Made by a program: the position numbers and the translations under genes. DNA of 64,000 nt, from NCBI GenBank assembly GCA_951812535.1, contig CATOSK010000006.1:310001-374000 (forward strand), given 5' to 3'. This stretch comes from an uncultured Dehalococcoidia bacterium. GTDB taxonomy: Bacteria; Chloroflexota; Dehalococcoidia; Lucifugimonadales; UBA3495. Of this stretch, positions 1 to 64,000 are shown one piece after another. The stretch's first letter is position 1, and each line of letters begins with the position of its first letter. The notes under the pieces were generated by a model. It saw nothing but the letters and a program-made list of their open reading frames with translations. It searched no databases and was not told the DNA's origin.

Positions 1-2
1 TG

Positions 3-158
3 GTGGGCAGCTATGAGCTGGCCGGCGAGACCCTCGAGTACCTGATCGACCACGCCGCGAAGGCCGGCCCCGTCAGCCCCGGCACGGAAGACTACTCCAA
101 CCGCGTGGCTGAGATCCTGCAACTGATCGTGGCGACCCAGGAGTACCAGTTCGCCTAG
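3..158 (+). CDS. C-terminal end of a truncated upstream protein (possibly DUF1800 family, which often precedes DUF1501)
   Basis: Open frame from the window edge to TAG at 156-158 (..VGSYELAGETLEYLIDHAAKAGPVSPGTEDYSNRVAEILQLIVATQEYQFA); family inferred from position next to a DUF1501 gene. Confidence 0.5.
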   Translation: MGSYELAGETLEYLIDHAAKAGPVSPGTEDYSNRVAEILQLIVATQEYQFA

Positions 159-206
159 GTGCCCCGGCCGATCCCAGAGACTCCATCACATAAAGGAGAA
201 CAGGAG

Positions 207-1340
207 ATGACTTCCACCAAGAAAGACCCCGTGCTGGTAGTCCTTCAGCTGTCCGGCGGCAACGACGCCGTCAACACGCTGGTGCCCTACGGCGACCCCT
301 TGTACTACGACCACCGCCCGGCCGTCCGCAGCCCGGAGGAACAGATCCTCAAGCTCAGCGACAAGGTCGGCTTCAACCCCAACATGGGCCCCCTGAAGAG
401 GCTCTATGACGAGGGGAAGGTTGCGGTGATGCAGGGCATTGGCTACCCCAACCCCAACCGCTCTCACTTCCGCTCCATGGACATCTGGCACACCTGCGAG
501 CCCGATGCCCAGGGGACCGAGGGCTGGCTAGGCCGCTCCATCCAGGAAATGGACCCCAACAAGGAGAACGTCCTGACCGGCGTCAACTTCGGACGCGGCC
601 TTCCCCGCGCCCTCGCCGCCCCCGGCGTTCCCGTCGCCTCCGTCGGCAACCTTGCCACCTACGGCGTGCTGACCGGCATTGACGGCGAGGACCAGAGGGC
701 CGACGCCCTCGACGTCTTCTCCCGCATCTACTCCCCCACCCTGGGACGGGGCATGGTCGTTGACTACCTGTCCCAGACCGGCATGGACGCCCTCAAGGGC
801 GCCGACATCCTGTCCACCGCCCCCGAGTCCTACTCCTCGGCCGTGGAGTATGGCGACGACGTCGTGGGACAGTACATGAAGAACATCGCCCAGGTGCACC
901 TGGCCGGGTTCGGCACCCGGATCCTGTACACTACGGCTCCCTACAACAGCTTTGACACCCACGCCGGCGAGCTCATGGCCCATGCCGACCTGTGGACCAA
1001 GACCTCCAGCGCCATCGCCGACTTCTACGACGATATCACGCAGCACGACGCGGCCGACAACGTTGTCCTGCTGGTCTTCACCGAGTTCGGCCGCCGGGTC
1101 CACGACAACGGCTCCGGCACCGACCACGGTTCGGGCGGGGTCGCCTTCGTGGTTGGCGAGAACATCAAGGGCGGTCTCTACGGCGAGTACCCGTCCCTGG
1201 AGGAGAGCCAGTTGCTGGAGGGCGACCTGCACTTCAACAACGACTTCCGCAGCACCTACGCCACCATTCTCGAGAACCACATGGGCCTCGACGCGCAACC
1301 CATCGTGAACGGCAACTTCGAGAAGTTCGCCTTCATCTAG
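207..1340 (+). CDS. DUF1501 family protein
   Basis: ORF with LQLSGGNDAVNTLVPYGDPLYYDHRP...GSGTDHGSGGVAFVVG motifs; ATG at 207 preceded by AAAGGAGAACAGGAG. Confidence 0.85.
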   Translation: MTSTKKDPVLVVLQLSGGNDAVNTLVPYGDPLYYDHRPAVRSPEEQILKLSDKVGFNPNMGPLKRLYDEGKVAVMQGIGYPNPNRSHFRSMDIWHTCEPDAQGTEGWLGRSIQEMDPNKENVLTGVNFGRGLPRALAAPGVPVASVGNLATYGVLTGIDGEDQRADALDVFSRIYSPTLGRGMVVDYLSQTGMDALKGADILSTAPESYSSAVEYGDDVVGQYMKNIAQVHLAGFGTRILYTTAPYNSFDTHAGELMAHADLWTKTSSAIADFYDDITQHDAADNVVLLVFTEFGRRVHDNGSGTDHGSGGVAFVVGENIKGGLYGEYPSLEESQLLEGDLHFNNDFRSTYATILENHMGLDAQPIVNGNFEKFAFI

Positions 1341-1416
1341 GCCAACGCCATTACGCCTTCCCCCGCAAGGCATTGAGGGGGAAGGCTCTGGAAACCTGCA
1401 CATTCGCGAGGTGAGA

Positions 1417-2466
1417 ATGACTACTCAGACCCTGAGTGTAACCCTCCAGTACGATAAAACCATCGGCCGCGCCGAATTCGGCGGGCCGGGGTTCCGCAAC
1501 CCGGTGGCAGTGGCTCTGGGCGAAGACGAGACGATGTACGTGCTCAACCGCTCTTACGACTACCGGCCCGACGGCAAGCGGATCACCATCTGCACCGTCG
1601 ACGAGGACTACGTGGGCGAGTTTGCCCGCGGCGTCACCACCCAGGGCGACGGCGAGCCCGTGGCTTGGGACGGCGCCCTGATCTGGCCCACCTCCATTGC
1701 TCTGGACAGCGAGGGCAACGTCTACGTGGCCGACGAGGCCCTGGACCGCATATCCATCTACACCGGCGACGGCGAGTTCCTGCGCAAGTGGGAACGCTCC
1801 GGCTCCGGCCCGGGCGAGTGGGACCACCCTTCCGGCCTGGCCTTCGGCAAGGACGATGTCCTCTACATGGTGGACAGCGGCAACAACCGCATCCAGAAGC
1901 TGACCAGGGACGGAGAGTTCATCTCCCAGTGGGGCAGCGAGGGCAGCGGCAACGGCCAGTTCAACATGCCCTGGGGCCTCTCCCTGGACAAGCACGGCAA
2001 CGTCTACGTGGCCGACTGGCGTAACGACCGCGTCCAGAAGTTCGACAGCGATGGCAACTTCCTCATGTCCTTCGGCTCCTCCGGAGACGGTGAAGGACAG
2101 TTCAACCGCCCCACCGACGTGGCCGTGGACCCGGACGGCGACATCTACGTCGCCGACTGGAACAACAACCGTCTCCAGGTGTTCGACCCGGACGGCGGCT
2201 TCCTCACCATGACCACCGGCGAGGGGACCCTGTCCAAGTGGGGCACCAACAAGCTGGACGGCGGCAACCCCGAGATGTGGCACGAGCGCGCCATCGCCCA
2301 GGGCATCGAGCGCGAGAAGGAATTCTGGGGCCCCGTCGGCGTGGCCTGCGACAGCCAGGGCCGCGTTTTCGTGGTCGAGTCCGCCCGCTCCCGCATCCAG
2401 ATCTTCCACAAGCAGTACCCCGTGTTCTACGCACCGGGCGAGAACGGCGCCAGCGGCCGTCTCTAA
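1417..2466 (+). CDS. NHL-repeat beta-propeller protein
   Basis: Repeated NVYVADWRNDRVQKFDSDGNF-type blades; GAGGTGAGA upstream of ATG. Confidence 0.85.
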   Translation: MTTQTLSVTLQYDKTIGRAEFGGPGFRNPVAVALGEDETMYVLNRSYDYRPDGKRITICTVDEDYVGEFARGVTTQGDGEPVAWDGALIWPTSIALDSEGNVYVADEALDRISIYTGDGEFLRKWERSGSGPGEWDHPSGLAFGKDDVLYMVDSGNNRIQKLTRDGEFISQWGSEGSGNGQFNMPWGLSLDKHGNVYVADWRNDRVQKFDSDGNFLMSFGSSGDGEGQFNRPTDVAVDPDGDIYVADWNNNRLQVFDPDGGFLTMTTGEGTLSKWGTNKLDGGNPEMWHERAIAQGIEREKEFWGPVGVACDSQGRVFVVESARSRIQIFHKQYPVFYAPGENGASGRL

Positions 2467-2511
2467 GCCCCCAGCCTCGTAGACCACTCTCCGGCACAAC
2501 ACCGGAAAACC

Positions 2512-2546
2512 AGCCCCGCCCATCTTTCAGGATGGGCGGGGCTTTC
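2512..2546 (+). terminator. Intrinsic terminator-like hairpin
   Basis: AGCCCCGCCCATC-TTTCAG-GATGGGCGGGGCT, perfect 13-bp stem followed by TTCC. Confidence 0.7.
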
Positions 2547-2677
2547 CTTCCAATACGGGTAGGCCTGCCCGGATTCTGGTTGCCTGAACCCGTAACCACC
2601 CCATTCCCGCACCATCCAGCGCCCTCCCGCTTTGTGATACAATATGCCTTTAACGCCCCTTTCCGGGAGAGAAGCCC

Positions 2678-3109
2678 TTGGCCAGCCAGTCCCAGGTAGT
2701 TGATCTGCTCAAGCCCTTGGGGATCCGATTGACCCCCCAGCGGCTGGCGATCGCCGAAGTCGTCATCAACTCGGCGGACCACCCCACCGTGCGCGAGATT
2801 TTCGAGCGGGTGCGGGCTTTCTTCCCCTACGTCACCATCGCTACCGTCTACTCCACCCTGGCCACCCTGGAACAGTCGGGAATCGTCCGCGAGCTGCCCT
2901 TCCAGAAACACTCGCGCTACGACGCCAACCTGGAACCTCATGCCAACCTGGTCTGCATCGGTTGCGACTCGGTCATTGACGCCGAGGTGAACCTGGACCT
3001 CGTGGCCGAGCTGGAGCACCAGGTTGCCGCTGAGTCCCAGTTCCAGGTGTCGTCCCAGCGGGTCGACTTCTACGGATGGTGCTCTGGCTGCGATCCCGAC
3101 CGCAACTAG
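2678..3109 (+). CDS. Fur family transcriptional regulator
   Basis: LGIRLTPQRLAIAEVV...HPTVREIFERV...TVYSTLATLEQSGIV...CIGC...CSGC; TTG start. Confidence 0.85.
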   Translation: MASQSQVVDLLKPLGIRLTPQRLAIAEVVINSADHPTVREIFERVRAFFPYVTIATVYSTLATLEQSGIVRELPFQKHSRYDANLEPHANLVCIGCDSVIDAEVNLDLVAELEHQVAAESQFQVSSQRVDFYGWCSGCDPDRN

Positions 3110-3227
3110 CGCTTCGTCTCAACCCGCTTCGAAACCACGTCAACCCGCCTCCCCCGCGCCCCTGTTAGAATAGCCTCACCGGCCCCGCGGCCGTCTCCAA
3201 CCTGCGCCGGAACCGGGGCTGTTCCTC

Positions 3228-4448
3228 ATGGCCTCCTTAACGCAGATCACCCTGACCAATTTTCGCGGCTTTTCCCAGCTGGACCTGGACCTGCCGTCCG
3301 GCATCGTCGTGCTTTCCGGCGGCAACGCCCAGGGAAAGACGACGCTGCTGGAAGCCGCCTACATCCTGGCCATCGCCCGTTCCTTTCGAGCTGAGAACGA
3401 ACGTGAGGTCGTCAGCTTCCAGGCCGGGACCGCGGGAGAGCAGACGCTGGTCCTGGGCATAGCCGAGACCCGGACGGGACGCATATCCCTGGCGGTGGGT
3501 TACCAGCCGGTCAGCGGCCCACGGCCAGCCATGGGGGATGGGGAAGACTCCGGCGGATCACCCGGCCGCGCCGGTCTCAATTACTCAGTCCGCAAGCAGG
3601 TCCGCGCCGACCGGCAGAGGAAAACCGCCGCCGGCCTGGTCGGACTGATGGGCGCCACTCTCTTCCACGCCGGCGACGTGGACCTCATCTACGGCCCGCC
3701 GTCGGAACGCCGCCGATACCTGGACATCCTCATCTCCCAGGCCGACCCCATCTACATCCGTTCCCTTCAGCGATGCCAGCAGGTTGTCCGTCGGCGTAAC
3801 CGGCTGCTGCGGATGGTGCGGGAAGGGCGGGCCGGTTTCGACGAGATGGAGTTCTGGGACCGGGAGTTGGTCAGGGAAGGAGCCTGGATCATCTGGCGGC
3901 GGCGGCGGGTGATGCAGCGCCTGTCCGGTCTGGGCGGAGAGCACCACGCCCAGCTGGGAGAGAGGGGGGATGAGTTCCGTCTGGAATACCATCCTAGCGT
4001 GCCCGGCAGCGACGACCTGGCGGCCACCGAGACCGGGTTCTGGCAAAAGCTGGCCGAGGCCCACCAGCGGGAGCTGGCCACTGCCACCACGGTGGTCGGC
4101 CCCCACCGGGACGACTTCCGGCTGTTGGTCAACGGCCTGGATATGGGGACCTTCGCCTCCCGGGGAGAGGCCCGCACCCTGGCGCTGACCCTCCGGCTGG
4201 CCGAGGCGTCCTACCTGTGGGAGGCCCGGGACGACGAGCCGGTCCTGCTCCTGGACGACGTTCTCTCCGAGATGGATGGGCAGCGGCGGCGGCGGGTCCT
4301 GGACAAGCTGACCCGGTACCAACAGGTCCTCATCACCACCACCGACCCCCATATCCTCCGGGAACACCTGGGAACGGGCGCCACCTACCTCGCCGTGGCC
4401 AATGGAAAGGTAGCCCTCGAGGACCAGGCTTCGACGGACCAGGCCTGA
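3228..4448 (+). CDS. recF: DNA replication/repair protein RecF
   Basis: N-terminal LTNFRGFSQLDLDLPSGIVVLSGGNAQGKTTLLEA; ABC signature and LLLDDVLSEMD. Confidence 0.93.
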   Translation: MASLTQITLTNFRGFSQLDLDLPSGIVVLSGGNAQGKTTLLEAAYILAIARSFRAENEREVVSFQAGTAGEQTLVLGIAETRTGRISLAVGYQPVSGPRPAMGDGEDSGGSPGRAGLNYSVRKQVRADRQRKTAAGLVGLMGATLFHAGDVDLIYGPPSERRRYLDILISQADPIYIRSLQRCQQVVRRRNRLLRMVREGRAGFDEMEFWDRELVREGAWIIWRRRRVMQRLSGLGGEHHAQLGERGDEFRLEYHPSVPGSDDLAATETGFWQKLAEAHQRELATATTVVGPHRDDFRLLVNGLDMGTFASRGEARTLALTLRLAEASYLWEARDDEPVLLLDDVLSEMDGQRRRRVLDKLTRYQQVLITTTDPHILREHLGTGATYLAVANGKVALEDQASTDQA

Positions 4449-4717
4449 TACTGCGTCAAGCTTGGTTTGGCAGATGGCATTTGTGATTGACGGGTAGTGT
4501 TAATCTGGCGCTAATACATTCTGCTGTTAGGTGTAGGCGTGGTCAGGGGAAAGTTACCGGCAGCCTGACCCCCGATAACGCGGCCCACGCCCCCCGCCTC
4601 TCCGTAGCTAGCGGCGACACCTGCCTCGCCTCAACCTTCCAGTAAAGGTTCGTCGGAGGGTAGCGGAGGGACAGATTCCTTGGGGTTTCTCCAGCACAAC
4701 GGTGTTATCATGCCATC

Positions 4718-4977
4718 ATGGGCTCACCGTCACGTAACCGCGACCGAGCCATGCGGAACCGGATATTGGGTGGCAGGTCGGACGCCTCCGTCCGGTTCGA
4801 CTAACTACGGGATTTTCTGCTGGGATTGGGATTTACGGAGCGGACTCGAGGCAGCCACCACATATTCCGCAAGGATGGGGTTGGAGAACGTGTAAACATT
4901 CAACGAGACGGGAGTCAGGCCAAGCCGTACCAGGTATAAGGCAGGTACGACGGATTATCCTGGAAAATCAGCTTTGA
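4718..4977 (+). pseudogene. hicA: HicA-type toxin remnant with an in-frame TAA and a 2-nt frameshift
   Basis: Conceptual MGSPSRNRDRAMRNRILGGRSDASVRFD*LRDFLLGLGFTERTRGSHHIFRKDGVGERVNIQRDGSQAKPYQV/RQVRRIILENQL*; TAA at 4802-4804, frame change at 4937-4938. Confidence 0.82.
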
Positions 4978-5201
4978 GGGGGGCGACGACGCACAAGTAC
5001 GAGCTAATCATCTACTGGAGCAACGTGGACGGCGTCTTTGTCGCCGAAGTCCCGCAACTACCGGGTTGCGCCGCCCATGGACAAACGCAGGAGGAGGCGC
5101 TAAGGAACGTCAAAGATGCGGTTGAACTGTGGATTGAGACCGCCCGTGAATTCGGTGACCCTATCCCTGAACCCAAGGGGGAGCGGTTGATGCTCGCTTG
5201 A
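4974..5201 (+). CDS. hicB: HicB-type antitoxin
   Basis: YELIIYWSNVDGVFVAEVPQLPGCAAHGQTQEEALRNVKDAVELWIETAREFGDPIPEP; overlaps the end of the hicA remnant. Confidence 0.85.
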   Translation: MRGATTHKYELIIYWSNVDGVFVAEVPQLPGCAAHGQTQEEALRNVKDAVELWIETAREFGDPIPEPKGERLMLA

Positions 5202-5330
5202 CCGGCGGCAACATGGATCGCAACAAGGTGGGAAGGCAATTGTGGTAGGCCAGATGGATAATTCCACCACTGCGAATCCTTGCCAGCTTTAGGAGTCGTC
5301 ACCCGTCGGACGTTTTAGGCCATGTGAACG

Positions 5331-5705
5331 TCACCCGGCCCTGGCGTCGAGAATGGTCCGCACCAACTCCCTTATATCGGGCAGGTACGTTTCCAGGTCT
5401 TCCTGCTCCAGGGAGTCGTTGTAAAAGTTGCCGTGACACGCCTGCGCGATGCCGAAGGCTGCGCGGATAAACGGCTCCTCCCGCGCCTCCGCCAGATCCA
5501 GAACGGCCCTCCGGCGGTGGTGATACCGGCCGTGCGGCAAGCCGCTGCTCTCGCAGTAGGCTCTCAGGGCTTGGCTGGTGGCTCCCCAGAGCTTTTCCCC
5601 GCCGCCCTGGGTTAGATCGCCGGCTTCAATCTCCCGCTGGGCATCTTCCAGCATCTTCAGGGCTAGGCCAGTGTGCTTTTCGATGATTGATTCGTCGCCC
5701 GGCAT
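5331..5705 (-). CDS. Small PaREP1/HEPN-like protein
   Basis: Helical protein EKHTGLALKMLEDAQREIEAGDLTQGGEKLWGATSQALRAYCESSGL; resembles the PaREP1/HEPN group. Confidence 0.5.
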   Translation of the reverse strand: MPGDESIIEKHTGLALKMLEDAQREIEAGDLTQGGGEKLWGATSQALRAYCESSGLPHGRYHHRRRAVLDLAEAREEPFIRAAFGIAQACHGNFYNDSLEQEDLETYLPDIRELVRTILDARAG

Positions 5706-5794
5706 TGGTTGTCCCCTTTGTCGGTTTATGATTATACACCCCTCCCTCCCCCCATACGGTATACTACCCCCACCTAAACTCCAGGAGCCCGCCC

Positions 5795-7102
5795 TTGCTT
5801 GGCAATCCCGCCCGCCCCGGTCCCCACAACCCCGTCTTCTTCGGATGGTACATCGTTGCCGCCACCGTCTTCATAGCCTTCATCGGAGTCGGCGCCCGCC
5901 AGGGGTTCGGCGTCTTCGTCGTCCCCATGAGCGACGACTTCAACTGGAGCCGCAGCAGCATCTCCTTCGCTGCCTCTCTCGGATTCCTCCTCAACGGCAT
6001 CGTCCAGCCCTTCATCGGCGGCATCTTCGACAAGTTCGGGGGACGGCTGGTCATTACCGGCGGCCTCATCGTGGTGGGGATTTCCACTTTCTCGCTGGCC
6101 TTCACCTTCCACCTGTTGTTCCTCATCTTCATGTTCGGGGTGGTCAGCTCGGTCGCCCTCAGCGCCATATCCATCACCACCACCGGCGCCCTCCTCAGCA
6201 AATGGTTCCGCCGGCGGCGGGGAACGGTTATGGGCCTCAACTCCGCCGGAGTGTCCATCGGCGGCCTGATCATGGTCCCATTCGCCATGTACCTCCTCCA
6301 GGCCACCAACTGGCAGGTCACCTGGGCCGCCCTGGGTCTGCTCGTCCTGTTCATCGGAGCCCCCCTGGCCTGGCTGTTCATCCGCGACGACCCGGAGCAG
6401 ATGGGCCTCCACTTGGACGGAGACACCGACTCCTCCGGCGGACCCGGCGGGCGCTCCCGCTCCGGGCGCGGCCCCCTGGACACCGACAAGTGGCGGGAAT
6501 CGCTGAAGAGTATGCCCATGTGGCAGATGACCCTGTCCTACTTCGTCTGCGGCGCTACCACCGCAACGCTGGCGGTCCACTTCGTCCCCCACGCCCTGAA
6601 CCTGGGTGTGTCCCCCACCATGGCGGCCCTGGCCTTCGGATACATGATGGCCCTCAACGCCCTTGGAGCCGTCGGGGCGACGATGATCTCGGACAAGGTC
6701 GGACGGAAAAACCTGCTGGCCTTCACCTACTTCCTGCGGGGCTGTGCCTACATGCTCCTGGTATTCGTCCCCGGGGAGGCCAGCCTCTGGTTCTTCGCGT
6801 CGGTGGCGGGACTGTCGTGGATCGCTACCGCTCCGCTGACGTCGGCCCTGACCGCCGATGTCTACGGCCTTCGGGCCATCGGGACCATCAGCGGCATATC
6901 CTTCATGTTCCACGCCCTGGGGAGTTTCGTGTTCATCTGGCTGGCCGGATTCCTGTTTGACCTGACCGGCTCCTACAACCTGCCCTTCGGAATCGCCGGG
7001 GCGTTGCTCTTCCCCGCCGCCCTGTCGGCCTTCAGCATCCGGGAACGCAGGTATTCCTCCCGCTACGCGGCCCAGCCCGCCGCGGTGGGCGCCGGAGACT
7101 GA
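5795..7102 (+). CDS. MFS transporter
   Basis: Multiple hydrophobic helices; FFGWYIVAATVFIAFIGVGARQGFGVFV...SKWFRRRRGTVMGL. Confidence 0.85.
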   Translation: MLGNPARPGPHNPVFFGWYIVAATVFIAFIGVGARQGFGVFVVPMSDDFNWSRSSISFAASLGFLLNGIVQPFIGGIFDKFGGRLVITGGLIVVGISTFSLAFTFHLLFLIFMFGVVSSVALSAISITTTGALLSKWFRRRRGTVMGLNSAGVSIGGLIMVPFAMYLLQATNWQVTWAALGLLVLFIGAPLAWLFIRDDPEQMGLHLDGDTDSSGGPGGRSRSGRGPLDTDKWRESLKSMPMWQMTLSYFVCGATTATLAVHFVPHALNLGVSPTMAALAFGYMMALNALGAVGATMISDKVGRKNLLAFTYFLRGCAYMLLVFVPGEASLWFFASVAGLSWIATAPLTSALTADVYGLRAIGTISGISFMFHALGSFVFIWLAGFLFDLTGSYNLPFGIAGALLFPAALSAFSIRERRYSSRYAAQPAAVGAGD

Positions 7103-7108
7103 CGCCTC

Positions 7109-7348
7109 ATGGGCTGGTCCGTCCTGCTGGCCCTGCCGCTGCACCATGACGAGCCCGCCGATCCGACGCTGCTGGAGTGGGCCAAGGGCCTGCTGGACCA
7201 CCTGTTCGGCGGCGGCCCGTGGCTGATGGTGGCCGTGCTGGGAATCCTCATCCTGGCCCTGCCGGTGGGAGTGGTGGTGTTCTACTGGACTCAGCACCGG
7301 CCGGTCGGCCACGGTGTCCCGGGTGAGTCGCCGGAAAACCCGGGTTGA
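7109..7348 (+). CDS. Small single-TM hypothetical protein
   Basis: Short ORF just downstream of the MFS gene with one strong hydrophobic segment. Confidence 0.4.
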   Translation: MGWSVLLALPLHHDEPADPTLLEWAKGLLDHLFGGGPWLMVAVLGILILALPVGVVVFYWTQHRPVGHGVPGESPENPG

Positions 7349-7415
7349 TCCTGGCTTACGGGTGAGTTGGATACCGGCGGGCGGCATACCCAATGGATAA
7401 AACCGCCAAGGATGA

Positions 7416-7452
7416 ACGGAGCGGCCATCACATGGATTGCCGCCCCGTTTTT
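7416..7452 (+). terminator. Terminator-like hairpin
   Basis: ACGG-A-GCGGC ... GCCGC-C-CCGT followed by TTTT. Confidence 0.5.
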
Positions 7453-7643
7453 GTGAACGCGGAACGGTCCAGCGAAGCTGGTGGATGGTGCAGGCGCCAA
7501 ACCGTTTCCGGGCGGTATTCCGTACTATTTGTTGAAATACTTTCTCACCCGGGCATTCTGAAAAACCAATTGCTGGCCGCGCCTGAAATAACCCCCCGCC
7601 CTGGTATCCTCCTGCCAACCCGAAGGACTGGAGAAGCAGTTCC

Positions 7644-8288
7644 GTGACTACCCAAGCACTCTTCGCGTCCCTCGCTGACGTGGAAACCGGCGTCTACGCG
7701 GTGTCATCAGACCAGACGATACTGTTCTGGAACCGTGGGGCGGAACGGATTCTGGGCATGGGGCTGGATGAAGCGGTCGGCCGGAAGTGCTACGAAGTAG
7801 TTCAGGGGATTGTTCCCGGAGGCATTACACCGGAGTGTCGGCAGGGGTGCCCGTCGATGCGGTTGCTCCGGGAAAGCAGGCTGCCGGAGCCAACTCGGTT
7901 ACGGGTGATGTGCGCGTCGGGGGAGCGGAAACTGGTCTCGGTCACGCCGGTGGTGGTTGGGGGGAGCCCGGAGAAGCCCGCCGTCATGATACATCTGTTC
8001 GTGGAAACACCGGTCGGGGCCGGGGACGGTGATGACCGTCAGGGTTCGCCGGCAGAACGGTCGGCAGGGGACCCGAACGCGCGGGAGAGGGCGCTGACCG
8101 CCCGGGAGCACGAGGTGCTGCAATTCGTATCCCTGGGCTGGAGCACGCCCCGCATAGCGGAACATCTGGAGGTCAGCCCTCACACAGTCCTGAACCACAT
8201 CCGCCATTTCCGGCGCAAGCTGGATGCCTCAACCAAGCTGGAAGCGGTGGTGACTGCCATCCGTTTGGGCATTCTGCCGTCACCTTGA
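7644..8288 (+). CDS. PAS domain-LuxR/NarL-type HTH transcriptional regulator
   Basis: PAS-like SSDQTILFWNRGAERILGMGLDEAVGRKCYEV; C-terminal LTAREHEVLQFVSLGWSTPRIAEHLEVSPHTVLNHIRHFRRKL. Confidence 0.85.
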   Translation: MTTQALFASLADVETGVYAVSSDQTILFWNRGAERILGMGLDEAVGRKCYEVVQGIVPGGITPECRQGCPSMRLLRESRLPEPTRLRVMCASGERKLVSVTPVVVGGSPEKPAVMIHLFVETPVGAGDGDDRQGSPAERSAGDPNARERALTAREHEVLQFVSLGWSTPRIAEHLEVSPHTVLNHIRHFRRKLDASTKLEAVVTAIRLGILPSP

Positions 8289-8304
8289 CCGTTCCATAAG
8301 GAAA

Positions 8305-8334
8305 ACACCCATCCGCATCTCAGATGGGTGTCTC
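8305..8334 (+). terminator. Terminator-like hairpin
   Basis: ACACCCATC ... GATGGGTGT followed by a pyrimidine-rich tract. Confidence 0.6.
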
Positions 8335-8371
8335 TCTATTCGGAAATGCCTGTCCACTTGGACTAACAGCG

Positions 8372-8647
8372 TCACCCGCCAATGAACCGGCTGGCAATCA
8401 CCACCGCAATAACCGCGCCTCCTCCTGCAAGAACCAGGTAGAACAACCGGTCAAGGCGTTGGCTGACCGCCTCCAAGCCTGCTCTGAACTCCTGCCGTTG
8501 CTCGTGCAGACTGGCTTTTATCTCCCGCTGGTCGCCCTTGATCTCCCGCTGCCCCTCCAGCAGGGCCGCAGTCGCGCCTTCCAGCCGGCCAATGGCCCGC
8601 CACATGTCGGCGTTAACCGGGTTGGCGGGATCAGTGTCCGTTACCAC
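8372..8647 (-). CDS. Small coiled-coil protein with C-terminal TM helix
   Basis: GQREIKGDQREIKASLHEQRQEF heptad-like region then FYLVLAGGGAVIAVVIASRFIGG. Confidence 0.5.
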   Translation of the reverse strand: MVTDTDPANPVNADMWRAIGRLEGATAALLEGQREIKGDQREIKASLHEQRQEFRAGLEAVSQRLDRLFYLVLAGGGAVIAVVIASRFIGG

Positions 8648-8678
8648 TCAATCATCCCTGGACGCGGCGCCGGATGAC

Positions 8679-9581
8679 CTACATCATGAACTGGATCAAC
8701 CGCTCGCACTGCTCGTCGGTCAGCCCCAGTGGGCGGGCCGAGATTGACTGCCCGTCGTCCAGGACTGGCTCCCGCTGGTCCAGGCTTTCCTGGGCGCCCG
8801 TTTGCAGGAACAGGCCGGTGTAGATCGTGTCTCCCCACGCCATCGCCTTCTCGCACGCCGTCTTCCAGTCCGTGGTGTCGTGCCCCTCGTCTTCCAGCTT
8901 CTGCACCCGGTCCTTGAAGAAGGGATGCCCGTTGTCGTGGTTGAAGGTCACGCAGGGACTGAAAATGTCGATCAGAGCGAATCCCTTGTGCTGGATGCCG
9001 CCCTTGATCAGCTCGGTAAGGTGCCGGATGTCGCCGCTGTAGCCCCGTGCCACGTAGGTGGCGCCGTTCATTATCGCCGACGTGATGGGGTTTATCGGCA
9101 TCTCCACGTTGCCGAAGGGAGTGCTCTTCGTCTTCATCCCGTCCCGGCTGGTGGGAGAAACCTGCCCCGTCGTCAACCCGTAGATCTGGTTGTTCATCAC
9201 CACGTAGGTCAGGTCGACGTTGCGGCGGGCGGTGTGAGTGAAGTGGTTGCCGCCAATGCCGTACCCATCCCCGTCGCCGCCGGTGGCGATGACGTGCAGG
9301 TTGTGGTTGGCCATCTTCGCCCCGGTAGCCACCGCCAGGCTGCGCCCGTGGAGGGTGTGCATTCCGTAGGCGTTGATGTAACCGGGCAGGTTGGACGAGC
9401 AGCCGATCCCGCTGACCATCAGGATTTCATGGGGCCGCAGTCCCAGCTCGGAACAGGCCCGCTGCAGGCTGTTCAATACTCCAAAATCGCCGCAACCGGG
9501 GCACCAGTCGGGGTCAACCTTCCCTTTGAAGTCCCGGGCCGTCAGTTGGATCGGTTGGCCTTCGGCTACGGTAGTGGTCAT
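8679..9581 (-). CDS. korB: 2-oxoacid:ferredoxin oxidoreductase, beta subunit
   Basis: WCPGCGDFGVLNSLQRA...GIGCSSNLPGYINAYGMHTLHGRSLAVATG...GGDGDGYGIGGNHF. Confidence 0.92.
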   Translation of the reverse strand: MTTTVAEGQPIQLTARDFKGKVDPDWCPGCGDFGVLNSLQRACSELGLRPHEILMVSGIGCSSNLPGYINAYGMHTLHGRSLAVATGAKMANHNLHVIATGGDGDGYGIGGNHFTHTARRNVDLTYVVMNNQIYGLTTGQVSPTSRDGMKTKSTPFGNVEMPINPITSAIMNGATYVARGYSGDIRHLTELIKGGIQHKGFALIDIFSPCVTFNHDNGHPFFKDRVQKLEDEGHDTTDWKTACEKAMAWGDTIYTGLFLQTGAQESLDQREPVLDDGQSISARPLGLTDEQCERLIQFMM

Positions 9582-9632
9582 CGATTCACCTCGTTTTGCG
9601 ATCTTTTAAGAAGTTGCCGCTCGTGGTTGCAG

Positions 9633-11435
9633 CTAAACAATTACTTCTTGATATGGCACGTAGTGATTGGTCTTGCCTGCCAGTTGCTCCAGCACTCCGT
9701 CCACCACGTGGTGGGGCATGAACGGCTCGCCGTCGTACTTGCGGATATGCCCGTCGGGAGCGTATCCGCTCTCGCTCCGCAGGTATCGGGCAAACTGGCC
9801 GGAGTAATTGTTCTCTACTATTATCACCTTCTTGCAGCCTTCCAGTGTCTCCCGTATGGCGTCGCCATTCAGCGGTATCAGCCACTTCACCGCCAGTTGA
9901 TTCGCCGTCACTCCCTTCTCGGCCAACTGTTCCACCGCTTCCCTGATGACCCCGTAAGTCGATCCCCATCCCACCAGGGTTACGTCCGCGCCTTCCGCGC
10001 CTTCCAGTTCGGGCGCGGGTACGTCCTGCGCGATGGTCTGGAATTTGCGGGCCCGCTTCTCCACCATCTGCCGCCGTTTGTGTGGATGCGTGAACTCGTC
10101 GCTGATCAGCACCCCGTCCTCGTCGTGTTCGTCGGTCGCGACGACGTGAACATAACCCTCGGTACCGGGAACCGCCCTGGGAGAGATGCCCGTTTCGGTG
10201 TCCAGGTACCTCTGGTACCCATTGCTCGCTTGGTATCCGTTGCCCGGCTTGTGTTCGGTTATAAGCTCACCCCGCTCGATAACCGGGTGCAGGTTCACAT
10301 CCGCGGGATCAAACGAGAACCGCCCTTCGGAAATCAGCAGGTCCGATATCATAATCCCGGGACACTGCGCCCTGTCCGTGAAGTTGAACAACTCGGCTAC
10401 CGAGTGGAAGGCATCCACTGCGTCCAGGGGAGCCACCACAAACCTCTCGTAGTCGCCCTGGCTGGCCCCCAACGCTTGCCAGAGGTCTCCCTGCTCTGTC
10501 TTGGTGGGGACGCCGGTGGATGGACCTGCCCGTTGCACATTGATGTACACCACTGGGATTTCCATCATGCCGGCCGCCCCCACGGCTTCGGTCATCAGCG
10601 CGAAGCCGCCGCCGGACGTTCCGCACATGGCCCTGGCCCCGGTGTGGGCTGCCCCGATCACCATGTTGGCCACGCCAATCTCGTCCTCCACCTGCCGCAC
10701 CATTATCCCCAGGTTCCTCGCGTTCTGGGCCATCCAGTGCAGGATGCCGCTGGATGGGCTCATCGGATACGCTGCGTAGAACTTCACGCCGGCGCATGCG
10801 CCGCCCATCGCGATGGCGTCGTTTCCCGCCCAGACCCCCAACGGCTTCGCTCCCCGGGGCAGTGCCTGGGCAAACGGCTCGAAGTGTTCTCCGGCGTAGT
10901 CGAACCCGGCCTTCGCCATATCGATGTTCTGGGTGACGATCGCCTCCCCCTGCCGGCGGAACCGCAGCGCCAGGCTCTCCTCCAGGACGTCGAACTCCAG
11001 CCCCATCAGGGATGCTACGACTCCGACGGCGATGGTGTTCTGCACCAGCCGGTTCCGGCTCTCGTTCATTTCCCCGACGGGTATCGGGCAGAGCTGGGCC
11101 CCGGGATTGACCTCCCCCGGTTGCACCGTATCCGAGTTGTAGACAATGCGTGTGCCGTCGCCCATCAGGTTCAGGTGCCGGTCCATTGTGTCCTGGTTGA
11201 GGCACAGCAGCAGGTCCAGCCGGTCCCCGTGGGTGTAAATCTCCTCGTCGGCGATCCTGACCGTCAGGAAGATGTGCCCGCCTCTGATGATCGACTGGTA
11301 GGCGTTGTAGGTGTTCAGGTGGAGCCCGCGTCGCACGAAAATGCGCGCCAGAATGTCACCCGGAGTGGCGATTCCCTGTCCGGCTTCACCGCCAATCCCG
11401 ATAGAAATATCGTAGTTCCGAGGGGCCATCTGCAA
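9633..11435 (-). CDS. korA: 2-oxoacid:ferredoxin oxidoreductase, fused gamma-alpha subunit
   Basis: N-terminal GIGGEAGQGIATPGDILARIF, then GNDAIAMGGACAGVKFYAAYPMSPSSGILHWMA. Confidence 0.92.
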   Translation of the reverse strand: MQMAPRNYDISIGIGGEAGQGIATPGDILARIFVRRGLHLNTYNAYQSIIRGGHIFLTVRIADEEIYTHGDRLDLLLCLNQDTMDRHLNLMGDGTRIVYNSDTVQPGEVNPGAQLCPIPVGEMNESRNRLVQNTIAVGVVASLMGLEFDVLEESLALRFRRQGEAIVTQNIDMAKAGFDYAGEHFEPFAQALPRGAKPLGVWAGNDAIAMGGACAGVKFYAAYPMSPSSGILHWMAQNARNLGIMVRQVEDEIGVANMVIGAAHTGARAMCGTSGGGFALMTEAVGAAGMMEIPVVYINVQRAGPSTGVPTKTEQGDLWQALGASQGDYERFVVAPLDAVDAFHSVAELFNFTDRAQCPGIMISDLLISEGRFSFDPADVNLHPVIERGELITEHKPGNGYQASNGYQRYLDTETGISPRAVPGTEGYVHVVATDEHDEDGVLISDEFTHPHKRRQMVEKRARKFQTIAQDVPAPELEGAEGADVTLVGWGSTYGVIREAVEQLAEKGVTANQLAVKWLIPLNGDAIRETLEGCKKVIIVENNYSGQFARYLRSESGYAPDGHIRKYDGEPFMPHHVVDGVLEQLAGKTNHYVPYQEVIV

Positions 11436-11740
11436 CTCCTGGGCGGGATCGTTAAAGTACCGGTTTGATGTATAAAGGTCCCGCGAATGCGGCGAACTTC
11501 GGGCCTGGGATCCCTCAGCGGCCGCCTGTTTTCAATTGAGTACCAGGGGAACCGTCGTTGAGCAGGCCGGGGATTGCCCCGAATCTTACGATTTTGGATG
11601 CCCGCATCGCTGGTACAGTCACGGCCAAGTCTACTACTACGGCTGTTCATAGACAAGGTTGACCGAGCGGCGCAGCGTTGCAGTTTATGTGGTTTCATTC
11701 CCCGCCCGCCCCCTTCTCTCCCGTCCCCCCGCGCAGAGCC

Positions 11741-11930
11741 TGCCCCCGCGTAGGCGGGGGCGGGAACCCAGACCCCGGTAAATCCTTCCCCCCAACCCTG
11801 TTTCCTACTCCCAACATCTCTTCCCATCACCCCCGCGCAGGCGGGGGCCCAGACCCCCGTCAACCTTCCCCTCAGGGACGCCAACCGGGGCAAACCCCTC
11901 TCCCTCTTTCCCGCGTAGGCGGGAGCGGGG
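11741..11930. repeat. Cluster of three dRS3/REP-like GC-rich hairpins
   Basis: CCCCCGCGTAGGCGGGGG, CCCCCGCGCAGGCGGGGGCCCAGACCCCCGTC and TCCCGCGTAGGCGGGA upstream of larE. Confidence 0.8.
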
Positions 11931-12037
11931 GCTGCGCCACCCGATACGGAACACCGCCGCCCAACAGCCCCGGTTGGCCGGTGCCCTCGCGGGTAGTAAA
12001 ATGGGGTCGCCCACTCATATCCCCGGGGGATCTGAAC

Positions 12038-12886
12038 ATGCCCGACACTTCCTCGGATGAATCCCGCGCCTGCCTCGAATCCCTGCAGTCCATTCTGGGG
12101 GAAATGGATTCGGTGATCGTCGCGTTCTCCGGCGGCGTAGACAGCGCCCTGCTGTCCGTGGTCGCTCACCAGGTATTGGGGGATCGCGCTCTCGCCGTTA
12201 CCGCCGTCTCCCCGGCGCTCGCGGGCCGGGAATTGGTCGAGGCGAAGGACTTGGCCCAGCGTTTCGGCTTCCCGCACCGCATCATCAACACCGCAGAAAT
12301 GGAACGGGAAGGGTACGTCGCCAACACTCCCCAGCGGTGCTACTTCTGCAAGACTGAGCTGTACACCCACCTCTGCCGCCTCGCCGACGACGAGGGCTAC
12401 CAGTGGGTCGCCAACGGGGCCAACACCGACGACCTCGGTGATTACCGCCCGGGGTTGCAGGCCGCTTCCGAGCACCGCGTCCGCAGCCCCATGGTCGAGG
12501 CGGGCATGTCCAAGGACCTCGTCCGCTCCATCGCCCGGAGCCTCGACCTGCCGGTCTGGGACAAACCCGCCCAGCCGTGCCTCTCCTCCCGCATCCCCTA
12601 CGGAACGCCGGTTACCATCGAAACCCTCTCCCGCATCGAGCAGGCGGAGGACTACCTGCGCAGCCTTGGCTTGCGGGAAGTCCGCGCCCGCCACCATGAC
12701 CGGGTCTGCCGCATCGAGGTTGGTGAAGACGAAATGGACCTCGCCATGACCCACCGCCGCGAGATTGCCGCCCATCTGAAGAAGCTCGGATACCTCTGGG
12801 TATCCCTCGACCTCACCGGGCTCCGCTCCGGCAGCCTCAACCTCCAGCTCGGCGAATCCCGCCGCAACCCCCTCCCGTCTGCCTGA
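12038..12886 (+). CDS. larE: ATP-dependent sacrificial sulfur transferase LarE
   Basis: VIVAFSGGVDSALLSVVAHQVLG...QRCYFCKTELYTHL...CLSSRIPYGTPVT. Confidence 0.92.
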   Translation: MPDTSSDESRACLESLQSILGEMDSVIVAFSGGVDSALLSVVAHQVLGDRALAVTAVSPALAGRELVEAKDLAQRFGFPHRIINTAEMEREGYVANTPQRCYFCKTELYTHLCRLADDEGYQWVANGANTDDLGDYRPGLQAASEHRVRSPMVEAGMSKDLVRSIARSLDLPVWDKPAQPCLSSRIPYGTPVTIETLSRIEQAEDYLRSLGLREVRARHHDRVCRIEVGEDEMDLAMTHRREIAAHLKKLGYLWVSLDLTGLRSGSLNLQLGESRRNPLPSA

Positions 12887-12890
12887 CCCC

Positions 12891-14102
12891 ATGCCGGCCG
12901 CCGCCTACTTCCAGTCCATCGGAGGCGCCAGCGGCGACATGCTCCTGGCCGCCTGCCTCGACGCCGGCGCTCCCCTGGAAATGGTGGTCCGTGAGCTCGA
13001 CAAGCTGGGGTTCTCCGGCTATTCCCTCCAGTCGGCCCCCGCCATCCGCCGCGAAGTCCGCGGCGCTCATCTATCCGTCTCCCTGGATCAGGTCCCTCCC
13101 GAGCTGCATTCCCTTACTCCCCGGGCCCAGCTGGACGCCGTGGCCGCCAGCACTCTCTCCGAAACCGTCAAGGCCCGCGCCTCCAGCGTCCTTTCCGCCC
13201 TCTGGAAAGCCGAAGCCCGGGTCCACGGCGAGCCCGAATCCACCCTCGAACTGGAGGAGCTGGGCACTCTCGACACCCTCATCGACGTCGTCGGAGTGGC
13301 CGTCTGCCTCGAACACCTCGGGGTGGAACAGGTCTTCGCCGCCCCCCTGGTCCTGGGCGAGGCGCAACCCCCCCGCTGGCCCAACGGATACTCCAACCCG
13401 GCTCCCGCCACCTTGGAGCTGGTCGCCATGGCCAACGCCCCAACCGTCGCCGATCGCCCCATCCACCACGGAGCGGGCGAACTCACCACCCCCACCGGAG
13501 CCGCCATCCTCACCACCCTGGCCAGGTTCGAGCGTCCCGCCATGTCCATCAGCCGGATTGGTGTCGGCCTCGGGACCAGGGACCCGGAAAACTTTCCCAA
13601 CGCCGTCCGCCTCTGGTTGGGACAGGTGGCCGGAAACCCCTCCGGCGCAGCCCTGTCCCAGGTTGTCCTGCTGGAGACCAACCTGGACGACGCCACCGGC
13701 GAGATGCTCGGCTACGTCCACGAGCGTCTCTTTGCCATCGGCGCCCTCGACGTGTGGCACACCCCCATCCAGATGAAGAAGAACCGCCCCGGCGTCCTCC
13801 TGTCCGCCCTCGTCCCCCAGGACCTCGAGCCCGCCGCCGCCGACCTGATCCTCGCGGAGACCCCCACCCTCGGAGTCCGTACCCGCCTCGTCGACCGTCA
13901 CGTGGCCGCCCGGGAAAGCCGGTCCATGTCCACCGACCTTGGGACCGTCAGCGTCAAGATCAAGTCCCTCCGCGGCCGTCCCGTCAGCGTTTCCCCCGAA
14001 TTCGATGACTGCCGCCGCATCGCCCTCGAATCGGGACTTCCCCTGCCCGGCGTCTTGCAGCGTGTCACCGAGCAGGCCCGCCGGCAGTTCCTGGAACCCT
14101 GA
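12891..14102 (+). CDS. larC: Nickel-pincer cofactor biosynthesis protein LarC (single ORF)
   Basis: YFQSIGGASGDMLLAACLDAGAP...HHGAGELTTPTGAAIL...ETNLDDATGEMLGYV. Confidence 0.9.
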   Translation: MPAAAYFQSIGGASGDMLLAACLDAGAPLEMVVRELDKLGFSGYSLQSAPAIRREVRGAHLSVSLDQVPPELHSLTPRAQLDAVAASTLSETVKARASSVLSALWKAEARVHGEPESTLELEELGTLDTLIDVVGVAVCLEHLGVEQVFAAPLVLGEAQPPRWPNGYSNPAPATLELVAMANAPTVADRPIHHGAGELTTPTGAAILTTLARFERPAMSISRIGVGLGTRDPENFPNAVRLWLGQVAGNPSGAALSQVVLLETNLDDATGEMLGYVHERLFAIGALDVWHTPIQMKKNRPGVLLSALVPQDLEPAAADLILAETPTLGVRTRLVDRHVAARESRSMSTDLGTVSVKIKSLRGRPVSVSPEFDDCRRIALESGLPLPGVLQRVTEQARRQFLEP

Positions 14103-14146
14103 CCCCCGGATCACTTGAATCGGGTGCCACAGGAGGTTGGTCCGGC

Positions 14147-15520
14147 TTGAACCGCCTCGCCCGGAAAAGGGTGTTGCCCATTCCTCGGCCGTCCCTCTCG
14201 TCCTGCCGGATGACGCCCCTCGTTCTGCGTTTCGCGTTGCTTGTCGGTGCCGTCATGGCGTTGCTCCCCGCGGCGCTGCAAGGGCAGGGGTACCAGCCCA
14301 TCCGCGTCATCGACCAGGCCCACGCCGTAGCCTTCCCCGGTGACCTCCGGGTCTCCCTCACCGCCGAGAGCGAATGGGAGATCACCGACATCCGCATCCT
14401 GTACCGGATCAAGGGATCGGGCCCGTGGTTCAACGGTTCCGCCAGTTTCGCGCCCTCTCGCCGGATTAGTGCATCCTTCGATGGGATCATCTCGCCCGGT
14501 GGCTACATTCCTCCTGGCACCACCATCGAATACCACTGGGAAATCGAAGACGCCTCCGGATACTCGCTCGCCACCGTCCCGCGCGACATCCTTTACACCG
14601 ACACCAGGTTTGACTGGCAGCAGGTCCAGGCAGGCCCCCTCACCCTTCATTACCACGACCGGTCCTCGTCCCGCGCCGCCCGCGTGGTTGCCCAGGCTGC
14701 CGAGGACCTCGGATACGTCCAGGAAATGCTCGGTTTGGAAGCCGTCCAACCCATGCTCGGGATCGTCTATAACCGCTTCGACGAAGCCGCCCCCGCCTTC
14801 CCCAACCAGTCGCGGACCGTAACCCGGCAGCAGGTCTTTCACGGGTTCGCCTTCCCTTCCCAGGGCGTCTTCCTCGGTATCGGTCTGGACCGCGACCTGC
14901 TGGTCCACGAGTCGGCCCACCTGATGTTCAGCCAAAAGCTGGCCGGCGCTTCCTACCCGGCCCCCGCGTGGCTGGAGGAAGGCTTCGCCAGTTACGTGGA
15001 ACCCGGCGCAGCCCCCCGCAGCGGGCGCAGTCTCGCCGAGCGGGGACCGCCCCTCACCGCCATGGCCGCCGTCTCCGGCACCCCCGGCAACATCCGCATC
15101 TTCTACCTCAAGTCGGAAAGCGTCGTCGCCTTCCTCATCGAAGAATACGGCACAACTCCGTTTCGGTGGTTCCTGGACCGGTTGACTGCCGGCCTATCCA
15201 CTGACCAGGCCCTGCTGGACACCTACGGTTTCGACACCCCTGGACTCGAAGCCCGCTGGGCTGCCAGCGACCGGGGCGTCTCCGGGGGTGTGTCTGCCGG
15301 GGGTATGTCTGCCGGGGGTATGTCCGATGGAAGCTCTGGTGGAAGCGGCCGGGGATTGGATGCCAACTCCCTCTTCCTCACCTTCAACGCCGCCATGCTC
15401 GGCGGTCTAATCCTGCTGGTCATGGCCGCCTGGGCCGTCCAGTACGCCCTCCGGAAGCTTCGCTCCCGCCGCGAGGAGGACGAATGGGACGGCCTGGGCC
15501 CGGACGATTGGGAAAGATGA
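14147..15520 (+). CDS. Exported membrane-anchored metalloprotease (peptidase MA-like, HExxH)
   Basis: Hydrophobic N-terminus, LLVHESAHLMFSQKL zinc motif, LEEGFASY, Gly/Ser linker and C-terminal TM; TTG start after GGAGG (alternative ATG 14210). Confidence 0.75.
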   Translation: MNRLARKRVLPIPRPSLSSCRMTPLVLRFALLVGAVMALLPAALQGQGYQPIRVIDQAHAVAFPGDLRVSLTAESEWEITDIRILYRIKGSGPWFNGSASFAPSRRISASFDGIISPGGYIPPGTTIEYHWEIEDASGYSLATVPRDILYTDTRFDWQQVQAGPLTLHYHDRSSSRAARVVAQAAEDLGYVQEMLGLEAVQPMLGIVYNRFDEAAPAFPNQSRTVTRQQVFHGFAFPSQGVFLGIGLDRDLLVHESAHLMFSQKLAGASYPAPAWLEEGFASYVEPGAAPRSGRSLAERGPPLTAMAAVSGTPGNIRIFYLKSESVVAFLIEEYGTTPFRWFLDRLTAGLSTDQALLDTYGFDTPGLEARWAASDRGVSGGVSAGGMSAGGMSDGSSGGSGRGLDANSLFLTFNAAMLGGLILLVMAAWAVQYALRKLRSRREEDEWDGLGPDDWER

Positions 15521-15550
15521 CCGCCTTCTGGCGTTGGCACTGTCTTCCTT

Positions 15551-15584
15551 GGAAGATGCAAGACCCGGGAAGATGCAAGACCCG
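15551..15584. repeat. Tandem 17-bp repeat GGAAGATGCAAGACCCG x2
   Basis: Direct inspection. Confidence 0.85.
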
Positions 15585-15735
15585 CTCCCCTCGCATATTG
15601 GGGGGTCGCATTTGCCGGGTGCTCCGGTTTGCGGAGGGGGGGTGGTTTGCCTTGGGGGCCGGCCGTTACCGGATGGGTCTTCAGGCCGTGGTCTAACGGC
15701 TTGGAGAAGTTTGAGCTATCTCAGCGTGAAGCTGC

Positions 15736-15860
15736 TAGTAACTATCTCAAAAGTCCCTTCCCCCTTGATGGGGGAAGGTTAGGATGGGGGTGACAGGCTG
15801 GTGCAGTGTCGCCGCGTTGGGCAGCCGCGAAATCCAGGGTTGGTTTTGAGATGGTTTCTT
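15736..15860. mobile_element. Putative MITE-like element with a GTCCCTTCCCCCTTGAYGGGGGAAGG core
   Basis: Imperfect 16-bp TIRs AGTAACTATCTCAAAA / TTTTGAGATGGTTTCT (14/16 match) around the core repeat at 15751-15794. Confidence 0.5.
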
Positions 15861-16209
15861 AGTATCGCTTGGCCACTACCGGTATCAGCTCATTGTTCAC
15901 CGGGTCCAGCGCGAGCAGGGCGTCTTCCAGGGTGATTACCCCCAGCAGGCTGGGTTCTCCCTCTTCAGCGAATATGACGGGAGTGATGACTTCAACCCCC
16001 TCCAGCCTGACGTTGGCGTAGCCTACCTGGACGGGTTTTTCGCTGCCGTCGGCGAGTCGTGACGCGGCGGTCCTCTCAGCCATGACTCCCAGGGCCTGCA
16101 GCATTCCCCGGGGCAGAGCCGTGTAGGTGGAGCCGGTGTCCACCTCGACCTCCACTCTCTGGGAATTCCTCCCTTGGAGGTCTCCCACTTCTATTGTTGT
16201 AATTACCAT
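15859..16209 (-). CDS. Clan AA (retropepsin-like) aspartyl protease family protein
   Basis: VEVDTGSTYTALP motif; ~116 aa. Confidence 0.75.
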   Translation of the reverse strand: MVITTIEVGDLQGRNSQRVEVEVDTGSTYTALPRGMLQALGVMAERTAASRLADGSEKPVQVGYANVRLEGVEVITPVIFAEEGEPSLLGVITLEDALLALDPVNNELIPVVAKRY

Positions 16210-16410
16210 TCCCGTTTCGCGCCGCCTGTTGCCTGTATTTTCTTATCCTGTCGGGTGTTTTGCAATTTTCTGCGCGGCATCCTTCACCTCTTTCCCCGTT
16301 TCTGGTATGCTCTTGCCGTTATTGCGATTTCGGAAGCAGCCGGCGCCGGGATCGTCCCACCGCCCATCAAAGCCCGGGCGCCGAAACGAAGAACTTGAGG
16401 AGGCCCCGCC

Positions 16411-17097
16411 TTGTACCAGACCATCAGCGACGAGACCTTTGCCGCCCTCCAGCAGATCGACGGCCCCAGCATCTGCAACGCCATCGAGGGGTTCAACTAC
16501 CGCTCCAAGGCCGAGGGATTCATGGGCCCCGAAATCCGTTCCATCTACTCCGACCTGCCCCCGGCCCTCGGCTATGCCGTCACCGGCGTGGTCAGCTCGG
16601 TGCGCCCCGAAGGCCGCAACGTCGCCCGCGAGGAATGGTGGGACCTGATCGCTTCCGTGCCGGGTCCCCGCTTCATCATCCTTCACGACATGGACAATCC
16701 CCCTCTGGGCGCATATTGGGGCGAGGTCCAGGGCAACATCCACAAGGCTCTCGGCGCCGTCGGAGTTGCCACCGACGGAACGGTCCGCGACCTCGATGAA
16801 GTCCGCGGCCTCGGGTTCCACTTCTTCGCCAAAGACATCTGTGTCTCCCATGCCTTTACCCATCTGGTCGAAATCGGAATCCCCGTTACCATTGGCGGTC
16901 TGACCGTCAACACCGGCGACCTCATCCACGGGGACAAGCATGGCGTCAGCCACATTCCTTTCGAACTCGCCGACCTCATCCCCGCCAAGGTCCAGGAAAT
17001 CGCCGACTACGAGGCCAAGACCATCAGCGTCTGCCAGTCTCCCGATTTTTCCATGGATGCCCTCAAGGAAGTCGCCAAGATTACCCGCCCCTATTAA
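16411..17097 (+). CDS. RraA family protein / HMG-aldolase-like
   Basis: IDGPSICNAIEGFNYR...DGTVRDLDEVRGLGFHFFAK...GDLIHGDKHGVSHIP; TTG start after GGAGG. Confidence 0.85.
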   Translation: MYQTISDETFAALQQIDGPSICNAIEGFNYRSKAEGFMGPEIRSIYSDLPPALGYAVTGVVSSVRPEGRNVAREEWWDLIASVPGPRFIILHDMDNPPLGAYWGEVQGNIHKALGAVGVATDGTVRDLDEVRGLGFHFFAKDICVSHAFTHLVEIGIPVTIGGLTVNTGDLIHGDKHGVSHIPFELADLIPAKVQEIADYEAKTISVCQSPDFSMDALKEVAKITRPY

Positions 17098-17224
17098 CTG
17101 TTGGGAAGCTCTCGTCCCGCCCCTGTGTCTCCCGTCTGTCCCGCCCGTCTTCCGGGCGCGGCCCATGCGGGGAACGGCGGGAGTGTACTGCGGCACACTT
17201 TATGAAATTGACGGTCTGTAACCA

Positions 17225-17974
<750 letters not shown>

Positions 17975-18065
17975 CCGGCCCACCCAGGGGGCCAGGCTGG
18001 GCTCCAATATCTTGACCCGGTCCCGCCCGTTCACCCGGTCATAGTTTGCTTGGTGTGACTCTAAC

Positions 18066-18208
18066 AGGGTGTGTGAGAGATCCGCTGAACCAAGTCGCTA
18101 CGACTGAGTTACCATCAACTTAGTCCCTTCCCCCTTGACGGGGGAAGAGCCTGCCCCCGCGGAGGCGGGGGTTAGGATGGGGGTGACAACTCAATTCTCA
18201 CACACCCT
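18066..18208. mobile_element. 143-bp MITE with 13-bp TIRs and 5-bp TSD
   Basis: TIR AGGGTGTGTGAGA (18066-18078) / TCTCACACACCCT (18196-18208), flanked by CTAAC at 18061-18065 and 18209-18213. Confidence 0.78.
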
Positions 18209-18309
18209 CTAACCGCCCCCGTGGGGTGGCGGCCCCTGACATTCCCCTGCGCCTTACCCGTGGGTTCGCCGCGCTTTCCACCTTTCCCAATCCAGTAGGA
18301 GTATTTTTC

Positions 18310-19131
18310 GTGGCTTTCCAGTGCCTCTTGTACGAAAAGAAGGGTCCCATTTGCTGCCTGACTCTCAACCGTCCCGACAAGCTGAACGCATTGAACGGCG
18401 CTATCTTGACCGAATTTCGGGAGGCTATGGATGTCATCGAGGTCGACCCCGACATACGGGTGGTGATTTTGACCGGCGCTGGCCGGGCCTTCTCCGCCGG
18501 GTTCGACCTGGAACGGGGCCCCGACTCCTCCGACCCCCACGAGATGCAGGCCCATGAATGGCGGGAGCACCTCAATGCCTTCGTCGACACCTTCTTGAAG
18601 GTCTGGCGGCTGGGCAAACCCGTCATTGCCGCGGTCAACGGCTACGCCTTGGCAGGTGCCTGTGAGCTCGTGCAGGTCTGCGACGTCAAGATAGCCTCCG
18701 ACCGTGCCATCCTTGGCGAGCCGGAAATTCGCGCCGGCCTCGGGCCCCCGTTGTTGATCACTCCCTTCAGCGTCAACCTGGCTATGGCCAAGGAGATGCT
18801 CCTCACTGGAGACACCGTGGACGCCCACGAAGCGGCCCGCATTGGCCTGGTCAACCGGGTCGTCCCCCACGATGACCTCATGGCCGAGTGCGAACGGGTT
18901 GCCACCAAGATCTCCCGCATGTCCGAGGTCGGCGTCCGCATGACCAAGCTGTCCGTTAACCGCGCCCTCGAGGGCATGGGATTCCTGTCCGCCGTCGAAA
19001 CCAACGTCGAGCTCATGACCCATTTCGACATCAGCGTCTCCCCGGAACAGCAGGAATTCAACGCCATCCGGGAGGAGAAGGGTCTGCGGGCTGCCCTGGA
19101 CTGGCGGGACGCCCGCTTCCGGGACATTTGA
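18310..19131 (+). CDS. Enoyl-CoA hydratase/isomerase family protein
   Basis: LTLNRPDKLNALNGAIL...VVILTGAGRAFSAGFDL...AAVNGYALAGACEL; GTG start with AGGAG upstream. Confidence 0.9.
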   Translation: MAFQCLLYEKKGPICCLTLNRPDKLNALNGAILTEFREAMDVIEVDPDIRVVILTGAGRAFSAGFDLERGPDSSDPHEMQAHEWREHLNAFVDTFLKVWRLGKPVIAAVNGYALAGACELVQVCDVKIASDRAILGEPEIRAGLGPPLLITPFSVNLAMAKEMLLTGDTVDAHEAARIGLVNRVVPHDDLMAECERVATKISRMSEVGVRMTKLSVNRALEGMGFLSAVETNVELMTHFDISVSPEQQEFNAIREEKGLRAALDWRDARFRDI

Positions 19132-19200
19132 CCTCCCGCCCTGCCCCATTGCCTCTTCGGCCTCCGCTTAGGCGGTCATACCTTCCAGGGAGGTGAATCC

Positions 19201-19683
19201 ATGCCCCATGACACCGGAGATAAAATCGAAGCCAAACTGAATGCGCTGGGCTATTCCCTGCCGCCTCCGCCGCCCCCGGCCGGCAACTATCTCCCCGCCG
19301 CTCGCAGCGGCAGCGTCATGTGGCTCGCCGGCGTTGGTTCCCGCCAGGTCGGCGGGCCCGTCGTCACCGGCAAGCTCGGCGCAGACCTCACCACCGAGGA
19401 AGGCTATGCCGCCGCTCGCCTCTGCGCCCTCAACCTGCTCACCCGCATCAAGGCCGAGTTGGGCTCCCTCGACCGGGTTTCCCGCATCCTCAAGGTCGTG
19501 GGGATGGTCAACAGCTCCCCCGATTTCTTCCAGCAGGCCATGGTCGTCGATGGTGCTTCCGACCTGTTCGTTGAGCTGTATGGCGATGCCGGACGCCACG
19601 CCCGTTCCGCCCCCGGCATGGCTGCCCTGCCCAACAACACCTCCGTCATCTGCGAGTGCGTCATCGAAATAGCCCCCGACTAA
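19201..19683 (+). CDS. RidA/YjgF family protein
   Basis: GNYLPAARSGSVMWLAGVGSRQ...LDRVSRILKVVGMVNSSPDF...VVDGASDLFVELYG. Confidence 0.85.
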   Translation: MPHDTGDKIEAKLNALGYSLPPPPPPAGNYLPAARSGSVMWLAGVGSRQVGGPVVTGKLGADLTTEEGYAAARLCALNLLTRIKAELGSLDRVSRILKVVGMVNSSPDFFQQAMVVDGASDLFVELYGDAGRHARSAPGMAALPNNTSVICECVIEIAPD

Positions 19684-19733
19684 GAAACTCTCTCAAAACA
19701 AGTGAGCGTAGCCGGGGATCCCCACGTTTCCCT

Positions 19734-19775
19734 CCCGTCATTCCCGCGCAGGCGGGAATCCAGACCCCGGTCGTT
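19734..19775. repeat. dRS3-like repeat CCCGTCATTCCCGCGCAGGCGGGAATCCAGACCCCGGTC
   Basis: ATTCCC(N8)GGGAAT inverted repeat. Confidence 0.9.
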
Positions 19776-19853
19776 CCCCTTTCGCGGGTTTCTGGTTTCG
19801 GAGTGTACGTTTTGACATAGTTTTCAAGAACCTCCCCCAAATGTCCCTTCCCC

Positions 19854-19956
19854 CTCCCGTCATTCCCGCGCCGAACCCCGCGCGAAAGCCGCTGGCGTTG
19901 AGACAAGTTACCTTGCGCCAGCGGCGGAGTCGCAAGAGGGAATCCAGACCCCCGTC
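19854..19956. repeat. dRS3-like repeat interrupted by ~67 bp carrying its own hairpin
   Basis: Left arm CCCGTCATTCCCGCG (19856-19870), right arm GGGAATCCAGACCCCCGTC (19938-19956); insert contains GCCGCTGGCG (19888-19897) / CGCCAGCGGC (19916-19925). Confidence 0.75.
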
Positions 19957-20073
19957 CGCCTCAAGAGTCACACCCAACTTGGGAGCGTCCGCTTGTTCTC
20001 ACACACCCTCTCAGAGTCTGTTTACATTCAATAGAAACCTGCAATAGAAACCTGGCGCCAGGTTCCAGAGAAG

Positions 20074-20109
20074 CCAGAAGGCCCCGGCTAAATAGCCGGG
20101 GCCTTCTGG
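20074..20109. terminator. Strong palindrome, probable bidirectional terminator
   Basis: CCAGAAGGCCCCGGCTA-AA-TAGCCGGGGCCTTCTGG, 17-bp perfect inverted repeat. Confidence 0.75.
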
Positions 20110-20136
20110 TTGCTGGGCCAAACTGATTCAATGCTG

Positions 20137-20343
20137 TCAGCCAGGTGGAGGCCAGTCTTCGTCTTCAAGCCAACCGTTCTTTCGGGCCAGGTGGACCCAG
20201 AGGCGCCGCGTCATGGAAGTGTCTTCCTTGATCTCCTCCAAGAGTGTCTGTTGCCTCTCGCCGATGCTTATCAGAAGGTCAATTGCAACATCATGGTTTC
20301 TGACTTGGGATTCCAGGTAGGTTAGCCGCTCCTCCGTAGTCAT
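20137..20343 (-). CDS. Small hypothetical coiled-coil protein
   Basis: MTTEERLTYLESQVRNHDVAIDLLISIGERQQTLLEEIKEDTSMTRRLWVHL; start chosen inside a longer ORF whose N-terminus is repeat-derived. Confidence 0.4.
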   Translation of the reverse strand: MTTEERLTYLESQVRNHDVAIDLLISIGERQQTLLEEIKEDTSMTRRLWVHLARKNGWLEDEDWPPPG

Positions 20344-20472
20344 CCTTACTAAGCTCCAGTTTCCGTACCCATATCCTCCAACTATTGGCAATATGCCACC
20401 CGCTGCCCAGGGCGTCAACCCAAAAATAGGCCGGGGACAGTGCCTATCGCATGAATTCTGACTCGGTCCTTC

Positions 20473-20630
20473 CACCTCTCCTCCCGTCATTCCCGCCAAC
20501 CCTCCCGTCATTCCCGCCAACTCTCCCGTCATTCCCGCGCAGGCGGGAATCCAGACCCCCGTCGTCCCTCCCCGGCAGCATCGTGTTTACCACTCACTGG
20601 CAGTTTGACCAAACCGCCACTGGCGCCGTT
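20473..20630. repeat. Composite repeat: tandem dRS3 left arms, full dRS3, then CGGCAGCATCGTGTTTACCACTCACTGGCAGTTTGACCAAACCGCCACT
   Basis: Second copy at 22480-22592 in the same orientation. Confidence 0.85.
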
Positions 20631-20744
20631 CCCCTTTAGGGGCTAACCCCCCTGAGCAATGACAATTACCGGGTTGACACGCCCGGCTCCCTGGTGCCAG
20701 CATGGCGGCTCTACCACCATTCCAAGTAGGGTGATGTTTGCCCG

Positions 20745-21113
20745 ATGCCCGACCCCAACTTTGCCGACAAGACCATCTAGACCGGCGACAACCTGGACAT
20801 CCTCCGGGGAATGAACTCGGAGTGCGTTGACCTGATTTATCTCGACCCACCCTTCAACTCCGACCAGGACTACGCCGCCCCGGTGGGCAGCGCAGCGGCG
20901 GGCGTGCTGTTCGGCCAGCAGGAAGGGCTCTGCGCCGGGTGCAAGGGCGACTTCCCGTTCCGCAACTTCACCATTGACCACATCATCACCCAATCCCGGG
21001 GTGGGACCCACCACTTGCAAAACCTGCAACTGCTGTGCGGGGCCTGCAATTCCCTGAAAGGCGACCGGCCAATGGAGTACCTGGTGGCCCGGTTAGCGGA
21101 GATTGGGGTTTGA
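20745..21113 (+). pseudogene. DNA methyltransferase remnant fused to an HNH domain (amber stop plus internal deletion)
   Basis: MPDPNFADKTI*TGDNLDILRGMNSECVDLIYLDPPFNSDQDYAAPVGSAAAG then VLFGQQEGLCAGCKGDFPFRNFTIDHIITQSRGGTHHLQNLQLLCGACNSLKGD; TAG at 20778-20780. Confidence 0.75.
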
Positions 21114-21121
21114 GGCAGCGA

Positions 21122-21859
21122 ATGAGAGGGAATGCTTCGGAAAATGTAGTGTTGACACCCGGCGATATTCGGGGGTTTCCAAGGATCACCGAGATAACGA
21201 TGAATGGCGAACCCATTTCGGTGACCAACCTTTATCTACCGGGGGAGTTCCTGCCATCGCTAACCGATTGGGAAGTTCTGCAGGCAATCGGAAAGCCCAC
21301 CCATGAGTTTGCCAAGGAGCTAAGGCTCGGCAGATATTTACAAGAGCACTCTTGGCTGGACCGGAACTTCAGACCATATTGGCCGAGGGAAGATGACCAG
21401 CTCCTTCGGTTTGCTCTCCAATGTGAGGTGGGCGCGCGAACCGCAGTCCGTTACCCGGTCCTTGAAAGGGATATGTACCGGTGGGTGGCTTACGGACGCC
21501 GAAACGGTTTCCGCAAGGTATTCGGCATGGAATTGCCAGACCGTTACCCGGAATTCTGGGAGGCGTGTCTGGGATGGGCAAAGGACAAGCACCTGTATTT
21601 CCGCTTTCCCACGGGGGAGATAATTGCGGCTTTGCCCCCCAATAGGGGGTTCGTAGTCAAGTGGGCGGAGATGGGAGAGGAACCGCCGGAGGAATTGCCG
21701 TCTGAGATGTATGAGCGCAACCTCTGCTTGGGCGCGGCAATGTTCATGGGAGAAACCGCCAAGCACAAATTAACCTTCGACAATTATATTTCGATTGCGA
21801 AATCAACACGGCATGCTATGACCACCAGCGATGGGCCGGAACCCGCAACCGCCCCCTAG
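21122..21859 (+). CDS. Hypothetical protein
   Basis: ~245-aa ORF inside the repeat-flanked segment; no recognised family. Confidence 0.5.
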   Translation: MRGNASENVVLTPGDIRGFPRITEITMNGEPISVTNLYLPGEFLPSLTDWEVLQAIGKPTHEFAKELRLGRYLQEHSWLDRNFRPYWPREDDQLLRFALQCEVGARTAVRYPVLERDMYRWVAYGRRNGFRKVFGMELPDRYPEFWEACLGWAKDKHLYFRFPTGEIIAALPPNRGFVVKWAEMGEEPPEELPSEMYERNLCLGAAMFMGETAKHKLTFDNYISIAKSTRHAMTTSDGPEPATAP

Positions 21860-21892
21860 AATACTGGTGGCGGGGGTGGGGGAGATTGGGGT

Positions 21893-22345
21893 GTGATTGA
21901 CCAAGGAGTTATTTGGGGTTCATGGATACCTTCGGTCATCGGCGGCGTTTTGGCGGGGCTCATAGTCATTATGATGGAATTGTTGTGGCGTTGGATGTAT
22001 GGATGGATTCTGCGAAGAAGGGCGGTGGCAACACTTAGGAAGTTTTTCGCCGGATGGGAGAAGCAAATCACCTCGGCCACAGCCATAGAGTGGTCAATCG
22101 GAGACCAGTCAACCGAAGAAGTTATGAAGTTCATCTACCATAGGTTTTGGCTACAGGCAGCGACCTTCCGCGTAGCGACGATGACCGGACGCTTAAATGA
22201 CGATCAAGCTAGGCAAGTATCGAATCTGATCGCCAACGAGGAAGCAAAAGTAGAAAGAATCCCAGAGGGCAGTGTGCCATGTCAGAGTCTTTACGACCAA
22301 TTCTTTAATTCCGTCAAAGAGGTTAAGTGGTTGAAATATCGCTAG
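21893..22345 (+). CDS. Hypothetical membrane protein
   Basis: N-terminal TM (WIPSVIGGVLAGLIVIMMELLW), 150 aa; no recognised family. Confidence 0.5.
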   Translation: MIDQGVIWGSWIPSVIGGVLAGLIVIMMELLWRWMYGWILRRRAVATLRKFFAGWEKQITSATAIEWSIGDQSTEEVMKFIYHRFWLQAATFRVATMTGRLNDDQARQVSNLIANEEAKVERIPEGSVPCQSLYDQFFNSVKEVKWLKYR

Positions 22346-22479
22346 AGGATGCCTCCGCAAGAGCGGCGACCGGAGCTGGCAGATCGCCTAACGACATCCC
22401 CAGGGACACAGGACAGGAAACGTAGGCTGGGACCGAACAAGACCTGATAAAGACACGCCGAGCCACACATCCCCTCACC

Positions 22480-22592
22480 TCTCCTCCCGTCATTCCCGCG
22501 CAGGCGGGAATCCAGACCCCCGTCGTCTCTTCCCGGCAGTATTGTGTTGATCATTCACTGGCGGTTTGGTCAAACTGCCACTCATGCAATAG
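22480..22592. repeat. Composite dRS3 plus tail repeat (second copy)
   Basis: CTCTCCTCCCGTCATTCCCGCGCAGGCGGGAATCCAGACCCCCGTCGTC...CGGCAGTATTGTGTTGATCATTCACTGGCGGTTTGGTCAAACTGCCACT. Confidence 0.87.
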
Positions 22593-22648
22593 CCCTGGTC
22601 ATGACGGGGGTGATACCATTGGGGAGCCTCAGAACAAGTCCCTTCCCC

Positions 22649-22758
22649 GGGGCAATCGCGTTTGAAAATACCACCATGCAGATGCCGCAGACCGATACCC
22701 ATATACCCCATTGTCAACAATTGCCTTATGTAAGTTCTTGACCATCCATGCCTCACTT
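22649..22758 (-). repeat. Dispersed ~110-bp intergenic repeat, copy A
   Basis: Reverse complement ATTGTTGACAATGGGGTATATGGGTATCGGTCTGCGGCATCTGCATGGTGGTATTTTCAAACGCGATTGCCCC matches copies at 27.3 and 30.8 kb. Confidence 0.85.
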
Positions 22759-22851
22759 CGTCCGGTGGGCGGGGGGTGGGATTGGAGTGATAGGATTGGT
22801 TTGTAGATAGCCGCTAGGCATCCCCGGCCCCATCTCCCGGCAGGAGGCCCC

Positions 22852-23934
22852 ATGAAAATCACCCGCGTCGAATGTCTCTTGTTGGACCGCCAGTTCCCCT
22901 TCGTCCGGGTCTACACCGACGAGGGCCTGGTTGGCATCGGCGAGTGTTTCCGCCGTCAGCCCGAGCTGGTCAAGTTCCTCATTGACTCCACCCTGGGCCC
23001 CGCCATCCAGGGCAAGGACCCCCTGGACACCGAGCTCAGGTGGCAGGACATGGTCCGGGCCGGTTGCGCCGTGGAAATGGGCGGGGCCGTCTTCTGCGCC
23101 GTCGCCGGGCTGGACATCGCCCTCTGGGACATCAAGGGGAAAGCCCTGGGCCTTCCCATCCACCGCCTACTCGGCGGCGCAGTCCGCGAGGAGGTCCGGA
23201 TGTACGCCAGCTCCCTGCGCCGCGACTTGACCCCTCTCCAGGAAGCCCAGCGGGCTTCGTCCCTGGTTGACGCCGGATACTCCGCCTACAAGCTCCACAG
23301 CGCCGTCCCCGGGGCCGTCGACGACCCTGCCGACCAGACCATCGCCACCGTCACCGAGGTCCGCCGCGCCGTGGGCGATGACGTGGAAATCCTGGTGGAC
23401 GTCAACGGCGCATTCTCCGCCCACCACGCCATCGAAATCGGCCGCCAGTTGGAAGACCTGGGAGTATTCCATTTCGAGGAGCCCCGACCCTTCTACGACC
23501 TCGACGGCCTGGCCCAGGTTGCCGACGCTCTGACCATTCCCATCGCCTCCGGCGAAATGATCTTCACCCACCACCAGTACCGCGACCTCATCGTCCAGGG
23601 GCGAGTGGACATCCTCCAGCCGGACATCGTCAAAGTTCCCGGCTTCACCGAGTTCCAGCGCATCGCCGCCCTGGCATCCGCTTTCGGAAAGCCCATCACC
23701 GTCCACAACACCCAGCCCATCCTCAGCACCGTTGCCCACCTGCATGTTGCTGCCGCATACTCCAACATCCCCTACGCCCAGGAATACAACATCGAGCCCA
23801 TATCCATCCGGGACCAGTGGCCCGTCCTGAAGGACCCGCTCCAGGTGCAGGGGGGTTGTCTCCGGGTCCCCAACGGTCCCGGGTTGGGTGTCGAGTTGGA
23901 CGATGACCTCGTCGACCGCCTGGCCCGGGCGTAA
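22852..23934 (+). CDS. Mandelate racemase/muconate lactonizing enzyme family (enolase superfamily)
   Basis: MKITRVECLLLDRQFPFVRVYTDEGLVGIGE...AVFCAVAGLDIALWDIKGKALGLPIHRLLGG. Confidence 0.92.
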   Translation: MKITRVECLLLDRQFPFVRVYTDEGLVGIGECFRRQPELVKFLIDSTLGPAIQGKDPLDTELRWQDMVRAGCAVEMGGAVFCAVAGLDIALWDIKGKALGLPIHRLLGGAVREEVRMYASSLRRDLTPLQEAQRASSLVDAGYSAYKLHSAVPGAVDDPADQTIATVTEVRRAVGDDVEILVDVNGAFSAHHAIEIGRQLEDLGVFHFEEPRPFYDLDGLAQVADALTIPIASGEMIFTHHQYRDLIVQGRVDILQPDIVKVPGFTEFQRIAALASAFGKPITVHNTQPILSTVAHLHVAAAYSNIPYAQEYNIEPISIRDQWPVLKDPLQVQGGCLRVPNGPGLGVELDDDLVDRLARA

Positions 23935-23964
23935 TCCTGCAATCCTGGATTGGGAGGAATTGCC

Positions 23965-24888
23965 ATGCGGATCTGTTCGTTGCAGCCTGGCGCTACCGAG
24001 ATCGTGTATGCCCTGGGATTGGAGGACGACCTTTACGGGGTTACGTCCAGGTGCGACTACCCGCCGGACGCCGCCGCGAAGCCCGTCGTGGTGAGCAGCG
24101 TTTTCGAGGGGCAGCATCTTTCCAGCGGGGATATCAGCCGCACCATCGCCCAGCGGTTCGCCGGCGGTGAGAAGATTTACAACGTGGACGAGGACCTTCT
24201 CCGCGCCGCCAGTCCCGACCTCCTCCTGACCCAGGACATCTGCGAAGTTTGAGCCCTCTCCCCTCGGCAGGTGGCCGAGCTCAGCGGCGTCCTCAACAAG
24301 GAACCCCAGGTCCTCTCCCTGACCCCTACTTATCTCGCTGATGTCCTCGAAGATGTCCGCCGGGTTGGGGAGGCTGCCGGCGTGCCGGACCGCGCTGCCG
24401 GTCTGGTGGAGGGGCTTCAGGTCCGCATCGACGCAGTGGCCGCAAGGACGGCCGATGTTTCGCGCCGGCCCCGCATTCTCCAGTTGGAATGGGTTGAGCC
24501 CCTCCTCTGCGGCGGCCACTGGGTCGTCGAAATGGTCGAGCTTGCGGGCGGAGACCCCTGCTTCGGCTCCAGGCACTCCGGCGCGTCCCGCCTGGAATGG
24601 GACGATGTGGTCGCCAGCCGGCCGGATATGGTGCTATTCATGCCCTGCGGCTTCGACCTACCCCGCGCCATGGAGGACGTCCCCATCCTCACTTCTCTCC
24701 CCGGCTGGAGCTCCCTCCCCGCGGTCCAACGCGGAAATGTCTACGTAGTTGACGGAGGCGCCTACACCAGCCGCCTGGGACCCCGCCTGGTCACCGGCCT
24801 GGAAATCCTGGCCGAACTCATCCAGCCCGACCTGTTCTCCGGGATGATTCCAGCCAACTCCGTCCAGCGCATACTCTCCCCGGGCTGA
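23965..24888 (+). CDS. BtuF-like cobalamin/metal-binding ABC substrate-binding protein read through an in-frame TGA (candidate selenoprotein)
   Basis: [33 protein letters not shown]...[10 protein letters not shown][TGA][14 protein letters not shown]...[14 protein letters not shown]...MPCGFDL; same frame continues 636 nt after TGA 24250-24252. Confidence 0.7.
24253..24279 (+). promoter_or_regulatory. Candidate bacterial SECIS hairpin
   Basis: CTCGGC (24263-24268)-AGGTG-GCCGAG (24274-24279); loop begins 17 nt after the last base of TGA. Confidence 0.6.
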
Positions 24889-25134
24889 CCACCGCCTCAG
24901 CAGGGCTCCCGGGGCCATCGCGTATGGAAGACACCATCATGTTGGTGCTGATCTTTGGTGCTGTTAACTTCCATAGCCAACCTTTGACTTTCGACAGGAC
25001 TATGCCTGTCCATCCCTCTGCTGGTCCGGTTGGCCGGCGCATCGTGGACGTCGGTGGAGCGTGAGGGATTCAAATGTGATTGCCCTGTGAACTCAGACTC
25101 TTTCCCATTAAGGGCAAGGTTAGGGAACCCCTGA

Positions 25135-25182
25135 ACAAGTCCCTTCCCCTTCACGGGGGAAGATTAGGATGGGGGTGAGAGC
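25135..25182. repeat. Dispersed GTCCCTTCCCCTTCACGGGGGAAGATTAGGATGGGGGTGA repeat
   Basis: Same core as 15751-15794 and 18122-18185. Confidence 0.8.
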
Positions 25183-25462
25183 TCAATTTTCACCTGCCTC
25201 GGACTCGAGCTGCGTGTTTTGCCGGGATTCGAGGAGCCTCCGGGCGTTATGTTTACCGGCGCCACTTTGCCCAATACCCGCACCGGGTTGTCTCGGAGGA
25301 GCATGGCACTTCCGTGCTAGACTGCCCCCGTTTTCATTATATTCCGGTGTTTCCGGACCGCGGGAAAATTACGTTTTCGGGTCGATATCGCGGCCGGGGA
25401 TGCCTGTATTCCTGGGATTTGGGCCTTCAACAGCACTATTCTTTGTTTTCAAGGACGCGCAT

Positions 25463-26380
25463 ATGGAAAATTCTGTCAAATCTTTTCTACAACACCTGGT
25501 GGTGGAAAAAGGCTTCTCTCAAAACACCCTGGATGCTTATCGCAACGATCTCGGCCAGTTTGAAGTGTTCCTCAAAGACCGTATCACCGAGCCGATCAAC
25601 GGCAGCGTTCCCTGGACATCGGTGGACATAAACCTGCTGAACGAGTACATCTCCGACCTCCGCGACCGGAAGGGCTATCGCGACACGACCACGGCCCGGA
25701 AGGTCGCCGCCATAAAGTCCTTCTACGGCTTTCTTACCGCCAACGGGGATGTTTCGGAAGACCCCACCGAGTCCCTGGGGTCGCCCCGGGTCGGCCGCGC
25801 GCTCCCCAAGTACCTGTCCGAAGAGCAGGTGAAGCAGCTCCTGGATGTGGCAGGCCAGTCCGACACCTGGGAGAGCAAGCGGGACGCCACCATCCTGGAA
25901 CTGCTCTACGCCACCGGACTAAGGGTCAGCGAGCTGGTGTCCCTCAACGTGCAGGACATCGATCTGCAGGAATCGTACATCAGGTGCTGGGGAAAAGGCT
26001 CCAAGGAACGGATCGCCTACCTCTACCCGCAGGCTCTGGAAAATCTGAAGGCTTACCTGAAGGGGGCCCGCGTCGCCTTGTTGGGTGCCAAGGAAGACCA
26101 GACCGCCCTGTTCGTCAACCACCGGGGCGAACGCTTGACCCGCCAGTGGATCTGGAACATCCTCAAGACCTGCGGTGAGAAAGTGGGGGTCGAAGAACGG
26201 ATTACACCCCACACCCTGCGTCACAGCTTCGCAACGCACCTGCTCCAGAATGGGGCGTCGCTTAGGCACGTACAGGAACTCCTGGGACACTCCAGCATCT
26301 CCACCACGCAGGTCTACACCCACCTGACCAACACCCACCTTCGCCAGGAATACGAGAAGAGCCACCCCCACGCGCAATAA
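25463..26380 (+). CDS. Tyrosine recombinase XerD/XerC
   Basis: TGLRVSELVSLNVQDIDL, HTLRHSFATHLLQNGASLRHVQELLGHSSISTTQVYTHL. Confidence 0.9.
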   Translation: MENSVKSFLQHLVVEKGFSQNTLDAYRNDLGQFEVFLKDRITEPINGSVPWTSVDINLLNEYISDLRDRKGYRDTTTARKVAAIKSFYGFLTANGDVSEDPTESLGSPRVGRALPKYLSEEQVKQLLDVAGQSDTWESKRDATILELLYATGLRVSELVSLNVQDIDLQESYIRCWGKGSKERIAYLYPQALENLKAYLKGARVALLGAKEDQTALFVNHRGERLTRQWIWNILKTCGEKVGVEERITPHTLRHSFATHLLQNGASLRHVQELLGHSSISTTQVYTHLTNTHLRQEYEKSHPHAQ

Positions 26381-26468
26381 TTCATAATTCTTTATTTGCC
26401 AGTGTTTCGGGGCTTCCTTGAGGAAGCCCCGATTGGTTTTCGCGCTTGACCCGGGAAATTACCCGCCC

Positions 26469-27167
26469 CTATTGCACCCAGGTGATTCCCCGGTTCTCCA
26501 GCGCCTGAACGGGCCGGTTGTTGGGACTCCGGCCGAGGGCACGGAGCCGGTTGACCTGGTCCAGGGATATTGTCCGAGGCTGGCGCAGCACATACCAATC
26601 GACCGGTTCGTCGCACGGAGGCGTGGTCTTGGACCCGTCGTAGCGGAAATAGTCCCATTCTCCGGGCAAAAACCCGGTGGGGTCCAGGGCTGGTCCCTCC
26701 GGAATAGCGCCTCCGGGAGCGGGGGCAATGCCCAAGACATCTTCCATCAAAGGGTCGGGTTCCCCCAGCTCAAACAGGACTCCCACCACTGCCAGGTCCC
26801 CGCCGGAATGCTGATGGACGAGGTGCAACTCCGCCGCGAAGCTGCGGCCGTCAATCCAATGCTCCGAGGGAGAGTGAAAGTGGGCCGTTGCCAGATGGTA
26901 GAGCCTGCCCCCGGCGTTGAGGGTGCAGACCGGCTGGAAGTCCAGATGGACAAAGGTGCCGTCATTCCTCACTGCTGTTGAGTCGCCGCGGTACGAGAAC
27001 TCCAGAGACTGCCCGGCGCCGGTTCGATACCCGGTGATGTCCACAGGCGACTGCTGCAAGCCTTCGGCGCAAAGGGCATAATCGGTTGAAAGGCCGCCCC
27101 AGTATTCCGGCGCGGTCGGCCCCGAATATCCCCATTTTTCAGTGCCGTACCTTGCGTCACCTGCCAT
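26469..27167 (-). CDS. Alpha-class carbonic anhydrase
   Basis: QQSPVDI, HFHSPSEHWIDGRSFAAELHLVH, TTPPCDEPVDWYVL. Confidence 0.9.
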   Translation of the reverse strand: MAGDARYGTEKWGYSGPTAPEYWGGLSTDYALCAEGLQQSPVDITGYRTGAGQSLEFSYRGDSTAVRNDGTFVHLDFQPVCTLNAGGRLYHLATAHFHSPSEHWIDGRSFAAELHLVHQHSGGDLAVVGVLFELGEPDPLMEDVLGIAPAPGGAIPEGPALDPTGFLPGEWDYFRYDGSKTTPPCDEPVDWYVLRQPRTISLDQVNRLRALGRSPNNRPVQALENRGITWVQ

Positions 27168-27273
27168 GAAACCTCCTCCAGCCGAATAAACTTGGGCTGC
27201 CCCTGGGCAATCCTATCTGTCTTGTCAGTCTTGCTGAAGCCCCATCGGCGCTCAAATGCAGCCGCCAACCCGA

Positions 27274-27378
27274 CGGATGGAAAGATAGGTATCTTTCTAC
27301 CGCAACAGGTGATTGCTACATGTAGAGATATAAAGCTGCGGCATCTGCATGGTGGTGCCTTTACATGCGATTGCCCGG
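27274..27378 (+). repeat. Dispersed ~110-bp intergenic repeat, copy C
   Basis: Core CTGCGGCATCTGCATGGTGGTGCCTTTACATGCGATTGCCC. Confidence 0.75.
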
Positions 27379-27528
27379 TGACCTGCCTCGCTTTACCGGA
27401 ACAGGATGGGGCGTCTTCGATTGGACGCGAGGCGTTTGTAGTATACTGAATCAAACGTCGATTGACGAAGTCCAGCAACGAACAGGAAGTCCGCACCCGC
27501 CAGGGTCACGGATAGGGAGGTGGTTGAT

Positions 27529-27867
27529 ATGCCTGGGAAGGGTCGCCGGATGGCATCGCGTCAGGCCGAGCTTGGCCGGAGAAGGAGGAGACAAAACCGG
27601 GCGTCCGCGGCAGTGGCCGCTCCTCCTGCCGGCCCATCCCCCAATGCCGCTCCCGCCGCCGAACCCCAGGGGGACTCAACTGCTCCGGCAGCCCGGGAAG
27701 CTCCCCAACAGCAGCGCCCGGCCCCTGCTCCCGCGCCCGCCCTGGGGCGGGCGCGGGGGGATCGTCCCCCGGCGTACAACTACATGGTCCCCGAAGTGCG
27801 CCGCATTTCCATCATGGCCGGCGTGCTGCTGGTGGGGTTGATCGCGCTGTCCTTCGTCATCCCATAG
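27529..27867 (+). CDS. Small Pro/Ala-rich protein with C-terminal TM
   Basis: Basic N-terminus, PAPAPA linker, SIMAGVLLVGLIALSFVIP; GGGAGGTGG upstream of ATG. Confidence 0.55.
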   Translation: MPGKGRRMASRQAELGRRRRRQNRASAAVAAPPAGPSPNAAPAAEPQGDSTAPAAREAPQQQRPAPAPAPALGRARGDRPPAYNYMVPEVRRISIMAGVLLVGLIALSFVIP

Positions 27868-27873
27868 GCGGTC

Positions 27874-29745
27874 ATGCCCACCCCGTTAATCGAGCACCGC
27901 CTCCAGTCGGCGCCGGAAAAACCCGGCGTCTACTTGATGAAGGACGCCCAGGATAACGTCATCTACGTGGGCAAGGCCCTGGTCCTGCGCAACCGGCTGC
28001 GTTCCTACTTCGGGTCCCCTTCCGGCCATGCCCCCAAGATCCGCCGCCTGGTCCCCCAGATCGCAGATTTCGAGTTCATCGTTACAGACACCGAGTCGGA
28101 AGCCCTGATCCTGGAAAACACCCTGATCAAGAAGTACAAGCCCCGGTACAACGCGCGGCTCAAGGACGACAAGACCTACCCCTTCCTGAAAATTGACCTC
28201 GGCGAGGACTTTCCCCGGGTCTATATAACCCGCCAGGTCGCCAAGGATGGAGCCCGATATTTCGGTCCCTTCGCCTCCGCCGGCAGCGTCCGCCACACGA
28301 TGGACCTGATCAAGAAGCTTTTCCCATACCGCTCCTGCACCAAGACCATCACCGGCACCGATCCCAGGCCGTGCCTGGAGTACTTCATCCATCGCTGTGT
28401 CGCCCCTTGCTCCGGCTACGCTTCCAAGGATGAATACGCGGATGTCATCAAACAGGTCATCATGTTCATGGAGGGGAACACCGATGTCGTAACCCGGGGA
28501 CTGCGGGATTCCATGACCCAGGCGTCGGAAAAGCTGGAATACGAGCGGGCCGGGGTCCTGCGGGACCAGATCCGGAGCATTGAGCGGGTCGCCGAGCAGC
28601 AGAAGATGGACTCCCAACCGGTCGGGGACCTGGACGCCATTGCAATGGCCCAGGAGGGCAACGAAGCCTGGGTCGAGACCTTCTTCATCCGGCACGGCAA
28701 GCTGGTGGGCCGGGACCGGTTCCTGATGGAAGGCGCCGAGGGAGAGGCTCCCGGGGTCATCCTGGGGCAGTTCGTCAAGCAGTTCTACGAGTCGGCAACC
28801 ATGGTCCCCCGCAGAATCCTGCTGCAGCACCAACTTGAAGAACACGAACTGATCCTCGACTGGCTGAAGGAGCGCCGGGGCGGGGCGGTAACACTCCTGT
28901 ACCCCAAGCGCGGCCAGTACAAGAAACTGCTGGAGGTGGTGGCCGAGAACGCCAGCCAGGGCCTGGCCCAGCAGCGGGTAAAGTGGCTGAACAACGCCAG
29001 CGTCATCCAACAGGCCGTCGCGGACCTCGAGGAAGAGCTGAGCCTGCCTTCACCCCCGCAGCGCATGGAGTGTTACGACATCTCGCACATCCAGGGAACG
29101 AACGTCGTGGGAAGCATGGTGGTCTTCCAGGACGGCCGTCCCAGGCCGGCCCATTACCGCCGGTTCAGGATTAAATCGGTGGAGGGGGTGGATGACTACG
29201 CCAGCATGCAGGAGATGCTCCGGCGCAGGTTCAAGCGCCTGGCGGATACCCGGGCCAGGGGACGGTCCAGCGATGCCCCGGGCCCCAATGGTCCCGACAA
29301 GCCGGGGGATGCATGGGGAATCGTGCCGGACCTGGTGCTCATCGACGGGGGCAAAGGGCACTTGTCGGCGGCGTTGGAGGTGATGTTGGAGCTGGGTCTC
29401 GACGACGTTCCCCTGGCTTCCCTGGCCAAGGAGAACGAGGAACTGTTCGTGCCCCATACGCCGGAACCCATCGTCCTGCCCCGCACATCCCAAGCCCTGT
29501 ACCTGGTGCAGCGGCTGCGGGACGAGGCCCACCGCTTCGCCATTACCTACCACCGCAATCTCCGCAGCAAGGGGAGCCTCAAGTCCTCCATCGACATGGT
29601 GACCGGCATTGGTCCCAAGCGCAAGCGGATGCTGCTCCGCAAGTTCGGCACCGTCCAGGCGATCAAGGACGCCCCGGTGGATGAAATCGCGGCTGTACCG
29701 GGATTAACCCGCTCCCTGGCCATCCGTCTGAAACAGACCCTGTAA
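27874..29745 (+). CDS. uvrC: Excinuclease ABC subunit C
   Basis: GVYLMKDAQDNVIYVGKALVLRNRLRSYF (GIY-YIG), UvrC/HhH C-terminus. Confidence 0.97.
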   Translation: MPTPLIEHRLQSAPEKPGVYLMKDAQDNVIYVGKALVLRNRLRSYFGSPSGHAPKIRRLVPQIADFEFIVTDTESEALILENTLIKKYKPRYNARLKDDKTYPFLKIDLGEDFPRVYITRQVAKDGARYFGPFASAGSVRHTMDLIKKLFPYRSCTKTITGTDPRPCLEYFIHRCVAPCSGYASKDEYADVIKQVIMFMEGNTDVVTRGLRDSMTQASEKLEYERAGVLRDQIRSIERVAEQQKMDSQPVGDLDAIAMAQEGNEAWVETFFIRHGKLVGRDRFLMEGAEGEAPGVILGQFVKQFYESATMVPRRILLQHQLEEHELILDWLKERRGGAVTLLYPKRGQYKKLLEVVAENASQGLAQQRVKWLNNASVIQQAVADLEEELSLPSPPQRMECYDISHIQGTNVVGSMVVFQDGRPRPAHYRRFRIKSVEGVDDYASMQEMLRRRFKRLADTRARGRSSDAPGPNGPDKPGDAWGIVPDLVLIDGGKGHLSAALEVMLELGLDDVPLASLAKENEELFVPHTPEPIVLPRTSQALYLVQRLRDEAHRFAITYHRNLRSKGSLKSSIDMVTGIGPKRKRMLLRKFGTVQAIKDAPVDEIAAVPGLTRSLAIRLKQTL

Positions 29746-29882
29746 ACCTGCCGTCCCTTGCCAATTTCGTCCAGAAGGCCAATTTCCGCCGAAACCGCGG
29801 CGTCCAGTTATTGATTCAGCGGACGACCCCCACTTACCATAACCGAAACTCACAACCGAAACTCACGCGAGGCCAGTGCATC

Positions 29883-30560
29883 GTGAAGCTGCTACTCACC
29901 TTTCCCAATGGCGCCCAACTCACCCTGGAGTCCGCGGAGCCGGAGTTTATCCAGCAGATAATCATGACGTCGCTGAAGGAGTTTCCGGCGCTGCCCGGGC
30001 AAACCGCCGGCCCTGCGGAGGCGCAGGCCGTACAGGGAACATCCCCCGGCGACCGGCCCGCCGCCGGGGCCGGCGCACGCCCAGGAGGAAACGGCACTGC
30101 CGAATCCCTGGGCGTCTCTGTACGCTCTGCCGACACGGGCGGTCCCGGCGGGGATGCCGCCTTCTCCAGCGCCGGGGGGAACGGCTCCCACGGGAACGCG
30201 TTTGCCAGCATCCTGCCCGATGCCAACGGCGAACTTTCCGGCGAGCAACTGCATTTCAGGGAGTTTTGCCGAGACGCCAACCCGACGGGGGATATGCGGC
30301 GGGCAGTGGTGGCGGCCGAGGGAGCCCAGCGTTTACTGGGGGTGCCCAGCGTGGACGCTCCCACCCTGGAAGCCCTTTTCGCCCTGGCCGGATGGCCCCG
30401 GCCCCACAGCCTGGTCCAGACGATGCGGAATGCCGCGCGGGTGAAATTCGGGTGGCTGGAGCGAGTGCCGGGAAGGATGGGCTTTTACACCGTGACGGAC
30501 ACCGGTCGCGAGACGGCCCTGCCGGACCGGGCCCTCGGAATGCCGGAGCAGTTCGTTTAA
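29883..30560 (+). CDS. Hypothetical protein
   Basis: GTG start, ~225 aa, Gly/Ala-rich linker between two folded-looking ends. Confidence 0.5.
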   Translation: MKLLLTFPNGAQLTLESAEPEFIQQIIMTSLKEFPALPGQTAGPAEAQAVQGTSPGDRPAAGAGARPGGNGTAESLGVSVRSADTGGPGGDAAFSSAGGNGSHGNAFASILPDANGELSGEQLHFREFCRDANPTGDMRRAVVAAEGAQRLLGVPSVDAPTLEALFALAGWPRPHSLVQTMRNAARVKFGWLERVPGRMGFYTVTDTGRETALPDRALGMPEQFV

Positions 30561-30740
30561 GGGCGAGACTTTCTCATCTTCGGCGGGCGTCGCCCGCCGC
30601 ACGGCCCTTCCATGTCCCCTTCCTTATCCGATAATGAGGTTCGCACCGGATTTCGTTCCCCATGGTGAGTCCCACGCAGGGCAATCGCATTCGGGTTCTC
30701 GAAGACCCCTTGACGTTCACGGTCCGGCCGCCCCCTTGAT

Positions 30741-30852
30741 AAAGTGAGGGATGGATAGTCGAGAAGTTACCCAAGACAATAGTTGACAATACGGTATATG
30801 GGTATCGAACTGCGGCACCTGCATGGTGGTACCTTTCAAATGCGACAGCCCT
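30741..30852 (+). repeat. Dispersed ~110-bp intergenic repeat, copy B
   Basis: AATAGTTGACAATACGGTATATGGGTATCGAACTGCGGCACCTGCATGGTGGTACCTTTCAAATGCGACAGCCC. Confidence 0.87.
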
Positions 30853-30990
30853 GGAGTCCCGCGGCCTGCTGTTGCGTGGGAATGCGGCAGAGACTATCCT
30901 ATTGGGGTTTTCGGACTGTTCCTTCACTTGGGCGGGATGCGTATGGTGTGGTCCGGGACCAGTGAGTAGTCTGTCAGGGAGGCGCCAATC

Positions 30991-32403
30991 ATGAAGATGT
31001 ACCTGAGCGGAAACTGGGTTGACCGGGATGCAAAGATGCCGGTCAGGAATCCCTTTGACCAGTCGGAACTGGATACTGTCCCCCGGGCGACAGCCGCCGA
31101 CGTGGATGCGGCGGTGACCAGCGCCGCACGCGGGGCGGAGGTCATGGGAAAGATGCCCGCCTATGACCGGTACATGATCCTCCGGCGCACCGCCGACCTG
31201 ATGGCGGAACGGGCGGAGGATCTGGCCCAGACGATAACGAAAGAGGAAGGCAAGGTGCTGGTGGAGGGGCGAGGCGAAGTGCAGCGCGCCATCCAGACCA
31301 TCACCCTGTCGTCCGAAGAAGCCAAGCGGCTCCACGGCGAGACCGTTCCCCTGGACGGCGCGCCGGGGATTACCAGCCAGTTCGGGTTCACCATCCGGGT
31401 TCCGGTGGGAGTGGTCGCGGCCATCGCGCCGTTCAACTTTCCGCTGAACCTGGTGTGCCACAAGGTTGGGCCAGCGCTGGCGGCGGGCAACGCGGTGGTG
31501 CTGAAGCCGGCGGGGGATACGCCCCTGTCAGCGTTGAAGCTGACCGAAATCCTGCTGGATGCGGGCCTTCCGGCGGAGGCCATCCAGACAATCACGGGCT
31601 CGGGAGCGGAAATCGGGGATGCTCTCACCGGCGATCCCCGCGTCCGCAAGATTACCTTCACCGGCAGTATGGAAGTTGGGGACCAGATCTGCCGGAACGC
31701 CGGGATCAAGAAGGTCACGATGGAGTTGGGTTCCAACAGCCCGCTCATCGTGATGAACGACGCGGACATCGAGAAGGTGGCCGCGGCCACGGTGGCCAGC
31801 GGCTTCGCCAACGCCGGGCAGGTCTGCATCTCGACCCAGCGGGTCTTTGCCGACCGGGACGTGTACGCCGATTTCCTGGACGCGCTGGTCGCTCCGACCG
31901 AGGCGTTCATCGCCGGCAATCCGCTGGACGAGTCCATCAAGATGGGGCCGATGATCCGCGAGTCCGACGCGGCCCGGGTGCATGACTGGATCGCCGAGGC
32001 AGTGGGGCAGGGCGCCCGCGTAGTCGCCGGCGGAGACCGGGAAGGGACCCTCCACGCTCCGACGGTGGTTGCCGACGTGAAGGCCGATATGAGGGTGTCC
32101 CGGGAGGAGTTGTTCGGTCCGGCGGTGGCGGTCAGTTCTTTCAGCGATATCGACGAAGCCATTGCCATGGCCAATGACAGCCGGTTCGGATTGTCGGCAG
32201 GAATCTTCACCCAGAACGTGGATTGGGCGATGCGGTTTGCCCGGGAAGTCCAGTCCGGCAACCTGCACATCAACTCGTCGCCCCAATGGCGTGCGGACCT
32301 GATGCCCTACGGAGGCCTCAAGGACAGTGGTATGGGCAAGGAAGGGCCGGGCTATGCCATCGAGGAAATGACCGAGTTGAAGATGGTGGTGTTCCACCTG
32401 TAA
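30991..32403 (+). CDS. Aldehyde dehydrogenase family protein
   Basis: APFNFPLNLVCHKVGPALAAGNAVVLKPAGDTPLSAL, ITFTGSMEVGDQI, MELGSNSPLIV, ANAGQVCIS. Confidence 0.95.
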   Translation: MKMYLSGNWVDRDAKMPVRNPFDQSELDTVPRATAADVDAAVTSAARGAEVMGKMPAYDRYMILRRTADLMAERAEDLAQTITKEEGKVLVEGRGEVQRAIQTITLSSEEAKRLHGETVPLDGAPGITSQFGFTIRVPVGVVAAIAPFNFPLNLVCHKVGPALAAGNAVVLKPAGDTPLSALKLTEILLDAGLPAEAIQTITGSGAEIGDALTGDPRVRKITFTGSMEVGDQICRNAGIKKVTMELGSNSPLIVMNDADIEKVAAATVASGFANAGQVCISTQRVFADRDVYADFLDALVAPTEAFIAGNPLDESIKMGPMIRESDAARVHDWIAEAVGQGARVVAGGDREGTLHAPTVVADVKADMRVSREELFGPAVAVSSFSDIDEAIAMANDSRFGLSAGIFTQNVDWAMRFAREVQSGNLHINSSPQWRADLMPYGGLKDSGMGKEGPGYAIEEMTELKMVVFHL

Positions 32404-32416
32404 GCGCAAGCGCTTT

Positions 32417-32448
32417 GAGGGCGGCAGGCCTGCCGCCCTCTCTATTTT
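32417..32448 (+). terminator. Terminator-like palindrome
   Basis: GAGGGCGGCAGG/CCTGCCGCCCTC, perfect 24-bp palindrome followed by TCTATTTT. Confidence 0.7.
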
Positions 32449-32466
32449 CCAGGCAGTCGAGGGTCA

Positions 32467-33213
32467 ATGGAAATAATCACCGATCCACCGAGGCGCATGC
32501 TGGTGGTCACACCCCACCCGGATGATGCCGAGGGCGGGTGCGGCGCCACCATTGCCAAGTGGGTCCAAGAGGCGGGGACCGAAGTCGTCGTCCTGATGTG
32601 TACCAATGGGGACAAGGGCACTTCTGATCGTGAGATGCTCCCCGAAGACTTGGCAGCCATACGGGAGCAGGAGCAACGGAATGCCTCGGCCTTCCTCGGT
32701 GTCAAGGACGTGGTGTTCCTGGCCTACCCCGACGGCACGCTGGAGAACAGCCTGGAGGCCCGGCGCCAGGTCGTCCGGGAAATCCGCCGCCACCGCCCGG
32801 ACATCGTCTTCTGCATCGACCCTTACCGCAGCGTCAGCCACACCCACCGGGACCACCGCATGAGCGGGCAACTGGCGCTGGATTCAGCCGGTTCCTACGC
32901 CTGGAGCTACCTCCACTTTCCTGAACAGATCTCGGACGAAGGGCTGTTGCCCCACCGGGTCCCGGAAGCGTTCATGTGGAGCACCGAGAAGGCGGACGTC
33001 TACGTCGACGTTGACGGCTACCTGGAGGCCAAGGCGGACTCCCTCAGCGCCCACGTCAGCCAGATGCGCGGCCGCAACCCGGAGCACCGCCTGGACCGGA
33101 TTAAGGAAGGAACAGCTCGTCAAGGAGAAGAAGTCGGGCTGGCCCACGCCGAGGGATTCCGAAGGCTCCGCTTCAACCTGGACACTCTCGGCTGGCGGTA
33201 TCTCAACGCCTGA
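32467..33213 (+). CDS. PIG-L family deacetylase
   Basis: MLVVTPHPDDAEGGCGATIAKW...HTHRDHRMSG. Confidence 0.92.
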   Translation: MEIITDPPRRMLVVTPHPDDAEGGCGATIAKWVQEAGTEVVVLMCTNGDKGTSDREMLPEDLAAIREQEQRNASAFLGVKDVVFLAYPDGTLENSLEARRQVVREIRRHRPDIVFCIDPYRSVSHTHRDHRMSGQLALDSAGSYAWSYLHFPEQISDEGLLPHRVPEAFMWSTEKADVYVDVDGYLEAKADSLSAHVSQMRGRNPEHRLDRIKEGTARQGEEVGLAHAEGFRRLRFNLDTLGWRYLNA

Positions 33214-33304
33214 ACCCGGCCAAGGCTGGTCGGCGGTTCCTCTTTCTAAATGTTCGCCTCTTTCGCGCCCGAGTTAAGTTACTTGTCTATGAGCGCTGGT
33301 CGGC

Positions 33305-33673
33305 TCAGGCCGTGGTGGTTGCTTCCTGGTGCTGCTGATAAACGCGGTCCGTCTTGGCGGCCATGATGAAGTCGTTCTGGTGCAGGTTCCGGATCTTGTG
33401 GGTCCACCAGGTTACTCCCACCCGTCCCCACTCGGTGACCAGTTTCGGGTGGTGCCCCTCGCTCTCGGCCATTTCACCGATGGCCGCCGTGAAGTCCAGG
33501 GCCTGCTGGAAGTTGCGGAACTTGTAGGCCCGGTCCAGCTTGGGGATTCCCACATCCTCGATGAGTTCCCAGTCGGGTAGTTCCGGCTTGAACCTGGCAA
33601 CCTCTTCGCCGGTGACGTGGGGCGAGTCCCTCCGGCAAGCGGTGCATTTCTGCCTGTAAAGCTCGTCTGACAT
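33305..33673 (-). CDS. phhB: Pterin-4-alpha-carbinolamine dehydratase
   Basis: YKFRNFQQALDFTAAIGEMAESEGHHPKLVTEWGRVGVTWWTHKIRNLHQNDFIMA. Confidence 0.9.
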   Translation of the reverse strand: MSDELYRQKCTACRRDSPHVTGEEVARFKPELPDWELIEDVGIPKLDRAYKFRNFQQALDFTAAIGEMAESEGHHPKLVTEWGRVGVTWWTHKIRNLHQNDFIMAAKTDRVYQQHQEATTTA

Positions 33674-33908
33674 ATCGCGCTCCTGATGGGATATGGAATC
33701 AGCAATCGTTCTTACCTGCTTCATTCTAGCAAACCCTAGCAAACCGGCCGCCGCATGGCCGTCCTCAACACCCAACCACATCTCCGGCCGTTGGACGCTC
33801 AAGCCAAAGGGTAGTATATTCGACCTGAACATGGAACCTGAACAGGAACATTGAGGCTCCCGGGGTTTTCGAGGATGGGAAGCTGTACGGGCAGGAAGAG
33901 GTAACGCG

Positions 33909-34730
33909 ATGATACCTGGCGCAATTTCAAACTCGTGGCGCATCCAGTTGGCCGACCAGGACTTGTCCGACCTGGTGGAGCAGGCGCAGTCCCAGGGAGC
34001 TCAGCACGTGGAGTTGCGCCAGACGTGCCTGGGCGATTACGAGACAGGTGAGGGAAACGACTGGCGCCCGGTGTTTCCCAGGATGCAGTCCCTGGTGGAC
34101 CGATTTCCACAGCTGACTTTCGACCTGGCGATGGCCCTCCCCTGCCTGACCCAGTCCATTGATCCCAAGGGTGGACTTTTCCAGGCGGCCCTGGCCGGGG
34201 CGAAGCTGGTGGGCGGGGACAGTCCTCACCTTCGCACCGTGGACCCCGGGGCGGCCGGTGACGCGTGGCAGGGGCCGGACGACTTTCCGGAGACGGCATG
34301 GGGGCTGGTGGAACTGACCCGGGAAGCGGCAAGCCAGGGCGTGATCCTTTCGATGGAAAATTCGGGGCAACCCCTGTCCAGCATGGCCCGGCTGGTGAGC
34401 GAGGTCCGCTCCCGCCTGTCCCCGGAGGAAGGACAGTTCCTCGGCCTGTGTCCCGATCCGACCAACCAGTTGCGGCGCTTCCCGGACACCGACCCGGTGG
34501 CGGAGTTGGACGCTCTTCCGCTGGACATGATCAAGATCGTCCACTTCAAGCAGGCCCGCAACGGCGACGCCCATCCCTCCGTGGATACGGGAGACTTGGA
34601 CTGCGGGGCAATGCGGGACGTGTTGGATTCCAAGGGTTATTCCGGGCAGGCCATCATGGAGATCCCGCCCCACCAGGATGTCTTCGAGAACCTGTCCGCC
34701 AGCTACCGATTTCTCTGGCCCGAGGGATAA
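33909..34730 (+). CDS. Sugar phosphate isomerase/epimerase (TIM barrel)
   Basis: Xylose-isomerase-like TIM-barrel pattern, MIKIVHFKQARNGDAHPSVDTGDLD. Confidence 0.75.
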   Translation: MIPGAISNSWRIQLADQDLSDLVEQAQSQGAQHVELRQTCLGDYETGEGNDWRPVFPRMQSLVDRFPQLTFDLAMALPCLTQSIDPKGGLFQAALAGAKLVGGDSPHLRTVDPGAAGDAWQGPDDFPETAWGLVELTREAASQGVILSMENSGQPLSSMARLVSEVRSRLSPEEGQFLGLCPDPTNQLRRFPDTDPVAELDALPLDMIKIVHFKQARNGDAHPSVDTGDLDCGAMRDVLDSKGYSGQAIMEIPPHQDVFENLSASYRFLWPEG

Positions 34731-34756
34731 CCCCACCCCGAGCAGGGAGGAAGCAG

Positions 34757-34996
34757 ATGGTCTCTGAAACGCCGGACCCGGTGGAAGAACACCGGCGGTT
34801 AAGCCGTGCCTGGGTCGAAGCCGAGCAGCACCGGGTCGATGTGTTGCAGTCGGTTCTGGATATCCAGATCGGCAAATGCACCATGGACTACCCGGAAGGG
34901 CTGTTCGACGAGTATGACGAAGCGTTGCACCAGGCGTCTCAGGCCAACCGGGCTTACTTCCTGTGGCTAGCCCAACAGGGGCTGCGCTCCCGTTAA
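34757..34996 (+). CDS. Small hypothetical protein
   Basis: ATG after AGGGAGGAAGCAG; 79 aa. Confidence 0.5.
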   Translation: MVSETPDPVEEHRRLSRAWVEAEQHRVDVLQSVLDIQIGKCTMDYPEGLFDEYDEALHQASQANRAYFLWLAQQGLRSR

Positions 34997-35051
34997 GCTC
35001 CCCTGCCAACCCGCCTGCCAACCAGATGGGAGGGCCCAGTCACCCACACCC

Positions 35052-36431
35052 ATGAGCCAATACCGCGACTACACCGTCTCACTGCACTACGACCAACGCC
35101 TGTACCGGCAGGACATCGCCGGGTCCAGGGCCCACGTCCGCATGCTGGCGCGCCAGGGAATAATCCCCGAAGGCGACGCTTCCGAAATACTGACCGGCCT
35201 GGACGCGGTGGAAAGGGAAATCGAGTCCGGGCAGTTTCCGTGGGACCCGGAGCTGGAAGACCTGCACATGAACATCGAGACCCGCCTGGCCCAGCTGATC
35301 GGGCCCGTGGCCGGACGGCTCCACACCGGGCGTTCCCGCAACGACCAGATCGCCGTTGACCTGCGGATATACACCAGGGAAACGACCGGGGAAACCCTCC
35401 AGGCTTTGCGGCGGGTCCAGAAGGCGCTGGTCGAGTTGGCGGGCCGGTACCATGACGCAATTATCCCCGGCTATACCCACCTGCAGAGGGCACAGCCCGT
35501 GATGTTCGCCCACCACATGCTGGCCTACTTCGAGATGTTCCAGCGGGACCACGGGCGTTTCCGGGACTGCTTCCAGCGGGTCGATGTTCTACCGTTGGGC
35601 AGCGGCGCCCTCGCGGGTGTGCCCTATCCCACCGACCGGGAATTCCTGGCCGGCGAACTGGGGTTCAGCCGGGTGTCCGCCAACAGCATGGACGCTGTTT
35701 CCGACCGGGACTTCCTGCTGGAATTCCAGGCCGCCGCGGCAACGTGCATGATGCACCTGTCCCGCCTGTCGGAGGAAATAGTCCTCTGGTCCAGCCGGGA
35801 GTTCGGGTTTATCACGTTGGCTGAGGAGTTCACCACCGGCAGCAGCATCATGCCCCAGAAACGCAACCCGGACTTCGCGGAAATCGCCCGCGGGAAGACT
35901 GGCCGGGTCTACGGGAACCTGTTCGGGCTTTTCACCGTGATGAAAGGCCTGCCCTTGACGTACAACCGGGACCTCCAGGAGGACAAGGAGGGTTTCTTCG
36001 ACACCGTGGACACCCTGCTGGCGACCCTGAATGTCTTCCAGGGTATGCTGCCGGGCTTGACCCTGAACGAGGAACGCGTTGCCGATGTCTCGGGCGAAAG
36101 CTACATGCTGGCAACCGACCTGGCCGACTACCTGGTGGGGAAAGGGGTGCCCTTCCGGGAAGCCCACGGGGTGATGCGCCGCCTGTGCCGGTACTGTGAG
36201 GACAACCGCCTGGAGCTCCAGTCTCTGCCCCTAGCGAAATACCACGAGTTTTCCAACCGTTTCGATGCGGATGTCTACGGGATAACCGCCGTTTCTTCGG
36301 TGGCCGCCCGCAACAACCCCGGAGGAACCGCCCCCAACCGGGTTGCCGAAGAGCTGGAAAGAGCCCGGGCGGTCCTGGAATCTTCTCTTGGGGTACCCCA
36401 GGAGTTGAAAGGCGTTGCCGGTGGAAGCTGA
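35052..36431 (+). CDS. argH: Argininosuccinate lyase
   Basis: HTGRSRNDQIAVDLRIY, TGSSIMPQKRNPDFAE. Confidence 0.96.
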   Translation: MSQYRDYTVSLHYDQRLYRQDIAGSRAHVRMLARQGIIPEGDASEILTGLDAVEREIESGQFPWDPELEDLHMNIETRLAQLIGPVAGRLHTGRSRNDQIAVDLRIYTRETTGETLQALRRVQKALVELAGRYHDAIIPGYTHLQRAQPVMFAHHMLAYFEMFQRDHGRFRDCFQRVDVLPLGSGALAGVPYPTDREFLAGELGFSRVSANSMDAVSDRDFLLEFQAAAATCMMHLSRLSEEIVLWSSREFGFITLAEEFTTGSSIMPQKRNPDFAEIARGKTGRVYGNLFGLFTVMKGLPLTYNRDLQEDKEGFFDTVDTLLATLNVFQGMLPGLTLNEERVADVSGESYMLATDLADYLVGKGVPFREAHGVMRRLCRYCEDNRLELQSLPLAKYHEFSNRFDADVYGITAVSSVAARNNPGGTAPNRVAEELERARAVLESSLGVPQELKGVAGGS

Positions 36432-37113
36432 CTATCACATCCAGATTGCGCCGTCGCTGCTGGCCGCGGACTTCTCCCGCCTTGGCGGCCAGGTACGTGA
36501 AGCCGACGAGGCCGGCGCCGACCTGATTCACGTTGACATCATGGACGGGCAGTTCGTCCCGAACATCTCCTTCGGAGAGGTGGTGGTGGACGCTGTCCGC
36601 CAATCAACCAACTTGCCGCTGAACATTCATTTGATGGTCAGGGAACCCGACTATCTGCTCCCCGGCCTGGTGAAGTCACCGACGGACCAGGTGCTGGTCC
36701 ACGCGGAAGCGTGCAACCATCTGCACCGGACGCTGAGCGTAATCAAGGAGGGCGGGCATCAGGCGGGGGTGGCGTTGAACCCGGCCACGCCGGTCGCTGC
36801 GGTGGAGGAAGTGCTGCCCCTGGTGGATATTGTCCTCGTGATGACTGTCAACCCGGGGTTTGGGGGGCAGTCATTCATACCGGCCGCTCTGAACAAGGTC
36901 AAACGGTTGCGCCGGTTAATCGACGAAAACGGATATACAGTCCAAATCGAGGTTGATGGCGGCGTAAAAGCCGACGAAACCGCTCAGGATTCAGTGCGGG
37001 CGGGGTCTTCTATCCTGGTCGCTGGTACTGCCATCTTCAACCGGCGGCAGTCCGTGGCGGAGGCCATGCGGGAAATGCGGGAAAGTGTCCGGGGGTTGGG
37101 TCCGGATTTCTGA
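36421..37113 (+). CDS. rpe: Ribulose-phosphate 3-epimerase
   Basis: IAPSLLAADFSRLGGQVREADEAGADLIHVDIMDGQFVPNISFG, VNPGFGGQSFI; GTG start overlaps argH. Confidence 0.96.
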   Translation: MEADYHIQIAPSLLAADFSRLGGQVREADEAGADLIHVDIMDGQFVPNISFGEVVVDAVRQSTNLPLNIHLMVREPDYLLPGLVKSPTDQVLVHAEACNHLHRTLSVIKEGGHQAGVALNPATPVAAVEEVLPLVDIVLVMTVNPGFGGQSFIPAALNKVKRLRRLIDENGYTVQIEVDGGVKADETAQDSVRAGSSILVAGTAIFNRRQSVAEAMREMRESVRGLGPDF

Positions 37114-37150
37114 CTCTCGACCCGACCTCCTGGAGTTGCCTTTACTCGGG

Positions 37151-37360
37151 TCAGGTGGCGGCGGCCGACGACTTCCTGGCACGGGGGGGCTTGCTGAGAG
37201 TCCTCAGGCAGCGGGTGCAAATCTTTACCCGCTGGACCTTGCCATTGATCAGCAAGGTCTGCTTGTGAACGTTGGCCTTGAACCTGGTTTTCGTGTGGCG
37301 GTTGGAGTGGCTGACGTTGTTGCCGCTCATACCGGCCTTCAAGCAAATTTCACACCGCAT
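37151..37360 (-). CDS. rpmB: 50S ribosomal protein L28
   Basis: MRCEICLKAGMSGNNVSHSNRHTKTRFKANVHK...VKICTRCLR (zinc-type). Confidence 0.95.
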   Translation of the reverse strand: MRCEICLKAGMSGNNVSHSNRHTKTRFKANVHKQTLLINGKVQRVKICTRCLRTLSKPPRARKSSAAAT

Positions 37361-37680
37361 TTATCTGTTTCCCCCTCCGGGGCCGCTCGCCTCTGGGGTC
37401 GTGTCTGGCTCGCTGGGGTCCCGCTCCGAGTTTGGCGCCAGTGATGCCCGGCGCCAAGGATGCCCCAGGCGCGGGCACTCAGCCTAACATACCCCTTCAT
37501 GGGTAGCAAGGAACGCCGTTCCTTCCAAACAGGCCCCCAAACAGGCCCCCGCTGGGGCGAAACTGATTCCAGGCCGTTCAATCCGGGGCCGCCCGGCCGG
37601 GCCGCCCCGGCTGCCCAGCGACAGATTACTGTCACTGTCTCCATTGTTCGGCTTTCTGACGGTGTGCTATTATCCGCACC

Positions 37681-38835
37681 ATGCAGCAAACAAGGTCCGA
37701 AGACCTCAAATATTGGATTGCGTTAAACCGCACCCGGCTCTTGGGTGCGGTCCGGACCCGCCGCCTGGAGGCCCGCTTCGGGTCGGCGGAACAAATTTGG
37801 CGCGCGTCCCTGAGCGACATCAAAGCAGCCGGCATCAAGGACCGCGTAGCCCGAAACTTGGTGGAAGCCCGGGCGATGATTTGTCCTGACGACGAAATGG
37901 CTTCCCTGGAACGCGCCGGCGTCACTGCGGTCCACTGGGGACAGTATGGCTACCCTCCCCGTCTGAAGGAAATCCCCGATCCGCCCCCGGTGCTTTACAT
38001 CAAGGGCCAGGTCCTGCCCGAAGACGAGCTATCGGTGGCAATGGTCGGGACCAGGAACCCAACCGGGTACGGGCGGGCGGCGTCGGCACACCTGGCCGGC
38101 GAACTGGCTTCGTCGGGGTTGACCGTTGTAAGCGGACTGGCCCTCGGCATCGACGGGATTGCGCACAAGGCAGCCCTGGATGCCGGTCAGAGGACCATCG
38201 CCGTGGTCGCCAACGGCCTGGACATTGTGTATCCCCGGGAACACTCGTCCGTGGCCAGGCGGATATCCGAATCGGGCGCCGTTGTAAGCGAGGTGCCTTT
38301 GGGCATTCGTCCCGACTCCCGCAGCTTTCCCCGCCGCAACCGCCTGATCAGCGGCATGAGCCTGGGAACGGTGGTGGTGGAGGCGGGCGAGACCAGCGGC
38401 GCACGCTGGACCGTCCACCATGCCCTGGAGCAGGACCGGGAGGTTTTCTGCGTACCGGGCAGCATCTTCTCTCCTGCCAGCCGCTTGACCAACCGGCTCA
38501 TCAAAGAAGGTGCTAAACTAGTGGAGAACAGCACCGACATCCTGGAGGAATTGAATCTGGCCTCCGTGCCGCGCCAGTCTGAAATGGACCTGGCGACGGC
38601 GACGACGGATAGTCCTGCCGCTGAGTCCCCGGCTCTGGATCCAGCGGAGTCCAGGTTGTTGAGCGCGTTGAGTGGTGATCCCGTTCACATCGACGACATC
38701 GTAAGGAGCACTGGCCTGGCGACCAGCGAGGCCAGCAGTATGCTGACGATGATGGAACTGAAGGGTTGGATCAGCCAGGTTGGCTGTATGCACTACGTCA
38801 GGACCGGCTCGCATGGTCCGGTCGTGACTGCCTGA
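37681..38835 (+). CDS. dprA: DNA-processing protein DprA
   Basis: VAMVGTRNPTGYGRAASAHLAGELASSGLTVVSGLALGIDGIAHKAAL, FPRRNRLISGMS. Confidence 0.96.
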   Translation: MQQTRSEDLKYWIALNRTRLLGAVRTRRLEARFGSAEQIWRASLSDIKAAGIKDRVARNLVEARAMICPDDEMASLERAGVTAVHWGQYGYPPRLKEIPDPPPVLYIKGQVLPEDELSVAMVGTRNPTGYGRAASAHLAGELASSGLTVVSGLALGIDGIAHKAALDAGQRTIAVVANGLDIVYPREHSSVARRISESGAVVSEVPLGIRPDSRSFPRRNRLISGMSLGTVVVEAGETSGARWTVHHALEQDREVFCVPGSIFSPASRLTNRLIKEGAKLVENSTDILEELNLASVPRQSEMDLATATTDSPAAESPALDPAESRLLSALSGDPVHIDDIVRSTGLATSEASSMLTMMELKGWISQVGCMHYVRTGSHGPVVTA

Positions 38836-38883
38836 CATTTCAGGCCCGTTCATCGTCTTCTATCAGATGCATGGTCAAAGGAT

Positions 38884-41220
38884 ATGGTAACGAAAAACGG
38901 CAGTAAGTCGCCCGCAAAGGGCGCAGCTACCAAACGCAAGGCAACTCCCAAGAAAACCACGGCAGCCACCAAGTCCGGCAAGGCCGCGACAACCAAGGCC
39001 AAGACTGCCGCCCAGCGGAAGACCGCTGTTCCCGACGCCACGGGCAAGCGGCTGGTCATTGTCGAATCGCCGGCCAAGGCACGCACCGTCGGGCAAATCC
39101 TGGGCCGCAACTACGTCGTCACCGCTTCCCAGGGCCATGTCCGTGACTTGCCGAAGGGCAAGATCGGGGTGGATGTCGAGCAGGACTTCGTCCCGTCGTA
39201 CGTCACCATGCGGGACAAGCAACCCCTGGTAACCGCCCTGAAAAAGGCGGGCAAGGGCGCCTCAACCATTTATCTTGCCACTGACCCCGACCGCGAGGGC
39301 GAGTCCATATCCTGGCATATCCAGACCGCCGCCGGATGGGACCAGAACCAGGAGCCTCCCAAGCGGGTTGTCTTCCACGAAATCACCAAGCAAGCGGTGG
39401 AAGAAGCCTTCGAGCATCCCCGGGAAATAGATATGCGCTTGGTCAATGCCCAGCAGGCCCGGCGCATCCTCGACCGGCTGGTTGGATACCAGATCAGCCC
39501 TCTCCTGTGGCGCCGCGTCCAGCGGGGTCTTTCTGCTGGAAGGGTCCAGTCCGTATCCCTGCGCATGGTCACCGATCGCGAGCGGGAGATCGAAGCCTTC
39601 GTTCCCGTGGAGTCCTGGACCATCGACGCCAAACTCCACAAGGCAACCGATGACGGTCCCCAGCCGGCAACCTTCACCGCCACCCTGCGGTCCCTCAAGG
39701 GACAGCGGGGGACCATCAAGATTGCCAGGGAAGATGAGGCAAGGGCCTATCAATCGGAGCTGGAAGGCGCGGGTTATTCCGTTGCTGAGGTCAAGAAGCG
39801 GAACGTCCGCCAGCGGCCGTCCGCTCCGTTCACCACCAGCACCATGCAACAGGAAGCCGGCCGGAAGCTGCGTTTCACCGCCCAGCGCACGATGGTCGTG
39901 GCCCAACAGCTTTACGAAGGAATCAACGTTCCCGGCGAAGGCTCGGTCGGGTTGATCACCTACATGCGAACCGACTCCACCCAGGTGGCGCAGAGCGCCG
40001 TCGCCGAAACCCGCTCGTATATCCGGGAACGGTACGGCAAGGACTTTCTCCCGGACAAACCCCGGACCTTTACCACCCGGACCAAGGCCGCCCAGGAAGC
40101 GCACGAAGCCATTCGTCCCACCGGGATCCGGCGGGACCCGGAGTCGCTCCGGGCTACCCTCTCCAGCGACCAGTACCGGTTGTACAGCCTCATCTGGGCC
40201 CGAATGCTGGCCAGCCAGATGGCTGACGCCCGGTCCGAGGCTACCACGGTCGATATCGAAGCCGCTTGCACCAGGCCTGCGGCGGGCGGAACATCCCCAA
40301 ATGTCTATATTTTCCGCGCCACGGGCTCGGTGCTGGTCTTTGCCGGGTTCCGTACACTGTATCTCGAAGGACGGGATGACGGTGGCGAAGATGACGAGAA
40401 CCGCAAGTTGCTGCCCCCCGTGTCGGCCGGAGACCCGCTGCGCTGCAACGGTCTGGAGCCGTTGCAGCACTTCACCCAGCCTCCCCCCAGGTTTACCGAA
40501 GCAACTTTGATCAAGGCCATGGAAGAAAAGGGGATCGGGCGTCCCAGCACCTATGCCCCCACCATCGGGACCCTGCTCGACCGCAACTATGTGGAGAAGG
40601 AGCAGACCCGGCTGCAGCCCACCACGCTCGGTACCACCGTGACGGACCTGCTGACCCAGTACTTCACGGACATCATGGACCTGGACTTCACGGCCCGCAT
40701 GGAGGACGAACTCGACGAGGTTTCCCAGGGGGACCGGGAGTGGGTTCCGATGCTGCGCGAGTTCTACGGACCTTTCGAGGAAGCCCTGGAAACTGCCCAG
40801 GAAAAAATGCCCCGGGTCAAGATAGAAGAGGAAACCGACGAGGTTTGCGAAGCTTGCGGCAAGCCGATGGTGATCAAGACAGGCCGCTTCGGCAAGTTTC
40901 TTGCCTGCACCGGGTTTCCCGACTGCCGCACCACCAGGAAGATCCTCAACAAGGTTGGCGTGGGTTGCCCGAAGTGCTCCGGCGAACTCGTGGAGCGAAA
41001 GTCCCGGGGCCGGAGACGCCCCTTTTACGGTTGCTCCAAGTATCCTGATTGTGACTTCCTCGTCAACGACCGGCCGATCCCAGGCCCTTGCCCGGAGTGC
41101 GGCGGCATGATGGTGGAGAAGGCCCAGAACAGTATCCAGTGCAGCTCATGCGCCTGGCAGGGGGAACCCGCGGAATCCCCGGCCCAGGCTGAAAAGGAGT
41201 TGGCCTCCGTTGGCGACTGA
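38884..41220 (+). CDS. topA: DNA topoisomerase I with Lys/Ala-rich N-terminal extension
   Basis: KRLVIVESPAKARTVGQILG, DPDREGESISWH, TYMRTDSTQV, C-terminal Cys4 zinc repeats. Confidence 0.97.
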   Translation: MVTKNGSKSPAKGAATKRKATPKKTTAATKSGKAATTKAKTAAQRKTAVPDATGKRLVIVESPAKARTVGQILGRNYVVTASQGHVRDLPKGKIGVDVEQDFVPSYVTMRDKQPLVTALKKAGKGASTIYLATDPDREGESISWHIQTAAGWDQNQEPPKRVVFHEITKQAVEEAFEHPREIDMRLVNAQQARRILDRLVGYQISPLLWRRVQRGLSAGRVQSVSLRMVTDREREIEAFVPVESWTIDAKLHKATDDGPQPATFTATLRSLKGQRGTIKIAREDEARAYQSELEGAGYSVAEVKKRNVRQRPSAPFTTSTMQQEAGRKLRFTAQRTMVVAQQLYEGINVPGEGSVGLITYMRTDSTQVAQSAVAETRSYIRERYGKDFLPDKPRTFTTRTKAAQEAHEAIRPTGIRRDPESLRATLSSDQYRLYSLIWARMLASQMADARSEATTVDIEAACTRPAAGGTSPNVYIFRATGSVLVFAGFRTLYLEGRDDGGEDDENRKLLPPVSAGDPLRCNGLEPLQHFTQPPPRFTEATLIKAMEEKGIGRPSTYAPTIGTLLDRNYVEKEQTRLQPTTLGTTVTDLLTQYFTDIMDLDFTARMEDELDEVSQGDREWVPMLREFYGPFEEALETAQEKMPRVKIEEETDEVCEACGKPMVIKTGRFGKFLACTGFPDCRTTRKILNKVGVGCPKCSGELVERKSRGRRRPFYGCSKYPDCDFLVNDRPIPGPCPECGGMMVEKAQNSIQCSSCAWQGEPAESPAQAEKELASVGD

Positions 41221-42217
41221 GCAGGCGATTTCCCAGGATACCCTGCCGGAAGCGGCTCCGCCTCCGGTTCAATTCGGGTTGCCCGGCCTCGGTCCAGAAG
41301 AAACCGATACGCTGCTTGAGAAGTACAGGCTTTACCTGAGGGGACAGCGCGGGCTCGCCGAGAACAGCGTCAGAATCTACTGCGACGACCTGTACTCCTT
41401 CCGCCAGTACCTGCACCATGACAAGCTGGACTTCAGGGACATGGACCGGGTGATGATCCGCGGCTACCTGGCCTGGCTGGCCACCTCTGCGAAGGGTGGC
41501 CGGGACGGTTATGCCCGGGTCAGCATCACCCGCAAGCTGACGGCCCTCCGTTCGTTCTACCGCTTCCTGGTGCAGGAGGGTTGGTTCAAGTCGAGTCCCA
41601 TTCCCACCGGCCGCACCTTCCAGGTCAAGGTCGAGAAGCCCTTGCCCATCTTCCTGGGGCAACAGGAAATGGCCCGCTTGCTGAACACTCCCGACACTTC
41701 GGACATCTACGGGTTGCGGGACAAGGCCATTCTGGAGGTCCTGTACTCCTGCGGCGTCCGGCTGGCCGAGATACACGGCATTGATCTGGACGACATAAAC
41801 TTCGCCGGCAAGGAAATTCTCGTCCGGGGGAAGGGTTCGAAAGAGCGCTGGGTCCTCTTCGGACAACCCACTGAGGACGCCCTCCAGGAATATCTGCGGG
41901 AGTCCCGCCCCAAGCTCATGGGTAGTCCCACCCAGGCCCTCTTTCTCAACCGCTACGGCCAGCGGCTTTCCCGCCGTTCCTACGAAAATCTCGTCCGGCG
42001 ATATTCCGCCGGGGCGGGCCTGAGGGATGGAGTTCACACCCACACCCTCCGGCATACCTTTGCCAGTCACATGCTGGAAGGGGACGCCGACCTGCGGGTG
42101 ATCCAGGAGTTGCTGGGCCACTCCAGCCCCACGACCACCCAGATCTACACCCACATTACCAAGCAGGAAGCGCGCAACGCCTACCTCAACTGTCACCCGC
42201 TGGCGTCCCGGTCCTGA
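41210..42217 (+). CDS. Tyrosine recombinase XerC/XerD
   Basis: CGVRLAEIHGIDLDDI, HTLRHTFASHMLEGDADLRVIQELLGHSSPTTTQIYTHI; overlaps topA. Confidence 0.92.
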   Translation: MATEQAISQDTLPEAAPPPVQFGLPGLGPEETDTLLEKYRLYLRGQRGLAENSVRIYCDDLYSFRQYLHHDKLDFRDMDRVMIRGYLAWLATSAKGGRDGYARVSITRKLTALRSFYRFLVQEGWFKSSPIPTGRTFQVKVEKPLPIFLGQQEMARLLNTPDTSDIYGLRDKAILEVLYSCGVRLAEIHGIDLDDINFAGKEILVRGKGSKERWVLFGQPTEDALQEYLRESRPKLMGSPTQALFLNRYGQRLSRRSYENLVRRYSAGAGLRDGVHTHTLRHTFASHMLEGDADLRVIQELLGHSSPTTTQIYTHITKQEARNAYLNCHPLASRS

Positions 42218-42258
42218 TGGACGCCACCGGGTCCCCAGTTTCGGCGAGTTAACCTCCG

Positions 42259-42708
42259 ATGGCTCGAGTCCTGGTCCTCAACGGGCCGAATATCAACTTC
42301 CTGGGGCGCCGGAACCCGGGTATCTATGGTTCCCGCACGCTGGAAGAAGTAAACCGGGAAGTCCAATCGAAAGCCGACTCCCAGGGGGTCGAACTCTCCT
42401 TCTTTCAGTCCAACAGCGAAGGCGATCTCATCGACCACATCCAGGCCCACTGGGGACAGGTAGACGGCATCATCATCAACCCCGGCGCTTTGACTCACTA
42501 CGGGTATTCGCTGAAGGATGCCCTCATTGACGCGGCCGTCCCGGTCGTTGAGGTCCACCTGGGGAATATTCACGCCCGGGAGGAGTGGCGCCGGCATTCC
42601 GTCATCGCCGATACCGCCGTCGGGCAAATCGCCGGGTTCGGCTGGCGCAGCTACACCGCCGCCGTCGAGGTGATGGCCGGGCTGCTCCGCGACCGGCAAG
42701 AGGCCTGA
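42259..42708 (+). CDS. aroQ: 3-dehydroquinate dehydratase, type II
   Basis: VLNGPNINFLGRRNPGIYGSRTLEEV, IINPGALTHYGYSLKDAL, VEVHLGNIHAREEWR. Confidence 0.96.
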   Translation: MARVLVLNGPNINFLGRRNPGIYGSRTLEEVNREVQSKADSQGVELSFFQSNSEGDLIDHIQAHWGQVDGIIINPGALTHYGYSLKDALIDAAVPVVEVHLGNIHAREEWRRHSVIADTAVGQIAGFGWRSYTAAVEVMAGLLRDRQEA

Positions 42709-42841
42709 CCCCTTTCCAGTTGGGCTCGATTCGGTCCCGTGGTGGCGTTCAAGGCGCCGCTTAAAGTACACTACCGGTTGATTGAAGCACATCGAGGTGG
42801 GGCTGTTCCGGCTGGGCCCAACCGACCTGGAGGGGGGCGAA

Positions 42842-43408
42842 ATGAGCATCAACTTTGGCGACCTGAACCGGGGAATGGTTATCGAACTGGACGGCCAGCC
42901 GTGGCAGGTCATGGACTATGAACGCCACAAGATGCAGCAGCGCGCCCCGGTGACCCGCATCAAGATGAAGAACCTCCTCTCCGGCGCCGTCGTCGAAAGG
43001 ACTTTCCAGCGGTACGACACCGGGTTCACGGTGGCCGACATTGACAACCGGCAGACCCAGTACCTGTACACCGACGGCAGCTATTTCTACTTCCTGGACC
43101 AGGAGACCTTCGACCAGTACGACCTGAACCGGGAACAATTGGGCAGTGCGCTGGATTACCTGAAAGAGAACATGATCGTCGAGATGGTGTTCTACAAGGG
43201 TTCTCCCATCAACGTCAACTTCCCGATTCACGTCGAATTGGAAGTGGTCGAGACTCCGCCGGCTTTTCGGGGCGACACCGCCCAGGGCGGCAACAAGCCC
43301 GCCACCCTGGAAACCGGCCTGCGGATAAACGTCCCCATGTTCATCACCCCCGGCACCGTTGTCCGCGTCGACACCAGGAACGGCGAGTACACCGAGCGGG
43401 TCAGCTGA
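42842..43408 (+). CDS. efp: Translation elongation factor P
   Basis: MSINFGDLNRGMVIELDGQPWQVMDYERHKMQQRAPVTRIKMKNLLSGAVVERTF. Confidence 0.95.
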   Translation: MSINFGDLNRGMVIELDGQPWQVMDYERHKMQQRAPVTRIKMKNLLSGAVVERTFQRYDTGFTVADIDNRQTQYLYTDGSYFYFLDQETFDQYDLNREQLGSALDYLKENMIVEMVFYKGSPINVNFPIHVELEVVETPPAFRGDTAQGGNKPATLETGLRINVPMFITPGTVVRVDTRNGEYTERVS

Positions 43409-43411
43409 GCC

Positions 43412-44710
43412 TTGGCTGTCTATACCGTCAGCGAGGTAACCGCCTACCTTCGCCAGTCCCTGGAAGCCGACCCCTTCCTCTCCGACCTGTACGTTCTCGG
43501 CGAGGTTTCCAACCTGCGGGTGTCGGGAGCCGGCCACTCCTACTTCACGCTGAAGGATGGCCAGGCCGTCCTCAATTGCGTCATGTTCAAGGGACAGGCC
43601 GGGGCGGACCTGCTGTCCAACGGCGCTTCGGTCTCAACCCACGGGCGATTCAGCTTCTACGAGCCTCGCGGTTCCACTGACTTCATGGTGGACCTCGCCA
43701 TGCCCGAGGGCGTCGGTGAGCTGGCCCTGGAACTGGAGAGGTTGACCCTGCGCCTGCGGGCGGAGGGACTTTTCGAGGAGTCCCGCAAGCGGCCATTGCC
43801 CGAGTTTCCCGCGGTGGTCGGTGTCGTCACGTCTCCCGCCGGGGCGGTTTTCCACGATATCCAGACCGTCATCCGCCGACGGTACCCGCTGGTGGAACTC
43901 ATCCTCGCTCCCACCCAGGTCCAGGGTGACAGCGCAGCTCCCAACATCGTTTCCGCCATTGAAGGACTGAACAGCAACGGGCGCGCCGACGTGATCATCG
44001 TTGCCCGCGGGGGCGGGTCGCTGGAAGAATTGTGGCCGTTCAATGAGGAACCGGTTGCCCGCGCCATATACGCCAGCGTAATCCCGGTAGTGAGCGCCGT
44101 CGGGCATGAGACCGACCATACCATATCGGATTTGGTCGCCGACGTGCGGGCTCCCACGCCGTCCGCTGCGGCCGAACTGGTGGCGCCGGACCGGGGAGCG
44201 CTGGTCCGTGCGCTCGATGATGCGATGCAGCGTTGCCATTGGTCGTTAGGCCGCCAACTGGCCCGGTCCGGGGAGGGCGTCGCCCATTTTCGGACCCGCC
44301 TCGACGGTGCATTGCCTGATTTGGCAACCTGGCGCCGGCGGATAGACGACCTGGACCGGTCATCCGGTTCCTCCCTCGCCAACCGCCTGAAGATCCAGCG
44401 TCTCGAAGTGTCAGGCCTCGGCGGACAACTTCATGCCCTGGACCCGGCAGCTATCCTGCGCCGCGGTTTTGCGGTGGTGACGGGGCAGGCCGACGGCAGG
44501 GTCGTGACCAGCGTGGCCCACGCCGCTCCCGGAACTGCCCTGTCCGTCACGGTCTCCGACGGAGAATTCCCGGCAGTTGCGGGCACCGGCTTCGAAGGGA
44601 CCGGCAAGGAGAAGGCGCCGTCCGCCGCCGGGTCCCCACCGGTTCCGCAGAAGGGCCGGCGAAAACCCAAGGCCGCTCAATCCCAGCAGACCATGGAACG
44701 TTTGTTATAG
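43412..44710 (+). CDS. xseA: Exodeoxyribonuclease VII large subunit
   Basis: VYTVSEVTAYLRQSLEADPFLSDLYVLGEVSNLR, VIIVARGGGSLEELWPFNEEPVARAI. Confidence 0.96.
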   Translation: MAVYTVSEVTAYLRQSLEADPFLSDLYVLGEVSNLRVSGAGHSYFTLKDGQAVLNCVMFKGQAGADLLSNGASVSTHGRFSFYEPRGSTDFMVDLAMPEGVGELALELERLTLRLRAEGLFEESRKRPLPEFPAVVGVVTSPAGAVFHDIQTVIRRRYPLVELILAPTQVQGDSAAPNIVSAIEGLNSNGRADVIIVARGGGSLEELWPFNEEPVARAIYASVIPVVSAVGHETDHTISDLVADVRAPTPSAAAELVAPDRGALVRALDDAMQRCHWSLGRQLARSGEGVAHFRTRLDGALPDLATWRRRIDDLDRSSGSSLANRLKIQRLEVSGLGGQLHALDPAAILRRGFAVVTGQADGRVVTSVAHAAPGTALSVTVSDGEFPAVAGTGFEGTGKEKAPSAAGSPPVPQKGRRKPKAAQSQQTMERLL

Positions 44711-44788
44711 CCGGTTAAGGTTGGCGGCCCTTCCCCCAACGAAACCTCGCCCCCATCCCGCCCCTCTCCGGTAGAGGATATTACGCCG

Positions 44789-45064
44789 ATGACTACCGCG
44801 GACCAACCCGGTTTCGATGACGAAATCGAATCCCTGAGCTTCGAAGACGCCTTTCGCCGCCTGGGCGAAACCGCAGACCGCCTGGAAACGGGGGGCCTGC
44901 CTCTGGCCGACGCCGTCGCCGTGTACGAGCGGGGAATGGCCCTGATGCAATATTGCAACCGGCTCCTCAACGAGACCGAGCTCAGGATAACCCAGTTGCA
45001 GGAAGCATACTCCAGCCCTGATCCTGGCCCGGACCTGGATTGGGACGAGGACCCCGACGAATAA
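44789..45064 (+). CDS. xseB: Exodeoxyribonuclease VII small subunit
   Basis: SFEDAFRRLGETADRLETGGLPLADAVAVYERGMALMQYCNRLL. Confidence 0.93.
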   Translation: MTTADQPGFDDEIESLSFEDAFRRLGETADRLETGGLPLADAVAVYERGMALMQYCNRLLNETELRITQLQEAYSSPDPGPDLDWDEDPDE

Positions 45065-45065
45065 G

Positions 45066-45866
45066 TTGCTGAGAATCGGCTGGTTCAGCACGGGAAGGGG
45101 CCCAGGTTCCCGGGGGTTGCTGGAGTTTGTCCAGACCCATATCCAGGACGGAAAGCTCGACGCCCGCATCCAGTTTGTGTTCAGCAACCGCCAACCCGGC
45201 GAGGCGGAGGGCTCCGACGAATTTTTCGGGTTGGTGCGCCGCTGCGGAATTCCCCTGGTCACCCTGTCTTCCGCGGAATTCCGCCGGACGAGTGGCCGGC
45301 CGTGGTCGGAATTACGGCAAGACTTCGACCGCCGGGTAATCAGCCTGGTTGAACCCTACGAAGTCGATGTGTGCGTTCTCGCAGGGTATATGCTGATCCT
45401 GGGCGGCGAGACGTGCCGCCGCTATCCTTTTCTGAACCTCCACCCGGCCCTTCCCGACGGTCCTGTCGGCACCTGGCAGGAGGTCATCTGGGAGCTGATC
45501 GAGACCCGCGCGCCTCGAACCGGAGCCATGGTCCACCTGGCCACGGAGCAGGTTGACCGGGGGCCGGTGTTGTCATATTGCACCGTGCCGCTGTGGGGCG
45601 GTCCCTTTGATGCTCTGTGGGAAGAAGCGGGCGCGGCGGACCTGTCTGAAGCAAGGAAGGAACAGGGGGAAGAATTTCCCCTGTTCCGGGAGATACGGGC
45701 CGCCGGTTACGCCAGGGAGCCCTACCTGGTCCTGGAGACCCTAAGGGCGGTGGCGGATGGGCTGCTGCCGGGGGCAGCAGCGGATTGGGCCCAATGGGAA
45801 CCGCGATGCCTCGACGATGCGATTGCCTCCGCTATGGAGAACGACGGGTTGACCCGGGCCCGGTGA
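45066..45866 (+). CDS. Formyltransferase family protein (PurN-like)
   Basis: VLAGYMLILGGETCRRYPFLNLHPALPDGPVGTWQEV...VHLATEQVDRGPVL. Confidence 0.85.
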   Translation: MLRIGWFSTGRGPGSRGLLEFVQTHIQDGKLDARIQFVFSNRQPGEAEGSDEFFGLVRRCGIPLVTLSSAEFRRTSGRPWSELRQDFDRRVISLVEPYEVDVCVLAGYMLILGGETCRRYPFLNLHPALPDGPVGTWQEVIWELIETRAPRTGAMVHLATEQVDRGPVLSYCTVPLWGGPFDALWEEAGAADLSEARKEQGEEFPLFREIRAAGYAREPYLVLETLRAVADGLLPGAAADWAQWEPRCLDDAIASAMENDGLTRAR

Positions 45867-45870
45867 GGGA

Positions 45871-47163
45871 CTAGGCCGACTTTTGCATTGCCGGCGTGTC
45901 GGGCAGCCTGAAACGCTGTCCGCTCTCAGTGACCAACTCCGGTGAAGCGATGCCCTCAATGGCCGCCCGGTCCACGACGCACTCCACGACAGCCTCCAGC
46001 GACGGAAGCTCGTACATCACGTCCATCAACGCCTCCTCCACCACGTAACGCAGGCACCTGGCCCCGGTCTGATGGACCAGCGCCTTCTCCGCGGCGGCTT
46101 CCAGGGCGTCCTGGGTGAAGGTAAGCTCCACGCCGTCGTAGGTGAAAAGGTGTTGGTACTGCTTAACTATGGCGTTCCTGGGTTCAACCAGGACCCGGAT
46201 CAAGTCCTCGCGGTCGAGGGGCTCCAGGCATGTGACCACCGGCAGCCGCCCGACCATCTCGGGAATGAACCCGAACTCCAGGAGGTCCTCCGGGGTCACG
46301 TAATTCACCGCGTTGCCCTCCGGCCCAGTCCGGTAGCGGGAGCCGGACAAAAAGCCCATCTGGGACCCGGTGTAGGCAATCCTTCGCGAGACAATCTCCT
46401 CCAGCCCATCAAAGGCGCCGCCGCAGATGAACAGGATATTCCTGGTGTCGATCTGCAGGAATTCCTGGTGGGGGTGCTTCCGCCCGCCCTGCGGGGGAAC
46501 GTTGGCCATGCACCCCTCGATGATCTTCAGCAGTTCCTGCTGTACGCCTTCTCCGGAAACGTCCCGGGTGATTGACCGGTTGACGCCCTCTTTCCGGGCA
46601 ATCTTGTCCAGTTCGTCGATGTAGATGATGCCCCGCTCCGCCTTGGCAATATCCCAGTCGGCGGCCTGGATCAAGCGGAGCAGGATATTCTCGACGTCCT
46701 CGCCAACGTAGCCCGACTCGGTGAGAGAAGTGGCGTCGCATACCGCGAATGGCACGGCGAGAGTGCGGGCCAGCGTCTCCGCGAGCATCGTCTTGCCGCA
46801 GCCCGTTGGTCCGATCAGCAGTATGTTGGCTTTCTGGAGCTCGACGCCCGAGGCGCTGGACCCGTTGAGCACGCGCTTGAAGTGGTTGTAAACGGCGACG
46901 CTGAGGGTCTTCTTGGCCTTTTCCTGCCCGACCACGTACTCGTCCAGGCTGGCATAGATGGCCCGGGGAACCAGGGGCTTTTCGGCGTCCTTTCTCGGTT
47001 TGGCGGAGGGCTGCTCCGATTCGACCAACTGCCCCAGGACCCGGATGCACTCGTAGCATACCGTGGCTTGCCCTCGTCCAGCGACCACCAGGTTGGAGCG
47101 GGGCTGCGGCTTTCCGCAAAATGAGCAGTGGGAAGCTCTGGAACTGCTTCGGGTGCTGGTCAT
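45871..47163 (-). CDS. clpX: ATP-dependent Clp protease ATP-binding subunit ClpX
   Basis: CSFCGKPQ zinc finger, [32 protein letters not shown]. Confidence 0.96.
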
Positions 47164-47199
47164 GTCATGCCGCGGCAGCGCAGTCCCGGAAGGATGCTG

Positions 47200-47859
47200 C
47201 TATTCGGCGGCGTCCCCGTTGCGGCCCCTGAGAATCTCATCGACCAGGCCGTACTCCACCGCCTCCCCAGGCGTCATGTAGAAGTCCCGGTCCGAGTCCT
47301 GGATGATCTTCTCCAGCGTCTGCCCGGTGTTGTCGGCCAGAATGTTCTGCAGCCGGTCCTGCAGCCGGTTCATCTCCCGGTACTGGATGCCGACGTCGGC
47401 GGTCGCGCCCTGGGTCCCGCCCTGGGCCTGGTGCATGTGGAGCGTGGAGTTGGGCAGGCAATAGCGCTTGCTCTTGGTGCCGCCCGACAGGAGGACCGTG
47501 GCCATGCTCGCCGCCGTTCCCAGGCAGATGGTGGAGATATCGCAGTTGACCAACTGCATCGTGTCGTAAATTGCCATTCCAGCGTAGATGGACCCGCCCG
47601 GGCTGTTGATATAGACGTTTATGTCCTTGTCCGGGTCTTCCCTTTCCAGGTACAGCAGCTGGGCGATTATCGTGTTAGCCACCTGGTCCATGATGGGCGT
47701 TCCCAGGAAGATGATCCGCTCCCGCAGCAGCAGGGAGTAGATGTCGAAGGCCCGCTCCCCCCTGGGACTGGTCTCGATGACCATGGGGATGATGTTGCTG
47801 GGAGTCGTCAGTGGGGAACCCGGAACAACCAACGGCGAATCGAAGGGGTTGTTCAACAT
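47200..47859 (-). CDS. clpP: ATP-dependent Clp protease proteolytic subunit
   Basis: [44 protein letters not shown]. Confidence 0.97.
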
Positions 47860-47920
47860 CGAAAAATGCTCCTTAGTAGAATGTCTTTCCTGTTATCGTT
47901 TTCCTTAGGTGGTCGAGGCT

Positions 47921-49408
47921 TTACGGGGACGGAGTTTCCGGCTGCTCTTCAGCGGGTTGTTCCGGTGTAATTTCGCTGGCGGCTTCTTCCCCGGATTCAG
48001 CGCTGCCGGATGGTGCGGCGCCGTCATCCGTGCTTTCCACCGCCTCCGTGGAATCCCCTCCGCTTCCTGCCCGCGCGATTTCCACCAGCCGCGAGATAAT
48101 TTTCTGGTTCAGCATGGAAGAACGAATGTTGTCCCGCACGGCTTCCGACGCAAACGCCCGGCGAAGTTGTTCCACCGACTCTCCGGCCGTCTCCAGCCGG
48201 GATTCGATCTCGGATTCCAGGTCCTCGTCCGAAACCTCGATTTCCTCTACCTGGGACAGCTTGCGCATCACCAGGTAACGGGTGAGCCTGTCGTTGGCGT
48301 TGGGGCGCAATTCGTCGAGGAACTCCTCCTCGGTTTTGCCGATGAACCGCAGGTAGGTGTTCATATCGAGGCGTTGGTTCTGGAGCATCTGCTCCCGCTC
48401 CCGCTGCATACTGTCCAGCTCGCGGCGGAACAGGGTCTCCGAAGCCTCCACTCGGGCCAGGCTGACCAGTTCGTCCAGGCTCTTGATTTCCAGTTCGCGG
48501 GCCGCCTCGGCCTCGGATTCTTCCGTCAAACGGCTTCGGACGTGCTCCAGGAGCGCATCGTAGGTCTCAAACCCTTCCCCGACGCCCTTGGCGAACTCGT
48601 CGTCCAGTTCAGGAAGGTTTTTTTCCTTGACCGACAGCACTTCCACGTGAAACTCGCAGTCCTTGCCGGCGAACTGGGGGCGGGGATAGTCATCGGGAAT
48701 CGTGAGGGTAAAGTCCTTGCTTTCCTCCTCGGTCATGTTTTCCAGGTGCTGCGCGAATCCGGGAAAGGGGAGGACGTTCGCTTCCTGGGGCACGTAGTCG
48801 ACGGCTTCGTCGTCCACCACCTGTTCCCCGTCGATGGTCCCCTGAACGTCCAAGTTCAGCAGGTCTCCGTACTGGACCGCCCGGTCGGCCGGTTCCCACG
48901 GGGCCGCTTCCTGCTGCAGGCGCTCGATGATCTCATCCACCTGCTCGTCGGTGATCTCCACCGGATTCTCTTCGACTCGTATGCTTTGGTAGTCTCCCAG
49001 GTCCACAACCGGTTCCAGGGGGACTACGGCCTTGAAGGAAAAAGGCTCGAGATCGTTCAGTTCGATCTCCGGCTCCACGAAGGCCTGCAGCCCCTCGTCC
49101 CGCAACACCTGGTCCAGGGTTTCGGGAATCATGAATTCCAGGGCTTCCTGGAGCAAAGCCGTCCTGCCCACGAAGCTCTCTACAATGGATCTGGGGGCCT
49201 TCCCCCGGCGGAACCCGGGAATCGACATCCTGCCCACCGACCGCCGGTAGGAACGGTCAATGAACGGGTCCTCATCCTGGGAGTCCATTTCGATAGTGAG
49301 GGTGACTTCTATGGTAGTGGCCGATTCTCTGGTAACCTTCACCAACAATTCTCCGGGAGCATCACAGCAGTACCCACTCGACACAACCGCTACGGCGGAT
49401 TTGCTCAA
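47921..49408 (-). CDS. tig: Trigger factor
   Basis: IPGFRRGKAPRSIVESFVG, FKAVVPLEPVVDLGDYQSI. Confidence 0.94.
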   Translation of the reverse strand: MSKSAVAVVSSGYCCDAPGELLVKVTRESATTIEVTLTIEMDSQDEDPFIDRSYRRSVGRMSIPGFRRGKAPRSIVESFVGRTALLQEALEFMIPETLDQVLRDEGLQAFVEPEIELNDLEPFSFKAVVPLEPVVDLGDYQSIRVEENPVEITDEQVDEIIERLQQEAAPWEPADRAVQYGDLLNLDVQGTIDGEQVVDDEAVDYVPQEANVLPFPGFAQHLENMTEEESKDFTLTIPDDYPRPQFAGKDCEFHVEVLSVKEKNLPELDDEFAKGVGEGFETYDALLEHVRSRLTEESEAEAARELEIKSLDELVSLARVEASETLFRRELDSMQREREQMLQNQRLDMNTYLRFIGKTEEEFLDELRPNANDRLTRYLVMRKLSQVEEIEVSDEDLESEIESRLETAGESVEQLRRAFASEAVRDNIRSSMLNQKIISRLVEIARAGSGGDSTEAVESTDDGAAPSGSAESGEEAASEITPEQPAEEQPETPSP

Positions 49409-49949
49409 GTGGGATGCCGAAATTATAGCATAAACGCCTTTCCGTCAACAGTTTGGATAGACCTCCCCGCACGTTGGGGAAGGTATGCAGCCTGTCCCCG
49501 GAGGCGCGTCCCTCCTTCCGGTTCCTCCGCCCTCCTGGCGCCTGGTCCACTCCTACGGCTCCGCGGGGAATGGCCCAACCGGGGATGTTGTCACTTTCTA
49601 AAACATCTCTAAAAACGTAAAAAAGTCTCGTTGACACCCGAAAGGCCGGATTGATAACTTGCCTTTGTGGATTGTGTGGTGGGGTTTGTGTGGCAAGACC
49701 TCCGGGTCACTCCCGCTCGATTGCCGGCCTGGCTGAGTCCAAAACTCAGCACTGCGCCGGTCTGCATCGGCCAACCTTCGCCCCGCGGAGGGCAACCGAA
49801 CCGATTCTTAACCGGGGCCGTCCCCTGGCGGCGTCATGGACAGTGGGGTCCGTAGAGAAACCCTGTCGTGCCGCCCGGGTAGTGCTTTTCAGCGTTTCCT
49901 TCGGCTCCCGGTCTCCAGCGTGTTGAGAGTGAGGTCCTGATTCGAAGGC

Positions 49950-50975
49950 ATGGTGTCTCTTGCGGCAATCGCCCAACGGCATTACGGGTCTGAACAATCC
50001 GGTACCGGCCGGCCTGTCCGGAGCCTCCAACCGGAGGCCCCGGTGAGCGGTTCCGCCGGTCATCAGCCCGTGCTGCTGCAGGAGACTGTGGAGCATTTGG
50101 CGGTGCGGTCGGGTGGTGTTTATTGTGACGGCACCCTCGGTGGAGGCGGACACGCTTCCGCCATCCTCGAGGCGTCGGCTCCTCAAGGTGTAGTGTTGGG
50201 AATCGAACTGGACCCTCGCTCTCTCTCTCGGGCACGCCGCCGGTTGGCGCATTATGGGGAACGGTTTGTCGGGGTTGCCGGCAACTATCGCAACGCCCCG
50301 GTCCTGGCCCGCGCCAACGGAGTCGAAAGGGTTGACGGCTTCCTGCTGGATCTGGGGTTCTCGTCTCTTCAGATCGACACCCCTGGCTATGGGCTAAGCT
50401 TTCAACGGGACGAACCCCTCGACATGCAGTACGACCCGGCAGGCGGCGCCCCGAACGCCCATGAAATCATCAACAGCTACGAGGAAGGGGAACTCGCCCG
50501 CATCTTCGGCGAATTTGGCGAAGACCCCAATGCCCGCCGCATTGCACGGGAGGTGGTCCGGAGGAGGCCATTGAACACCACGGCCGAGCTGGCCTCTCTC
50601 GTCGCAGGAGCTGTCCGGCCGGGACGCAACCGCCGAGTGAACCCAGCGACCCGGGTTTTTCAGGCCCTGCGGATTGCGGCTAACAATGAACTGGACAACC
50701 TCGCTCACGGACTTGATGCCGCGGTGGAATTGCTGAAGCCTGGCGGAAGGCTGGCGGTCATAAGCTATCACAGCCTGGAAGACCGCCTCGTAAAAAACGC
50801 TTTCGCCCGCTTCGCCGCCCGCTGCATCTGCCCTCCAGCGTTACCCCAGTGCGTCTGCCGGCACGCTCCCGAACTGGGCATCGTCAACCGGAGAATTATC
50901 CGGCCCGGGCCCGAGGAGTCCGCCGGGAATCCCAGGAGCCGCAGCGCCCGGTTGAGGGTCGCCCAGCGGTTGTGA
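49950..50975 (+). CDS. rsmH: 16S rRNA (cytosine(1402)-N(4))-methyltransferase
   Basis: HQPVLLQETVEHLAVRSGGVYCDGTLGGGGHASAIL, RVFQALRIAANNELDNL, ISYHSLEDRLVK. Confidence 0.95.
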   Translation: MVSLAAIAQRHYGSEQSGTGRPVRSLQPEAPVSGSAGHQPVLLQETVEHLAVRSGGVYCDGTLGGGGHASAILEASAPQGVVLGIELDPRSLSRARRRLAHYGERFVGVAGNYRNAPVLARANGVERVDGFLLDLGFSSLQIDTPGYGLSFQRDEPLDMQYDPAGGAPNAHEIINSYEEGELARIFGEFGEDPNARRIAREVVRRRPLNTTAELASLVAGAVRPGRNRRVNPATRVFQALRIAANNELDNLAHGLDAAVELLKPGGRLAVISYHSLEDRLVKNAFARFAARCICPPALPQCVCRHAPELGIVNRRIIRPGPEESAGNPRSRSARLRVAQRL

Positions 50976-51126
50976 ATCTACCCGGCCGAGAGGCCGGGCA
51001 CGTGGAGAGCCCCCCTGTGTTCCTCCCTCCCCCCTGGGTTGGAGGAACAAGGCTCCCAAACAATCAGGTGGCTTGCCATCGGGCCTTGCGAAGCTGCGCC
51101 CGGGCAAGTTGAAGGACGGAATCGAG

Positions 51127-52374
51127 TTGGCTAAGGCAATTTACTACAGCTCTGTCGACATCGGAACTAACAAGATCTGCTCCATCCTGGTCCGGATAGG
51201 CCCGGAGGGGGAACTGAAAGTCCTGGGCGCCGGCATCACTCCGTCACAGGGCGTCCATAAGGGAGTCGTCGAGAACGTGGCGGAAACCAGAGAGGCCATT
51301 GCCGCGTCTCTCGACGAATCCCAACGGTACGCCGGGTCCGGCGTGGTCCGTGGGGTGTTTGCAACAATCAGCGGTTCCCACATCAACTCGGTCAACACCA
51401 AGGCCGACCCCGGGGAAGGAGCCGAACCGGGCGGGCTTTCCGCGATGACTCTCCGCAATCTCATAGAAGCGGAGTTTCCCGGGTTCGACCGCTCCCAGCA
51501 AATGCTCCACGTCATACCCTACGGGTACGACGTGGATGGGTTATCGGGTGTCCGCGACCCGGCGGCTCTGAAAGCCGGCGAGTTTCAACTGGAGACCCAC
51601 GTCGTTCTGGGCGATGACCAGGCTGTCCAGAACTCGGTGAAGGCGGTCAGGAACGGCAAAACCACCGTGAACAGCCTGGTCACCCAGTCCATCGCCTCCG
51701 CCGAGGCCACGTTGACCGGAGACGAGCGCCAGATGGGAGTAATCCTGGTGGACATCGGCGCTGGTACCACCGACATCTCCATTTACCTGCACGGCCAGCC
51801 CTGGTACAGCGGCGTCCTGCCGGTGGGAGGCATCCAGATGACCCGGGACCTGGCCGTAGGTCTGCGCGTCCCCTACTACATCGCCGAGGAAATCAAGATC
51901 AAGTGGGGTCACGTCATGCCGGAAATGGTCGGCGCCGGCGAAGAGGTTGCCGTCCCGGGCTTCCAGGGTCAGCCGCCCCGCCTGGTCCGGCGCCGCGGCG
52001 TCTGCCAGCCTTTGACCCAACGGATGATCGAAATCATCAAGCTGGTGATGCTGCGCGTCAATCAGGCCGGTCTGCGCAGGCTTCCCATCGGGGGCATCGT
52101 CTTCACCGGCGGCGGAGCGGAAATCGAAGGCCTGAAGGAAATGGTGGACAACGCCCTCGGTGGACCGGTGCGAATCGCCACGCCCAGCCAGGTGGCCGGT
52201 CTGCCATCTCAACTTCGCAAGCCGGCCTATTCAGCCAGCGTAGGAGCCCTGCTCTGGGGCATCAAGCACGGGAGCGAACGCCGCAGGTACGACGACCGCG
52301 GCAAGTCCTCGACAGAGGGTCCCCGATCCCTGTTCCGTCGGTTCTCCAAACCTCGGGAAGAGGCGGTTGGATGA
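51127..52374 (+). CDS. ftsA: Cell division protein FtsA
   Basis: YSSVDIGTNKICSILVRIG...VILVDIGAGTTDISIY...GGIVFTGGGAEIEGL; start uncertain (51073 or 51127). Confidence 0.93.
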   Translation: MAKAIYYSSVDIGTNKICSILVRIGPEGELKVLGAGITPSQGVHKGVVENVAETREAIAASLDESQRYAGSGVVRGVFATISGSHINSVNTKADPGEGAEPGGLSAMTLRNLIEAEFPGFDRSQQMLHVIPYGYDVDGLSGVRDPAALKAGEFQLETHVVLGDDQAVQNSVKAVRNGKTTVNSLVTQSIASAEATLTGDERQMGVILVDIGAGTTDISIYLHGQPWYSGVLPVGGIQMTRDLAVGLRVPYYIAEEIKIKWGHVMPEMVGAGEEVAVPGFQGQPPRLVRRRGVCQPLTQRMIEIIKLVMLRVNQAGLRRLPIGGIVFTGGGAEIEGLKEMVDNALGGPVRIATPSQVAGLPSQLRKPAYSASVGALLWGIKHGSERRRYDDRGKSSTEGPRSLFRRFSKPREEAVG

Positions 52375-52459
52375 TGGGTGGTGGTCGCTAGAGGTCTGCC
52401 CCCGGCAACTGCCTGACCCAGCGCCCTCGTCTGCCAGGCGAGGCAAGAAGCGCCTCCAG

Positions 52460-52493
52460 GCCGGGCCGCTTTGCGGAAGCCGGGCCGCTTTGC
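52460..52493. repeat. Direct repeat GCCGGGCCGCTTTGC x2 (19-bp period) between ftsA and ftsZ
   Basis: Direct inspection. Confidence 0.85.
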
Positions 52494-52561
52494 CGGAGCA
52501 GACTATGGCCATGGGGCAGTCCAAGGGGAATCTCGGAAATTAATCGTTCGGAGGAACAAGA

Positions 52562-53716
52562 ATGTTACTGGATAATTCAGCTTCGTGGGAGTCCAACGGA
52601 GAAATCGGCGAGCGGCCGTCGAACCTCATTCCCGAAATTGCCCGCGGCGTCCCCATGATCAAGGTCATGGGCATTGGCGGCGGCGGCAGCAACGCGGTAA
52701 GCCGCATGTACAAGGAAAAGCTGCCCGTCGTCGAATACTACGCCCTCAACACCGACGCCCAGCACCTGTTCCGCTGCGACGTGGCCCACCGGGTCGCCCT
52801 GGGCCAGAATCTTACGCGGGGCTTGGGCGCCGGCGCCCAGCCTGAGCTGGGCCGGCAGGCTGCCGAAGAGACCCGCGGCGACATCCAGGCCGCCGTCGAA
52901 GGCGCTGACATGGTATTCCTGGCCGTTGGAATGGGCGGCGGCACCGGCACCGGCGCCGCTCCGGTCATCGCCCAGTTGGCCAAGGAAAGCGGAGCTCTCA
53001 CCATTGCCGTTGTCAGCCGGCCCTTTTCCTTCGAAGCCGCGGCCCGCCGGAAGAACGCCGAGGAAGGCATCAACCGCCTCAAGGACCACGTGGACACCCT
53101 GATTACCATTCCCAACGACCGGTTGCTCGAGCTCAACCACCAGCGGGACCAGGCCTTCACCTGGGAAGACGCCCTCAAGATGGCTGACTCGGTCCTGCAC
53201 CAGGGCATCCAGGCCATCGCCGAAGTGGTCACCGTTCCCGGGGAAATCAACGTCGACTTCGCCGACGTCAAGACCATCCTTTCCGGGGCCGGCCCCGCTT
53301 GGATGGCCATTGGGAAGGGCAAGGGTGAAAACCGGGCTGCCGACGCCGCCAAGATGGCTACCCGAAGTCCCCTCCTCGACATCGCCATGGATGGCGCCCG
53401 CCGCATCCTCTTTGTCATCACCGGCGGTTCCAGCCTCACCCTCCAGGAGGTCCAGGACGCGGCCCGGGTCATCGAGGAAGTGGCCGACCCCGACGCCAAC
53501 ATCATCTTCGGCACCAGCCGTGATCCGCGCCTGGATGACGAGGTCAAGATGACCATGGTCGCCGCCGCCTTTCCTCTCATAAACGACACCCAGCAAATGC
53601 AGGAGGCTGAGTTGCAGCGGCTCCTCCAGGACGTTTCCCCGCAGGTGGAAGAAGATTTGGACGTTCCCAGCTTCCTGCGCAAGGGTTCCAGCGGGAGGAG
53701 GGGTTTCTTCAGGTAA
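52562..53716 (+). CDS. ftsZ: Cell division protein FtsZ
   Basis: IKVMGIGGGGSNAVSRM, GMGGGTGTGAAPVIAQLAKE. Confidence 0.97.
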   Translation: MLLDNSASWESNGEIGERPSNLIPEIARGVPMIKVMGIGGGGSNAVSRMYKEKLPVVEYYALNTDAQHLFRCDVAHRVALGQNLTRGLGAGAQPELGRQAAEETRGDIQAAVEGADMVFLAVGMGGGTGTGAAPVIAQLAKESGALTIAVVSRPFSFEAAARRKNAEEGINRLKDHVDTLITIPNDRLLELNHQRDQAFTWEDALKMADSVLHQGIQAIAEVVTVPGEINVDFADVKTILSGAGPAWMAIGKGKGENRAADAAKMATRSPLLDIAMDGARRILFVITGGSSLTLQEVQDAARVIEEVADPDANIIFGTSRDPRLDDEVKMTMVAAAFPLINDTQQMQEAELQRLLQDVSPQVEEDLDVPSFLRKGSSGRRGFFR

Positions 53717-53760
53717 GCTCGACGGTAGGGCCAGGACCCGTTTCAGGGTCCGGCCACCCG

Positions 53761-53848
53761 GTGGGGCGCCGGCCGGCTCGGCGGGTCAGGACGGTGTGGA
53801 AAACGGGCGAAAGTCGCCCGGGGTTTGCGAGCCATTCCGGCGCCTCAC
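53761..53848 (+). ncRNA. Candidate structured RNA (nested three-helix hairpin), strand tentative
   Basis: P1 53761-53772/53837-53848 (12 bp, one G-U), P2 53775-53780/53828-53833, P3 53804-53810/53814-53820. Confidence 0.4.
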
Positions 53849-54006
53849 GTGATACCCTGTTCGTGGTTTGGGTCACAAACCAGCCCCGCAGTCAAGCACC
53901 GAAAGCCGGATTCGGTCCCGGCTCAACCAGGAGTAATATTCTCGGAGGCCTGCACGGACTAGTTCCCATTATCTACTGCAACAGTTAGGCGCCGAGAACC
54001 ACATTT

Positions 54007-54038
54007 GAGGCCGTCCCCGTTCGGGGGCGGCCTCCTCA
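54007..54038 (+). terminator. Terminator-like hairpin
   Basis: GAGGCCGTCCCCGTTCGGGGGCGGCCTC then pyrimidine-rich stretch. Confidence 0.6.
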
Positions 54039-54234
54039 ATTCTCCCTCCAATTTTCTTCCGCTATTCCTGTCAACCCCCGCAACCCGCGAAACTTCGCGG
54101 GATTTTTGTATTGACAGCATCTTGGCTGTCGAAATAGAATCTCGCTACCATAAGTTGTGGTCATTGAACGGGCCAATACAACATTTGGTGTTTCTTAGAA
54201 AACATTGAAAATAATCTAAGAAAGGGTGTGGGAG

Positions 54235-54753
54235 ATGCGGTGTCATGCTTGTGGGCACCCCAACTCCAGGGTTACCGACTCCAGGGAGACCGACAACGCC
54301 ATCCGCCGGAGACGGGAGTGCCGCCAGTGCGGGGTGAGGTTCACCACCTACGAGCGGGTTCACTCCACCGCTCTGATGGTTGCCAAGCAGGACTCCCGCC
54401 GGGAGGAGTTCGACCGGGAAAAGCTGACCAGCGGGATCCGCAAGGCCTGTGCCAAGCGTCCCATCCCATCCAGGGTAATCGAAAAAATGGCTGAGGATAT
54501 CGAGACCGAGATTCTCCGTTTGGGCCAGGGGGAGGTGTCATCCAAGTACATCGGAGCCATGGTGATGGACCGGTTGAAAAACCTGGACAGAGTGGCGTAC
54601 ATCCGTTACGCCAGCGTATACCGAGATTTCCAGGACATCGAGAGCTTTGAGCGTGTGGTGAGGGACCTCAGGGAAGACAATACCCAGCTCTCCTTGCCGG
54701 ACATAGGGCCGGATGCCCCACGGCGGCAGCGCCGCAGGCAGCCAGGCCAATGA
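54235..54753 (+). CDS. nrdR: Transcriptional repressor NrdR
   Basis: MRCHACGHPNSRVTDSRETDNAIRRRRECRQCGVRFTTYERV. Confidence 0.97.
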   Translation: MRCHACGHPNSRVTDSRETDNAIRRRRECRQCGVRFTTYERVHSTALMVAKQDSRREEFDREKLTSGIRKACAKRPIPSRVIEKMAEDIETEILRLGQGEVSSKYIGAMVMDRLKNLDRVAYIRYASVYRDFQDIESFERVVRDLREDNTQLSLPDIGPDAPRRQRRRQPGQ

Positions 54754-54836
54754 GCAGGCAACCCGAATCAACGCTCGACCAGGACGCATGACCCGGCCCG
54801 CGGGCCGGAGCGCCCTTTGTCAAGGAGAGATCGACC

Positions 54837-55085
54837 ATGAGTACCAGCGTTCCATACGCCGCTCTCGCCCGGCTTTTGACCCACAACAACCGGGTGCATG
54901 ACCTGGAAGAAATGTTGGACCACATGCACGTCCCGACCGATTACGCCGCCGAGTTGGATCCCCATGCCGAAGCCCTGGAGATAAACCCCTTCGCGGAGAT
55001 CCAGAACGAAATCGACCGGGAAGCCCGCGCCAGTCTCGTCACCGCCTGGTTGGTCATGCCCGCCCACCCGGAGGTTGAGGAATAG
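54837..55085 (+). CDS. Small hypothetical protein
   Basis: 82-aa ORF between nrdR and the next gene; AAGGAGAG upstream of ATG. Confidence 0.5.
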   Translation: MSTSVPYAALARLLTHNNRVHDLEEMLDHMHVPTDYAAELDPHAEALEINPFAEIQNEIDREARASLVTAWLVMPAHPEVEE

Positions 55086-55305
55086 CAGCCCTCTGCAAGC
55101 GTGTCCAAAATCGGTAATTTGGGGCTATTTCACATAATTCCTGTTATTATACATAATATAGTTTATCCATCTTTGCGCTTTGCGCACTTTGCGCATCCTG
55201 ACCCCATTACTGACATTTGGGCCGAGACGCAGCCAGCCAACTGGTGCTATATATAGGACACATTCAGAATCGTCCGACCCCCGAACAAGTTCATCAGGAG
55301 AAACC

Positions 55306-55806
55306 TTGACAGAACCCATCAAATACCAGATTCAGGCCGAATGTGAGCCGTCTCCCGCCCAATACGCCGGGGAAATCGTCGAGGCCCTGCGGTCAGCCTT
55401 CAATCTCACCGGGTATGAATGCTCCGGCGATTCTCTGACGGTCGAGTTGGAGTCCTCCCATCCCCTCGCCGACGGTGTCTTCAAGGACTTGGCCGACACC
55501 CTCATCGACCAGTTGACCGCCCGCCGGATCCGGCTCCGGTCCGGCGTCATCAACCGCGTTGACCATAACCCGCTGGGGACCTTCATCGGAGCGCTTGGCC
55601 GGCAGCTTCCCCAAAAAGCATTGCACACCGGGGCGGCTGTCTGCGAAAAGCTGACCGGATTCCCGGTTGCGCGCTCCCCGGGCGGTGCCCTGTCCGCCGG
55701 CCGCCTGGTGCCGGTAATGTTCTTCCACCGCGACGTGGTCCTCGACCTGCTCCTGTCGGCCAAGTCGCGCCGTCCCGCCTCCAACCCAGCCATGGCAGCC
55801 GACTGA
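55306..55806 (+). CDS. Hypothetical protein
   Basis: TTG start after CAGGAGAAACC, ~166 aa; no recognised family. Confidence 0.5.
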   Translation: MTEPIKYQIQAECEPSPAQYAGEIVEALRSAFNLTGYECSGDSLTVELESSHPLADGVFKDLADTLIDQLTARRIRLRSGVINRVDHNPLGTFIGALGRQLPQKALHTGAAVCEKLTGFPVARSPGGALSAGRLVPVMFFHRDVVLDLLLSAKSRRPASNPAMAAD

Positions 55807-55972
55807 TCCAGTAAAGCAGGCCGAGGCCTGCCCACGGAAAGGAACCACTAGGGAACAATCGCTCCGAGGGGAGAGGGAGTGTGACAGGGATAAAATGGGC
55901 CAGGCGCATCGACGCCGGAAATAAAGGGGTGATAGGGAACGGGTAGACGACCCAATGAGACTTCCAAGTGAA

Positions 55973-56006
55973 AAGGCCCCTTCGTTGCAGCGAAGGGGCC
56001 TTCTGT
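55973..56006 (+). terminator. Terminator-like hairpin
   Basis: AAGGCCCCTTCG-TTGCAG-CGAAGGGGCCTT. Confidence 0.7.
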
Positions 56007-56175
56007 TAATAGGAAGCAGTCGGGGCGTTCCCGGCCTGACCTCCCATCGGGACTGCCATAATTTATTACAAGGCAGGATTGGGGTCAAGGCCAGGACAGC
56101 CCGAAACGGAACGACTTACCATGTCTTCCTGAGAGGCTTTCCCTTCGCTTGGCTCCTCTTGTCGGGGGTTTAGTA

Positions 56176-58578
56176 GTGACAGCGACGCACGAAAGCTTGG
56201 GAGTTGGGTCGAAGAAGGCGCGGGAGCACGTGCGCAAAGCGCTGACCGAAGCCGGCATCGCCCGGCAGATTAACGAGCGCTCCGACGAGCTTACCGAAAA
56301 CTCCCTGGTCGTTCTCAAGCGCCGGTACCTGTCCAAGGACCGGGAGGGCAACGTCCTCGAGGACCCGGAAGGGATGTTCCGGCGCGTCGCCAACAATCTC
56401 TCCCAGGCCGACCTCAACTACGGCGCCGCCGAGACCGACCGCCAAGCCGCCGAGGATGAATTCTACGACGTGATGCGTCGCCTGGAGTTTCTCCCCAACT
56501 CCCCCACGCTGATGAATGCCGGCCGGGAGCTGCAGCAGCTCTCCGCCTGCTTCGTCCTGCCCGTGGGCGACTCCCTGGATTCCATCTTCTCCAAGGTCAA
56601 GGAGACCGCCCTCATCCACAAGAGCGGCGGCGGGACCGGCTTCTCCTTCTCCCGCCTGCGCCCCGAGGGAGACGTGGTCGGCTCCACCGGAGGCGTGGCT
56701 TCCGGCCCGGTCAGCTTCATCAACGCCTTCGACGCCGCCACCGACGTCGTCAAGCAGGGAGGCACCCGCCGCGGCGCCAACATGGGCATCCTCAACGTCG
56801 ACCACCCCGACATCCTCCGCTTCATCCACTCCAAGGAAGACGGCATCCACCTGCAGAACTTCAACATCTCCGTCGCCGTCACCGAGGACTTCATGGAGCG
56901 CGTGCGGCAAGACCGGGAGTACGACCTGGTCAACCCCCGCACGAAGCAGGTTGTCGCCACCCTCAACGCCCGCGAGGTCTTCCAGCAGATCGTGGACTTG
57001 GCCTGGCAGACCGGCGACCCGGGCATCGTCTTCCTCGACCGGATCAACCGGGAAAACCCCAACCCCCAGCTGGGTGACATCGAGTCCACCAACCCCTGCG
57101 GCGAGCAGCCCCTGCTCCCCTACGAGTCCTGCAACCTGGGATCCATCAACCTCGCCCGCATGGTCCGCTACACCGGCGACGACGTCAGCATGGACTGGGA
57201 CCGGCTCTCCCGCGTGTGCCGCACCGCCGTCCACCTGCTGGACAACGTCATCGACATGAACGAATACCCCATCCAGCAGATCGCCGACATGAGCCGTACC
57301 ACCCGCCGCATCGGCGTAGGCGTCATGGGCTGGTCCGACCTGCTCATGGAACTCGGAATGCGCTACGACTCCAAGGAAGCCCTCGACCTCGCCGAGACCG
57401 TCATGGGCCGCATCCAGGAGGAGTCCTACCGGGCCTCCTGCGAGCTTGCCGAGATTCGCGGCCCTTTCCCCTCCTGGGAAGGCAGCATCTACAACGACCC
57501 CGAACGTCCGGACGGCATCAGGAAAATGCGGAACTCCGCCCCGGTCACCATCGCTCCCACCGGCACCATCAGCATCATCGCCGGAGCCTCCAGCGGCATC
57601 GAGCCCCTGTTCGCCCTGTCCTTCGTCCGCAACGTCATGGACCGGACCCGCCTCGTCGAGGTCAACCCCTACTTTGAGGCCGTCGCCCGCAGCGAGGGAT
57701 TCTACTCCCCCGAGCTCATGGAGCAGCTCGCCGAGACCGGCACCCTGGAGGGCATGGACGTCCCGGATTGGGTCAAGGACGTCTTCCGCGTCTCCCAGGA
57801 CATCGCCCCGGAGTGGCACGTCAGGATGCAGGCCGCCTTCCAGACTCACACCGACAACTCCGTCTCCAAGACCATCAACTTCCCCAGTTCCGCCACCACG
57901 GACGACATCTGGGAAGCCTACATGCTGGCCTACGAGACCGGCTGCAAGGGAATCACCGTCTACCGGGACGGCAGCAAGTCCGAGCAGGTCCTCAGCACCG
58001 GCCAGACCGGAAAAGCCGAGTCGGACCAGTTGGCCGTGGCCGAAATCTACCGCATTCCCCGGGAGCGTCCCCGCGAGATCCACGGTGTCACCGAGCGGGT
58101 CCGCACCGGCCACGGCAATATGTACATCACCGTCAACTTTGACGAGGCCCACCAACCCTTCGAGCTGTTCAGCACCCTGGGCAAGGCCGGCGGTTGCGAC
58201 TCCGCCCAGTTGGAAGCCATCTCCCGTCTCGTTTCCCTGGCCCTCCGTGCCGGCATCGACCCCCAGGCCATCGTCGACCACCTCCGCGGGATTACCTGCT
58301 GCCCGGCCTGGGATGAAGGCACCCTGGTCCGCTCCGCCCCCGACGCTGTCGCCCTGGCCCTTCAGCGCCACCTCCAGGAGCACGCCAACGGGACCAACGG
58401 CAGCAGCCCTCCCGCCCCTGAGGCCGCCCAGCTCCGCTTCACCACCGAAGCTGTCCCGCCCCACCGGGATAGCTTCCAGTCTGCCTACCGCTGCCCCGAC
58501 TGCAACGGCCCGGTGGAGTACCGGGAAGGCTGCCTAAGCTGCGCCGACACCTTCTGCGGCTGGAACAAGTGCGACTAG
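56176..58578 (+). CDS. nrdJ: Vitamin B12-dependent (class II) ribonucleoside-diphosphate reductase
   Basis: LPNSPTLMNAGRELQQLSACFVLPVGDS, NPCGEQPLLPYESCNLGSINL, C-terminal Cys-rich CPDCNGP...CLSCADTFCGWNKCD. Confidence 0.94.
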   Translation: MTATHESLGVGSKKAREHVRKALTEAGIARQINERSDELTENSLVVLKRRYLSKDREGNVLEDPEGMFRRVANNLSQADLNYGAAETDRQAAEDEFYDVMRRLEFLPNSPTLMNAGRELQQLSACFVLPVGDSLDSIFSKVKETALIHKSGGGTGFSFSRLRPEGDVVGSTGGVASGPVSFINAFDAATDVVKQGGTRRGANMGILNVDHPDILRFIHSKEDGIHLQNFNISVAVTEDFMERVRQDREYDLVNPRTKQVVATLNAREVFQQIVDLAWQTGDPGIVFLDRINRENPNPQLGDIESTNPCGEQPLLPYESCNLGSINLARMVRYTGDDVSMDWDRLSRVCRTAVHLLDNVIDMNEYPIQQIADMSRTTRRIGVGVMGWSDLLMELGMRYDSKEALDLAETVMGRIQEESYRASCELAEIRGPFPSWEGSIYNDPERPDGIRKMRNSAPVTIAPTGTISIIAGASSGIEPLFALSFVRNVMDRTRLVEVNPYFEAVARSEGFYSPELMEQLAETGTLEGMDVPDWVKDVFRVSQDIAPEWHVRMQAAFQTHTDNSVSKTINFPSSATTDDIWEAYMLAYETGCKGITVYRDGSKSEQVLSTGQTGKAESDQLAVAEIYRIPRERPREIHGVTERVRTGHGNMYITVNFDEAHQPFELFSTLGKAGGCDSAQLEAISRLVSLALRAGIDPQAIVDHLRGITCCPAWDEGTLVRSAPDAVALALQRHLQEHANGTNGSSPPAPEAAQLRFTTEAVPPHRDSFQSAYRCPDCNGPVEYREGCLSCADTFCGWNKCD

Positions 58579-58604
58579 GGGACCGCCAGGTTCGGCTCAA
58601 GCAG

Positions 58605-58636
58605 GAACCCCCGGGTTGCCCCGGGGGTTCGTTTTT
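58605..58636 (+). terminator. Rho-independent terminator of nrdJ
   Basis: GAACCCCCGGG-TTGC-CCCGGGGGTTC then GTTTTTC. Confidence 0.85.
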
Positions 58637-58697
58637 CGGTTTCACCGAAGGCGTATGCTAGAATTCGTTACCCATAAGAGCCGCTGTTGGATTGGGT

Positions 58698-58985
58698 ATG
58701 AATCCCCGACTGTACAAGTTGATTGATGAACTGACCCACGAAGAGCAAGCACTCTTGGAAGTGGTTGTCGGGTCTTTGGTCGCTCAGAGGCATTCGTCAA
58801 CCATCGGTGATCCCGTCGTCGCACTAGAGTCTTGGATTCAATCATTGAAAACAGGCGATCAATTGAACTCGGACGGGTCTGGGAAGCGGAGTGTTCTCGA
58901 ATTGAGGGGCTTGGGAAAAGACCTCTGGCGGGACGTTGATGTCGCAGAGTATTTGAATCGGGAGCGTGACTCTTGGCATGGTTAG
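58698..58985 (+). CDS. VapB-like antitoxin
   Basis: C-terminal SVLELRGLGKDLWRDVDVAEYLNRERDSWHG; overlaps the PIN-domain gene. Confidence 0.6.
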   Translation: MNPRLYKLIDELTHEEQALLEVVVGSLVAQRHSSTIGDPVVALESWIQSLKTGDQLNSDGSGKRSVLELRGLGKDLWRDVDVAEYLNRERDSWHG

Positions 58986-59428
58986 ATCCCTTCGAAGGCC
59001 GAATAGTCGCCTTGGACACCGCTCCGTTGGTCTACTTCATCGAAGAGCATCCCAGATACCTCCACTTGGTGACTGCTTTCTTCGAAGCAGTGGAAGATGC
59101 AAAGTTTCAGGTGGTCACCTCCCACGTGACTATCGCGGAAGTCTTGGTTCATCCGCTTCGCCGAAATGATCTCGGTTTGGCTTCCCAATATCGGGAGATA
59201 TTGCTTAACTCTCGTGGTCTCGAATCATTGCCGGTCAATGCCCAGGTCGCCGAGAAAGCCGCCTCGTTGAGGGCGTAATATAATCTGCGAACCCCTGACG
59301 CGATTCAATTGTCCACTGGAATCCAAGCTGGAGCGTCGTTTTTCTTGACTAACGACTTGCAAATCCCTGCAAATCCCGGATTGCAAGTCTTCACATTGGA
59401 CGGGTTGCTTCTGGCCGATCAGCCATGA
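58973..59428 (+). pseudogene. VapC-like PIN-domain toxin interrupted by TAA
   Basis: LDTAPLVYFIEEHPRY...VAEKAASLRA*YNLRTPDAIQLSTGIQAGASFFLTNDLQI; TAA 59276-59278, same frame continues to TGA 59426-59428. Confidence 0.82.
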
Positions 59429-59497
59429 CCTTTGTCTGTTGTATCCGTCTTTCTTACCAGCACGACAACAACTTCCAACCCCAAGGAGCCTTCAACC

Positions 59498-60514
59498 ATG
59501 CCCAACTCTGATAAACCCGCCATCGCCATCACCATGGGCGACCCCTGCGGCATCGGGCCCGAGGTCGTCGTCAAGGCCCTCGCCGACCCCCGCGTCTACG
59601 CCTCCTGCCGCCCCGTCGTCATCGGCAACACCTACGCCATGGACCAGGCGGTCCGCCTCACCGGCCTCCCCCTGACCATCAACGAGACCGGTGACCCCAC
59701 CGATGCCGGCGAAAATCCCTCCGTCGTCGACGTCGTGGACATCCACAACCTCAACCCCGAGGACATCACCGTCGGTGAGATCAGCGTCGCCTGCGGCAAG
59801 GCAGCCATGGAATGGGTCTCCAAGGCCGGTCAGCTCTGTCTCGCCGGAGTCATGGACGGAATGGCCACCGCTCCCCTCAACAAGGAAGCCGCCGCCATGG
59901 CCGGATACGAGTCTATCGGGCACACCGAGCTCCTCCAGGAGCTCTGCGGTGCTCCCGCGGTGCCCACCATGCTCATGGCCAAGAACCTCCGCGTGGTCCA
60001 CCTCACGACCCACCGCTCCCTGCGGGTTGCCTGCGACTACGTTAAGCAGGACCGCATCGTCCAGTTCCTCCAGATAACCCACGACAACTTCGTCAAGTGG
60101 GGCTTCCCCGCTCCCCGCATCGGCGTCGCCGCCCTCAACCCCCACAACAGCGACGGCGGGCTGCTCGGCCACGAGGAAGCCGAGGAGATCGCCCCGGCCG
60201 TGGCCGCTGCCCGCAAGTTGGGTATCGACGCCACGGGCCCCGTCCCCGCCGACAGCGTCTTCCACCAGGCCATCAATGGCCGCTACGACGCCGTTCTCGC
60301 CATGTTCCACGACCAGGGACACATCCCCGTCAAGGTCTACGGCTTCGAGGAGAGCATCACGGCCAACCTCGGCCTCCCCTTCGTCCGCACCTCCGTAGAC
60401 CACGGCACCGCCTTCGACATCGCCGGCCAGGGCATCGCCGGGCACGTCAGCATGCTGGAGTCCATCCGCCTGGCCGTCGAATTGGCCCGGGGCAACGGCC
60501 TGTCCGACTTCTGA
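59498..60514 (+). CDS. pdxA: 4-hydroxythreonine-4-phosphate dehydrogenase family protein
   Basis: AITMGDPCGIGPEVVVKAL, HTELLQELCG, MFHDQGHIPVKVYGFEESITANLGLPFVRTSVDHGTAFDIAG. Confidence 0.95.
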   Translation: MPNSDKPAIAITMGDPCGIGPEVVVKALADPRVYASCRPVVIGNTYAMDQAVRLTGLPLTINETGDPTDAGENPSVVDVVDIHNLNPEDITVGEISVACGKAAMEWVSKAGQLCLAGVMDGMATAPLNKEAAAMAGYESIGHTELLQELCGAPAVPTMLMAKNLRVVHLTTHRSLRVACDYVKQDRIVQFLQITHDNFVKWGFPAPRIGVAALNPHNSDGGLLGHEEAEEIAPAVAAARKLGIDATGPVPADSVFHQAINGRYDAVLAMFHDQGHIPVKVYGFEESITANLGLPFVRTSVDHGTAFDIAGQGIAGHVSMLESIRLAVELARGNGLSDF

Positions 60515-60628
60515 TCCCCATTTTCCTGACACTTTGCCCTTGCCATCCCTGGTGCCGCGTCCTTACCATAACGGTAATGGCGTTATTTCTTTCCGGCCAT
60601 GGGCTGCTGTTCTGAGGTGCAGCACCCG

Positions 60629-60660
60629 AAAATGCGACAAAATGCATCAAAATGCGACAG
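60629..60660. repeat. Short tandem repeat AAAATGCGAC/AAAATGCATC/AAAATGCGAC
   Basis: Three 10-bp units with two substitutions. Confidence 0.8.
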
Positions 60661-60813
60661 ATAAAAAAGCTCTGCCATCTCGCCGGTCCAACTCCCCGGT
60701 CTCCCAAAACCGGCTTCCCAGCCCGGCCAACCGGGCCGGACGGTAATGTTATAATCCATCCGGCCTCCGGGATTAACCTTCCCCGCGCCAACTAACTTCT
60801 TGGATGTGCCTTT

Positions 60814-61617
60814 ATGAAACTCGCCTTTATCGGCGGCGGCACCATGGCCGAGGCCATCATCGGCGGTATTCTCAACGCCGGGTTGGCCCAACCTGCCGAC
60901 ATCGCCGTTGGCGAACCCGTTCCGGAACGGCGTGAATATCTGTCCGGCCATTACGGGATACCGGCGGTGGAGGACAACCTCGAGGCGGCCCGGGATGCCG
61001 AGTTGGTGGTTCTTGCCGTTAAACCCCAGGATCTCGCCAAGGCCGGGGTTGGGATCAAAGGCAGGCTGGATCGGGGACAGGCGGTCGCTTCAATCATAGC
61101 CGGGGCCAGGATGACTACTCTTTCCGAGGGGCTGGACCATGCCGGCATCATCCGGGTCATGCCCAACACTCCCGCCCAGATCGGCGCTGGCATGAGCCTC
61201 TGGACCGCCGCTTCCGGGGTGGGAAGCGAACAGCGCGAGCTGACCGGCTCCATACTCGCCACTGTTGGCCGGCAGATTTACGTCGACGACGAGAAATACC
61301 TCGACATGGCCACCGCCCTCAGCGCCAGCGGTCCCGCCTACATCTTCCTTTTCATCGAGGCCCTCATTGATGCCGGGGTATACGTGGGCCTTCCCCGCGA
61401 CATGGCCCGCACCCTTGCCCTCCAGACCGTCTACGGCAGCACCCGGCTGGTCATGGAGACCGGCAAGCATCCCGCCGAGCTCAAGGACATGGTCGTATCC
61501 CCGGCCGGCACTACCGCTGAAGCTCTCCAGTCCCTGGAACAGGCCGGTGTTCCCGGCGCCATCGTCGACGCCGTCAACGCCGCCTACCTCAAGTCTGTTC
61601 GTCTCGGCCAGGGCTAG
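60814..61617 (+). CDS. proC: Pyrroline-5-carboxylate reductase
   Basis: MKLAFIGGGTMAEAIIGGIL, RVMPNTPAQIGAGMS, DMVVSPAGTTAEALQSLEQAG. Confidence 0.96.
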   Translation: MKLAFIGGGTMAEAIIGGILNAGLAQPADIAVGEPVPERREYLSGHYGIPAVEDNLEAARDAELVVLAVKPQDLAKAGVGIKGRLDRGQAVASIIAGARMTTLSEGLDHAGIIRVMPNTPAQIGAGMSLWTAASGVGSEQRELTGSILATVGRQIYVDDEKYLDMATALSASGPAYIFLFIEALIDAGVYVGLPRDMARTLALQTVYGSTRLVMETGKHPAELKDMVVSPAGTTAEALQSLEQAGVPGAIVDAVNAAYLKSVRLGQG

Positions 61618-61629
61618 CGGGAGGCGCCG

Positions 61630-61908
61630 TTGGAAGCACTGGGTATCAGGCTCATTGATTGGCTCTTCAATCTCATATTCATCGCCATCCTTGGCCGCAT
61701 AATCCTCTCCTTTGTGATCCCGCTGCTGGGGCGCGAGCCCAACGTCACCCTGGTCAACATTTACCAGGCCCTGGCCCAGGTAACCGAGCCGATCCTCGGC
61801 CCGATCCGGCGGGTGCTTCCCACCTTTGGCGGCTTCGACTTCAGCCCCATGGTGGCCATCATCCTGCTCGAGATCCTCCGGTATTTCATCAAGTCAGTCC
61901 TCATCTGA
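61630..61908 (+). CDS. YggT family membrane protein
   Basis: RIILSFVIPL...YQALAQVTEPILGPIRRVLPTFGGFDFSPMVAIILLEIL. Confidence 0.9.
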   Translation: MEALGIRLIDWLFNLIFIAILGRIILSFVIPLLGREPNVTLVNIYQALAQVTEPILGPIRRVLPTFGGFDFSPMVAIILLEILRYFIKSVLI

Positions 61909-61984
61909 CCGCCGGAGAAACCCCTTGATCGTGTCGCTGCTTCTCAATGGTCCTGGCCCTTTCCTGGCCGTCTGAGGTCTCGCA

Positions 61985-62632
61985 TTGGCCACTCCTGCCC
62001 AATCGCAGCCCGACCCGTCCCAAGTCGCTGCCGATGTCCTCTCTCTCCGCAAAGCCCTGGCCCCCGACATTCGGGATTACCGGGCGGACGCCCATCGCGG
62101 CCCCTATCTTGTAGTCCTCAGCGGCCTGCCCGGCACCGGCAAGTCCTACTTCGCCAACAGCCTGGGCCGCCGCCTCTCCTTCCTCACCGTCGGCAGCGAC
62201 CGGATGCGCAAGACTCTGGTCCCCCAACCACGATACAAGCGGTCCGAGCATATCCGGGTCTTCGCCGCCTGCCACCGGCTGATTGAGGAACTGCTGGAGG
62301 AGGAATACCGGGTCATCTTCGACGCCACCAACCTGACCGAGGGGTTCCGCCGTCCCGTCTACGAGTTGTCCGCCCGCGCCGGTTCTCCCTACTGCGTCGT
62401 CGGCTTCACTGCCCCCGGCTCCCTGGTCCGTGAGAGGTTGCGCCGCCGCAGCGACGGCCTGTTCCCCGACGACTACTCCGACGCGGACTGGCGGGTTTAC
62501 GGACGCCTCCGGCCCGGCCAGGAACCCATCCAGCACCCCCACATCCGGGTCGATTCCTCCGCCGACATCGCCCCTGCGGTGGACCAGGTGCTGCGGATGG
62601 TCAAGACCGCCTGTCCCCGTCAGGGCCCGTAG
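61985..62632 (+). CDS. AAA family ATPase / P-loop kinase
   Basis: Walker A VLSGLPGTGKSYFANSLG; TTG start. Confidence 0.8.
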   Translation: MATPAQSQPDPSQVAADVLSLRKALAPDIRDYRADAHRGPYLVVLSGLPGTGKSYFANSLGRRLSFLTVGSDRMRKTLVPQPRYKRSEHIRVFAACHRLIEELLEEEYRVIFDATNLTEGFRRPVYELSARAGSPYCVVGFTAPGSLVRERLRRRSDGLFPDDYSDADWRVYGRLRPGQEPIQHPHIRVDSSADIAPAVDQVLRMVKTACPRQGP

Positions 62633-62722
62633 CCCGGCTCCCTTGCCCTTTGGTGCTATAATCGAATTCAACCAGGTTGGCGGTGTCCCGGCGGCACCCC
62701 ACTGATGATGGAGGGAATAATC

Positions 62723-63202
62723 ATGGCGCGGACCGCAGGACTCGGACACGTGGGCATCTACGCCCATGACCTTATGAAGATGCGCGACTTCTACACCCGG
62801 GTTATCGGGTTGGAGGTCGCCGACGAGGATTTGGAAGGCCGGGGAATGTGCTTCCTCAGCTCCGACCCTATATCTGAACACCACGAGTTCGTTCTGATGA
62901 AGGGCCGTCAGTCCGACGACGAGACCCAGATTATCCAGCAGATCTCCTTCAAGGTGCCCACCATCCAGGACCTCCGGGAGTACAAGGCGGCGCTGGACGA
63001 CGAGGGAATGAAGATCGACCGGATCGTCAGCCACGGCAACGCCTTCGGGATGTACTTCTTCGACCCGGAGGGGAACCGGGTGGAGCTGTACTACCGGACC
63101 GGCTTCCCGGTCCCCCAGCCCCACGGCGACCCCATCGACCTCTCCCGCACCGACGACGAACTGCTTACCGACGCCAGGGAGTTGCTGTTTACCAAGCGTT
63201 AG
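62723..63202 (+). CDS. VOC family (glyoxalase/extradiol dioxygenase-like) protein
   Basis: GLGHVGIYAHDLMKMRDFYTRVIGLEVADED...FFDPEGNRVELYYRTG; GGAGG before ATG 62723. Confidence 0.88.
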   Translation: MARTAGLGHVGIYAHDLMKMRDFYTRVIGLEVADEDLEGRGMCFLSSDPISEHHEFVLMKGRQSDDETQIIQQISFKVPTIQDLREYKAALDDEGMKIDRIVSHGNAFGMYFFDPEGNRVELYYRTGFPVPQPHGDPIDLSRTDDELLTDARELLFTKR

Positions 63203-63226
63203 TCCCTGGCCCAGCTCCGACCTCCA

Positions 63227-63256
63227 GACGCCCGGATTGTTCCGGGCGTCTTTTTC
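63227..63256 (+). terminator. Rho-independent terminator
   Basis: GACGCCCGGA-TTGT-TCCGGGCGTC then TTTTTC. Confidence 0.85.
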
Positions 63257-63323
63257 ATAGGCCCAACCGCGCTGCCTCGGCAATGCCAGAAATTGGCGTC
63301 CAATAGCCTCCCCGGGACCATAG

Positions 63324-64000
63324 ATGGGTCAAACCGGCCATCCCTCATCCTTCGCCGAATACGGCGACCTGCCACCCCGCTACCACCGCTGGAAGTGGCG
63401 GGTCCTGCTGGCCTTCGGCATCTTCTACCTCTTTGTCTACCTGGGCCGGTTCAACTTCTGGCCCGTGTCGCCGCTGGTGCGGGAAGATCTGGCGCTGAGC
63501 CACGTCGAGATCGGGGTCATAAACGCCCTTCTGCTCTGGGGGTTCGGAGCGGGAGACCTGGTCCACGGAAGGTTGGCCGAAAGCTATGGGCTGCGGCTGT
63601 GGGTGCTCCTGGGGGCAGCCTTCACCGTCGTGATGAACTGGGTAACCAGTTTCGGCACGACGGCCCTGACGCTCGCCATACCGTGGGGAATCAACGGGTT
63701 CGTCAACGCGGCCTGCTGGTCGCCGGCCATCAGCATGGTTTCCCAATGGTGGCCGCGCCGGGAGCGGGGGATCGCCATGGGAATCATCGGCACGGCGTCC
63801 GGCGGCGCGATGCTGGTGATGTGGTGGGTTTCGGGATGGGTGGCGGTGGAATGGGGTTGGCGGGCCGCCTTCCGCTACCCGCCGTTGATTATCCTGGCCG
63901 CAGGGCTGGTCTTCTACTTCGTCTCCCGGGACAGGCCTCGCGACGTCGGCCTGCCGGACTACGTCGAAGAGCACGGGGTTTCGGCGGAGCCGGAGGCCAT
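63324..64000 (+). CDS. MFS transporter (partial at window end)
   Basis: ATG 63324: MGQTGHPSSFAEYGDLPPRYHRWKWRVLLAFGIFYLFVYLGRFNFWPVSPLVREDLALSHVEIGVINALL... Confidence 0.8.
   Translation, partial: MGQTGHPSSFAEYGDLPPRYHRWKWRVLLAFGIFYLFVYLGRFNFWPVSPLVREDLALSHVEIGVINALLLWGFGAGDLVHGRLAESYGLRLWVLLGAAFTVVMNWVTSFGTTALTLAIPWGINGFVNAACWSPAISMVSQWWPRRERGIAMGIIGTASGGAMLVMWWVSGWVAVEWGWRAAFRYPPLIILAAGLVFYFVSRDRPRDVGLPDYVEEHGVSAEPEA

What the first reader, a model, noticed from the sequence alone, without database searches (positions are those of the whole stretch)
23965..24888. Candidate undescribed selenoprotein: BtuF-like substrate-binding protein with in-frame TGA in a CxxU motif
Seen directly: the frame [18 protein letters not shown]...[25 protein letters not shown]... 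is interrupted only by TGA at 24250-24252. It then stays open for 636 nt, with recognisable family motifs ([21 protein letters not shown]) before and after. Established: cobalamin/iron ABC substrate-binding proteins of this type commonly read TQ[ED]LCxVCA here, so TGA sits on the second Cys of a CxxC. Sec/Cys exchange is the classic selenoprotein signature. I do not recall this family among listed bacterial selenoproteins. Inference: UGA is read as Sec, giving CxxU. A single TGC->TGA nonsense mutation or sequencing error remains the main alternative.
Basis: partly seen in the sequence, partly recalled or inferred. Interest (0 to 1): 0.9.

Follow-up and report, generated by a model that had tools for sequence, protein, structure and literature searches.

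The report
Selenocysteine form of BtuF-like cytosolic protein
A bacterium of the phylum Chloroflexota reads a stop signal inside this gene as the rare amino acid selenocysteine; the evidence that it does so is very strong, but a selenoprotein of this type had already been listed, so the news is mainly in what the protein may be.

Summary
In detail: window 23965-24888 is one frame broken only by TGA at 24250-24252, and the protein is a Peripla_BP_2 (BtuF-fold) protein with Cys at that site in relatives. The selenocysteine reading is strongly supported. The genome has selA, selB, selD (itself with an in-frame TGA) and a tRNA-Sec with anticodon TCA. A second paralogue has TGA at the same codon. 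So do 45 of 50 genomes of the family and two in sister families, all one clade nested among Cys forms. A hairpin (6-bp stem, AGGTN loop) starts 10 nt after the TGA, is kept by synonymous-codon constraint and compensatory changes, and is absent from the Cys genes. Error or nonsense mutation is excluded for practical purposes. The novelty claim fails: 'cobalamin-binding protein BtuF, cd01144, CxxU' is already in published lists of predicted bacterial selenoproteins. What those lists do not say: the protein has no signal peptide and no transporter partner nearby, lacks most residues with which E. coli BtuF holds cobalamin, and has four invariant Cys/Sec that the model puts in loops at the ligand cleft. 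It is probably a cytosolic redox or metal-complex protein, not an uptake protein. Function unproven.

The parts
23952..23957 (+). Shine-Dalgarno-like GGGAGG before the ATG
   Evidence: sequence; the previous gene stops at 23932-23934, so no N-terminal signal peptide can precede the ATG
23965..24888 (+). Sec-containing BtuF-fold protein, 307 residues with Sec96
   Evidence: AlphaFold pLDDT 95.6
24241..24252 (+). CxxU motif codons (TGC GAA GTT TGA): Cys93 to Sec96
24250..24252 (+). in-frame TGA read as selenocysteine
   Evidence: TGA at this codon in all 41 distinct Sec loci of the family and in 2 sister-family loci; TGC/TGT in the Cys relatives
24263..24279 (+). bSECIS-like hairpin CTCGGC-AGGTG-GCCGAG
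   Evidence: stem kept in Sec genes, absent in Cys genes; codon constraint; covariation

Best explanation
The gene makes a full-length selenoprotein. SelA makes Sec on tRNA-Sec(UCA); SelB binds the hairpin 10 nt after the UGA and puts Sec at residue 96, giving a CxxU motif. This decoding step is inferred from sequence but with very strong support, and the confidence below is for this step. The product is a leaderless, hence cytosolic, BtuF-fold protein with no ABC partner next to it. Four invariant thiol/selenol positions (Cys30, Cys93, Sec96, Cys228) sit in loops right after beta strands, where this fold holds its ligand. My best guess at function, marked as inference (about 0.5): a cytosolic redox protein or receptor/reductase for a metal complex (corrinoid, haem-like or metal ion), in which Sec replaces a Cys of the CxxC to speed a redox or ligand-exchange step.
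For: Own genome: selA 560 bits, selD 395 bits with its own TGA at the Cys17 site and a perfect 8-bp hairpin, selB 355 bits, tRNA-Sec 67 bits with TCA anticodon. Second TGA paralogue in the same genome. TGA orthologue in 45/50 family genomes; all 43 selA-positive genomes have it, and all 5 without it also lack selA (p about 1e-5). Two further TGA genomes in sister families. Sec rows are one clade nested among Cys rows, support 100/98. Hairpin: 37 of 41 distinct Sec loci keep 6/6 pairs and 4 keep 5/6; Cys genes keep 0-5, mostly 2-3. Three of six pairs show changes on both sides, 0/500 shuffles as high. Codon R101 is CGG in 38/38, the most constrained of 159 columns; codons 101, 102, 104, 105 rank in the top 12, while codon 103, whose wobble base lies in the loop, ranks 91. 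Leaderless: several orthologues have a stop 1-5 codons before the ATG. No recurrent permease or ATPase neighbour; a complete SBP-permease-ATPase set with a lipoprotein-type SBP is elsewhere in the genome.
Against: No protein-level or Se-labelling data. The hairpin region of the window gene does not fold more stably than shuffles (z 0.00); the support is from conservation, not energy. L150 keeps only 4 of 6 pairs. The selA/TGA co-occurrence is confounded by completeness, since the MAGs without both are 56-75% complete. The functional guess rests on conserved residues and a predicted fold only; no ligand, partner or operon context was found.
Confidence: 0.96

Rival explanations
1. A single TGC to TGA nonsense mutation or sequencing error in one MAG.
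For: One base change would produce it; the window alone cannot exclude it.
Against: Same TGA in a 58% identical paralogue in the same genome, in 45 of 50 family genomes and in two sister-family genomes, with both halves under purifying selection.
Confidence: 0.005
2. Two separate genes or a truncated product: UGA stops translation and a second protein starts at GTG 24271.
For: A GTG-started ORF 24271-24888 exists.
Against: Both halves align end to end with unbroken Cys relatives and the whole is predicted as one confident fold. The codons after the TGA are constrained as RNA, not only as protein. Some partial termination at UGA is expected in any Sec gene.
Confidence: 0.01
3. The organism uses a changed code in which UGA is a general sense codon (Trp, Gly or Cys).
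For: TGA is read through in this gene.
Against: The gene itself and a nearby enoyl-CoA hydratase-like gene end in TGA; the in-frame TGAs seen here are at Cys sites of Sec-type genes (this family, SelD); the full Sec system is present.
Confidence: 0.005
4. It is a true periplasmic cobalamin-binding protein (BtuF) of an ABC importer, as the published tables name it (compatible with Sec decoding).
For: Peripla_BP_2 family; V. cholerae and E. coli BtuF among the nearest solved folds and sequences.
Against: No signal peptide; no BtuC/BtuD nearby; below the NCBIfam BtuF cut-off, 34 against 234 bits; BtuF contacts Y50, W66, W85, F162, W196 align to E/R, gap, Q, E, S/A. Haem-binding proteins score equally well as folds.
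Confidence: 0.1

Closest known systems
Cobalamin-binding protein BtuF selenoprotein (cd01144, CxxU) listed in PMC9312934 and PMC13188914, after Peng et al. 2016
   Same: same fold family, same CxxU motif
   Different: the listed examples (RUA21600.1, MDE0719563.1) could not be compared by sequence here; the tables give no SECIS, localisation, phylogeny or function; the main text of Peng 2016 does not mention it
E. coli / V. cholerae BtuF (1n2z, 5ysc)
   Same: class III substrate-binding fold, TM-score normalised by target about 0.81-0.82
   Different: BtuF is exported, works with BtuCD, and holds cobalamin with aromatic residues that are mostly missing here (contacts from PMC5269720)
SaoB and SaoX, ABC-transporter substrate-binding selenoproteins (Haft and Gwadz 2023, as cited in PMC13188914)
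   Same: predicted Sec in a substrate-binding-protein-like product
   Different: other motifs (CUxxT, UxP), and transporter subunits by annotation; not compared by sequence here
Leaderless Cys homologues across Chloroflexota and haloarchaea
   Same: same invariant C30, C93, C96, C228; up to 49% identity
   Different: Cys instead of Sec, no hairpin after the codon

Membership tests
Bacterial selenoprotein (UGA = Sec) | in-frame TGA aligned with Cys in homologues | tested here: met
Bacterial selenoprotein (UGA = Sec) | selA, selB, selC and selD in the genome | tested here: met
Bacterial selenoprotein (UGA = Sec) | bSECIS hairpin just after the UGA with G near the start of the loop | tested here: met
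   the bSECISearch program itself was not available
Bacterial selenoprotein (UGA = Sec) | Se incorporation shown in the protein | not testable with these tools
   needs mass spectrometry or 75Se
Published BtuF CxxU selenoprotein family | BtuF-type fold (cd01144 / Peripla_BP_2) with CxxU | tested here: met
   cd01144 itself not scanned
Published BtuF CxxU selenoprotein family | sequence similarity to the listed examples | not tested
BtuF, periplasmic vitamin B12 receptor | signal peptide or lipobox | tested here: not met
BtuF, periplasmic vitamin B12 receptor | encoded with or near BtuC/BtuD | tested here: not met
   (E. coli btuF is itself not next to btuCD, so this alone is weak)
BtuF, periplasmic vitamin B12 receptor | aromatic cobalamin contacts Y50, W66, W85, F162, F168, W196 | tested here: not met
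   only F168 has M/F/L/Y/W; others E/R, gap, Q, E, S/A
BtuF, periplasmic vitamin B12 receptor | class III SBP fold | tested here: met

The most novel reading that the evidence does not exclude
A cytosolic protein family with a transporter receptor's fold has been turned into a thiol/selenol redox or metal-handling enzyme: four Cys/Sec line the cleft where BtuF holds cobalamin with aromatics, and one Chloroflexota lineage changed one Cys to Sec once and then kept and duplicated it. If so it is a new kind of selenoenzyme activity, not an uptake protein.
Probability: 0.35. Interest if true: 0.7.

Novelty: new member of a known kind. Interest (0 to 1): 0.4.

Why it matters
It confirms with independent evidence a selenoprotein family that so far stands, in the papers I could read, only as one line in published tables, and it suggests that the name BtuF is misleading. 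No NCBIfam model comes near its cut-off for the window protein, so such genes are likely to be annotated as two fragments (inference). A Cys to Sec switch kept in 45 genomes suggests that residue 96 does redox or metal chemistry, which makes the unknown function of a widespread leaderless Cys family testable.

Tried and rejected
Rfam scan of the window at gathering thresholds: nothing (I know of no bacterial SECIS model that should have hit). Folding energy of the window hairpin against shuffles: not significant. TGA or TAG stops reported in f132 genomes were checked where fetched (L117, L125, L126, L127): these genes have Cys codons at the site, and in L117 the stop lies near the C-terminus. 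Two long homologues (L066, L075, 610-614 aa) looked like fusions that might give a functional clue; Pfam sees no second domain. Gene neighbours: Lon-N, Na/H exchanger, MOSC and TenA/haem-oxygenase-like genes recur in some loci of the other Sec subclades but not at the window gene; no functional link drawn. Literature searches for a characterised leaderless member found none.

Full report
What is there. Window 23965-24888 (+) is a 307-residue reading frame, broken only by TGA at 24250-24252, and it ends in its own TGA. It belongs to Pfam Peripla_BP_2. It begins at an ATG with a good Shine-Dalgarno sequence, 30 nt after the stop of an enolase-superfamily gene.

Is the TGA real and selected? The whole genome (3.6 Mb, 14 contigs, 97% complete) holds four full-length relatives. 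Two, at 58% identity to each other, both have TGA at this codon; two others have Cys. In the family, 45 of 50 genomes have a TGA form. At the site, all fetched family Sec loci read TGA and the Cys relatives read TGC or TGT; two other hits had different codons there, in contexts that look misaligned. Searching 393 class genomes and 400 phylum genomes at strict thresholds found the Sec form only in this family. Among 250 genomes of the order, two further TGA forms appear in two sister families, and they too have TGA at this codon. Sec rows form one clade (100/98) nested among Cys rows of the same order. The simplest history is one Cys to Sec change, followed by duplication within the family. Both halves of the gene are under purifying selection. 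This rules out a local mutation or a sequencing error. Named relatives that carry the same TGA are MAGs labelled Chloroflexi bacterium (B80T1B5, B28T3L11, SAT91).

Is the machinery there? Yes: selA, selB, selD and tRNA-Sec with anticodon TCA. SelD is itself a TGA gene: SHCAG-U-AAK, where E. coli SelD has Cys17 (the E. coli residue is from my own knowledge), with a perfect 8-bp hairpin downstream. In the family all 43 genomes with selA have the TGA gene; the five without the TGA gene lack selA too. These five are incomplete genomes, so this test is supportive only.

Is there a SECIS? Ten nt after the TGA stands CTCGGC-AGGTN-GCCGAG. It is intact (6/6) in 37 of 41 distinct Sec loci and 5/6 in the other four; Cys genes have mostly two or three of six. 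In the sister-family genome G821 the stem is CGCGAC/GTCGCG with the same loop. Three of six pairs have double-sided changes, and no shuffle of 500 reached this. At the codon level, Arg101 is CGG in all 38 genes that have Arg, the strongest constraint of 159 columns. Stem codons 101, 102, 104 and 105 are all in the top 12, while codon 103, whose third base lies in the loop, is free. Thermodynamic stability alone is not remarkable. From general knowledge, a bacterial SECIS has an apical loop with a G in its first two positions at about 16-37 nt from the UGA; here the loop is AGG..., starting about 17 nt after the TGA.

What does the protein do? The predicted fold is that of class III substrate-binding proteins (pLDDT 95.6), with haem- and cobalamin-binding proteins as nearest solved structures. 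But it is leaderless: several orthologues have a stop within 1-5 codons upstream of the ATG. It is not next to a permease or ATPase. The same genome has a lipoprotein-type receptor with permease and ATPase elsewhere. The residues with which E. coli BtuF holds cobalamin (Y50, W66, W85, F162, F168, W196; PMC5269720) are mostly replaced: E/R, gap, Q, E, M/F/L, S/A. That points to a cytosolic thiol/selenol protein handling a metal complex or a redox step. BtuM, a B12 transporter with a cysteine ligand to cobalt that removes cyanide (PMC6072759), shows that such chemistry is possible; it is an analogy, not evidence.

Is it new? The selenoprotein family is not: 'Cobalamin-binding protein BtuF, cd01144, CxxU' is in the tables of PMC9312934 and PMC13188914, both citing Peng et al. 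2016; the main text of that paper does not mention it. I could not compare sequences with the listed accessions. New here, as far as the held library shows: the hairpin and its covariation, the single origin and distribution in one Chloroflexota order, the duplication, the absence of a signal peptide and transporter partner, and the loss of most of BtuF's cobalamin contacts.

Noticed in passing
L012 (own genome C2:81782-82699): selD is itself a selenoprotein gene: TGA at the catalytic Cys site with an AAGACCTG-GTA-CAGGTCTT hairpin that starts 22 nt after the first base of the TGA.
   Followed up: partly
L002/L009 (own genome C4:520456-521370): Second Sec paralogue in the same genome, near a Na/H-exchanger-type gene and a Lon substrate-binding-domain gene; this neighbourhood recurs in the family.
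   Followed up: partly
L129, L130, L131: In three fetched loci of genera g14 and g15 of the family the Sec gene is preceded by a TenA/haem-oxygenase-like (iron-containing redox enzyme) gene, and a MOSC-domain gene lies nearby. A possible functional hint.
   Followed up: partly
L066:147-1976 and L075:1501-3342: Cys homologues of 610-614 aa with a C-terminal half that matches no Pfam family.
   Followed up: partly
window 23167-24576 (-): A 469-aa antisense ORF overlaps the gene; most likely a by-product of GC-rich codon usage.
   Followed up: no
L145 (own genome, C6 about 23.6-26.7 kb): Complete lipoprotein-type receptor, FecCD permease and ATPase cluster: an ordinary metal-complex or corrinoid importer.
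   Followed up: partly
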